Part shown: piece after piece, positions 1 to 38,413 of the stretch | How positions within the stretch are numbered: position 1 is the first letter of the stretch | Layout: each line of letters opens with the position of its first letter | Assembly: GCA_023257145.1 (NCBI GenBank) | Contig: JALRDA010000127.1 | Coordinates: 1 to 38,413, forward strand | DNA length: 38,413 bases | DNA from: Candidatus Saccharimonadia bacterium | GTDB lineage: Bacteria > Patescibacteriota > Saccharimonadia > Saccharimonadales > Saccharimonadaceae | Direction: 5' to 3' | Notes under the pieces: generated by a model | What the model was told of the DNA's origin: nothing | What the model saw: only the letters and a program-made list of their open reading frames with translations | Database searches by the model: none | Made by a program: the position numbers and the translations under genes

Positions 1-41
1 GCAAGGATGCAACATCGACGATTGCTTCCTTTAATCTTTTT

Positions 42-69
42 AGCCCCGGATTAGCCGGGGTATTTTCTT
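42..69 (+). terminator. Rho-independent terminator of an upstream gene
   Basis: Stem CCCCGG-ATTAG-CCGGGG followed by TATTTTCTT. Confidence 0.75.
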
Positions 70-147
70 GTCTTGATATTGACGTAGGGCGTTAAAGGTT
101 ATAGAATTATAGCAATCATTTGTGACCATGAGTGAAGAACCTTAGGA

Positions 148-597
148 GTGTTAGTGGAAAAGTATATTTCTTTGTTTATTTTCATTTTCGTCGTGGCAAT
201 GTCAGCTGTCTTGTTTGTTTTGTATAGGCGTTGGAAGCGGCGCATGCAAGGCGACGGTCCGCCGTTGACGTTCTGGCAGGCCTGGCGGATACACACCGCA
301 CAGCAGGCAACGATCTATGTCATGATTAGCAAAATCGAGCACGACTACTATGTGAGTCGCTTGAAAGAGCTAAAGCATGAATATTTGGTGTTTACTGGTC
401 AGGGCGAAACGATTAGCAAGTCGCTTGCTGAAAGACTGCGGACGCTCAATGATCTGATTACACACCAGTTCAATGACGAGTCAAAAAGACTTAACCTGTA
501 TTCACAGGAAATCCAAACACTTGTTACGGCAAACCATGACGAGTGGAGAGAAATACAACGGGAAATCAACGAGATGTTGGAGCCTATCGACCATTAG
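148..597 (+). CDS. Hypothetical protein with N-terminal TM helix
   Basis: ORF with GTG start preceded by AGGAG; hydrophobic N-terminus YISLFIFIFVVAMSAVLFVLY. Confidence 0.75.
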   Translation: MLVEKYISLFIFIFVVAMSAVLFVLYRRWKRRMQGDGPPLTFWQAWRIHTAQQATIYVMISKIEHDYYVSRLKELKHEYLVFTGQGETISKSLAERLRTLNDLITHQFNDESKRLNLYSQEIQTLVTANHDEWREIQREINEMLEPIDH

Positions 598-605
598 GAG
601 TTGCA

Positions 606-1169
606 GTGGAACGTCTGAGTTTTGCCGAAGTCGATCCGACGGTGGCTTTGTCGAAAGAGAAAATGCTTGCCGTATCTGTCTCGTATGATCTTCGTCTCGA
701 GCAGATGATTCAAAGGGCTCATGAGTCTCTTCGATTACGACTTGATCCATTAATTCGAGATCGGATTGATGCTGTTGTCGGTACTGCGCAGTTCGGCGCA
801 TCGATTTTTGGTCTCAATCATCGAAAGCAGTTAAATCTGCTTGCCGAAAAGTATGCACCTCATTCTGTGCGAGACCATGGCCTCTGGCTGATAAGCGCTA
901 GTCGGCTGAATTGTGCAATTCTGTCGATGCTGTTAATGCATGATGTGGTACATGATTTATCAATGACGTTACGCGATACGCACCGTACGGCTGCACAGCA
1001 GCTTATCGGTGACATGTTGCGCACGAAGCAGTGCCTGGCACACAGCTTGTCATTGTATAGTGAGACAGACCTGCCGTACTGGCAGCTGATGAACTACTAT
1101 CACGGTAGTAGTAATCTGCAAAACCCTCTATCTCGTACTGCGATGCACATTCAAGCAGTTACTGACTAG
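606..1169 (+). CDS. Hypothetical protein; likely starts at GTG 606 rather than ORF-track 543
   Basis: Follows the stop of the previous ORF (595-597) with TAGGAG acting as SD; ORF open to 1169. Confidence 0.65.
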   Translation: MERLSFAEVDPTVALSKEKMLAVSVSYDLRLEQMIQRAHESLRLRLDPLIRDRIDAVVGTAQFGASIFGLNHRKQLNLLAEKYAPHSVRDHGLWLISASRLNCAILSMLLMHDVVHDLSMTLRDTHRTAAQQLIGDMLRTKQCLAHSLSLYSETDLPYWQLMNYYHGSSNLQNPLSRTAMHIQAVTD

Positions 1170-1190
1170 TCACCGTTCACATTCCCTCTA

Positions 1191-1217
1191 TACCCCCGCC
1201 GAAAGGACGGGGGATTT
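1191..1217 (+). terminator. Rho-independent terminator
   Basis: CCCCCG CCGAAAGGA CGGGGG ATTTT. Confidence 0.75.
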
Positions 1218-1241
1218 TCATGCGTAGACATAAGCGTATCA

Positions 1242-1270
1242 TTGACATATTAAACAAATTATGCTAATGT
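1242..1270 (+). promoter_or_regulatory. Sigma70 promoter TTGACA-N17-TAATGT, 6 nt before ATG 1277
   Basis: -35 at 1242-1247, -10 at 1265-1270, extended TGC. Confidence 0.6.
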
Positions 1271-1276
1271 TAATGT

Positions 1277-1702
1277 ATGTCAAATGAAAGTATGCCTCAG
1301 CAAAATGCCTATGAAGAGCTTTTGAATAACTTCGATGAGCATTCTGCGGCCGAACGCCAGGCGCGTCAAGATCGTAACGCCGAGCTATTTAACAAGGCTG
1401 TTAAAGTTGGTTTGATTACCGCTATTGGAGCAGGGGCTGTCAGCGGGGCGATGGCGTTTAGTGCGCATAACGAAGCCATCAAGTATGAAGGTGTGTCATT
1501 CGCCTCTGAACAGTACGGCGACGTGGACCGCGCAATCCAGGCACAGGAGTATTCGCAGGATCGAATTGATGCGCGCAATCAAATGCTTGGGCATACAGCG
1601 TTGCTAATTGGCGGTGGCGGATTGTCGCTAAGCTTTCTGAGCCAGAGAAAAAAGGAAGTGATTGTTTCTGGTGAGAAGCCGACCGAACGATCAGGCGAAT
1701 AA
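1277..1702 (+). CDS. Hypothetical membrane protein (two predicted TM segments)
   Basis: ORF; hydrophobic segments VGLITAIGAGAVSGAMAF and ALLIGGGGLSLSFL. Confidence 0.75.
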   Translation: MSNESMPQQNAYEELLNNFDEHSAAERQARQDRNAELFNKAVKVGLITAIGAGAVSGAMAFSAHNEAIKYEGVSFASEQYGDVDRAIQAQEYSQDRIDARNQMLGHTALLIGGGGLSLSFLSQRKKEVIVSGEKPTERSGE

Positions 1703-1730
1703 AGCGCCTCGCCTACACAATCTAATCTGT

Positions 1731-1758
1731 CCCTCTCTATAATGAGAGGGATTTTTTT
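1731..1758 (+). terminator. Rho-independent terminator
   Basis: CCCTCTC TATAAT GAGAGGG ATTTTTTT. Confidence 0.85.
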
Positions 1759-1779
1759 CGAAAGTGCTAAAATAATAAT

Positions 1780-3150
1780 ATGAAACAGAAGTTGGTTGAT
1801 GGGGTGCGGAAGTATTTACCGAAAGAGGCTGTACACGGCATAGAAGAGCTGTACCGCCGCGGGCGAGTACGTTTAATTAGTTTAAAATATGGCAATCCCG
1901 CTAAGGGACTGCGCGTGATTGCAGTGACGGGAACAAACGGTAAGACGACAACGATTAACTACATCAACGAAATCTTGAAAGAAGCCGGCTACAAGACAGC
2001 AATGTTTAGTACGGCGCTGATTGAGATCGATGGTAATACACAGCTAAATGATCTAAACGCGACCGTCGGAACGACCGAGCGGATGCAGGAGTTCTTTCGC
2101 GACGCCAAGCGTGCCGAAGTGGATTATGTGGTTCTTGAGATCACAAGCCACGCTTTGCAGCAGCACAAACTAGATGGCGTGCCGATCGAGGCGGCGGTCA
2201 TGACAAATCTGACACAGGATCATCTGGATTACCACAAGACTATGGAAAATTATGCTGCCGCCAAGGGTAAGCTTTTCGCCGGTGAGCCTAAGTTTATCGT
2301 ATTGAACCGTGACGATGCGTGGTTTGATTACTTTAACCAGTTCCATGCCGGAGCGTTGAAAATGACCTATGGCAAGCATGAAGATGCTGAAGCGCGCATT
2401 GATTACGTGAAGTTATACAAAAAGGGCAGTGAGGCTCGACTAGTTATTGACCATCAAACGAATCTAGAATTGGCGACGGCGCTTCCGGGAACATTTAACG
2501 TTTACAATATGACGGCCGCTGCATGTGTCGCATATCTTTTGGGGTTGAAGCTAGAAGATATCACCGAGGGTGTTGCGAATCTAGAAGGTGTGCCAGGGCG
2601 CTTTGAACGAGTTGTCGAGGGTCTAGAATATGATGTGATTGTTGATTATGCGCACACGCCGGATGCACTAGAACAACTACTACAGGCTGCGAAAGAAACA
2701 TCAAAAAACCGCGTTATTTTGGTCTTTGGTGCAACTGGCGACCGCGACAAGACAAAACGACCAATCATGGGTGAGATTGCCGCACGCTTGGCTGATCGGA
2801 TTATTTTGACAGACGAGGAAAGCTATAACGAAGACCCACAAGCGATCCGAGACCAAGTACGTGATGGGATTGAAAATGCTGGTGCTACGGCAAAACTAAC
2901 TGAAATTGCCGATCGTCGCGAGGCAATCGAGCGAGCGTTATCAATCGCTCGAAAAGACGATATCGTGCTGATTACAGGCATGGGGCACGAACAGTTCCGT
3001 ATTGTTAACGGGCAAAAACTACCCTGGAACGATGGCGCAGTTGTGCGTGAACTGGCAGAAAAATATAAAAGCAAGCCAGTGATGAGCGAAAGTCGCCCAC
3101 TAGGCGACACCAGCACTGGTGATCCTGTCACAAAGGCTACCGAAGAGTAG
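1780..3150 (+). CDS. murE: Mur ligase family protein, MurE-like (UDP-MurNAc-tripeptide synthetase)
   Basis: VTGTNGKTTT P-loop, ATVGTTERMQ, LEITSHAL, TNLTQDHLDYH, VDYAHTPDAL, VFGATGDRDKTKRPIMG motifs. Confidence 0.9.
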   Translation: MKQKLVDGVRKYLPKEAVHGIEELYRRGRVRLISLKYGNPAKGLRVIAVTGTNGKTTTINYINEILKEAGYKTAMFSTALIEIDGNTQLNDLNATVGTTERMQEFFRDAKRAEVDYVVLEITSHALQQHKLDGVPIEAAVMTNLTQDHLDYHKTMENYAAAKGKLFAGEPKFIVLNRDDAWFDYFNQFHAGALKMTYGKHEDAEARIDYVKLYKKGSEARLVIDHQTNLELATALPGTFNVYNMTAAACVAYLLGLKLEDITEGVANLEGVPGRFERVVEGLEYDVIVDYAHTPDALEQLLQAAKETSKNRVILVFGATGDRDKTKRPIMGEIAARLADRIILTDEESYNEDPQAIRDQVRDGIENAGATAKLTEIADRREAIERALSIARKDDIVLITGMGHEQFRIVNGQKLPWNDGAVVRELAEKYKSKPVMSESRPLGDTSTGDPVTKATEE

Positions 3151-3160
3151 AATGTATAGT

Positions 3161-3194
3161 AATAAAATCCCTCGCATTGACGAGGGATTTTATT
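3161..3194. terminator. Bidirectional terminator between convergent murE and femX-like gene
   Basis: AATAAAATCCCTCG CATTGA CGAGGGATTTTATT perfect inverted repeat. Confidence 0.85.
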
Positions 3195-4233
3195 AATACC
3201 AGTTTTCGTGATGGCGTTTGTTATGTAGGCGCACCACTAGGCGTTCACCAAACTTTCGCCACAGCTTGTATGCGCTAGGGTTGATTACTACGTCCCACGC
3301 GCCAATATAATCGGTTACTTCTTTAGTAAAGCTGGTTTTGAACCGGCCAATACCGTAGTGTGGGTGCTGCGGGTTCTTAATGTCTTTTGCGGGCGGTGAT
3401 CCGCAGAAATCGTGAACGACAGAACCATTTTGCTTGGCCCATTCGATGACGCGCCACTGCAAAAGGTGGCTGGCGCCATAGACGGTGCGTTCACGAATAG
3501 ATGCACCATCCTTATAGGTGCTTTTGCTACCGAAGACCACTGCATACGCTCCGGCGACGATCTGGTTGTCGACATAGGCAAAAAATAACTGTCCTTGGCC
3601 TAGCGCTGCGTAGCGTTGCCAGAAAGTTCGGTAATAATCGTACTTTCGAATTCTAAACGAACCGCGCGCTGTATCAGCCAGTAGTTTATACATACGTTCA
3701 CAGTTCTCGTCGGTCGTCTCGACTAGTTGCGTCGTAACACCGTCGCGTTCAGCACGTTTGATAGCATGGCGGCCTTTTTGGTTCAAGCTAGCCATAACTG
3801 AATCCATATCGGATGAAATATCAAGTTTTACTGTTGAAAAATTCGGCTGCACTGGGGTGACTTTGACTAACCCAAGCTTTATAAAGTCCGCTCGTGTCTC
3901 ATCTGAATCCAAAAGCTCTGGTTCGATCTTTACGGCAAAGACGCCATTTTGTTTGGCAAATGCGGACAAATCGCCTAAAAGATCATCAAGTTCGCGTACT
4001 GTATTGATACCGGGGCCTTTTGGTAAATACCAAAGTTTACCAAGTAAAGGGACGCTTTTTTCGAGCGCAGTGATAGCAATGGTGTCAGCTACAATGTATC
4101 GCGGTGTCCAGCCGCCCATTTTCTTTTGTTCGGCAAATTCCGCGCCCTGAAAGACATTTCCCTGATCAGGGTTGGAAAGAATCAATTGATTCCATTGTTC
4201 GGTTTGATCGGGCGTAGCAAAGCGAAAGTTCAT
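3193..4233 (-). CDS. FemAB-family peptidoglycan bridge aminoacyltransferase (FemX-like, GNAT fold)
   Basis: WYLPKGPG, LNQKGRHAIKRAERDGV, AYAVVFGSKSTYKDGAS, YGASHLLQWRVIEWAKQNG motifs typical of FemAB. Confidence 0.85.
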   Translation of the reverse strand: MNFRFATPDQTEQWNQLILSNPDQGNVFQGAEFAEQKKMGGWTPRYIVADTIAITALEKSVPLLGKLWYLPKGPGINTVRELDDLLGDLSAFAKQNGVFAVKIEPELLDSDETRADFIKLGLVKVTPVQPNFSTVKLDISSDMDSVMASLNQKGRHAIKRAERDGVTTQLVETTDENCERMYKLLADTARGSFRIRKYDYYRTFWQRYAALGQGQLFFAYVDNQIVAGAYAVVFGSKSTYKDGASIRERTVYGASHLLQWRVIEWAKQNGSVVHDFCGSPPAKDIKNPQHPHYGIGRFKTSFTKEVTDYIGAWDVVINPSAYKLWRKFGERLVVRLHNKRHHENWY

Positions 4234-4274
4234 TCTTCTAGTATAGGCAACCGTAAGCTAAAAACGAAATCGCA

Positions 4275-5213
4275 TTAGCGACGGTAGTCGTTCTTGTGAG
4301 CATTAATGATAGCTTTCCGTGCAAGCATCGTTTCGGTAAATGTTTGATTATTATGGTGCTGAGTGCGTAATTCTTGTGACTCGTCGTCGCGAATATTGTG
4401 CGGCAGATACAGTACGCCATTCCCGACTGACTGGGCGAGAGTTTTAAAATCTTGTCGAAGCAGAAGTGATTTTGCGTCTGGGACGGGGAATCGACGACTC
4501 AGGAATAGCTGTGCCGGATCAGTGATAGACTCGTTTGGTCGTGCGTCGCCGACACCTCGACCGATCTCACTGCTAGCGTTGTACCATATCGGAGCATCAG
4601 CGTTACCTTCGGCGCCGTTTATGTAGGTTTTCTTTTCCATCCAGTAAGTGCCCTGGACTAGTGAGGTGGGGAATGCACGCTGTATGAGCGACGTAGCCAT
4701 TTGCATGGTTGCGCCGGATGCAAGCATCTCATCGACAAGCATAATATTTTGACCATCAAGTGTGTTTTCGGCCTCGTACGATCCGTCGTGACTAGGATTA
4801 AAAATTGAACGCAAGCCTTTGATCTGATTATCGGTTACATAACTAGCGTCAAACTTGCCGCAGTTATTAGGGTCAAGCTGTCTTGCCAGGCGCTTGCGGT
4901 CGATATTAAGATATTTAAAATCAGGCTGCTCGGGGATGTCGTCACTGCCTGGTTCGGGTGCAAGAGTGTCCCATAGTTCGCGCGTCAGCCACGAGACTGG
5001 TCGGGCAGATTTATCAAAGAAAATAACGACAGTTGGCTTTTCGTGAACGATAGTGCGCTCCGGGGTGCGGAAATTAATACCGTGCGTCATACTATAAATG
5101 AGTTTATCGGTCAGTTGAACGTACTCCATCTCAAGCTCAGGCAAAGATTTCTCGGTGCCATCGGTTTTGCGGTGAGCTTTCAGGACATCATACTTGGGCT
5201 GACGGTCGTTCAT
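4275..5213 (-). CDS. Uncharacterised PRTase-fold protein (paralog 1)
   Basis: PRPP-loop-like segment NIMLVDEMLASGATM; shares DKSARPV, YLNID and GRGVGD motifs with 6076..7257. Confidence 0.75.
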   Translation of the reverse strand: MNDRQPKYDVLKAHRKTDGTEKSLPELEMEYVQLTDKLIYSMTHGINFRTPERTIVHEKPTVVIFFDKSARPVSWLTRELWDTLAPEPGSDDIPEQPDFKYLNIDRKRLARQLDPNNCGKFDASYVTDNQIKGLRSIFNPSHDGSYEAENTLDGQNIMLVDEMLASGATMQMATSLIQRAFPTSLVQGTYWMEKKTYINGAEGNADAPIWYNASSEIGRGVGDARPNESITDPAQLFLSRRFPVPDAKSLLLRQDFKTLAQSVGNGVLYLPHNIRDDESQELRTQHHNNQTFTETMLARKAIINAHKNDYRR

Positions 5214-5222
5214 GATGATAAG

Positions 5223-5251
5223 ATTTTATCACAAAATACGTGAAATGTCAA
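5223..5251 (-). promoter_or_regulatory. Sigma70 promoter TTGACA-N17-TAAAAT for 5213 gene
   Basis: Minus strand TTGACA (5251-5246), 17-nt spacer, TAAAAT (5228-5223). Confidence 0.75.
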
Positions 5252-5269
5252 TTAGCGCATGCTGTAAAA

Positions 5270-5311
5270 AAGTAAAAAAACCGCCCCCAAGCTCGTGAGA
5301 GTAGGGGCGGT
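5270..5311 (-). terminator. Rho-independent terminator for 5331..5645
   Basis: Minus strand CCGCCCC ... GGGGCGG then TTTTTTT. Confidence 0.75.
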
Positions 5312-5330
5312 GAATGAATACGCATCATAA

Positions 5331-5645
5331 TCAGCTCTTTCGCTCGATTGCGTATCCATTTTTGGTTCTTTTTACAAAAACCTCGTTCGCTTTGTTGTTG
5401 ACGTTTGTCCTGAAAACGAGATTGTACAGAATTTTTGCAATTCCCGACATTGTCGTGGGTGATGCAGTGCGGTACGTATTGTCCGCGAGAGTCCATCCGA
5501 GGATGGAAACGTATATCTCCTCCCTACGTGGACCTCTTGAAAAGTAGAAGTTGGTTAGCAGTAGCTCGGCGTCACCGGGATTGTTCTGGGACACCAGCCT
5601 AACTGCTTTGTGCAACTCTATGGTGTATTCATCTCTAGTTTTCAC
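5331..5645 (-). CDS. Hypothetical protein, 104 aa
   Basis: GTG start with AGGAGG SD upstream; followed by strong terminator. Confidence 0.65.
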   Translation of the reverse strand: MKTRDEYTIELHKAVRLVSQNNPGDAELLLTNFYFSRGPRREEIYVSILGWTLADNTYRTASPTTMSGIAKILYNLVFRTNVNNKANEVFVKRTKNGYAIERKS

Positions 5646-5750
5646 GCATACCTCCTGGTAGAGAACGTGCGAACTTTATTATTATAAACATATTAATAAC
5701 ATAAAGTCAATATTTAATAGAACAGGTGAGTGTAGAAAAGGATAACCATA

Positions 5751-5779
5751 TTGACATAAACATAAATATGATGTATAAT
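5751..5779 (+). promoter_or_regulatory. Consensus sigma70 promoter TTGACA-N17-TATAAT
   Basis: -35 at 5751-5756, -10 at 5774-5779, 9 nt before ATG 5789. Confidence 0.8.
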
Positions 5780-5788
5780 GATACTGAT

Positions 5789-6061
5789 ATGGCTACACGC
5801 AAAGAAATTCCTTTATATGATGCTGAATTTCATATGACATCAGATAACGACTCGCCCGATAACCATGCGATTCTCTTTGAATATGACCGAGAAACCGGAC
5901 AAACAAGCTTTGATGTGGTTGATAATGTGCATATCAACAGCGAAACCCCTCGCATAAAACAATTTCAGGCACGTTCAATGGGACGGTCTATTGTCGGCCT
6001 ATACAGCAAGACAGCACGCTGGGGCGACGTTATTATTACGACGTTTCATCAAAAAAAATAA
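5789..6061 (+). CDS. Hypothetical protein, 90 aa (start corrected from ORF-track 5726)
   Basis: MATRKEIPLYDAEFHM...; consensus promoter lies inside the longer ORF call. Confidence 0.65.
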   Translation: MATRKEIPLYDAEFHMTSDNDSPDNHAILFEYDRETGQTSFDVVDNVHINSETPRIKQFQARSMGRSIVGLYSKTARWGDVIITTFHQKK

Positions 6062-6083
6062 CGCCCAGAACGGCGTTATTTTT
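6056..6083. terminator. Bidirectional terminator embedding both convergent stop codons
   Basis: AAATAACGCC CAGAAC GGCGTTATTTTTT. Confidence 0.75.
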
Positions 6084-7257
6084 TAAGTTTACTTTTTCGA
6101 AGTGCTAGAGCCTCTTCTGAGGTGTCTGTCTTGTAATACTGTAGTAAGCGCTGGTCAAAGATATCAGGGTGCGTATCAGCGAGATCGAGATCAGGCAGGT
6201 AATCTTCTAGGGTGCCAGTCTTGTAGCGCTGGACGAGTGTTTGGATGTCACTATTAATTTGCTTTGTTAGTTTACCGGCGCCAACAGTTGTACCGGTTTC
6301 CGTATCAAATAGGGGCGCACTTAAGATCTGGCGACCGATGCGCTGCGCTTTGCTAGGCGACAGGCTCGATCGGCGTTCATTGATATCACCCACGCCACGA
6401 CCGTCTAGTGTGTCTGCTGAATACCACGCAGGAACGTAGCGAGCTGCTTTTTGCATATCCTTAGAGCCGATATCCCAGGCAATTTGACCGGGATCTGACC
6501 ACCAAAGTCCTTCAAATTTGGCTTCTGGAACTGCGGCGCGCAGCAGTTGCAAGGCGATACGGAGGGTGTTTCCTGAACTTTTTACCTCATCAACAATGGC
6601 AATGGTTTTTCCATCAAGTCGAGTGGATAGCGACCATACTTTTTCAATATCTTTATTTTGTTCGTCAATTACTTGATCTTCCTGTTCTTCAATCGATATG
6701 AGATCTGAACTTTCAACGTATAAGGCGCGTATACGAGTTAGTGCATGTCGTAAGTAATCAGGGTCCATTAGTTCGATCGAGACTTGATCGGCAGGGATGT
6801 CTTCGAGGTTGATGTCATCTTTGCCGTCAATAAAGCCCATCTCAGCTAGCCATGGACGCTTGTCTATATTAAGAAAGTAAGCTTGCGGTTCGTTACCTGC
6901 AGAAAATTCTTCCCAGAGTCCGTGAACAATTTTGCGCACAGGGCGCGCAGACTTGTCCAGATAAATTGCCGCATCAAATGGTGTTTCGTTTAAGCGTTCA
7001 CCTTCAAGCATGTGTGAACTTGCACGAGTTGTATTATCAAAAATCGAGACCAACTCTTGGGTGTCATTAATCATGCTGCGTTCAATCGCTTTTAATTCAC
7101 GTTCTTCTCGGTAAGGGGCGAGCTGGCCGCGCTTATCAGCTTTGAGTTTGACCTCAATATTGTGCTGAATAAATTTATAGGGTTGCTTTTCTGGCATGTT
7201 GATCTTTACTGATGTAGTTAATGGCTTAATGTTACCACAAATTATAATAAAAGTCAA
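6076..7257 (-). CDS. Uncharacterised PRTase-fold protein (paralog 2); start may be internal (MPEKQPYKF)
   Basis: TIAIVDEVKSSGNTL PRPP-loop-like motif; DKSARPV, YFLNIDK, GRGVGD shared with 4275..5213. Confidence 0.75.
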   Translation of the reverse strand: MTFIIICGNIKPLTTSVKINMPEKQPYKFIQHNIEVKLKADKRGQLAPYREERELKAIERSMINDTQELVSIFDNTTRASSHMLEGERLNETPFDAAIYLDKSARPVRKIVHGLWEEFSAGNEPQAYFLNIDKRPWLAEMGFIDGKDDINLEDIPADQVSIELMDPDYLRHALTRIRALYVESSDLISIEEQEDQVIDEQNKDIEKVWSLSTRLDGKTIAIVDEVKSSGNTLRIALQLLRAAVPEAKFEGLWWSDPGQIAWDIGSKDMQKAARYVPAWYSADTLDGRGVGDINERRSSLSPSKAQRIGRQILSAPLFDTETGTTVGAGKLTKQINSDIQTLVQRYKTGTLEDYLPDLDLADTHPDIFDQRLLQYYKTDTSEEALALRKSKLKK

Positions 7258-7284
7258 TATCTAGACAGTGTTATAATAGGGGTA

Positions 7285-7722
7285 ATGACTGAAGATATGA
7301 TTACTGAGACTGGAATACGAGGTACAGTTGAAACTGGACTCACTACTGAATATGCGTGGAACACAGGAAAAGCTGTTGCCGATTGGCTGCCGACGGCGGG
7401 TAGTATTATTGTACTTTATGTGTCGACTGGCCAGCAGACGGCGCGCGCGATTATCGAAGGATTGCGCTTGCAGGGGCGAAGTGTTGTTGATGGTGGCATT
7501 GGAGACAAATATGCAGCGACCGCACATATCAAAACGAGTGGCTTATCAGGTGCTGTAGTTGTTGGTGTTGAAGAATCAACGGGCGTCGTGCTTATCCAAA
7601 TCTTTAACGAGGGTGGTGATGTAGTTGGCCGCGAATCTGGCCTACTTGAGCTTGCAGAGCTAACTGATGCGGGTAATTTTGTGCCTGCAGCAGTTAAGGG
7701 TGAATTAACAGCAATTGCATAG
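7285..7722 (+). CDS. Standalone phosphohexomutase (PMM/PGM) domain-I-like protein lacking the catalytic serine loop
   Basis: ETGIRGTVETGLTTEYAWNTGKAVADWL resembles PMM F-GTSGIRG...TPE.A..LG.A; second half resembles the phosphoserine-loop region but TASHNP is absent. Confidence 0.6.
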   Translation: MTEDMITETGIRGTVETGLTTEYAWNTGKAVADWLPTAGSIIVLYVSTGQQTARAIIEGLRLQGRSVVDGGIGDKYAATAHIKTSGLSGAVVVGVEESTGVVLIQIFNEGGDVVGRESGLLELAELTDAGNFVPAAVKGELTAIA

Positions 7723-7740
7723 TATAGATGATGTCAGTAA

Positions 7741-7767
7741 TTAGCACTCGCGCCTTGCAAGTGCTAA
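7741..7767 (+). promoter_or_regulatory. CIRCE operator (HrcA binding site) upstream of groES
   Basis: TTAGCACTC-N9-AAGTGCTAA, one mismatch from TTAGCACTC-N9-GAGTGCTAA. Confidence 0.9.
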
Positions 7768-7820
7768 TTTTTTTGTCTACAATAATACGTACGAACTAAT
7801 CAAAGTAATGGAGGATAATT

Positions 7821-8084
7821 ATGACTTCACCTATTAAACCTCTGGCGGATCGTGTCGTTGCGGTGCGCGAAGTGCCAGCAACTAAAACTGCAAGCGGTAT
7901 ATACTTGCCAGATAATGCCAAGGAAAAACCCGTACTGGCTGTTGTGAAGGCGGTTGGCCCAGATGTAACAAGCCTCAAAATCGATGATAAAATTGTCTAC
8001 AAAGAATACAGTACGACCGAGCTAAAAATTGACGGGACAGAATATCTGATCGTGAAGGAAGAAGACGTTCTGGCGACGGTCTAG
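7821..8084 (+). CDS. groES: Co-chaperonin GroES
   Basis: IKPLADRVVAVREVPATKTASGIYLPD...KEKPVLAVVKAVGP. Confidence 0.95.
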   Translation: MTSPIKPLADRVVAVREVPATKTASGIYLPDNAKEKPVLAVVKAVGPDVTSLKIDDKIVYKEYSTTELKIDGTEYLIVKEEDVLATV

Positions 8085-8086
8085 AT

Positions 8087-8260
8087 ATGGATGCTTTAAC
8101 AAATATAGTTATTATCGCGCTTCCATTCGTTATTTATATAGTGTATTTTTTAGCGGTATTTTATCTGGTTAAAACCGTTGTTTATGTAATGCAGTTACCG
8201 AAAAAACTACTAGCGATGGAACGACGAATTCGAGAACTTGAACAAAAGGAGGATAAATAA
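8087..8260 (+). CDS. 57-aa predicted single-pass membrane protein between groES and groEL
   Basis: ORF MDALTNIVIIALPFVIYIVYFLAVFYLVKTVVYVMQLPKKLLAMERRIRELEQKEDK*; TAATG overlap with groEL start (below the ORF-track length cutoff). Confidence 0.7.
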   Translation: MDALTNIVIIALPFVIYIVYFLAVFYLVKTVVYVMQLPKKLLAMERRIRELEQKEDK

Positions 8261-9903
8261 TGGCAAAAAAAGTTTTTTACGATGATGATGCGCGTACTCG
8301 TGTGCTTGGTGGGGCGAAAGCATTATATGATGCAGTAAAAGTAACCTACGGCCCAAAGGGGCGCAACGTAGTCATCGCCAAGGGGTACGGTGGCCCAACC
8401 GTCACGCACGACGGAGTTACGGTTGCTGAAAGTATCGATCTGCCTGAGAATGACGATGAAACACTTGGATATAAAGTAGGTGCAGAACTGATCAAGCAAG
8501 CGGCGACAAAGCTTAATAAAGTTGCTGGCGATGGGACAACGACGGTCACTATCTTGACGTACAGTATCCTAAAAGAGGCGAACCGATTGATTGCTGCGGG
8601 CCATAACCCGATGGAGCTGCGCAAGGGGATTGAAGCGGCGGGAGCTGAGGTTTTGAAGCAACTTGAAGGCCTGGCGGAGAGTGTGGAAGGAAAGCATGAC
8701 CGTGTCGCAGAGGTAGCTACGATCAGTGCTGGTGACGAAGTGATCGGAAAGCTCATTGCCGATGTGATTCAAAAAATTGGCAAAGACGGCGTGGTGACGG
8801 TTGAAGCCAGTCAAGGACTAGAGCTGGAAGCGGAAGTTGTTGAGGGCTTTAGTCTGGATCGTGGATTTGTTAGTCCATTCTTTATTACTGATGCTGCGCG
8901 CCAAGAGGCGGTATATGAAAAGCCGGCTATTATCATTACTGATAAAAAAATCAGCAGCGTTCAGGAATTTTTACCAATGTTAGAAAAGCTTGCGCAAGCT
9001 GGCAAGAAAGATGTTGTTTTGATTGCCGATGAGGTAGACGGCGAGGCGCTGAGTATTTTAGTGTTGAACAAACTAAAAGGCGTCTTTAATACAGTGGCTG
9101 TCAAAGCACCGGCATTCGGTGATCGTCGTAAAGAAATTTTACAGGATATCGCAACCCTTACTGGCGCAATCGTTGTCAGCGACGACCAGGCGCTATCATT
9201 TGAGTCGGTTGGACTAGAGGTTGTCGGAACGGCACGTAAGGTAATTGTCGGGAAAGATGAAACGACGATTGTTGAAGGTGCAGGTGATTCTGGTGATGTA
9301 ACAGTGCGAATTGCTCAGATCAGTGCACAAGCTGAAAATGCCAGCAGTGAATACGATAAAGAGCAGTACATGAAGCGCGCAGCTGCACTATCAGGCAAAG
9401 TGGCTGTGATTAAAGTCGGTGGCGCGAGCGAAACGGAAATCGATGAAAAGAAGTTCCGTGTTGATGACGCGGTTGCGGCGACTAAAGCAGCACTCGCCGA
9501 AGGTATTGTTGCCGGCGGTGGTGTGACACTTGTGAATATAGCGAATACGATTGAAGCGAGCGGTTCAGATAGTATCAGTGCTGGTCGTCAGATTCTAAAA
9601 AATGCTTTGAAGCAACCATTCCTGCAGATTACCGCTAACGCTGGTTTGAATAGCGAAGCGTTACTCGCGCAAGTTGAGGCGGGTGCGACTGGACAGGGTG
9701 TTAATGTGAATAATCCTGAAAAAGGGTTGATTGACGTAAAGAAAGCGGGCGTTATCGACCCAGCACGTGTTACAAAGGAAGCAGTGCAGAACGCGGTGTC
9801 TATTGCATCAACTGCTGCGACGATGGGTGCATTAGTGGTTGACGTCCCAGAGACTGAATCTGCTGCACCTGCTGGCGGCATGCCTGGTGGTATGGGCTTC
9901 TAA
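8260..9903 (+). CDS. groEL: Chaperonin GroEL
   Basis: YGPKGRNVVI, VAGDGTTTVTILTYSIL, GGGVTLVNIA, C-terminal GGMPGGMGF; SD AAAGGAGG. Confidence 0.98.
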   Translation: MAKKVFYDDDARTRVLGGAKALYDAVKVTYGPKGRNVVIAKGYGGPTVTHDGVTVAESIDLPENDDETLGYKVGAELIKQAATKLNKVAGDGTTTVTILTYSILKEANRLIAAGHNPMELRKGIEAAGAEVLKQLEGLAESVEGKHDRVAEVATISAGDEVIGKLIADVIQKIGKDGVVTVEASQGLELEAEVVEGFSLDRGFVSPFFITDAARQEAVYEKPAIIITDKKISSVQEFLPMLEKLAQAGKKDVVLIADEVDGEALSILVLNKLKGVFNTVAVKAPAFGDRRKEILQDIATLTGAIVVSDDQALSFESVGLEVVGTARKVIVGKDETTIVEGAGDSGDVTVRIAQISAQAENASSEYDKEQYMKRAAALSGKVAVIKVGGASETEIDEKKFRVDDAVAATKAALAEGIVAGGGVTLVNIANTIEASGSDSISAGRQILKNALKQPFLQITANAGLNSEALLAQVEAGATGQGVNVNNPEKGLIDVKKAGVIDPARVTKEAVQNAVSIASTAATMGALVVDVPETESAAPAGGMPGGMGF

Positions 9904-9926
9904 TTTAGATACAAGTAAAGCCGTGG

Positions 9927-9962
9927 ATAGGGCGTCCGAAAATACAGGGCGTCCTATTTTTG
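9927..9962 (+). terminator. Terminator of groESL operon
   Basis: ATAGGGCGTCC / GGGCGTCCTAT 11-bp stem with two G-U pairs, then TTTTT. Confidence 0.7.
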
Positions 9963-10050
9963 ATCTGATATGATATTGACTTTATATAGATACGATGATT
10001 TAATAGATTTCGTATTTCAGATGGAACATTGACAAAAAGGTGGCGTTAGC

Positions 10051-11115
10051 TTGAGTACTAAGGAACTTGAACGTAGATTGGTCGTTAAGCTTCAGTCGAG
10101 GTCGTCCAAGTCAATCTCGGCAAAGGGTAGAATGGAGTGTCATATTGCTCCTATGATCGGGCTTGAGCAAACCAGCGTTGGATATAGTATCGCCGCTGGT
10201 TTGATTCAGAAGATGGAAGAAGACGGGACGATTGCTGTTGAATCCAGCGGATCGAACATACGAGAGGTGAAGCTACTAGTGATTGACGACGAAGCTGTCA
10301 ACCAGGTGAAAAAGTCTGATGAGCCAGCGTTGGCTCCGACTGACGAGAGCCTCACTACGAAGGCAGACAAGATGTCGTCAGTGAAAGAGGCTGATCGCGT
10401 AGCGGGCGAGGAGCTCGTCGCGACGCCAGCAGAACAACGAAAGCTTGAGTTGTTGAACCTGGCGTGGGTCATCTTGCAGGACGCATCGGATCCAGACGGT
10501 AACGTTATGGGTGCGACCGCCCCTGTTATCGAGCAAGGTCTCAAAGGGCAAGGCATTATCGTCACTGAAAGTACTGCAAATCAATTAAACTGGCTCCTTG
10601 GGAAACTGGACCGGCGTATTCTGCGTGGGCCGCGTAAAAAGGCTGTGCAGGAGATCTCTCAGTCTGGCAGGGAGATAAGTTTGCAAGAGTTGCGTTCAGT
10701 CATGCTGGCCACTGCCAGACCGAAGGTCGTCAAGGACAAGAAGACGGAGCCACTAGTGAAAGCCGAGCAGTCCGCTTCGGTAGAGCTAAAGGCGGCAAAA
10801 GCCCCCGAAGTTCCCAAGGCGAATCGAGTGCAGCTGACGACGACTGGAAACAGGCCGTTGCAGGAGGTGCTGGCAGATATTATCGAAGATTTGCGAAAGC
10901 AGCTTCGTGAAAAGGATGAAACTATCGGTAGCCTTCAAAAACGACTGAGAGAAGGAGGGGAGGCTGCACAGCAAATTATTAAGAATCTGAACAAAGATCT
11001 TGATACTGCAAATGACGAGAAGCGAGAGCTTAAAGAGCAGCTGATGCAAACCAATACTCCAACCCCGCGCGTCGAGAAGTTGCTTGCCGAACTCTCAAAG
11101 ACGACGACTAGCTAA
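10051..11115 (+). CDS. Hypothetical protein with C-terminal coiled coil
   Basis: TTG start with AAAGGTGG SD; heptad-like LADIIEDLRKQLREKDETIGSLQKRLREGGEAAQQIIKNLNKDLDTANDEKRELKEQL. Confidence 0.7.
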   Translation: MSTKELERRLVVKLQSRSSKSISAKGRMECHIAPMIGLEQTSVGYSIAAGLIQKMEEDGTIAVESSGSNIREVKLLVIDDEAVNQVKKSDEPALAPTDESLTTKADKMSSVKEADRVAGEELVATPAEQRKLELLNLAWVILQDASDPDGNVMGATAPVIEQGLKGQGIIVTESTANQLNWLLGKLDRRILRGPRKKAVQEISQSGREISLQELRSVMLATARPKVVKDKKTEPLVKAEQSASVELKAAKAPEVPKANRVQLTTTGNRPLQEVLADIIEDLRKQLREKDETIGSLQKRLREGGEAAQQIIKNLNKDLDTANDEKRELKEQLMQTNTPTPRVEKLLAELSKTTTS

Positions 11116-11138
11116 CGCCTGTCGCTACCACTGAGATA

Positions 11139-11170
11139 TAACCCCGTACGATATTCGTACGGGGTTATTT
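11139..11170 (+). terminator. Rho-independent terminator
   Basis: AACCCCGTACGA TAT TCGTACGGGGTTATTT. Confidence 0.8.
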
Positions 11171-11210
11171 CAATTTCATGGGTGATAGAAGTAAGGCGCT
11201 GCGATCAATA

Positions 11211-11238
11211 AAACACCCGCACAGTTTGCGGGTGTTTT
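11211..11238 (-). terminator. Terminator for 11260..11733
   Basis: AAACACCCGC ACAGTTT GCGGGTGTTTT. Confidence 0.75.
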
Positions 11239-11259
11239 AAAGTGGAGTAATTGTTCGTG

Positions 11260-11733
11260 TTACGCAGTTGGTTGCGCAGCGGCACCTGAGAGGTAGTCAA
11301 TTTCCTTGATGATATCAAGAAGTGCTTGTGCGCGGCGTGCTTCATCGGTGATCAGGCGTGCGGCAGCAAATGCCGGGCCAATAAGTGCCTGGTCGTCAGT
11401 TGAGCGGAGAAGAAGCAGATATGTGTCAAACTTTTCCTCTGGGGTAACGTCAAGCTTATCGACAAGTGGACGAAGTTCACTAAGTGCGTCTTGCTTGATA
11501 CTGTCTAGGTCGCCAGATACCGCAGTTGTTGGCATTACTGGTGTTGGTAATGCGATATCATCAGGCACTGATGGTGCAGGTGGCGTTGGCACTTCGACCG
11601 CTGCTGCTTCATCAGCAGCCGGCGTGTCGACGACGTCATCATTACCCTGTTGATTAATGCCAGCCAATACTTTGGCTAGTTCCTGATCGTCACTAATTGA
11701 TTGTTGCGCTTGCGGTTGAATATCCATGCCCAC
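11260..11733 (-). CDS. Hypothetical protein, Pro/Ala-rich N-terminal half
   Basis: ORF with SD and terminator; low-complexity VDTPAADEAAAVEVPTPPAPSVPDD. Confidence 0.7.
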   Translation of the reverse strand: MGMDIQPQAQQSISDDQELAKVLAGINQQGNDDVVDTPAADEAAAVEVPTPPAPSVPDDIALPTPVMPTTAVSGDLDSIKQDALSELRPLVDKLDVTPEEKFDTYLLLLRSTDDQALIGPAFAAARLITDEARRAQALLDIIKEIDYLSGAAAQPTA

Positions 11734-11818
11734 CCCTGATATTAATACTTATGCTTCTTTACTAAATACTGTATCATAGTAACAGTTAAAGCCGCAAGTA
11801 AATCGAACAATAGGGGGT

Positions 11819-12862
11819 GTGATGTTAGATGATTTGAACGTGATTAAACAACGTGATCCAGAAAATGCGTTGCAAGTTGCAGCAGAGCAGTTTGCGCAGA
11901 CGCAATTTTCGGTCAATGTAGGCAACCCAGCGCATGATCAGCGTGAAATTACGCAGGTAGTTATTGCTGGTATGGGCGGGTCGGCATTGGCGGCGCTAGT
12001 CGTTAAGTCCTGGCTAAAAAATCGCTTAAACGTTCCGGTTGAAATTATTCGTACTTACAATTTGCCACATTATGTCGGTCAAAATACATTAGTGATTGCC
12101 AGTAGTTATTCTGGTAATACCGAAGAGACGGTGAGTGGACTAGATGAAGCGATCGAGCGTGGAGCGCAGGTGGCGATTATTTCAGCTGGCGGCAAGTTGA
12201 TTGAGTATGCGGCTCAGCACGATACAGCATATGTGCAACTCCCAGCTAACCTGCAGCCGAGGATGGCGGTTATTTATAATCTGCGTGCACTTGTTGGATT
12301 GCTGGCGCATTTTGCTGTCGCTGACTTTGATGTCTGCAACGAGATCGAAGCCACGGCTAAATGGTTAGAGTCTGAAACGGCTAATTGGGTTAGTACGGTT
12401 ACCACCGATAAAAATTACGCAAAGCAGTTAGCGCTCCTAGCCGTGGGGAAGACCCCGGTGTTTTATGCAGGCAGCTTGATGGCGCCTGTGGCATATAAAT
12501 GGAAGATTAGCTGGAATGAGAATGCTAAGAATGTCGCATTCTGGAATGAATTACCCGAGTTCAACCACAACGAATTTATGGGGTGGACATCTCATCCGAT
12601 TGAAAAGCCATTTGCCGTGTTTGACTTGGTGAGCGATCTGGAGCATCCGCAAATTCTGAAACGTTTCACGGTCAGTGATCGACTACTGAGTGGGCAGCGG
12701 CCAAAATCGATAGTCGTTAATTTAACCGGCGAAACCGTTATTGCACAAATGCTATGGGGAAGTATCTTGGCTGACTTTGTTAGTATCTATGTAGCAATTT
12801 TAAACGGTGTTGATCCGACGCCTGTGCCAATAATAGAGAAGCTTAAAAAAGAACTAGCATAA
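11819..12862 (+). CDS. Bifunctional phosphoglucose/phosphomannose isomerase (SIS domain)
   Basis: VVIAGMGGSALAA, VIASSYSGNTEETVS, WKISWNENAKNVAFWNELPEFNHNEFMGW. Confidence 0.9.
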   Translation: MMLDDLNVIKQRDPENALQVAAEQFAQTQFSVNVGNPAHDQREITQVVIAGMGGSALAALVVKSWLKNRLNVPVEIIRTYNLPHYVGQNTLVIASSYSGNTEETVSGLDEAIERGAQVAIISAGGKLIEYAAQHDTAYVQLPANLQPRMAVIYNLRALVGLLAHFAVADFDVCNEIEATAKWLESETANWVSTVTTDKNYAKQLALLAVGKTPVFYAGSLMAPVAYKWKISWNENAKNVAFWNELPEFNHNEFMGWTSHPIEKPFAVFDLVSDLEHPQILKRFTVSDRLLSGQRPKSIVVNLTGETVIAQMLWGSILADFVSIYVAILNGVDPTPVPIIEKLKKELA

Positions 12863-12878
12863 CTAGTGAAAATCTATA

Positions 12879-12913
12879 AAACACACCGGCTATATGTTGC
12901 CGGTGTGTTTTTA
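12879..12913. terminator. Terminator
   Basis: AAACACACCGGC TATATGTT GCCGGTGTGTTTTT. Confidence 0.8.
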
Positions 12914-12935
12914 GTTGAGCGACAGGCGCTAGCTG

Positions 12936-14174
12936 TTAGTGGTATTGGCGAAGTGATTCTATTGGGTCTTTTTGTGCTGCGCGGATGGCAGGATACAAGC
13001 CAAACAGCGTCCCGACGATTGCTGCAATTCCGAATGATGCGCCAGCGATACCCCAGGTGAAAACGGGATCGAAAGGTAGCACAGTACTGACCATGAAAGC
13101 GATTAGATACCCAGCGATATAGCCGAGCAGGCCGCCTAAAAGACTCATGATAAGCGACTCGGTCATAAACTGGCTGACTATATTCATGTCACTTGCGCCA
13201 ACTGCTTTGCGAAGGCCAATTTCGCGGGTGCGTTCAGCAACACCAACCAGCATGATATTCATAATACCTACGCCACCAACGATTAACGAAATTGCTGCGA
13301 TAACCGTCATGATAGTTGTGATTGCAAGAAAGAATTTACTAGTTGGCTCGGCAATTTCTTTCCCTGTCATGATGGTGTAGTCTTTTTCATCCTGATGGTT
13401 GGCAAGTAGCATCTTGTCAGCGGTGCTAATAACAGAAGGTAGAGTATCTGCCGAGTCTGCACTGACGTTAATTTGCTGTATCTGCGCAATTCCTTGATTG
13501 AATGACTTGCCGGTTTCAAGGCTGATGATTGCGGTGTGGTCAAAATCGATACCATTATAATTAATTGGATTGTTCATGTATTTCAAAATGCCGATGACCG
13601 TAAATGTTTCTCCGCGGTAGGTAAATGTCTGGCCAATTGATTGGTCGGTGCCAAACAAATCGACAGATAACTGACTGCCAATAACCGCTGTATTTTGATT
13701 CGTGACGGTATCAATGAATTGTCCATCACGGATAGGTAATTGGACAATTTCCTCGAGTGCAGGCGTGGTCGCGACGATAGTGCTATTGGTTGGCTTGGTG
13801 CCGCTACTATTGGCTTTCATTGTGCCATTTAATACCATTAACGGCGCAGCTGCTTTTACCCCAGGAGTGGCTTCAATGTCACGTAAATCCTTTTCGGTTA
13901 AGGTGCTAGTCGTGAAGGTGCCCGATGCGGTTGGGTTTGCGAAATCATTAACGTCTTTTTCGATCACGCCAGGGCGGACAACGGCGATGTTTCCACCAAG
14001 GTTGTCGATTTGCGTGCCAACGAGTTTTGTAACCCCGCCACTAAGTGACAGGATTGTCGTAATGCTGGCTACTCCGATTGCAACACCGAGAATAGTTAAT
14101 AATGTGCGCATGCGAGTGCTGCGAAGCGAGTGGTAGGCGTTTTGGATGTGTTCAAATATAAGTAAGTTGTTCAT
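12936..14174 (-). CDS. ABC transporter permease (MacB/FtsX type)
   Basis: ALRSTRMRTLLTILGVAIGVAS-like N-terminus, GGVGIMNIMLVGVAERTREIGLRKAVGA. Confidence 0.92.
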   Translation of the reverse strand: MNNLLIFEHIQNAYHSLRSTRMRTLLTILGVAIGVASITTILSLSGGVTKLVGTQIDNLGGNIAVVRPGVIEKDVNDFANPTASGTFTTSTLTEKDLRDIEATPGVKAAAPLMVLNGTMKANSSGTKPTNSTIVATTPALEEIVQLPIRDGQFIDTVTNQNTAVIGSQLSVDLFGTDQSIGQTFTYRGETFTVIGILKYMNNPINYNGIDFDHTAIISLETGKSFNQGIAQIQQINVSADSADTLPSVISTADKMLLANHQDEKDYTIMTGKEIAEPTSKFFLAITTIMTVIAAISLIVGGVGIMNIMLVGVAERTREIGLRKAVGASDMNIVSQFMTESLIMSLLGGLLGYIAGYLIAFMVSTVLPFDPVFTWGIAGASFGIAAIVGTLFGLYPAIRAAQKDPIESLRQYH

Positions 14175-14977
14175 TTCTTCGCCTGTTTCTTTTTACGACC
14201 GGTTGCTGATTTTTTGGATTCAACTTTTGTTGCTTTTGATGATCCGAGTGGCTTCTTGGCGGATGGGTCTTCTGGTGTAACAGGATTTTTAGTGTCGCTC
14301 GCAATTTTACCGTCAAGCATGTGAATGACTCGGCTTGCGTAGGTGGTTAAATTGGGATTGTGCGTCACCATCACGATGGTATTGCCACGTTTATGAATGT
14401 CGGATAATTCCTGCATGACGATGTGGCTAGATTTACTATCCAGGTTACCGGTCGGCTCATCGGCGAGAATGATAGAGGGGCTATTAACGAGCGCGCGGGC
14501 GATAGCAACGCGCTGCATTTGTCCGCCTGATAATTGCCATGGCATGTAATATTCACGTTCCGAAAGGTGAAAGTTCTTAAGAATTTCACTAGCCATTGTA
14601 AGTCGTTTTGTTCGGTGTATGCCCTTGTATGTTAAGGGAAGGGCAACGTTTTCAATTACGTTAAGTCGATTAATGAGATTGAAACTTTGGAAGACGATAC
14701 CGATTTGCTGGCTGCGAATGCGAGCATGACGGGTGTTGCTAAGATTTTCAATTGATTTTCCATCCAGCAGGTACTCGCCATCGTCAGAACGATCCAGTAG
14801 GCCTAATATATTAAGCAGAGTGGTTTTCCCACAGCCGCTTGGCCCCATGATCGTAATAAATTCGCCTTTTTCGATCGTTAAATCGATCGCATCAAGTGCG
14901 TTATGTTCTGCGTCACCAAGGCCATACTTTTTCGTAAGGCCGCGCAGTTCGATAACAGGAGGATTTTTCTTGGACAT
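14171..14977 (-). CDS. ABC transporter ATP-binding protein (MacB/LolD type)
   Basis: Walker [40 protein letters not shown] overlap with permease. Confidence 0.95.
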
Positions 14978-15129
14978 CTCCCCTCATTATAAGGAGGCCG
15001 CCGGTGTAAAAGCAACCATTCTAGGGCGTCAATTATACAACTAGTATAATTTATGGTCTGCATCGATTGAAATAAGACGAGTTGATGCAATCAATGTCTG
15101 AACACTCTGTTAAAATAGATGAATAGCAC

Positions 15130-15219
15130 GGAGAGGTGGCCGAGTGGTTGAAGGCGCACGCTTGGAAAGCGTGTGTGCCAGCAATGGTACCGCAGGTTCG
15201 AATCCTGTTCTCTCCGCCA
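15130..15219 (+). tRNA. tRNA-Ser (GGA), CCA encoded
   Basis: GGAGAGG acceptor, anticodon stem CACGC/GCGTG with loop TTGGAAA, long variable arm, GGTTCGAATCC T-arm, terminal GCCA. Confidence 0.97.
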
Positions 15220-15228
15220 AATAAAACG

Positions 15229-15255
15229 CAGCTCGGTTGAGCTGTTTTTTATTTT
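15229..15255 (+). terminator. Terminator after tRNA-Ser
   Basis: CAGCTC GGTT GAGCTG TTTTTTATTTTT. Confidence 0.8.
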
Positions 15256-15289
15256 TAGTCGGTTGATCGTCGCATGCTACACTGAATTT

Positions 15290-15643
15290 ATGGAATATAC
15301 TTCGTTCTCTGAGCAGCAAGTGTCAACTAACGATCAGGGGGCTGTCATTCGTGAACCATCATTGGAATCTTCACCGATAGGCGATGCGGAAATCTATATT
15401 GAAAATCGCTATCCAAAAGAGGGATTCGCTTTAAATACCGCCTGTGATATCTTAGCGATCATTCTAGAACAGCGTGGGCGCGTACTTTACCATCCCGATA
15501 CCGGTAAGGAGCCTATTACTGTCAGTCGGGGAGGGAAGCTGTACATTCCGCAAGGTGAGGCGTATGCATTTGAAGGGCCTGTAAAGCTAGAATATGTGTC
15601 GTTCCCACCGTGGACTCCGGATCAGGCGAAGCATATTCAATAA
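15290..15643 (+). CDS. Cupin-like hypothetical protein, 117 aa
   Basis: Start corrected from ORF-track 15173 (which runs into the tRNA); ILEQRGRVLYHPDTG...YIPQGEAYAFEGPVKLEYVSFPPW resembles a cupin fold. Confidence 0.65.
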   Translation: MEYTSFSEQQVSTNDQGAVIREPSLESSPIGDAEIYIENRYPKEGFALNTACDILAIILEQRGRVLYHPDTGKEPITVSRGGKLYIPQGEAYAFEGPVKLEYVSFPPWTPDQAKHIQ

Positions 15644-15654
15644 ATCTAGGATGG

Positions 15655-16146
15655 TTATTTCACCCAAGGTGACCACAATGTATTATTCGAATCCCAGCCG
15701 ACGGCGCCATAAGATCCTGACCAGCTAGCCACACCGACTAGCGCGCAGGTTTCGGCGCCCCATAAGGTGGTCGAATGTGTTGTAACACCAGTCGCCTGCG
15801 TATATTTGTACTGTGTGCCGTTACGAGAGCGAGCGCTGAGAGCAAATTCATTCGTGCTGTCATTACGGCAAAAGTACAGATTATTTTGCGAAGTTTGATA
15901 TGCCGTACGATTGAATCGCATATCCATTGCGGCTGTCGGTAGCGGATGAACGCCGTTGATGGCATTCTCGGCGGCAATTTTTTTGGCCATCGATGCTAGA
16001 TCATTTTGAACATTAACGTTATATGCTCGGTTTTGAATACCGTTATACGCCACGATCGTAATGGCAGCAAGGATGCCGATAACGACGATGACAATTAGTA
16101 ATTCAACAATAGTAAAGCCAGTCTGATGTTTGTTTTTGGGGTGCAT
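15655..16146 (-). CDS. Type IV pilin-like protein (prepilin N-terminal motif)
   Basis: TGFTIVELLIVIVVIGILAAITIVAYNGIQNRA. Confidence 0.88.
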   Translation of the reverse strand: MHPKNKHQTGFTIVELLIVIVVIGILAAITIVAYNGIQNRAYNVNVQNDLASMAKKIAAENAINGVHPLPTAAMDMRFNRTAYQTSQNNLYFCRNDSTNEFALSARSRNGTQYKYTQATGVTTHSTTLWGAETCALVGVASWSGSYGAVGWDSNNTLWSPWVK

Positions 16147-16232
16147 TACTCTAAAGTATAAGCAATTTAAAAGTAATAATCAAAACCGTTACGATAGATA
16201 TACTACTTAGTAATTTGATACACTGAATACAA

Positions 16233-17660
16233 ATGCTGTTCAAGAAATTATCTATACTACCGATTATTGCATTCATTAGTGGCTTTGCATTAATGACGTT
16301 TGAATTAGCGGCTGCGCGTGTGTTGGCGCCAAGTATCGGTAGCTCTACCTACGTCTGGACGAGTGTTATTGGGGTAATCATAGCTGCACTTAGCCTGGGC
16401 TACTGGGCGGGTGGCCGCGTTGCCGATAAACGAAACCGCCCGACGGACATTGCTTGGATATGTTTAGCGATCGCTACTGCGATTACACTAACGCTTCTGA
16501 ACTATCAGCAGTTAATAGATACAACCGTTCAGACTATCGCGGATTCCCGCCTGCAGGGAGTAGTGGCGTCACTGCTCTTGTTTGCACCGACAAGTTTTTT
16601 GATTGGTTCGCTTAGTCCGTATCTGGTGAAGCTACGGGTGACCTCACTGGCTACGTCAGGACAATCATTTGCGAGCCTGAGTGCGCTGGAATCTATTGGC
16701 GGAATTACGGGAACGTTCATCACGGGGTTTATATTATTTGGTTATATCGGCGCTAGGGAAGCATTTGCTGTCGTCGTATTATTGTTACTCGTTAGTAGCT
16801 GGCTGATTACCCCAGGGCATCGCTGGCAAGCGCGAGCTGCTATTAGTATTGTTGTTGGATTAGTGTGTTTAGGATCGCTACTGATAGCGAACAAAGGTAA
16901 CATCGACACGCCAAGTGCGCATTATTCTATCTTTGATGCATGGGTAAACGGTGATCCTGTGCGTGGCATTGCTTCAGGGCCAGGTGGAACGCAGTCGGGC
17001 GTGTATGTGTATCAACCAGAAAAATTAGTTTTTTGGTACACGCAGCGAATGGCCGAGGTGGTTGCTCAGGCACCAGAGCGTAATAATATATTAGTGCTTG
17101 GCGGCGGTGCATTTACTCTGCCACAGTATCTGGCGCGGACGTACCCTGATAGTACCGTCGATGTCGTCGAAATTGATCCCAAACTTGCCGACATTGCTCG
17201 GCAATATTTTTCATATGAGGATCCGAAAAATGTGAATATGATTTTCGAGGATGCGCGTACCTATATTAATAAAACTGATAAGGTGTATGATGCGATTCTT
17301 GTTGATGTTTATAGTGATGCTGATGTGCCATTTAGTTTGGCGACGAAAGAGTATGGTCGGCAGATTGAACGTGTTCTTGACGACAAAGGTGTTGTGATTG
17401 TAAATATGATTGCTGGACAACGTGGTGCATGCCGAGAGCTGCTGCAAGCACTTGATGCCCCGTATCGTCAGAGTATGTCGTTTGCCGCCTATATGTCGCA
17501 GCGCCCGGCGCACGTGAAATCGAATATGATTGTCGCATATAGTAAGCAACCAATTCGATGGGTCGGTGCTACGCCACTCGTACTTCCTGCATCGACAGCG
17601 TATACAGATAATTTTGCTCCCCTCGAGCGACTACAACAGGATTGTCAGGCTGGTAAATAG
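16233..17660 (+). CDS. Membrane-fused spermidine synthase-like protein
   Basis: Multiple TM helices then NNILVLGGGAFTLPQYLARTYPDSTVDVVEIDPKLADIAR...YDAILVDVYSD. Confidence 0.85.
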   Translation: MLFKKLSILPIIAFISGFALMTFELAAARVLAPSIGSSTYVWTSVIGVIIAALSLGYWAGGRVADKRNRPTDIAWICLAIATAITLTLLNYQQLIDTTVQTIADSRLQGVVASLLLFAPTSFLIGSLSPYLVKLRVTSLATSGQSFASLSALESIGGITGTFITGFILFGYIGAREAFAVVVLLLLVSSWLITPGHRWQARAAISIVVGLVCLGSLLIANKGNIDTPSAHYSIFDAWVNGDPVRGIASGPGGTQSGVYVYQPEKLVFWYTQRMAEVVAQAPERNNILVLGGGAFTLPQYLARTYPDSTVDVVEIDPKLADIARQYFSYEDPKNVNMIFEDARTYINKTDKVYDAILVDVYSDADVPFSLATKEYGRQIERVLDDKGVVIVNMIAGQRGACRELLQALDAPYRQSMSFAAYMSQRPAHVKSNMIVAYSKQPIRWVGATPLVLPASTAYTDNFAPLERLQQDCQAGK

Positions 17661-17721
17661 TACATCAGTCTGTGTCTAACAGTATAGAAAAAGAGCGGCA
17701 AAGTAGTGAACACTATCAATG

Positions 17722-17779
17722 TCCGCATATATAGCGCTTTTTGGACCTAAATCTATAATAAATACGCTATATATAGCGT
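17722..17779. promoter_or_regulatory. Two NrdR-box-like palindromes (17722-17737; 17764-17779)
   Basis: TCCGCATATATAGCGC and perfect palindrome ACGCTATATATAGCGT; resemble NrdR consensus acaCwAtATaTwGtgt. Confidence 0.6.
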
Positions 17780-17863
17780 TGTAATAAAGAAACGGGACAC
17801 TACACAGGGGTATGAAGCTTACGTTTTGCTGTGTAGTAATAAAAACTTACAAAAAAGCTTGAA

Positions 17864-17912
17864 AAACCATATATAGGGGCATATAGTTCTATACAGACAC
17901 TACATATGTAGC
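17864..17912. promoter_or_regulatory. Second pair of weaker NrdR-box-like elements (17864-17879; 17897-17912)
   Basis: AAACCATATATAGGGG and ACACTACATATGTAGC, 33 bp start-to-start. Confidence 0.4.
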
Positions 17913-17936
17913 CGTTCAATCAAAACAGACATTTTG

Positions 17937-17985
17937 CAAGAAGGATTTGTACGACCCCAAGAGAACACTTGAGGAGGTCTTCTTG
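17937..17985 (+). promoter_or_regulatory. Candidate structured 5' leader hairpin of the nrd operon
   Basis: CAAGAA...GACCCCAAG AGAACA CTTGAGGaGGTC TTCTTG nested complementarity. Confidence 0.4.
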
Positions 17986-18007
17986 TGACACTTTGAGGGA
18001 GGTGTAT

Positions 18008-18043
18008 ATGTCGCAAAAACATAATAATAGGGGAATAGAATGA
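18008..18043 (+). CDS. Candidate 11-aa leader peptide MSQKHNNRGIE, ATGA-coupled to nrdA
   Basis: GGGAGG SD before ATG 18008; stop TGA 18041-18043 overlaps nrdA ATG 18040. Confidence 0.4.
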   Translation: MSQKHNNRGIE

Positions 18044-20436
18044 GCACTATCCACGTTGTCAAACGCGATGGCACCCGCGAACCATTTGATGCGAACAAGA
18101 TCAATCTGGCGTTAGTCGCTGCAAGTGAAGGTCTTCCAGACCAAATCAGTAAAGTTGTACAGGTTGCAACTGAGCTACAATTAACATTATTCGACGGCAT
18201 CACGTCCGAGCAACTAGATGAAGCGGTCATCCACACCGCACTACAGAACGTCAAAGAGGATCCTGACTTTGATAAGATTGCTGCTCGGCTGCTGCTTAAG
18301 AACATCTACAAGAATATTCTTGGTGACTATGCCACTGCGGAAGAACTAAAGAAGCTACACGAAAAGAAGTTCGCCGATTACATCAAAGAAGGTGTTAAGG
18401 ACGGCCTGCTAGACGAGCGCATGAGCACTAAAGTATTCGACTTGAAGCGCCTAGCAAAAGCGCTTGATCCAACTCGTGACGATCTAAGTAAATACCTAGG
18501 GGTGGTGACGAATAAAAACCGCTACGCACTACGCAAGCAAAGCGGCGCACCTATCGAAGTGCCACAGTTTACGCACATGCGTATCGCGATGGGTCTTAGC
18601 TTCAACGAAGCCGATCCAACCGCAGCGGCAATCGATTTCTACGAACACATGAGCCGATTGGAATATACCCCAGGTGGCAGTACCCGTGTGAACGCGGGCG
18701 GCTCGTTCCCGCAGCTATCGAACTGTTTCCTCGTTGAAGTACAGGATGATATGGAATCAATCGCCAAAGGCATCCGCGATACTATGTGGATTGCTAAGGG
18801 AACCGGTGGTATCGGTATTAGCCTGAATAAGCTCCGTGCTTCAGGCAGCCCGGTCAAGACAACCAACACCGAATCTACTGGTCCGATTCCATTCATGAAG
18901 ATGATTGATACGGCACTCTTCGCGGTTTCGCGAAAAGGCAAAAAAGCCGGTGCAGCAGCCCTTTATATGGAAAACTGGCACCTTAATTTCCCTCAATTTC
19001 TAGATCTTAAACAAAACTCTGGTGACCCATATCTGCGTACTCGTTTTGCAAACACGGCGGTCTTTATTAGCGACGAGTTCATGAAGCGCGTGCAAAAAGC
19101 AGAAGATTGGTATCTATTTGATCCAGCCGAGACACCTGATCTTCCTGAACTCTACGGTGCAGAATTCTCTAAGGCGTATGCGAACTACATTAAAAAAGCT
19201 GAACGTGGTGAAATGCGTGATTTCCAGAAGATCAACGCCCGCGAGCAGTTCTATCAGATCTTGACCGTCTTGCAGGCAACAAGCCATCCGTGGCTTACCT
19301 GGAAGGATACGATCAACGTTCGTGCACTGAACAACAACACTAGCACGATCCACCTTTCAAACCTTTGTACAGAAATCACGTTGCCACAAGACAAGGATAA
19401 TACTGCCGTTTGTAACCTTGTCAGTATTAACCTTTCAGCGCACCTTAACGAAGATAAGACTTGGGACTGGGCTCGCCTTGAAGCGAGTACGCGCAGTGCT
19501 ATTCGTCAGCTAGATAACCTATGCGACATTACGAATACACCGATTCCTGAAGCAATGCATTCAAACCTCCAGAACCGCGCACTTGGTCTGGGTGTCATGG
19601 GCTTTACGGATGTGATTGAAAAGCTAGGTTATAGTTACGAATCAGAAGAAGCCTATGATCTGATCGATCAGCTGACCGAATTTGTCAGTTACAATGCTAT
19701 CGACGAATCAGCAGAGCTTGCGCAAAAACTTGGTTCATACCCAACATTCAAGGGAAGTGGTTGGAGCAAGGGTATCCTTCCATTCGATACAATTGATCAG
19801 TTGGCGACAGACCGTAAGGTAAAAGTTGAAGTCAATCGCAAGCATCGCCTTGACTGGACTGACCTTCGTAAAAAAGTCCAAAAGGGTATGCGCAACGCAA
19901 CACTGATGGCAATTGCACCAACGGCAAATATCGCGCATATTGCTGGCACAACGCCAGGTCTAGATCCTCAATTTGCACAAATTTTCAGCCGCGCCACCCT
20001 AAACGGTAAGTTCCTTGAAGTAAATGTGAACCTCGTAAACGACCTTAAGAAACTAGGTATTTGGGATGATGTTAAGGAAGAAGTTCTCCGTACGCAGGGT
20101 GATGTACAACAAATTGATGCAATTCCACAGCACATCAAAGATGTATACAAAACTAGCTTCCAGCTTAGTCCATACTCATTTATCGAAGTCGCTGCCCGCG
20201 CACAAAAATGGGTCGACCAAGCTATTAGCCGCAACATGTACCTTGAGACGCGAAATATTGACGACTACATTGATATTTACACGACTGCATGGAAACGCGG
20301 TCTAAAGACTACCTACTACCTGCATGTAAAACCTCGGCATACCGCAGAACAAAGTACCGTCAAAGTGAATAAATCAGAATCTGGCACCGGTCCACGAAAA
20401 TCTGGATTCGGCTTCGCTAAAAAACAATCAGTATAA
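18040..20436 (+). CDS. nrdA: Ribonucleoside-diphosphate reductase alpha subunit (class I) with N-terminal ATP-cone
   Basis: ATP-cone VVKRDGTREPFDANKIN; QLSNCFLVEV, LCTEITLP, AVCNLVSINL, ALGLGVMGF, TPGLDPQFAQ-like active-site regions. Confidence 0.96.
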   Translation: MSTIHVVKRDGTREPFDANKINLALVAASEGLPDQISKVVQVATELQLTLFDGITSEQLDEAVIHTALQNVKEDPDFDKIAARLLLKNIYKNILGDYATAEELKKLHEKKFADYIKEGVKDGLLDERMSTKVFDLKRLAKALDPTRDDLSKYLGVVTNKNRYALRKQSGAPIEVPQFTHMRIAMGLSFNEADPTAAAIDFYEHMSRLEYTPGGSTRVNAGGSFPQLSNCFLVEVQDDMESIAKGIRDTMWIAKGTGGIGISLNKLRASGSPVKTTNTESTGPIPFMKMIDTALFAVSRKGKKAGAAALYMENWHLNFPQFLDLKQNSGDPYLRTRFANTAVFISDEFMKRVQKAEDWYLFDPAETPDLPELYGAEFSKAYANYIKKAERGEMRDFQKINAREQFYQILTVLQATSHPWLTWKDTINVRALNNNTSTIHLSNLCTEITLPQDKDNTAVCNLVSINLSAHLNEDKTWDWARLEASTRSAIRQLDNLCDITNTPIPEAMHSNLQNRALGLGVMGFTDVIEKLGYSYESEEAYDLIDQLTEFVSYNAIDESAELAQKLGSYPTFKGSGWSKGILPFDTIDQLATDRKVKVEVNRKHRLDWTDLRKKVQKGMRNATLMAIAPTANIAHIAGTTPGLDPQFAQIFSRATLNGKFLEVNVNLVNDLKKLGIWDDVKEEVLRTQGDVQQIDAIPQHIKDVYKTSFQLSPYSFIEVAARAQKWVDQAISRNMYLETRNIDDYIDIYTTAWKRGLKTTYYLHVKPRHTAEQSTVKVNKSESGTGPRKSGFGFAKKQSV

Positions 20437-20459
20437 AAACAACTAGGGGGATAACTGAA

Positions 20460-20636
20460 ATGGCAAACGCAAACGCAATCATCAACGACGAAATGACACT
20501 AGAGGAAAAACTAGCAGCAATCGATCTTGCGATGAAAAATGCACAAGAAATGGCAAACGAGGAAGCGGTGAGTAGAGGCGTTGACGCTGTACCGATCGAT
20601 CCTCAAGAATTTTTGATGTGCGAAGGTTGCCAATAG
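20460..20636 (+). CDS. 58-aa protein ending LMCEGCQ; candidate detached NrdA redox tail
   Basis: ORF MANANAIINDEMTLEEKLAAIDLAMKNAQEMANEEAVSRGVDAVPIDPQEFLMCEGCQ*, preceded by GGGGGA; not in ORF track (<60 aa). Confidence 0.7.
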   Translation: MANANAIINDEMTLEEKLAAIDLAMKNAQEMANEEAVSRGVDAVPIDPQEFLMCEGCQ

Positions 20637-20655
20637 GCGAGGTGCGAGATTCGCT

Positions 20656-20889
20656 ATGGAGCACTTGTATGAATCGCCAGTTGTTGACCAAGATAAGATT
20701 AGACAAAACAATCTTCTTCGAGGACAATTAGGTATACGGGCATATCAGATTGCAACGGGTAATTACACAGCGCCACTAGGTCGTCAGTTCGCGATGAATG
20801 ACATGGCGCTTGTGTATGAAGCGATAGACGCTATTCCAAATCTAGTTGACGGACAGCAAGTGCTTCCAATAGAAGAATTTAGTAAATAA
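20656..20889 (+). CDS. Hypothetical 77-aa protein in nrd cluster
   Basis: Colinear ORF between the 58-aa ORF and nrdB; stop 10 nt before nrdB start. Confidence 0.6.
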   Translation: MEHLYESPVVDQDKIRQNNLLRGQLGIRAYQIATGNYTAPLGRQFAMNDMALVYEAIDAIPNLVDGQQVLPIEEFSK

Positions 20890-20898
20890 GGAGTTTAT

Positions 20899-21960
20899 AT
20901 GGCAGGAATATTAGGTACAGGAATTCAAGACGGGCTGCTACTAAAGCCTGTTCATTACCAGTGGGCGATGGATCTATACGATCAGGCGGTTGCAAACACG
21001 TGGTTTCCGAACGAGATTCAGCTAGTCCAGGACCTTGCGGACTGGAAGAAGATGACCGACGAAGAGCGCCACGCGTTGACGTTCCTCATGAGCTACTTCA
21101 ACCCGAACGAACTACTCGTCAACAAGGCATTGGCGTTTGGCGTATACCCATACGTCAATGCAGCTGAATGTCATTTGTACTTGGCAAAGCAGATGTGGGA
21201 AGAAGCGAATCACTGCATGTCATTTGAATATGTCCTAGAGACCTTCCCGATTAACCGCGATGACGCCTATGCGGCGCACGTTGAAACCCCTTCAATGGCA
21301 CGTAAGGAAGAATTTGAAACTAAGTTCATCAAGCGCATGACTGAAGATACGCTTGATATCACGACGACCGAAGGCAAGAAGGACTTTGTCCGTAACTTGG
21401 TGGCCTATAACATCATCCTTGAAGGTATCTGGTTCTATAGCGGCTTCATGGTGGCATTGTCATTCCGTCAGCGCAATCTGCTGCGTAACTTTGGCTCACT
21501 CATTGACTGGGTAGTGCGTGACGAATCACTTCACCTGAAGTTCGGTATCAACTTGATTCTAACTGTTCTCGAAGAGAACGAAGACTTGCAGACCGAAGAG
21601 TTTGCCGCTGAAATCAAGCAAATGATTCTTGACGCTGTTGAAATGGAAGAGGCATACAATAAGGATCTATTGCCAAACGGCATCCTTGGCCTCAATAGTG
21701 ACTACATCAATCAGTACGTGAAGTACCTCGCTGATCGTCGCCTCGAAGAGCTTGGATTTGAGCCACACTACAAAGTCTCGAACCCAGCCAAATGGATGGC
21801 AGCAGCAAACGATACCCTGCAGTTGGTGAACTTCTTTGAAAGTACCAACACCAGCTACGAAGTAAACGCTGGCGGTTCATCGACAAAACCAGCCGAAGGA
21901 CAAAGCCCAAGCGCTGATCGTCACGAGAACGATCCAGAGAATAGTATTTTGACTAAATAA
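20899..21960 (+). CDS. nrdB: Ribonucleoside-diphosphate reductase beta subunit, Tyr replaced by Phe (class Ic-like)
   Basis: EEANHCMSF, NIILEGIWFYSGF, VVRDESLHLKFG ferritin-like metal motifs; AAGGAG SD. Confidence 0.95.
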   Translation: MAGILGTGIQDGLLLKPVHYQWAMDLYDQAVANTWFPNEIQLVQDLADWKKMTDEERHALTFLMSYFNPNELLVNKALAFGVYPYVNAAECHLYLAKQMWEEANHCMSFEYVLETFPINRDDAYAAHVETPSMARKEEFETKFIKRMTEDTLDITTTEGKKDFVRNLVAYNIILEGIWFYSGFMVALSFRQRNLLRNFGSLIDWVVRDESLHLKFGINLILTVLEENEDLQTEEFAAEIKQMILDAVEMEEAYNKDLLPNGILGLNSDYINQYVKYLADRRLEELGFEPHYKVSNPAKWMAAANDTLQLVNFFESTNTSYEVNAGGSSTKPAEGQSPSADRHENDPENSILTK

Positions 21961-21963
21961 GCG

Positions 21964-21990
21964 AGTGGGCCGAAAGGCCTACTTTCTTTA
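21964..21990 (+). terminator. Putative terminator after nrdB
   Basis: AGTGGGCC GAAA GGCCTACT then TTCTTT. Confidence 0.6.
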
Positions 21991-22018
21991 ACTAGATGTC
22001 TAATCAAGGGGAGAATAT

Positions 22019-22939
22019 ATGAAGATTACAATTTGTGGCTCAATGATCCACGAGCCGCACATGGCTGAAGCGGCTGAGGAGTTGCGGAGTCGAGGATACG
22101 AGGTCGACAAGCCGAATGTTGTCGAGGGGCATGTTTATGCTGATAATCTGGATGCAAACGCCGGATTAAAGCGCGGGTTTATTGATGAGCATTTTGCAAA
22201 AATTGATACGTCTGATGCGATTCTGGTCATTAACGATGATAAGAATGGTATTGCGAATTATATAGGCGGGAATACGCTAATTGAAATCGCGTACGCCTAT
22301 GCACAGGGACTGGAGGTATTTGTGCTTAATCCCATTCCCGAGGTAAACTATGGAGACGAAATACGTGGAATGCACCCTATTGTTCTAAACGGTAGACTAG
22401 AAGCAATCGACGAATACATGCAGACACTGCCTGTCCTAGCTGTAAGTAGTGAAAGTCCCGTCAAACATACAGCTCTAAGTCGCGGGCTTCGTCGAGCGGG
22501 TATTCGGACGCGCCTCACTGGTATCAAAGTTGCTTCGGGAGTGAACGAGCAGCCTATAAGTATCGAAGAGAGCTATGACGGTGCCATCAACCGGCATGCT
22601 CATTTGAAAGCTGCGACGATGGGTGAGGAAGTTACCTATCTCGCGACGATTGAAAGCGGGTATCATACGGTTCATAAAGATCACAATGCGTTCGGCTGCT
22701 CGGCAATCGTGATTGAAAAAGTTAATGGCGAGCAAAAAATAGGTGTTGATCTGGATATCGAGTTTCCTCGATCAATGACGGACAAGATCCCTCAAGAGTA
22801 CCCTGATATCGGTGTATTGGTGCAGCAGGAATATGGTTCGAAATTAAAAGATCCGTACCCCTACTTTACGGGCGGCAAGCTAACACGAGCGCGCGTACTT
22901 GAAAACGCAGTGTATAACTTGGCGATTCAGCTGTCTTGA
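22019..22939 (+). CDS. Fusion: nucleoside 2-deoxyribosyltransferase-like domain + DUF84 (YjjX-like ITPase/XTPase) domain
   Basis: N-term KITICGSM...DAILVINDDKNGIANYIGGNTLIEIAYAYAQGLEVFVLNPIP; C-term VSSESPVKHTAL, VASGVNEQPISIEESYDGAINRHAHLKA, FTGGKLTRARVLENAV. Confidence 0.8.
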   Translation: MKITICGSMIHEPHMAEAAEELRSRGYEVDKPNVVEGHVYADNLDANAGLKRGFIDEHFAKIDTSDAILVINDDKNGIANYIGGNTLIEIAYAYAQGLEVFVLNPIPEVNYGDEIRGMHPIVLNGRLEAIDEYMQTLPVLAVSSESPVKHTALSRGLRRAGIRTRLTGIKVASGVNEQPISIEESYDGAINRHAHLKAATMGEEVTYLATIESGYHTVHKDHNAFGCSAIVIEKVNGEQKIGVDLDIEFPRSMTDKIPQEYPDIGVLVQQEYGSKLKDPYPYFTGGKLTRARVLENAVYNLAIQLS

Positions 22940-22997
22940 GCTCGGATCGGGTCATGGCTGCAGTAATGCGTACCAAGGTCTTTGAATAGCAGGCTGA

Positions 22998-23264
22998 TTA
23001 TTTGCCGTTTTTCTCACGGTGCATACAGCCGGGCCAGCAGCAGGGGCGGCGCATGCCTTCGATTAATTCTGTGTAGGTACGCTCGACTCGGCGCTCACGT
23101 GTCTCGATAAGTTTGGCTGACTCAACCCAACACAGCCATTCATTACGCGCCAGTGGCGTGATGTCATTCCAGGCGGCTGCCGCATCAGGATGGGCGACAA
23201 GCGTCTTTTTTAGGTCAGCAGGTAGTGTATGAACCGTACCGCTAAGGAGTGAAAGTGTCTTCAT
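22998..23264 (-). CDS. YdeI/OmpD-associated-like small protein, 88 aa
   Basis: Start corrected to MKTLSLLSGTVHTLPADLKKTLVAHPDAAAAWNDITPLARNEWLCWVESAK...RRVERTYTELIEGMRRPCCWPGC. Confidence 0.75.
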   Translation of the reverse strand: MKTLSLLSGTVHTLPADLKKTLVAHPDAAAAWNDITPLARNEWLCWVESAKLIETRERRVERTYTELIEGMRRPCCWPGCMHREKNGK

Positions 23265-23391
23265 GATACATATAGTATACCGCGTTCGCCGTCCGTGGTA
23301 TATGACTAATGTATGTGAGATAGCCAACGACCATCTCGGACGGTATTTTGTTATGATAGAGCTAGGACGTTATAACAAGCAAGGAGGATTT

Positions 23392-23844
23392 ATGGAGCAA
23401 AAAATCACACCGAATTTATGGTTCGATGGAAATGCACAGGAAGCGGTTGATTACTACGTGTCTGTTTTTCCAGACAGTAAGATCTCTGGTACGTCATATT
23501 ACCCTAGCGAAGGACTAGCTGATTTTCAGCAGCATCTAGCTGGTCAGCCACTAACGATTGATTTTGAACTAAGCGGCAATCGGTTTACTGTAATTAATGC
23601 CGACCCTGAGTTTAAATTTAATGAATCTATCTCTTTTGTTGTGACATGTAAAGATCAAGAAGAGATCGATTATTATTGGGAGAAACTTTCTCGCGTACCC
23701 GAGTCTGAGCAGTGCGGCTGGTGTAAAGATCAATTCGGCTTGAGTTGGCAAATTGTTCCGAAGGATATGGGGGCGCTTATGCAAAAGCCTGAAGCGTTTG
23801 CGCATATGATGCAGATGAAAAAGCTTGTGATCGCTGATTTCTAG
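23392..23844 (+). CDS. VOC superfamily / PhnB-like protein
   Basis: Start at ATG 23392 with AAGGAGG SD; ITPNLWFDGNAQEAVDYYVSVFPDSKI...CGWCKDQFGLSWQIVP. Confidence 0.9.
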   Translation: MEQKITPNLWFDGNAQEAVDYYVSVFPDSKISGTSYYPSEGLADFQQHLAGQPLTIDFELSGNRFTVINADPEFKFNESISFVVTCKDQEEIDYYWEKLSRVPESEQCGWCKDQFGLSWQIVPKDMGALMQKPEAFAHMMQMKKLVIADF

Positions 23845-23858
23845 CACACAATTAGATT

Positions 23859-23897
23859 AAAAAAGAGTTGCTATATATTGTATAGCAACTCTTTTTT
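23859..23897. terminator. Strong bidirectional terminator
   Basis: AAAAAAGAGTTGCTATA TATTG TATAGCAACTCTTTTTT, 17-bp stem. Confidence 0.85.
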
Positions 23898-23920
23898 AAA
23901 AGGTGTATACTAAAATAAGT

Positions 23921-25201
23921 ATGAAAACGAAACTACTTATCTATGGCATCACTGGTGATCTTTCGACGCGCAAATTATTGCCAGCGCTCAAGCAAATTAT
24001 TGGCACTGGTGATTTTAATGATCTTTCAATCATCGGTGTCTCGCGCCGGGAAGTGGATGTTGATGCACTCCTTCAGTCATCACTGGGCGACACAAGTCTG
24101 AAGGATAAGGTTTCGATCTTTTCAATGGACCTTGCGAATGCTAATGATTATCAAAAACTAAAGGAGTATTTGGCGCTCGCGGATGACGAGCAGTTACTGG
24201 CATATCTGTCGGTTCCACCTCAAGCAGCGACAAGTATTGTTGATTTCATGGGTGCGGCGGGAATCAATACGCCAAACGTAAAGATTTTGTTTGAGAAGCC
24301 TTTTGGCGTCGACTTGGCCTCTGCTGAAGATGCTATCTCTCGTACAGCGCGCTATTATCATGAAGATCAGCTATATCGTATCGATCACTATCTGGCAAAA
24401 GAAATGGCACAAAACATTGTCGCATTTCGTGGTGGTAATGCACTGTTTAGTAACATATGGAATAATGTATTTATCGAAGGAATCGAGATTATTGCCACTG
24501 AAAAGATTGGTATCGAGGGGCGAGCTGATTTTTACGAGCAGACCGGCGCATTGCGCGATTTTGTTCAAGGGCATTTGATGCAACTACTGGCGCTGACACT
24601 TATGGATATTCCGCATGATTTCGAATGGTCAGAATTACCGCAGCTTCGCCTGCGTGCGCTTGAACAGCTGCAAATTGCTGATCCAGCAAAAACTATCAGA
24701 GCACAATACGAAGGCTATCAAGACGAAGCACAAAACCCTGGCAGTCTGACAGAGACGTTCGTATCGATCGAGCTGGCATCTAATCAGCCGCGATGGCAGG
24801 ATGTGCCAATACGGCTGGTGACGGGAAAAGCGCTTGATGTAAAGACCTCTGAAATACGCATTCACCTAAAGAAACTACACGAAGCCCAAAGCAACACGAT
24901 CGTCTTTCGTATTCAACCAAATGAAGGTATCGACATCGAGTTGTTCACGAAAAAACCAGGATACGACCGAGAGTTTGAAACGCGCCATCTTGATTTGATG
25001 CTGTCAAACGATGCGCACCTACCTGATGCCTACGAGCAGGTGATCGTCGATGCAATTCGTAGCCATAAGAATCTCTTTACGAGTAGCGACGAAATTCTTC
25101 GTAGCTGGCAAGTTGTAAAGCCAATTCAAGATGCATGGAAAATGGACAATCAGCCGCTACGCCAGTACACACCGCAATCGCGGATCGAAGAGATTATTTA
25201 A
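23921..25201 (+). CDS. zwf: Glucose-6-phosphate 1-dehydrogenase
   Basis: YGITGDLSTRKLLPAL, LFEKPFGVDLASA, YRIDHYLAKEMAQNI. Confidence 0.92.
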   Translation: MKTKLLIYGITGDLSTRKLLPALKQIIGTGDFNDLSIIGVSRREVDVDALLQSSLGDTSLKDKVSIFSMDLANANDYQKLKEYLALADDEQLLAYLSVPPQAATSIVDFMGAAGINTPNVKILFEKPFGVDLASAEDAISRTARYYHEDQLYRIDHYLAKEMAQNIVAFRGGNALFSNIWNNVFIEGIEIIATEKIGIEGRADFYEQTGALRDFVQGHLMQLLALTLMDIPHDFEWSELPQLRLRALEQLQIADPAKTIRAQYEGYQDEAQNPGSLTETFVSIELASNQPRWQDVPIRLVTGKALDVKTSEIRIHLKKLHEAQSNTIVFRIQPNEGIDIELFTKKPGYDREFETRHLDLMLSNDAHLPDAYEQVIVDAIRSHKNLFTSSDEILRSWQVVKPIQDAWKMDNQPLRQYTPQSRIEEII

Positions 25202-25719
25202 CACGCAGCTGATGTGCGAGGGATATAGCGGTACGGCGAATAAGCGGCCGTGCCATTGCCGGTGAATGTTGCAATTTGATCCTGCGAGCAGGATTCTCCC
25301 TCATTTTCATCGAGGATGTACGGATTACCTCGTGCGTCACCCGATTTTAAGCTATCTAGATTCATGCCAGCAGCAGTGCCGATCTTGGTAAGGTTATCGT
25401 AGTAGCGCGTCCAACAGAGATGTGTTTTTGCAAGATCTCTCGGCTCGACATTGCCCGGGTTTCCTGATGACACTGCGCAGCCGCCAGCAGACCAAGTGCT
25501 GCCGGTAATGTCTTTCAAGACCTTGTCGTCATTAATGCGGGCGGCGTGAATCGCTTTAGCGTACAGGGCGGTGTCACTGTCCTTTTTGGCGGTTTTTGCT
25601 CTGTCTTGTATGCCGTTATAGGCAACGATAGTAATCGCGGCTAAAATGCCAATCACCACAATAACGATGAGTAGTTCGACAATGGTAAATCCGGTAGAAT
25701 GTGAGTGAGTTTTGGTCAT
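25198..25719 (-). CDS. Type IV pilin-like protein
   Basis: TGFTIVELLIVIVVIGILAAITIVAYNGIQDRA; start corrected to MTKTHSHSTGF. Confidence 0.87.
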   Translation of the reverse strand: MTKTHSHSTGFTIVELLIVIVVIGILAAITIVAYNGIQDRAKTAKKDSDTALYAKAIHAARINDDKVLKDITGSTWSAGGCAVSSGNPGNVEPRDLAKTHLCWTRYYDNLTKIGTAAGMNLDSLKSGDARGNPYILDENEGESCSQDQIATFTGNGTAAYSPYRYIPRTSAAC

Positions 25720-25800
25720 AATTTTGCTGGATATAATTGGTTTGACTATAGCAAAGAGTAGCCATAACCGCAATTAATTACTCGGCTCAAAGCTCGGGAC

Positions 25801-25849
25801 TGTTTACATATAGCGTAGTGCAAATATCACAACATACTATATATAGCGT
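25801..25849. promoter_or_regulatory. Paired NrdR-box-like elements upstream of pyrG
   Basis: TGTTTACATATAGCGT (25801-25816) and ATACTATATATAGCGT (25834-25849), 33 bp start-to-start; second overlaps the -35 region of extended -10 TGCTACAAT (25865-25873). Confidence 0.6.
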
Positions 25850-25900
25850 AGTCCAATGAATTGATGCTACAATAAAATCCCATGGAGGTGACAAGCTAAT

Positions 25901-27490
25901 ATGGGTAAAACACAAAAATATATCTTTGTAACTGGGGGTGTACTTTCCGGGGTAGGGAAAGGCATTACGGCCGCAAGTATCGGTGCGGTATTGCAGGCAA
26001 AAGGTGCAACTGTGTCAATTCAAAAATGTGATCCGTATCTCAATGTTGATGCGGGTCTTTTAAATCCCGCGGAACACGGTGAGTGTTTTGTCACCAAAGA
26101 CGGCGCCGAGACAGATCTCGATTTGGGTCACTACGAACGATTCTTAGACATCGAACTGACACAGAAGTCTGCAACGCTGGCAGGGCGATTATTATCTGAA
26201 CTAATTATGGATGAGCGTGCTGGCAAGTTTGGTGGCAAGACTGTGCAGCTTGTACCGCATTTGACGCAGTCGATTCAGCGGGCAATTGAAGATGCCGCTG
26301 AAGGCAGTGATATTCATATTGTCGAGATTGGTGGAACAGTCGGTGACTATGAGGGCCTGAGCTTTATCGAGGCAATTCGCGAACTTGGACAGAAAGTTGG
26401 TCGAGCAAATTGTTTGTTCGTGCATGTGGTATATGTGCCGTTCATTAGCACGAGTAAAGAATTCAAGTCAAAACCAGCCCAAAATGCCCTTAATGATCTG
26501 CGTGGATTTGGTATTGTGCCTGATAGCGTGATTGTCCGGACTGATCTGCCTGCACCAGCAAATATTGCCAGTAAAATCAGTCTCTTTGGTGGCGTACCGC
26601 TTGAAGCGGTATTGATGCAGCCGAACGTTGATACGGTATTTCGTATTCCGGAAACTATCGCCAAAAGTGGACTGCATACATTATTGACGCAGTTTTCCGG
26701 CTTGTCCGCCGAACCAAATCTTGCGAAGTGGAAAAAGATTATCGCCGCCCAAAATAAGCTACCGGAAACAATCATTCGTGTTGGACTAGTGGCCAAATAC
26801 ATGGATAACGAAGACACCTACATCTCCGTTCTTGAAGCCATCAAAGCCGCAGCCTGGCAGCAAAAAGTGGGTGTGGATATCGTGTGGATTAATGCGGAAG
26901 CAGCCACCAAAGCAGATTTTGAAAGTGTCGATGCAATTTTGGTGCCAGGTGGCTTTGGCGCGCGCGGCGTCGAGGGGAAGATTGCTGCTGCTCGCTACGC
27001 GCTTGAAAATAATGTGCCATACCTGGGGATCTGTTTGGGGCTACAGGTGGCGGTGATCGCTGCAGCGCGAAAGGCTGGCCTCACTGATGCAAACAGCAGC
27101 GAATTTGATCCGAAAACGATGCGTAACGTTGTGTACATTATGGAAGGGCAGCAGGGCAAGGAGTCGACTGGCGGTACGCTTCGTCTGGGTGATTATCCGG
27201 CGATTCTCACGCCAAAGTCTGTGCTTGCTAAGACATATAAAGCAACAACCGCCATCGAGCGACATCGCCACCGCTACGAAGTAAATCAAGCATTCAAAGA
27301 AGACATCATTAAGGGTGGTCTTGCGATCACTGGTACGTCGCCTGATGGAAAGTTAGTGGAATTTGTCGAAGCACCCCTGAACAATTATTTTGTCGCCACG
27401 CAGGCGCACCCCGAATTCAAAAGCCGACCGTCACGGGCGCATCCTCTGTTTGTTGGGCTAATCAAGCAAGCTTTTATTGACAAAAAGTAG
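25901..27490 (+). CDS. pyrG: CTP synthase
   Basis: KYIFVTGGVLSGVGKGITAASIG, SIQKCDPYLNVDAGLLNPAEHGECFV, GICLGLQ glutaminase motif. Confidence 0.98.
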   Translation: MGKTQKYIFVTGGVLSGVGKGITAASIGAVLQAKGATVSIQKCDPYLNVDAGLLNPAEHGECFVTKDGAETDLDLGHYERFLDIELTQKSATLAGRLLSELIMDERAGKFGGKTVQLVPHLTQSIQRAIEDAAEGSDIHIVEIGGTVGDYEGLSFIEAIRELGQKVGRANCLFVHVVYVPFISTSKEFKSKPAQNALNDLRGFGIVPDSVIVRTDLPAPANIASKISLFGGVPLEAVLMQPNVDTVFRIPETIAKSGLHTLLTQFSGLSAEPNLAKWKKIIAAQNKLPETIIRVGLVAKYMDNEDTYISVLEAIKAAAWQQKVGVDIVWINAEAATKADFESVDAILVPGGFGARGVEGKIAAARYALENNVPYLGICLGLQVAVIAAARKAGLTDANSSEFDPKTMRNVVYIMEGQQGKESTGGTLRLGDYPAILTPKSVLAKTYKATTAIERHRHRYEVNQAFKEDIIKGGLAITGTSPDGKLVEFVEAPLNNYFVATQAHPEFKSRPSRAHPLFVGLIKQAFIDKK

Positions 27491-27538
27491 CAAAAGTGCT
27501 AATGTTAATACAAAGGAAATAATAAAACAAACAAACAT

Positions 27539-27694
27539 ATGGCCGAAGAAAAACTAGATACAGTAACACCGACAAGCGACGACCTCAGCGTCTTGCGTGT
27601 TTTGCTTCATACTATCAAAGGAATTAGCCCGATTTCGACAACCGATGGCTATTTGCCCGTCGACACCGTCGACGACGTGCTGACGGATAATTAA
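27539..27694 (+). CDS. Candidate 51-aa small protein
   Basis: ORF MAEEKLDTVTPTSDDLSVLRVLLHTIKGISPISTTDGYLPVDTVDDVLTDN*; preceded by AAAGGA. Confidence 0.5.
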   Translation: MAEEKLDTVTPTSDDLSVLRVLLHTIKGISPISTTDGYLPVDTVDDVLTDN

Positions 27695-27727
27695 GAGCTA
27701 TTCCCCTTATTTGCTATACTGATAGTA

Positions 27728-29392
27728 ATGGAAGATAAAGTTTCTCAACTTGTTAAAGCGCTTTTTGACGTTGATGTCAGTGTTGTTTTAACGCGCCCTG
27801 ATCCGCAGTTTGGTGACTATGCCACCAATGTCGCAATGCAGCTGGCAAAGCCACTTGGTAAAAATCCGCGTGAAATCGCCGAGCAAATCGCCGAAAGTCT
27901 TCGCGAGAACGAGGATTTTTCAGAGGTATCTATCGCTGGCCCTGGATTTATTAATATCCGTCTTGCGGATGCGGCGTTGCTTGCCTTGACGCATAACAAC
28001 CCGCGACCACTATACGAGGGCCGTAATATCGTATTTGAATACAGCTGCCCAAATGCCTTTAAGGAGCTGCATACCGGCCATCTATACCAGACGGTTTTTG
28101 GTGATATCGCATCGCGACTCATGTTAGTTGGCGGTGCAAATCTCCAGCGTACAAGTTTTGGCGGGGATGTTGGACTACATGTTGCGAAGTGTCTATGGGG
28201 AATGGTAGCCGAACTTCAGGGTGAGTATCCTGAAAAGCTCGATACGGTAGTTGCGGCTGATGCATTTGCGCGCTCTCGCTGGATTAGTAGCTGCTACGTG
28301 CGCGGCGCGAAAGCATACGAAGACGACGCCAAGACAAAGACTGATATTGATGAGCTCAATAAGACAATCTACGGATTCCATGCTAGTGACGATCATTCGT
28401 CACCGCTTGCGCAGATGTACTGGACGACGCGCCAGTGGAGTTTTGATTATTTCGATGCGTTCTATAAATTGATTGATGTCGAAACAATGCGCTACTATCC
28501 CGAGAGTCAGACGGCACCGGTTGGTATGGAAGTGGTGAAGGCGCAACTGGAAAAAGGACTACTGAAAGAGTCTGATGGTGCAATTGTATTTGAAGGTGAT
28601 GAATCGAAACATCTACATACGCGCGTTTTTGTTACTTCAAAGGGGCTACCGACATACGAAACAAAAGACATTGGCGTCATTTGGATGGAAAAGCAGGACT
28701 ATAATTTTGAGCATCGCTATTTGCTGACAGGTAACGACCAAAAGGAGTACATGCGTGTTGTATATGCGGCGGCAGAGGCGTTTCGGCCTGAACTTGCCGG
28801 TACGATGACCCATCTAACAAACGGGACAGTGAAGTTTGCCGATGGCAAAAAAATGAGCTCTCGCCTTGGTAACGTCACCCGCGCGCTTGATGTGATTGAT
28901 ATCGTCCGCGAAAAAGTCGGAGAGTTGGTTGAAGATAAAACTTTGATTGATCAAATTACGCTTGGAGCAATTAAATATGCATTTGCCCGCTATAAACTAG
29001 GTGGCGATATTGCATTTGATATTGAAGAAACAGTGAGCCTTCAAGGTAACTCGGGTCCGTATCTGCAGTATGCACACGCACGCGCCCGCCGCATCCTTGA
29101 GAAGGTTGATTCGTACGGGGCGCCAAGCGTTATCTACGACGAAGACCGAGTACTGGTGCGCAAACTAGGTGAGTACGCCGAAGTGTTAGAGCAATCCATC
29201 CGCACACTGGAACCGCATCATATCTGCAACTATCTATTTGAGCTTGCCCAGGAATTTAATCGCTACTATGAAAAAAATCAGGTTGCCGGCAACGAGCGTG
29301 AGTCTCACCGCGCGGGTATCGTTGCACTCTACACCGATACGCTAGCGGCCGGCCTTTCAATCCTTGGTATTGACGCCCCAGAGAAAATGTAA
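27728..29392 (+). CDS. argS: Arginyl-tRNA synthetase
   Basis: FGDYATNVAMQLAK, IAGPGFINIRL, FEYSCPNAFKELHTGHL, DGKKMSSRLGNV, LQYAHARARRIL. Confidence 0.95.
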   Translation: MEDKVSQLVKALFDVDVSVVLTRPDPQFGDYATNVAMQLAKPLGKNPREIAEQIAESLRENEDFSEVSIAGPGFINIRLADAALLALTHNNPRPLYEGRNIVFEYSCPNAFKELHTGHLYQTVFGDIASRLMLVGGANLQRTSFGGDVGLHVAKCLWGMVAELQGEYPEKLDTVVAADAFARSRWISSCYVRGAKAYEDDAKTKTDIDELNKTIYGFHASDDHSSPLAQMYWTTRQWSFDYFDAFYKLIDVETMRYYPESQTAPVGMEVVKAQLEKGLLKESDGAIVFEGDESKHLHTRVFVTSKGLPTYETKDIGVIWMEKQDYNFEHRYLLTGNDQKEYMRVVYAAAEAFRPELAGTMTHLTNGTVKFADGKKMSSRLGNVTRALDVIDIVREKVGELVEDKTLIDQITLGAIKYAFARYKLGGDIAFDIEETVSLQGNSGPYLQYAHARARRILEKVDSYGAPSVIYDEDRVLVRKLGEYAEVLEQSIRTLEPHHICNYLFELAQEFNRYYEKNQVAGNERESHRAGIVALYTDTLAAGLSILGIDAPEKM

Positions 29393-30030
29393 TGTATAAA
29401 CAGCCGAATGACTTCGGTTCTATACGTCGTCACGTGTGGACGTTGCCGTTTACGGCAATGATCTTTGCCGGTATATTTTTATCGACAATCCGCGGCGACA
29501 TGGGGCATGTGGCGATTTGTATTTTTTTGGTGATTGCGAGTTTGTTGCCGCTGGTAATCGAGCGAATCTGGCGGGTGCGTCTGCCGACATTTATTCAGGT
29601 CGCATACGTGGCATTTCTCTTTCTATCGATGTTTAGCGGCGAGGTACTAGGGATGTATAGTCGGTTTTATCCATGGGACGACATGATGCATTTTATTTCT
29701 GGGTTGTTTGTTGGGTTTGGCGCGATGTTGTGGCTAATTAGTATTTACGACCGCGAAAAAGTAGTGGTCGCCCCATGGGTTATGGGGTTGAGCGTTTTTT
29801 GCATTGGAGCGACGATCGCAGTCTTGTGGGAAGTAGTTGAGTTTTCGAGTGATCAACTGTTTGGTACCTTTACGCAGCGACAAGATTTGTTCGATACAAT
29901 GACTGATTTGATATACGGGACGGGTAGCGCACTTATCATTGCGTTACTTTTAAGTCGTGCCTTGGGGGGTAAGTACAGTTTTGGCATGGATCGTATCATT
30001 TCGTATTATCGACGATTAAATCGTGACTAA
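29392..30030 (+). CDS. Membrane protein, DUF2238-like
   Basis: TM-rich; YPWDDMMHFISGLFVGFGA, LWEVVEFSSDQLFGTFTQRQDLFDTMTDLIYGTGSA; overlaps argS stop. Confidence 0.75.
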   Translation: MYKQPNDFGSIRRHVWTLPFTAMIFAGIFLSTIRGDMGHVAICIFLVIASLLPLVIERIWRVRLPTFIQVAYVAFLFLSMFSGEVLGMYSRFYPWDDMMHFISGLFVGFGAMLWLISIYDREKVVVAPWVMGLSVFCIGATIAVLWEVVEFSSDQLFGTFTQRQDLFDTMTDLIYGTGSALIIALLLSRALGGKYSFGMDRIISYYRRLNRD

Positions 30031-30074
30031 ACTCTTTTTGGTGTATACTTTTGGTATAAAAAGAAAGGGCTAGT

Positions 30075-30488
30075 ATGAAAGATAAAGCAGTCAAGAGTGT
30101 AAAGCAGGAAAAACCAACGCGAATTCAAACCGTGGCCGCAACGGCGGGTGCGGTGAAGGGGCATGGTTTAGGGTTTATGACCTTTGTGCGTGAACAGGGT
30201 GTTGTTGGCCTAGCGGTTGGTCTTGCTATTGGTACCGCTGCAGGCGCATCTGTAAAGCAAATCGTTGACGGGCTGATTAACCCAATCGTTGGGTTTTTGA
30301 TCGGTGGTGTCGAACTGAACAAACTGAGTTGGGTCGTGGTACCGGCTAATGCCCAAGGCAAAGGTGGGCTCGAGTTGGACTGGGGTGCAGTATTGTCGTC
30401 ACTGATCACACTGCTTGCAACCGCTCTAGTTATCTACTGGCTGATTCATGTTGCTAAACTTGATCGTCTTGATAAAAAGAAACAGTAA
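30075..30488 (+). CDS. mscL: Large-conductance mechanosensitive channel MscL family
   Basis: VVGLAVGLAIGTAAGASVKQIVDGLINPIVGFLIGGVELNKL. Confidence 0.85.
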   Translation: MKDKAVKSVKQEKPTRIQTVAATAGAVKGHGLGFMTFVREQGVVGLAVGLAIGTAAGASVKQIVDGLINPIVGFLIGGVELNKLSWVVVPANAQGKGGLELDWGAVLSSLITLLATALVIYWLIHVAKLDRLDKKKQ

Positions 30489-30532
30489 GATACCTTACAT
30501 ACGGATCTAGTAGCCGGCGGTATAATAGTTAC

Positions 30533-30934
30533 ATGAGTAAAGTGACTATGACAGATGCGGAGTGGCGAGCGAGGTTAACTCCTGAGCAGTATGATGTGCT
30601 GCGCAATAAAGGTACGGAGCGTCCGTTTAGTGGTGAATATGACAGTACATTCGACCCTGGGTCGTATAGTTGTGCTGCCTGCGGAACAGCGCTATTTTCT
30701 AGCCAAACAAAATTTGACGCCCGCTGCGGGTGGCCGAGCTTTTATGATGCCTTGCCAGGAACAGTCGATCTTCATAATGACGACAGCTTAGGTATGGTTC
30801 GTACCGAAGTGACCTGTGCGACCTGTGGCGGGCATCTTGGTCATGTGTTCGAGGGGGAAGGGCTGGGTGTGCCAACCGACCAGCGTTACTGTATTAATTC
30901 GCTTAGCCTGCAATTCGAACCTGACACGAAATAG
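30533..30934 (+). CDS. msrB: Peptide methionine-(R)-S-oxide reductase
   Basis: CAACGTALF, GWPSFYDAL, CATCGGHLGHVFEGEGL, RYCINSLSLQF. Confidence 0.97.
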   Translation: MSKVTMTDAEWRARLTPEQYDVLRNKGTERPFSGEYDSTFDPGSYSCAACGTALFSSQTKFDARCGWPSFYDALPGTVDLHNDDSLGMVRTEVTCATCGGHLGHVFEGEGLGVPTDQRYCINSLSLQFEPDTK

Positions 30935-30978
30935 GTTGTCGGGCGACGAATAGGGGCAAACTTGGTATACTGTAGGGT

Positions 30979-31542
30979 ATGGATAAAAAACTTGCCAACG
31001 CGCGGACAGATCGGATTCTTTGGGTCGATCTAGAAATGACCGGGCTAGACCCAATTGAAGACCGCATCTTGGAAGTAGCGGCTATTGTGACTGACTGGAA
31101 ATTTGAGGAGCTTGCAACCTATGAAGGGGTTGTGAAAGTCGGGCCACGATTAATGGAACGCCGAATGGATGTCGGCAAAGCTTTTTGGGATGCAAACCCT
31201 GAAGCTCGTGATGGGCTGATTGCGCAAAATCTTGAAAAAGGACGCTCTGGTCGAATAATTGAAAATGAACTACTCGCCTTTATCGATGAGCATTTTGAAG
31301 CAGGCCTACCGGTCTTACTGGCCGGTAACTCAATCCATCAGGATCGCCGATTTATTGCTAATGAATGGCATCGTCTAGACGCGCGTCTTCATTACCGCAT
31401 GCTCGATGTGACGGCATGGAAAGTTGTTTTCGAAGGCAAGTTCAAAAAGAAATTTGCCAAGCCGGAAGAACACCGTGCGCTTGGTGATATTCGCGGTAGT
31501 ATTATGGAACTTCAATATTATTTAGCAAAGGTAAAAGTATGA
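30979..31542 (+). CDS. orn: Oligoribonuclease
   Basis: ILWVDLEMTGLDPIEDRILEVAAIVTD, LAGNSIHQDRRFI, HYRMLDVTAWK, EEHRALGDIRGSIMEL. Confidence 0.97.
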   Translation: MDKKLANARTDRILWVDLEMTGLDPIEDRILEVAAIVTDWKFEELATYEGVVKVGPRLMERRMDVGKAFWDANPEARDGLIAQNLEKGRSGRIIENELLAFIDEHFEAGLPVLLAGNSIHQDRRFIANEWHRLDARLHYRMLDVTAWKVVFEGKFKKKFAKPEEHRALGDIRGSIMELQYYLAKVKV

Positions 31543-31880
31543 CACGAGAAGAATTAGATGCACATTTGTTAAGTTACCCAAATACGTGGCTAGATTTTCC
31601 TTTTGGCGAAACGACATCTGTTTATAAGGTAGGCGATAAAGCGACAGGCGATGCAAAGTTTTTTGCCATCGTGCAGGATGATGCCACGCCACTGCGTATT
31701 AGCCTAAAGTGCGACCCGCAGTTAGCGGAGCTGTTACGCGAAAAGTATGAAACGGTTGTTCCAGGCTATCATCTAAACAAAAAACACTGGAATACCATTT
31801 TGTGTACCGGGCAAGTGCCCGACGACGAACTGCAGGACTTTATTCGCCTAAGCTACAATCTGGTCACCGGACAAGCTTAG
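31539..31880 (+). CDS. MmcQ/YjbR family protein
   Basis: WLDFPFGETTSVYKVGDKATGDAKFFAI, PGYHLNKKHWNTI; ATGA overlap with orn. Confidence 0.85.
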   Translation: MTREELDAHLLSYPNTWLDFPFGETTSVYKVGDKATGDAKFFAIVQDDATPLRISLKCDPQLAELLREKYETVVPGYHLNKKHWNTILCTGQVPDDELQDFIRLSYNLVTGQA

Positions 31881-32491
31881 CGCGCAGTGCTATTGAATGC
31901 CTTTAGCTGTTCATTAATCGGCTGAAGATTGCCGTCTGCTTCAACGAGGAAATCTTGGATGGTTTTGCTTTTTGACTGGTCGTAAATCTGCTGCATTAGT
32001 AAGGAGATAGTCGTGAGCTTAAAGCTCATTTCACGGGCATAGGTATCGTCGTAGGTTGCGTTCAAGCGAGCATCTTCAAGTGTTGCGGTGATTGGGTCGG
32101 CTTTTTCCTTGGCAACCACTGCTTTGTCGAGTTTGACGACGTCAATCTCTTCCTTTTGCAGTGGTGCAGCGATATCACGGTTGGCGTCGGTTAATAGGAC
32201 CTTGAGGTTGCTGTTGATGCTGCGAAGCTGGCTGCTTTTGATATTCTTCTGAGCTTTATCGGACACATCCTGCATTGCCTGCATACGGGCAGCAAGGGTG
32301 ACCATAGCAGTCTTTGGGCCGCTTGCAGTGCCGCTGATAAAGACTAAAAAGCTTGCGACAATTCCTAGGACAATGACGATAAGGGCGATCACGCCGAACA
32401 GCGCACCTTTATTCAGGCCGGGCTTTTGCGGCTGCGGGGCGATTTGGTTAAGATAATCGATTGGCGCTTGCGTATTGGGATCAGGATACAT
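31877..32491 (-). CDS. Hypothetical single-pass membrane protein
   Basis: N-terminal Pro/Gln segment then TM ALFGVIALIVIVLGIVASFLVFI. Confidence 0.75.
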   Translation of the reverse strand: MYPDPNTQAPIDYLNQIAPQPQKPGLNKGALFGVIALIVIVLGIVASFLVFISGTASGPKTAMVTLAARMQAMQDVSDKAQKNIKSSQLRSINSNLKVLLTDANRDIAAPLQKEEIDVVKLDKAVVAKEKADPITATLEDARLNATYDDTYAREMSFKLTTISLLMQQIYDQSKSKTIQDFLVEADGNLQPINEQLKAFNSTAR

Positions 32492-32611
32492 AATTAGCTC
32501 TATTTAACCACAAACAGTATCAATCAACAATGCAGGGGCGGGGCTTGGGTGCGGATAATACTGATTATTTGACCGTCGTCCTAACAGGGGTAAATATGAT
32601 ATAATTAAACT

Positions 32612-34372
32612 ATGCAAGATGCCAAAGAAGAAGTTAGGGCGCGGCTGAATATTGAAGATGTGGTGGGGGAGTACGTTCAACTAAAGCGTGCGGGGCGCAA
32701 CTTCAAGGGGCTCAGCCCGTTTAGTGGTGAAAAAACACCAAGCTTTATCGTCAGTCCCGACAAACATATTTGGCATGATTTTTCTTCAAACAAAGGCGGA
32801 GATATCTTTTCGTTTATCATGGAAGTCGAGGGAATGGATTTTCGTCAGGCGTTAGAACACCTAGCGCGAAAAGCCGGCGTTGATATGACGGTCTATGAAT
32901 CCAAGGGTAGTCAAGATTTGGCGCGACGAAAAAAACGACTGCAGCAGGCAAGCGATTTAGCGGCGCAGTACTATCAGCATAGTCTACTGAAAAATAAGCA
33001 CGCATTAGAGTACGTTTTCAAAACCCGCGGACTTTCAAAGAAAATTGTCCAAGATTTTAAGATAGGATATGCCCCTACGGGTAGTGACGCTTTGGTGCAA
33101 TTCTTGTTAAAAAAAGGCTTTAGTAGGAACGAGCTAGCCGATGCAGGCCTGACGAATCGGTTTGGTGGTGATTTATTCCGCGGTCGCATGACCGTGCCAT
33201 TGATGGACGGCGCCGGACAGGTGATCGGGTTTACGGCGCGCATTCTTGGTGGCGACGATCCAAATGCGCCAAAATACTTAAATACGCCACAGACGCTGCT
33301 GTATGACAAAAGCCGACATGTTTTTGGCCTGTCGCAGGCAAAAGAGGCGATTCGTACAAAGGACTATGCCGTGATTGTTGAAGGCAATCTGGATGTTGTC
33401 AGTAGTCATCAGGCGGGAGTCGCTGAAGTAGTTGCCACAGCTGGAACCGCAATGACTGAATCGCATCTAAAGGCATTGAAGCGACTTACCGGCCACGTAC
33501 GGTTGGCGTTTGATGCAGATAAGGCGGGGATAGCGGCAACGGAACGCGCGATTCCAATTGCAAACGAAGTCGGCTTGGAACTGACAATTATTAGCCTTCC
33601 TGAAGGCGCGAAGGACCCTGACGAATTGATTCAACGCGATGTGGCGTTATGGCAACATGCAATTGACAGCAGTGTCCCGGCAGTTGATTGGATTTTGACG
33701 CAGTACGCCGCACGTGAAAAACTGGAAACAGCACTGGGTAAACGACGGTACCTGGAGTCGGCGTTCAGGGTGGTTGGATTGTTGTCGGACAATACTTCAC
33801 GGGATCATTATTTGCGAAAAGTCGCCAAACAGATCAATGGTAATTTTAGCTTGGTGCGCGCTGACTTTACGAATCAGGGTGAGGACTACAAAGCGCCAGA
33901 GTTGAAATCATCGACCGCGCCGCTCGACAAGGCAACGTACTATGACGACACATCATTTCAAGATGGCTTATTGTCGGTGGCGATGCTTGAGCCGTCGGCG
34001 CATGAACTTTTTAAAGATATTGATATCAAAATGTTCGAGGGGGAGGACCGCCAAATGCTCGCCGGGTATATTCAGCGTCATCCGGGAATGCGTTTTGATA
34101 CTGTCCCTGACGATTTGCAAAAATATGATACGTATGTAAAAATAGTATTATTAAAAGCCGAGAATCGATATGCTGCGTGGAGCGAACAAGATCGCTACTT
34201 TGAAACAGCACGCTTACTCCGCAAAGTTGAAAATGAACACAAGAAACAAATACAAGAGCAATTAATGCATCAGCTGCGCGAGGCTGAGACCATTGGCGAT
34301 GACGCCAAAGCAACAGAACTGCGCATTCAGCTGAATACACTTATAAAGGAGATTACACGTGGCCAAAGATGA
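32612..34372 (+). CDS. dnaG: DNA primase DnaG with degenerate zinc-binding domain
   Basis: [43 protein letters not shown] and LAFDADKAG. Confidence 0.96.
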
Positions 34373-35366
34373 TATCGTCGCAACAACAGATGAACCAGTC
34401 GAAGAAAACCTGATTATTGATTCAAGTGGAGGTCCCCTTAGCGATCTCGATGAACCAGCACTAGATGAGCTGCTTGACGAAGAAGAAGATAGCGAAGAGA
34501 CAATTAACTCAGGTCAGTACTTCGATGACGTCTCGGATGACAGTGTTCGCTTGTATTTGCGCGAAATCGGTAAGATTCCGCTGCTTAATGCCGAGGAAGA
34601 ATTAGCGCTTGCTAAGCGTGTCGTCGACGGCGACAAAAAAGCCAAAGATAAAATGGCCGAAGCAAACATGCGTCTGGTCGTTTCGATCGCCAAGCGCTAC
34701 AGTGGCCGTGGACTTGATTTTCTTGATCTTATTCAAGAAGGTAATACCGGACTGCTCCGTGCGGTTGAGAAGTTTGACCCAGATAAGGGATTTAAGTTTT
34801 CAACCTATGCCACTTGGTGGATTCGCCAGGCAATTACCAGGGCTATTGCTGACCAGGCGCGAACAATTCGTATCCCAGTTCACATGGTCGAGACGATCAA
34901 CAAATTACTTCGCACTCAGCGCCGTATGACACAGGAACTGAACCGTGAGCCAACCATCGAGGAACTTGGTAAAGAATTAGAGATGGAGCCGGAAAAGGTT
35001 GAGTACGTTATCAAGATCAAGCAGGATATTACCAGCCTTGATGCTGGTGTTGGCCGCGACGGGGAAGATGAAGACTCGGTTCTTGGTGATTTTATCGAAG
35101 ACGAAGACGGCGCTACACCAGAAGAGTCTGCTGCATCGCAGCTCCTAAAAGAGCAGGTGCAAGCTGTTCTTTCAACGCTTTCTGATCGTGAACAGAAAAT
35201 TGTGAAGATGCGTTTTGGTCTTGAGAACGGAAAGAGTCACACTTTGGAAGAAGTTGGACAGGAATTCGCCGTTACTCGTGAGCGTATTCGCCAGATCGAA
35301 GCCAAGGCGCTAGCTAAACTTCGCAAGCATAAAGATGCGAAGAAACTGCACGAATACTTAGGCTAA
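34359..35366 (+). CDS. rpoD: RNA polymerase primary sigma factor
   Basis: [72 protein letters not shown]; 14-nt overlap with dnaG. Confidence 0.97.
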
Positions 35367-35379
35367 GTGATATTTCATT

Positions 35380-35415
35380 AAAATACCTCGCTGTTATAGG
35401 CGAGGTATTTTATTT
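35380..35415. terminator. Bidirectional terminator between rpoD and the P-loop kinase gene
   Basis: AAAATACCTCG CTGTTATAGG CGAGGTATTTTATTT. Confidence 0.85.
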
Positions 35416-35989
35416 AGCTGTAGAATTTGATGTGATTTAATTCGTCGTCAATTTGCTGATGGAAATGGTCGTGGTTGCCGTTATTAATGATGTAATGATC
35501 GGCGATAGCTATCGGACCGCCTTTTTCCAAGTTTTCGATCTCTGCCCAATCTCGTTGATTCGCTTCCGCTTCGGTTAGAGGGCGAATCGGACGCTGCGTG
35601 AGGCGATGGTGTCGTAGGTGTTTTGGTGCAACGACGGCTACGACTGTCAGCTCGCCCGGAAATTCACGCTTCATGATTTTGTATTCAGTCCAGGTGTAAA
35701 TACCGTCTGCAACAATACGGCGCTGGCCGGCATTAACGAGATCGTGAATTTGCGTGACGATACGGTTGACGACAAAATCTTTGCCTTCACGATTGCGTAA
35801 TTCTTCACGAAATGCCTGCTCTTTGGCTTCGGTATGGTCCAGGCCCGCCTTTTCCATGGCATCTAACACGACACCGCCGAAGTAAACCTTCGGATAGCCT
35901 TTACTGGTTAAGTGTTCAACTGCTGAGCTTTTACCGCTACCGGTCAGGCCGACAAAGGCAACTATTTTGACATTTTCGTGATGTTTCAT
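35414..35989 (-). CDS. P-loop kinase (dephospho-CoA kinase-like)
   Basis: VAFVGLTGSGKSSAVEHL Walker A; RRIVADGIYTWTEYKIMKREF; HRLTQRPIRPLTEAEANQRDWAEIENLEKGGPIAIADHYIINNG. Confidence 0.75.
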   Translation of the reverse strand: MKHHENVKIVAFVGLTGSGKSSAVEHLTSKGYPKVYFGGVVLDAMEKAGLDHTEAKEQAFREELRNREGKDFVVNRIVTQIHDLVNAGQRRIVADGIYTWTEYKIMKREFPGELTVVAVVAPKHLRHHRLTQRPIRPLTEAEANQRDWAEIENLEKGGPIAIADHYIINNGNHDHFHQQIDDELNHIKFYS

Positions 35990-36079
35990 TCCTTCTAGTA
36001 TATCAGATACACGTTGCGGTTACGCTTGTCTGATGGGCGCAGTAGGCATATCATTAACGCAACAGCAAAGGACTGACAC

Positions 36080-36382
36080 ATGGAGCGATCATTATCGCCG
36101 GCAAATACTTCTTTCAACGAGCACAATTGGCGCGGTGCTGCTGCCTGTCGGGATGTCGGCCCGGATGTCTTTTTCCCCGATAAAGGTCGGTCACCTAAGG
36201 ATGCTAAGGCATACTGCGCGGCATGTGCAGTCAAGCTTCTGTGTCTTGAGGCGGCACTTGCGGTGCCGGCGGGTGATGATCATGGCGTTTGGGGTGGCAC
36301 AACAGTTCGAGAGCGACGTGCCGAGCGAGCAAAGCGGCGCTATCAAGATCACGCGGACGAGCCTGTCGAGGCGGCCTCATAA
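36080..36382 (+). CDS. WhiB-like Fe-S transcriptional regulator
   Basis: W(R)GAAACRDVGPDVFFP, YCAACAVKLLCLEAAL (CxxCx5C), HGVWGGTTVRERRAERAKRR. Confidence 0.93.
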   Translation: MERSLSPANTSFNEHNWRGAAACRDVGPDVFFPDKGRSPKDAKAYCAACAVKLLCLEAALAVPAGDDHGVWGGTTVRERRAERAKRRYQDHADEPVEAAS

Positions 36383-36407
36383 CCCTTTAGGATGGTATAC
36401 TAATAAG

Positions 36408-38413
36408 ATGACGAAAAAGCTGGCAGTGATTGATGGAAAAAGTGTATTTTATCGAGGGTATTATGCGATGCCGGGACTTAGCCTGTCGGACGGGACGCCA
36501 ACAGGTGGGGTGTTTGGGTTTGCCAGTCTTGCGATCGAGCTAATTAAAAAGCTGGAACCCGACTACGTCGCTGTTGCATGGGATAAAAAGGGCACAAATA
36601 TTCGAAAGCGCCGTGAAATTTACCCAGAGTATAAGGCTGGACGAAAGAAAGCGCCGGATGATTTTTATGCGCAGTTACCATTGCTATTTGAGCTACTCGA
36701 GGCATTCGGCTGGCCATTATACGAACTGGATGATTACGAAGCGGACGACATCCTGGGTGCATTTGCAAAACAGGCTACCGAAAAGGGTATTGATACGTAT
36801 TTACTAACAAGCGATCTTGACGCGCTGCAACTGATTAGTCCGACCACAAAAGTGTACGCATTGAAAAATGGGCTGAGCAATCTCGAAGAATTTGACGTCG
36901 CTTATTTCGAGTCAAAATACGGTATTTCCGTCGAACAGTTCCTTGATCTCAAGTCACTAAAAGGGGATTCATCAGACAACCTGCCTGGCGTGCCGGGTGT
37001 GGGTGAAAAGACCGCAGTACAACTGCTACAAGAATATAAAACGCTTGATAATATCTATAGTCACATCGAGGATATTAAGCCAACGGTCGCTAAGAAATTA
37101 ACCGCCGGCAAAGATCTTGCGTATATGAGTAAAGAAGTTGGCCGTATCTGGACTGATGCGCCGGTTCAGTTGGATTGGGATGTGGCAGACATTAATGACA
37201 TCAACCTACCTGGTGTCGCTGAAATTTTACGTAAGTTCGAGTTCAGTTCGCTTGTGCGCCGTTTACCGAAACACATGCAGGCCACCCCAAATGGGAGCGA
37301 CCAAGTGGGGTTATTTGATGCGCCAGTCGCTTCAACGCTCGTACCTGTCACGGTCAGTGAATGGCCGGCAACGTTGTCGATTGATGGCCCAGTGGTAATG
37401 CATTTTGATACTGATACGACGGAGGTGTGGCTATCACCAAATGCTACCACACTGTATCGCGCACCAATTGACCAAATCGACACCAGTGTCTGGCAGGCGC
37501 TACAGCTGGCAACGGTTATCGGTTACGACAGTAAATTACTGTACCATCAGTTGGCTGATGCGGATGTTACCGTGCGTTTTGATGCGGTGCACGATGTCCA
37601 TCAGGCGGCATTTTTGATCGATCCGCTACAGCGTGATCGTAGCCTTGCGGCGTTAGCTGGCGAGTCAGTAAATGATGCGCCAACGATGATGGCGGCATTA
37701 TGGCGTGTCTATCAGCAGCAAATGCAGGCAATGCAGCGTAACGAGAAACTAGCCAAGGTTGCGAGTGAATTAGACTTTCCATTGACGTATCATCTGTTTG
37801 CGATGGAGCGCCGTGGAATAAAAATAGACCGCACTATGCTAGCAAAGATGAGTGAAGAGTTAGGTGCCGAGCATGGAAAACTTGAACAAGAAATGTATAC
37901 ACTGGCGGGCTATGAATTTAATATTGGTAGTCCTTCACAGTTATCCGATGTTTTGTTTACGAAGCTGCAACTACCAACGACAGGGATTAAAAAGGGCAAA
38001 ACTGGCTATAGTACGGGGCAAAAAGAACTTGATAAATTGCGCGGTCAGCACCCGATCATTGAACTGATTGAACGAACGCGTGAACTTGCCAAGCTAAAAA
38101 ATACCTATATTGATACATTGCCAAAGCTAGCTGATCATAGCGACCGAATTCACACGACATTTAATCAAGACGTGGCAAGTACGGGTCGCTTGAGTAGTAC
38201 GAATCCAAATCTACAGAACATACCGGTGCGCACTGAGCTGGGGCGTAAGATTCGTACGGCATTTATTCCTGAGGAAGGCAATATTTTTGTCAGTGCCGAC
38301 TATAGCCAGTTTGAGCTACGCCTGGCGGCGATTCTGGCTGGTGACGCCGAACTGGTCAACGACTTTAACGGTGATGTTGATATTCACACTAAAACAGCGA
38401 GCCAAGTATATGG
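36408..38413 (+). CDS. polA: DNA polymerase I, truncated by window end
   Basis: 5' nuclease VIDGKSVFYRGYYAM, EADDILG, TSDLDALQL, LKGDSSDNLPGVPGVGEKTA; polymerase STGRLSSTNPNLQNIPVRTELGRKIR, DYSQFELRLAAILAGD; open to 38413. Confidence 0.96.
   Translation, partial: MTKKLAVIDGKSVFYRGYYAMPGLSLSDGTPTGGVFGFASLAIELIKKLEPDYVAVAWDKKGTNIRKRREIYPEYKAGRKKAPDDFYAQLPLLFELLEAFGWPLYELDDYEADDILGAFAKQATEKGIDTYLLTSDLDALQLISPTTKVYALKNGLSNLEEFDVAYFESKYGISVEQFLDLKSLKGDSSDNLPGVPGVGEKTAVQLLQEYKTLDNIYSHIEDIKPTVAKKLTAGKDLAYMSKEVGRIWTDAPVQLDWDVADINDINLPGVAEILRKFEFSSLVRRLPKHMQATPNGSDQVGLFDAPVASTLVPVTVSEWPATLSIDGPVVMHFDTDTTEVWLSPNATTLYRAPIDQIDTSVWQALQLATVIGYDSKLLYHQLADADVTVRFDAVHDVHQAAFLIDPLQRDRSLAALAGESVNDAPTMMAALWRVYQQQMQAMQRNEKLAKVASELDFPLTYHLFAMERRGIKIDRTMLAKMSEELGAEHGKLEQEMYTLAGYEFNIGSPSQLSDVLFTKLQLPTTGIKKGKTGYSTGQKELDKLRGQHPIIELIERTRELAKLKNTYIDTLPKLADHSDRIHTTFNQDVASTGRLSSTNPNLQNIPVRTELGRKIRTAFIPEEGNIFVSADYSQFELRLAAILAGDAELVNDFNGDVDIHTKTASQVY

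Follow-up and report, generated by a model that had tools for sequence, protein, structure and literature searches.

The window, the 38,413-nucleotide stretch of DNA that was analysed, is the entire contig C74 of a genome that totals 854,957 bases, with a completeness of 90% and a contamination of 5.5%. It contains an intact open reading frame, from ATG to TAA, encoding a whiB-like (Wbl) protein of 100 amino acids. An AAGGA sequence resembling a ribosome-binding site lies shortly upstream of the ATG. The surrounding genes and candidate signals are the following.

32612..34372, plus strand: dnaG, primase, the upstream end of a conserved block
34359..35366, plus strand: rpoD, primary sigma factor, the presumed partner of the Wbl protein
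35379..35412, plus strand: terminator-like hairpin 3' of rpoD, with a 14-bp stem and a 6-nt loop
35414..35989, minus strand: P-loop nucleotide kinase-like gene, a member of the conserved dnaG-rpoD-kinase-polA block
35990..36079: divergent intergenic region between the kinase gene and whiB, with a weak promoter-like site at 36026-36054 (plus strand, 9 of 12 matches)
36080..36382, plus strand: the Wbl gene, 100 aa, assigned by PF02467, PDB WhiB matches and an AF2 model
36408..38411, plus strand: polA, DNA polymerase I, the neighbour conserved downstream of whiB, truncated at the end of the contig

The preliminary description, which listed polA among the neighbours, pointed out that rpoD lies about 0.7 kb upstream of whiB. 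The distance is correct, as rpoD ends at 35366, 714 bp away. However, the closest conserved neighbour is polA, a point that was missed: only 25 bp separate the whiB stop codon from the polA start on the same strand. A common operon of whiB with rpoD was rejected, since the convergent kinase gene and the strong terminator-like hairpin lie between them. Two other ORFs of the window, 15655-16146 and 25198-25773, both on the minus strand, have a type IV prepilin-like N-terminus (GFTIVELLIVIVVIGILAAI). In the genus-mate G003 a gene resembling these ORFs sits between whiB and polA (L080:6204-6728).

The assignment of the ORF at 36080-36382 to the WhiB family, proposed from its signature, is confirmed. 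In the Pfam profile search the protein matches PF02467 with 69.5 bits (E=3.7e-19; the cut-off is 23.6), and it matches PHROG 472, "WhiB transcriptional factor", at 5.9e-21. The closest PDB sequences are Streptomyces venezuelae WhiB (1.8e-14) and WhiB1 of Mycobacterium tuberculosis. An AF2 model (pLDDT 82), for which 20 Saccharibacterial Wbls were aligned, matches 14 PDB chains, all of them Wbl, the best being 8dy9 (TM-score 0.78 by target length). The four-cysteine signature C...CxxCx5C (C23, C46, C49, C55) is complete, W17 is present, and the GVWGG turn (69-73) is followed by the basic C-terminus RERRAERAKRR (77-87). Thus the ORF encodes a genuine Wbl protein. Its predicted functional positions are the following.

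36146..36148, plus strand: Cys23, the first predicted cluster ligand, invariant in 43 aligned Saccharibacterial Wbls and in A2
36170..36178, plus strand: F31-F32-P33, by alignment the counterpart of the sigma-4-contacting aromatics F17/F18 of WhiB1 (role from PMC10245118)
36215..36244, plus strand: C46-x2-C49-x5-C55, the other predicted cluster ligands, invariant in 43 of 43
36284..36298, plus strand: G69-V-W-G-G73 beta turn, with W71 equivalent to W60 of WhiB1; the first G, the W and the next G are invariant in 43 of 43
36305..36340, plus strand: basic C-terminal tail VRERRAERAKRR, residues 76-87, a putative DNA contact by sequence, with a helix at 76-92 in the model

In the alignment of the 43 Saccharibacterial Wbls, C, G, W and G are absolutely conserved, and W3, F17, A28 and K29 are found in at least 90%.

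The whole-genome search gave a single PF02467 match (69.7 bits). No 16S gene was detected in the window's own genome, and for this reason the 16S genes of relatives were considered. Those of four genomes of the same family, including the Wbl carriers G052 and G041, have zero mismatches to four Saccharibacteria-specific primers from PMC6073563, of which TM7314F alone is not fully specific, as it also matches 6 of the 345 genomes that lie outside the class. The window genome is placed in this family by the grouping of the genome collection used. Given these exact matches, the proposed name Saccharibacteria was accepted for the window genome.

One might suspect an assembly chimera or contamination by actinobacterial DNA, as the bin has the contamination score given above. 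However, this is extremely improbable and was rejected. The order rpoD-kinase-whiB-polA is identical in the genus-mate G001, where the gap between whiB and polA is 18 bp, and the independent genomes G003, G082 and G395 show it as well. The GC3 of whiB equals that of its flanks (0.495 vs 0.45-0.50), its total GC being higher (0.58), and its nearest relative is the Wbl of G001 from the same locus. The dnaG-rpoD-kinase-polA block is retained in relatives both with and without whiB. The flanks are Saccharibacterial and the layout is common to sister species.

Of 151 sampled relatives, 58 carry Wbl genes, as do 45 of the 103 high-quality genomes among them. Across an evenly drawn sample of the phylum they occur in 18 of 381 genomes, all of one class, which has 36 members in the sample; none was found in the 345 other genomes, class membership being counted from the phylum Wbl search together with the primer search. 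Wbls are thus common in Saccharibacteria and absent from the sampled remainder of the phylum. Wbl proteins have been described as exclusive to Actinobacteria (Bush 2018, PMC6282962; PMC8612146). Searches of the open-access literature yielded no account of a Wbl in Saccharibacteria, Patescibacteria, TM7 or the candidate phyla radiation, nor any paper reporting one outside Actinobacteria and their phages. Single-sequence scans of genome and viral contigs with the window protein gave no match, as the protein is too divergent.

In 15 of the 21 carriers of the family, the Wbl gene lies between rpoD and polA or immediately ahead of polA, invariably in the direction of polA and in many cases 14-65 bp from it. 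A matching layout was found in G117, from another family of the order (L130, gap 16 bp). This placement is not chance when compared with a random position in a 0.9-Mb genome (binomial), the figure being formal only, as the carriers share descent. The occupants of the slot span class II, class I and divergent Wbls.

Several observations concern the neighbourhood and architecture of these genes. Second sigma-70 paralogues of 319-458 aa lie inside the rpoD-polA interval of relatives, in two genomes alongside Wbls:

L091:895-2214, L092:941-2977, L106:6782-8137, L108:6248-7624, L118:918-2255: second sigma-70 paralogues in the interval

The ORF L126:15-1817 starts with a superfamily II helicase/ResIII region and has a C-terminal Wbl domain, a possible helicase-Wbl fusion. 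Long N- or C-terminal extensions of the Wbl domain (ORFs of 250-960 aa) occur in L081, L083, L084, L085, L087, L124, L131 and L137; those scanned gave no additional Pfam match. The Saccharibacterial relative G110 contains four Wbl genes in tandem (L132:6141-7888).

The whiB genes diverge much more than their neighbours. Between G001 and G003 they are 45% identical, whereas dnaG, rpoD, the kinase gene and polA are 89-97% identical; between the window and G001 or G003 the values are 51-52% for whiB and 76-95% for the neighbours. Either the slot is repeatedly refilled, or the Wbl evolves fast. One possibility is an insertion hot spot between rpoD and polA, with the Wbl as a transient and mostly useless import. 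The cargo of the interval is indeed varied in relatives (second sigma factors, prenyl synthase-like genes, a prepilin), and on the polA tree, which has 22 carriers, the presence of Wbl switches 18 times. Nevertheless this explanation is unlikely, as the cysteines and sigma-contact residues persist at 45-52% identity, the frame is intact, the direction is always that of polA, and the GC3 is ameliorated.

In a tree of 120 Wbl domains (77 columns, with many forks unresolved) the window protein falls into the class II clade, which contains Streptomyces WhiB and Mycobacterium WhiB2 (support 99/98), its exact position being uncertain due to the long branch (2.26). Its neighbours there are the Wbls of the genus-mates G001 (94/87) and G003. 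Many Saccharibacterial Wbls are divergent on the tree. Five others (L086, L094, L096, L121, L084:4811-5206) belong to the class I clade (100/99), that of M. tuberculosis WhiB1, and are 68-81% identical to actinobacterial class I proteins; the window protein is not of class I. L097 pairs with L325, another actinobacterial paralogue (100/85), and the best matches of the G011 Wbl, at 80-89% identity, are from Micrococcales (Microbacteriaceae and relatives). Well supported branches require the Saccharibacterial label to change eight times or more, and thus a single recent transfer was rejected. The tree and the occupation of the slot by class II, class I and divergent Wbls show several separate origins, by acquisition from Actinobacteria or their phages. 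The direction was probably from Actinobacteria to Saccharibacteria, directly or via phages, given the nesting and the absence of Wbls elsewhere in the phylum. Transfer from a host had been suggested in the preliminary description; the actinobacterial or phage origin agrees with the tree and the matches, but the gene is a recurrent occupant of a fixed slot rather than a single acquisition.

The likeness to class II extends to structure and motifs: S. venezuelae WhiB (8dy7, 8dy9) is the best PDB and fold match, and the cysteine spacing, FFP, G[IV]WGG and the ERR tail are the same. On the other hand, the window protein has two extra residues ahead of GVWGG, reaches no more than 48% identity over the 77-column domain with any of the sequences compared, and is encoded beside polA in a non-actinobacterial cell that has no SUF and no IscU/SufU scaffold. 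WhiA, the protein with which class II Wbls act, was not detected there either, by a search that also missed Bacillus subtilis. Wbls of actinobacteriophages, such as WhiBTM4, are 46-48% identical to the window protein, and are also carried by an antagonist of Actinobacteria. Unlike them, the window gene is chromosomal and located in a conserved housekeeping block. A phage or prophage setting was rejected, as no phage-like genes are seen among the ORFs of the window and the flanks are housekeeping genes.

In M. tuberculosis the complexes of WhiB1 and WhiB3 with region 4 of sigma-A are driven by F17/F18 and W60 (WhiB1 numbering) and by H516 of sigma-A (PMC10245118). Single changes in the counterpart residues of WhiB3, or in H516 (including H516A), abolish the WhiB3 complex (PMC10245118). 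The counterparts of F17/F18 and W60 are present in the window protein. The corresponding site of the sigma factor is different.

35322..35330, plus strand: R322-K323-H324 of RpoD, aligned to R515-H516-P517 of M. tuberculosis sigma-A, with lysine as the counterpart of H516

The same R-K-H, instead of R-H-P, is found in the RpoD of the window genome and of family members with or without whiB, so that the co-variation of sigma-4 with Wbl presence that was looked for was not observed. Histidine is also missing at the H516 position in the RpoDs read from other patescibacterial classes, and thus the change in the sigma factor predates the Wbls. Binding to RpoD would have to use another contact, perhaps the neighbouring histidine, or be weaker. 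Still, as the contact face of the Wbl is conserved, RpoD binding is the likeliest predicted function of the window protein.

The predicted ligands of an O2- or NO-sensitive 4Fe-4S cluster are present. However, the window genome lacks both PF01458 (SufB/D, SmsB core) and PF01592 (IscU/SufU), which are absent from 140 and 134 of the 151 genomes, respectively. Both models are sensitive, with hits in 14 of 14 and 12 of 14 controls, respectively. Neither SufBD nor IscU/SufU occurs in any of the 58 carriers, and none of the 21 genomes bearing either scaffold has a Wbl. Although the raw Fisher p-value is 1.7e-5, all 19 scaffold-bearing family genomes on the polA tree are in one Wbl-free clade. Repeated exclusion was therefore rejected: phylogenetically this is one event, and a single split within the family is no evidence of antagonism between Wbl and scaffold. 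Within the family, SUF and IscU/SufU are confined to this clade (G005, G010, G014, G070 and others), and most other sampled Saccharibacteria lack both. B. subtilis has a WhiA, and since the PF02650 search missed it in this control, the absence of WhiA from all 151 genomes is a weak result.

No radical SAM protein was detected in the window genome; such proteins are present in ten carriers, where some Fe-S supply may exist. The preliminary suggestion of a redox or NO sensor partnering RpoD is thus weakened by the missing scaffolds and by the lysine at the H516 position, whereas the partnership with RpoD stays plausible due to the retained contacts on the Wbl side.

Another explanation is that the Wbl holds no cluster, the four cysteines forming a thiol/disulfide switch or a site for another metal, and that DNA or sigma is bound in that form. 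This is a minority possibility, yet one to be taken seriously: all cysteines are kept though no carrier has the scaffolds, the window genome has no detected radical SAM client, disulfide reductase activity of Wbls has been proposed earlier, as noted in Bush 2018 (PMC6282962), and apo-WhiB1 binds DNA (PMC10245118). However, the ten carriers with radical SAM proteins imply that some cells must obtain 4Fe-4S clusters without these scaffolds, the single phylogenetic split is not repeated evidence, and the sigma-binding form of actinobacterial Wbls is the holo form.

Cultivated members of the Saccharibacteria class live on Actinobacteria, as parasites. The Wbl might act on transcription in the actinobacterial host, which has Fe-S assembly and a sigma-A of the RHP type, similarly to the Wbl of phage TM4. 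The repeated acquisition from Actinobacteria or phages, the absence of an own scaffold, the lack of an H516 counterpart in the own sigma-4 and the very fast divergence within a fixed slot are consistent with such a role, and WhiBTM4 represses host whiB2 (PMC8612146). We consider it very unlikely, as no secretion signal is evident by eye in the window Wbl, a slot adjacent to polA does not suggest an effector, and a route of delivery into the host would be required. Only slightly better is the chance of a broader proposal, that Saccharibacteria repeatedly took Wbls from the Actinobacteria they prey on, or from phages of these, and, lacking the usual Fe-S machinery, employ them as regulators that are host-directed or dependent on a host cofactor. 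If this were true, such a Wbl would work only with or inside an Actinobacterium, and would let the parasite influence transcription in the host or sense contact with it.

The explanation we prefer, with about an even chance of being right, is a domesticated, class II-derived, sigma-4-binding Wbl, resident between rpoD and polA and co-expressed with polA. It builds on family membership, chromosomal residence, the slot and orientation by polA, the several origins, and the conserved cysteines and sigma-4-contact aromatics. The whiB gene would be co-transcribed with polA, and its product would dock on RpoD of the same cell, at region 4, via F31/F32 and W71. From there it would guide RNA polymerase on a number of promoters, that of whiB among them, and thereby tie polA-linked repair or replication to the state of redox, NO or host contact. 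If the cofactor is the usual 4Fe-4S cluster, the cell would need to make or acquire it by a way other than SufBD or IscU/SufU. Several facts speak against this reading: the standard 4Fe-4S route is missing from the window genome, in which no SUF core, IscU/SufU or radical SAM was detected; the H516 essential for WhiB3 is lysine in the family RpoDs read, and not histidine in those read elsewhere in the phylum; WhiA was not detected, though by the weak search described above; and the identity of whiB within the genus, 45-52% against 76-97% for its neighbours, is unusual for a housekeeping regulator.

The window contains a real Wbl, resident and recurrent: the protein family is known, but the phylum is new for it and its molecular setting is changed, and its regulatory function is predicted. 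Wbls are common, and repeatedly acquired, in a second phylum, contrary to the statements restricting them to Actinobacteria (PMC6282962, PMC8612146). If functional, the Saccharibacterial Wbls amount to a natural experiment on the requirements of a Wbl, as their carriers have no SUF, no IscU/SufU and no sigma histidine of the kind required by WhiB3. In genomes under approximately 1 Mb, defined candidates for regulators of the epibiont lifestyle are few, and these Wbls are among them.
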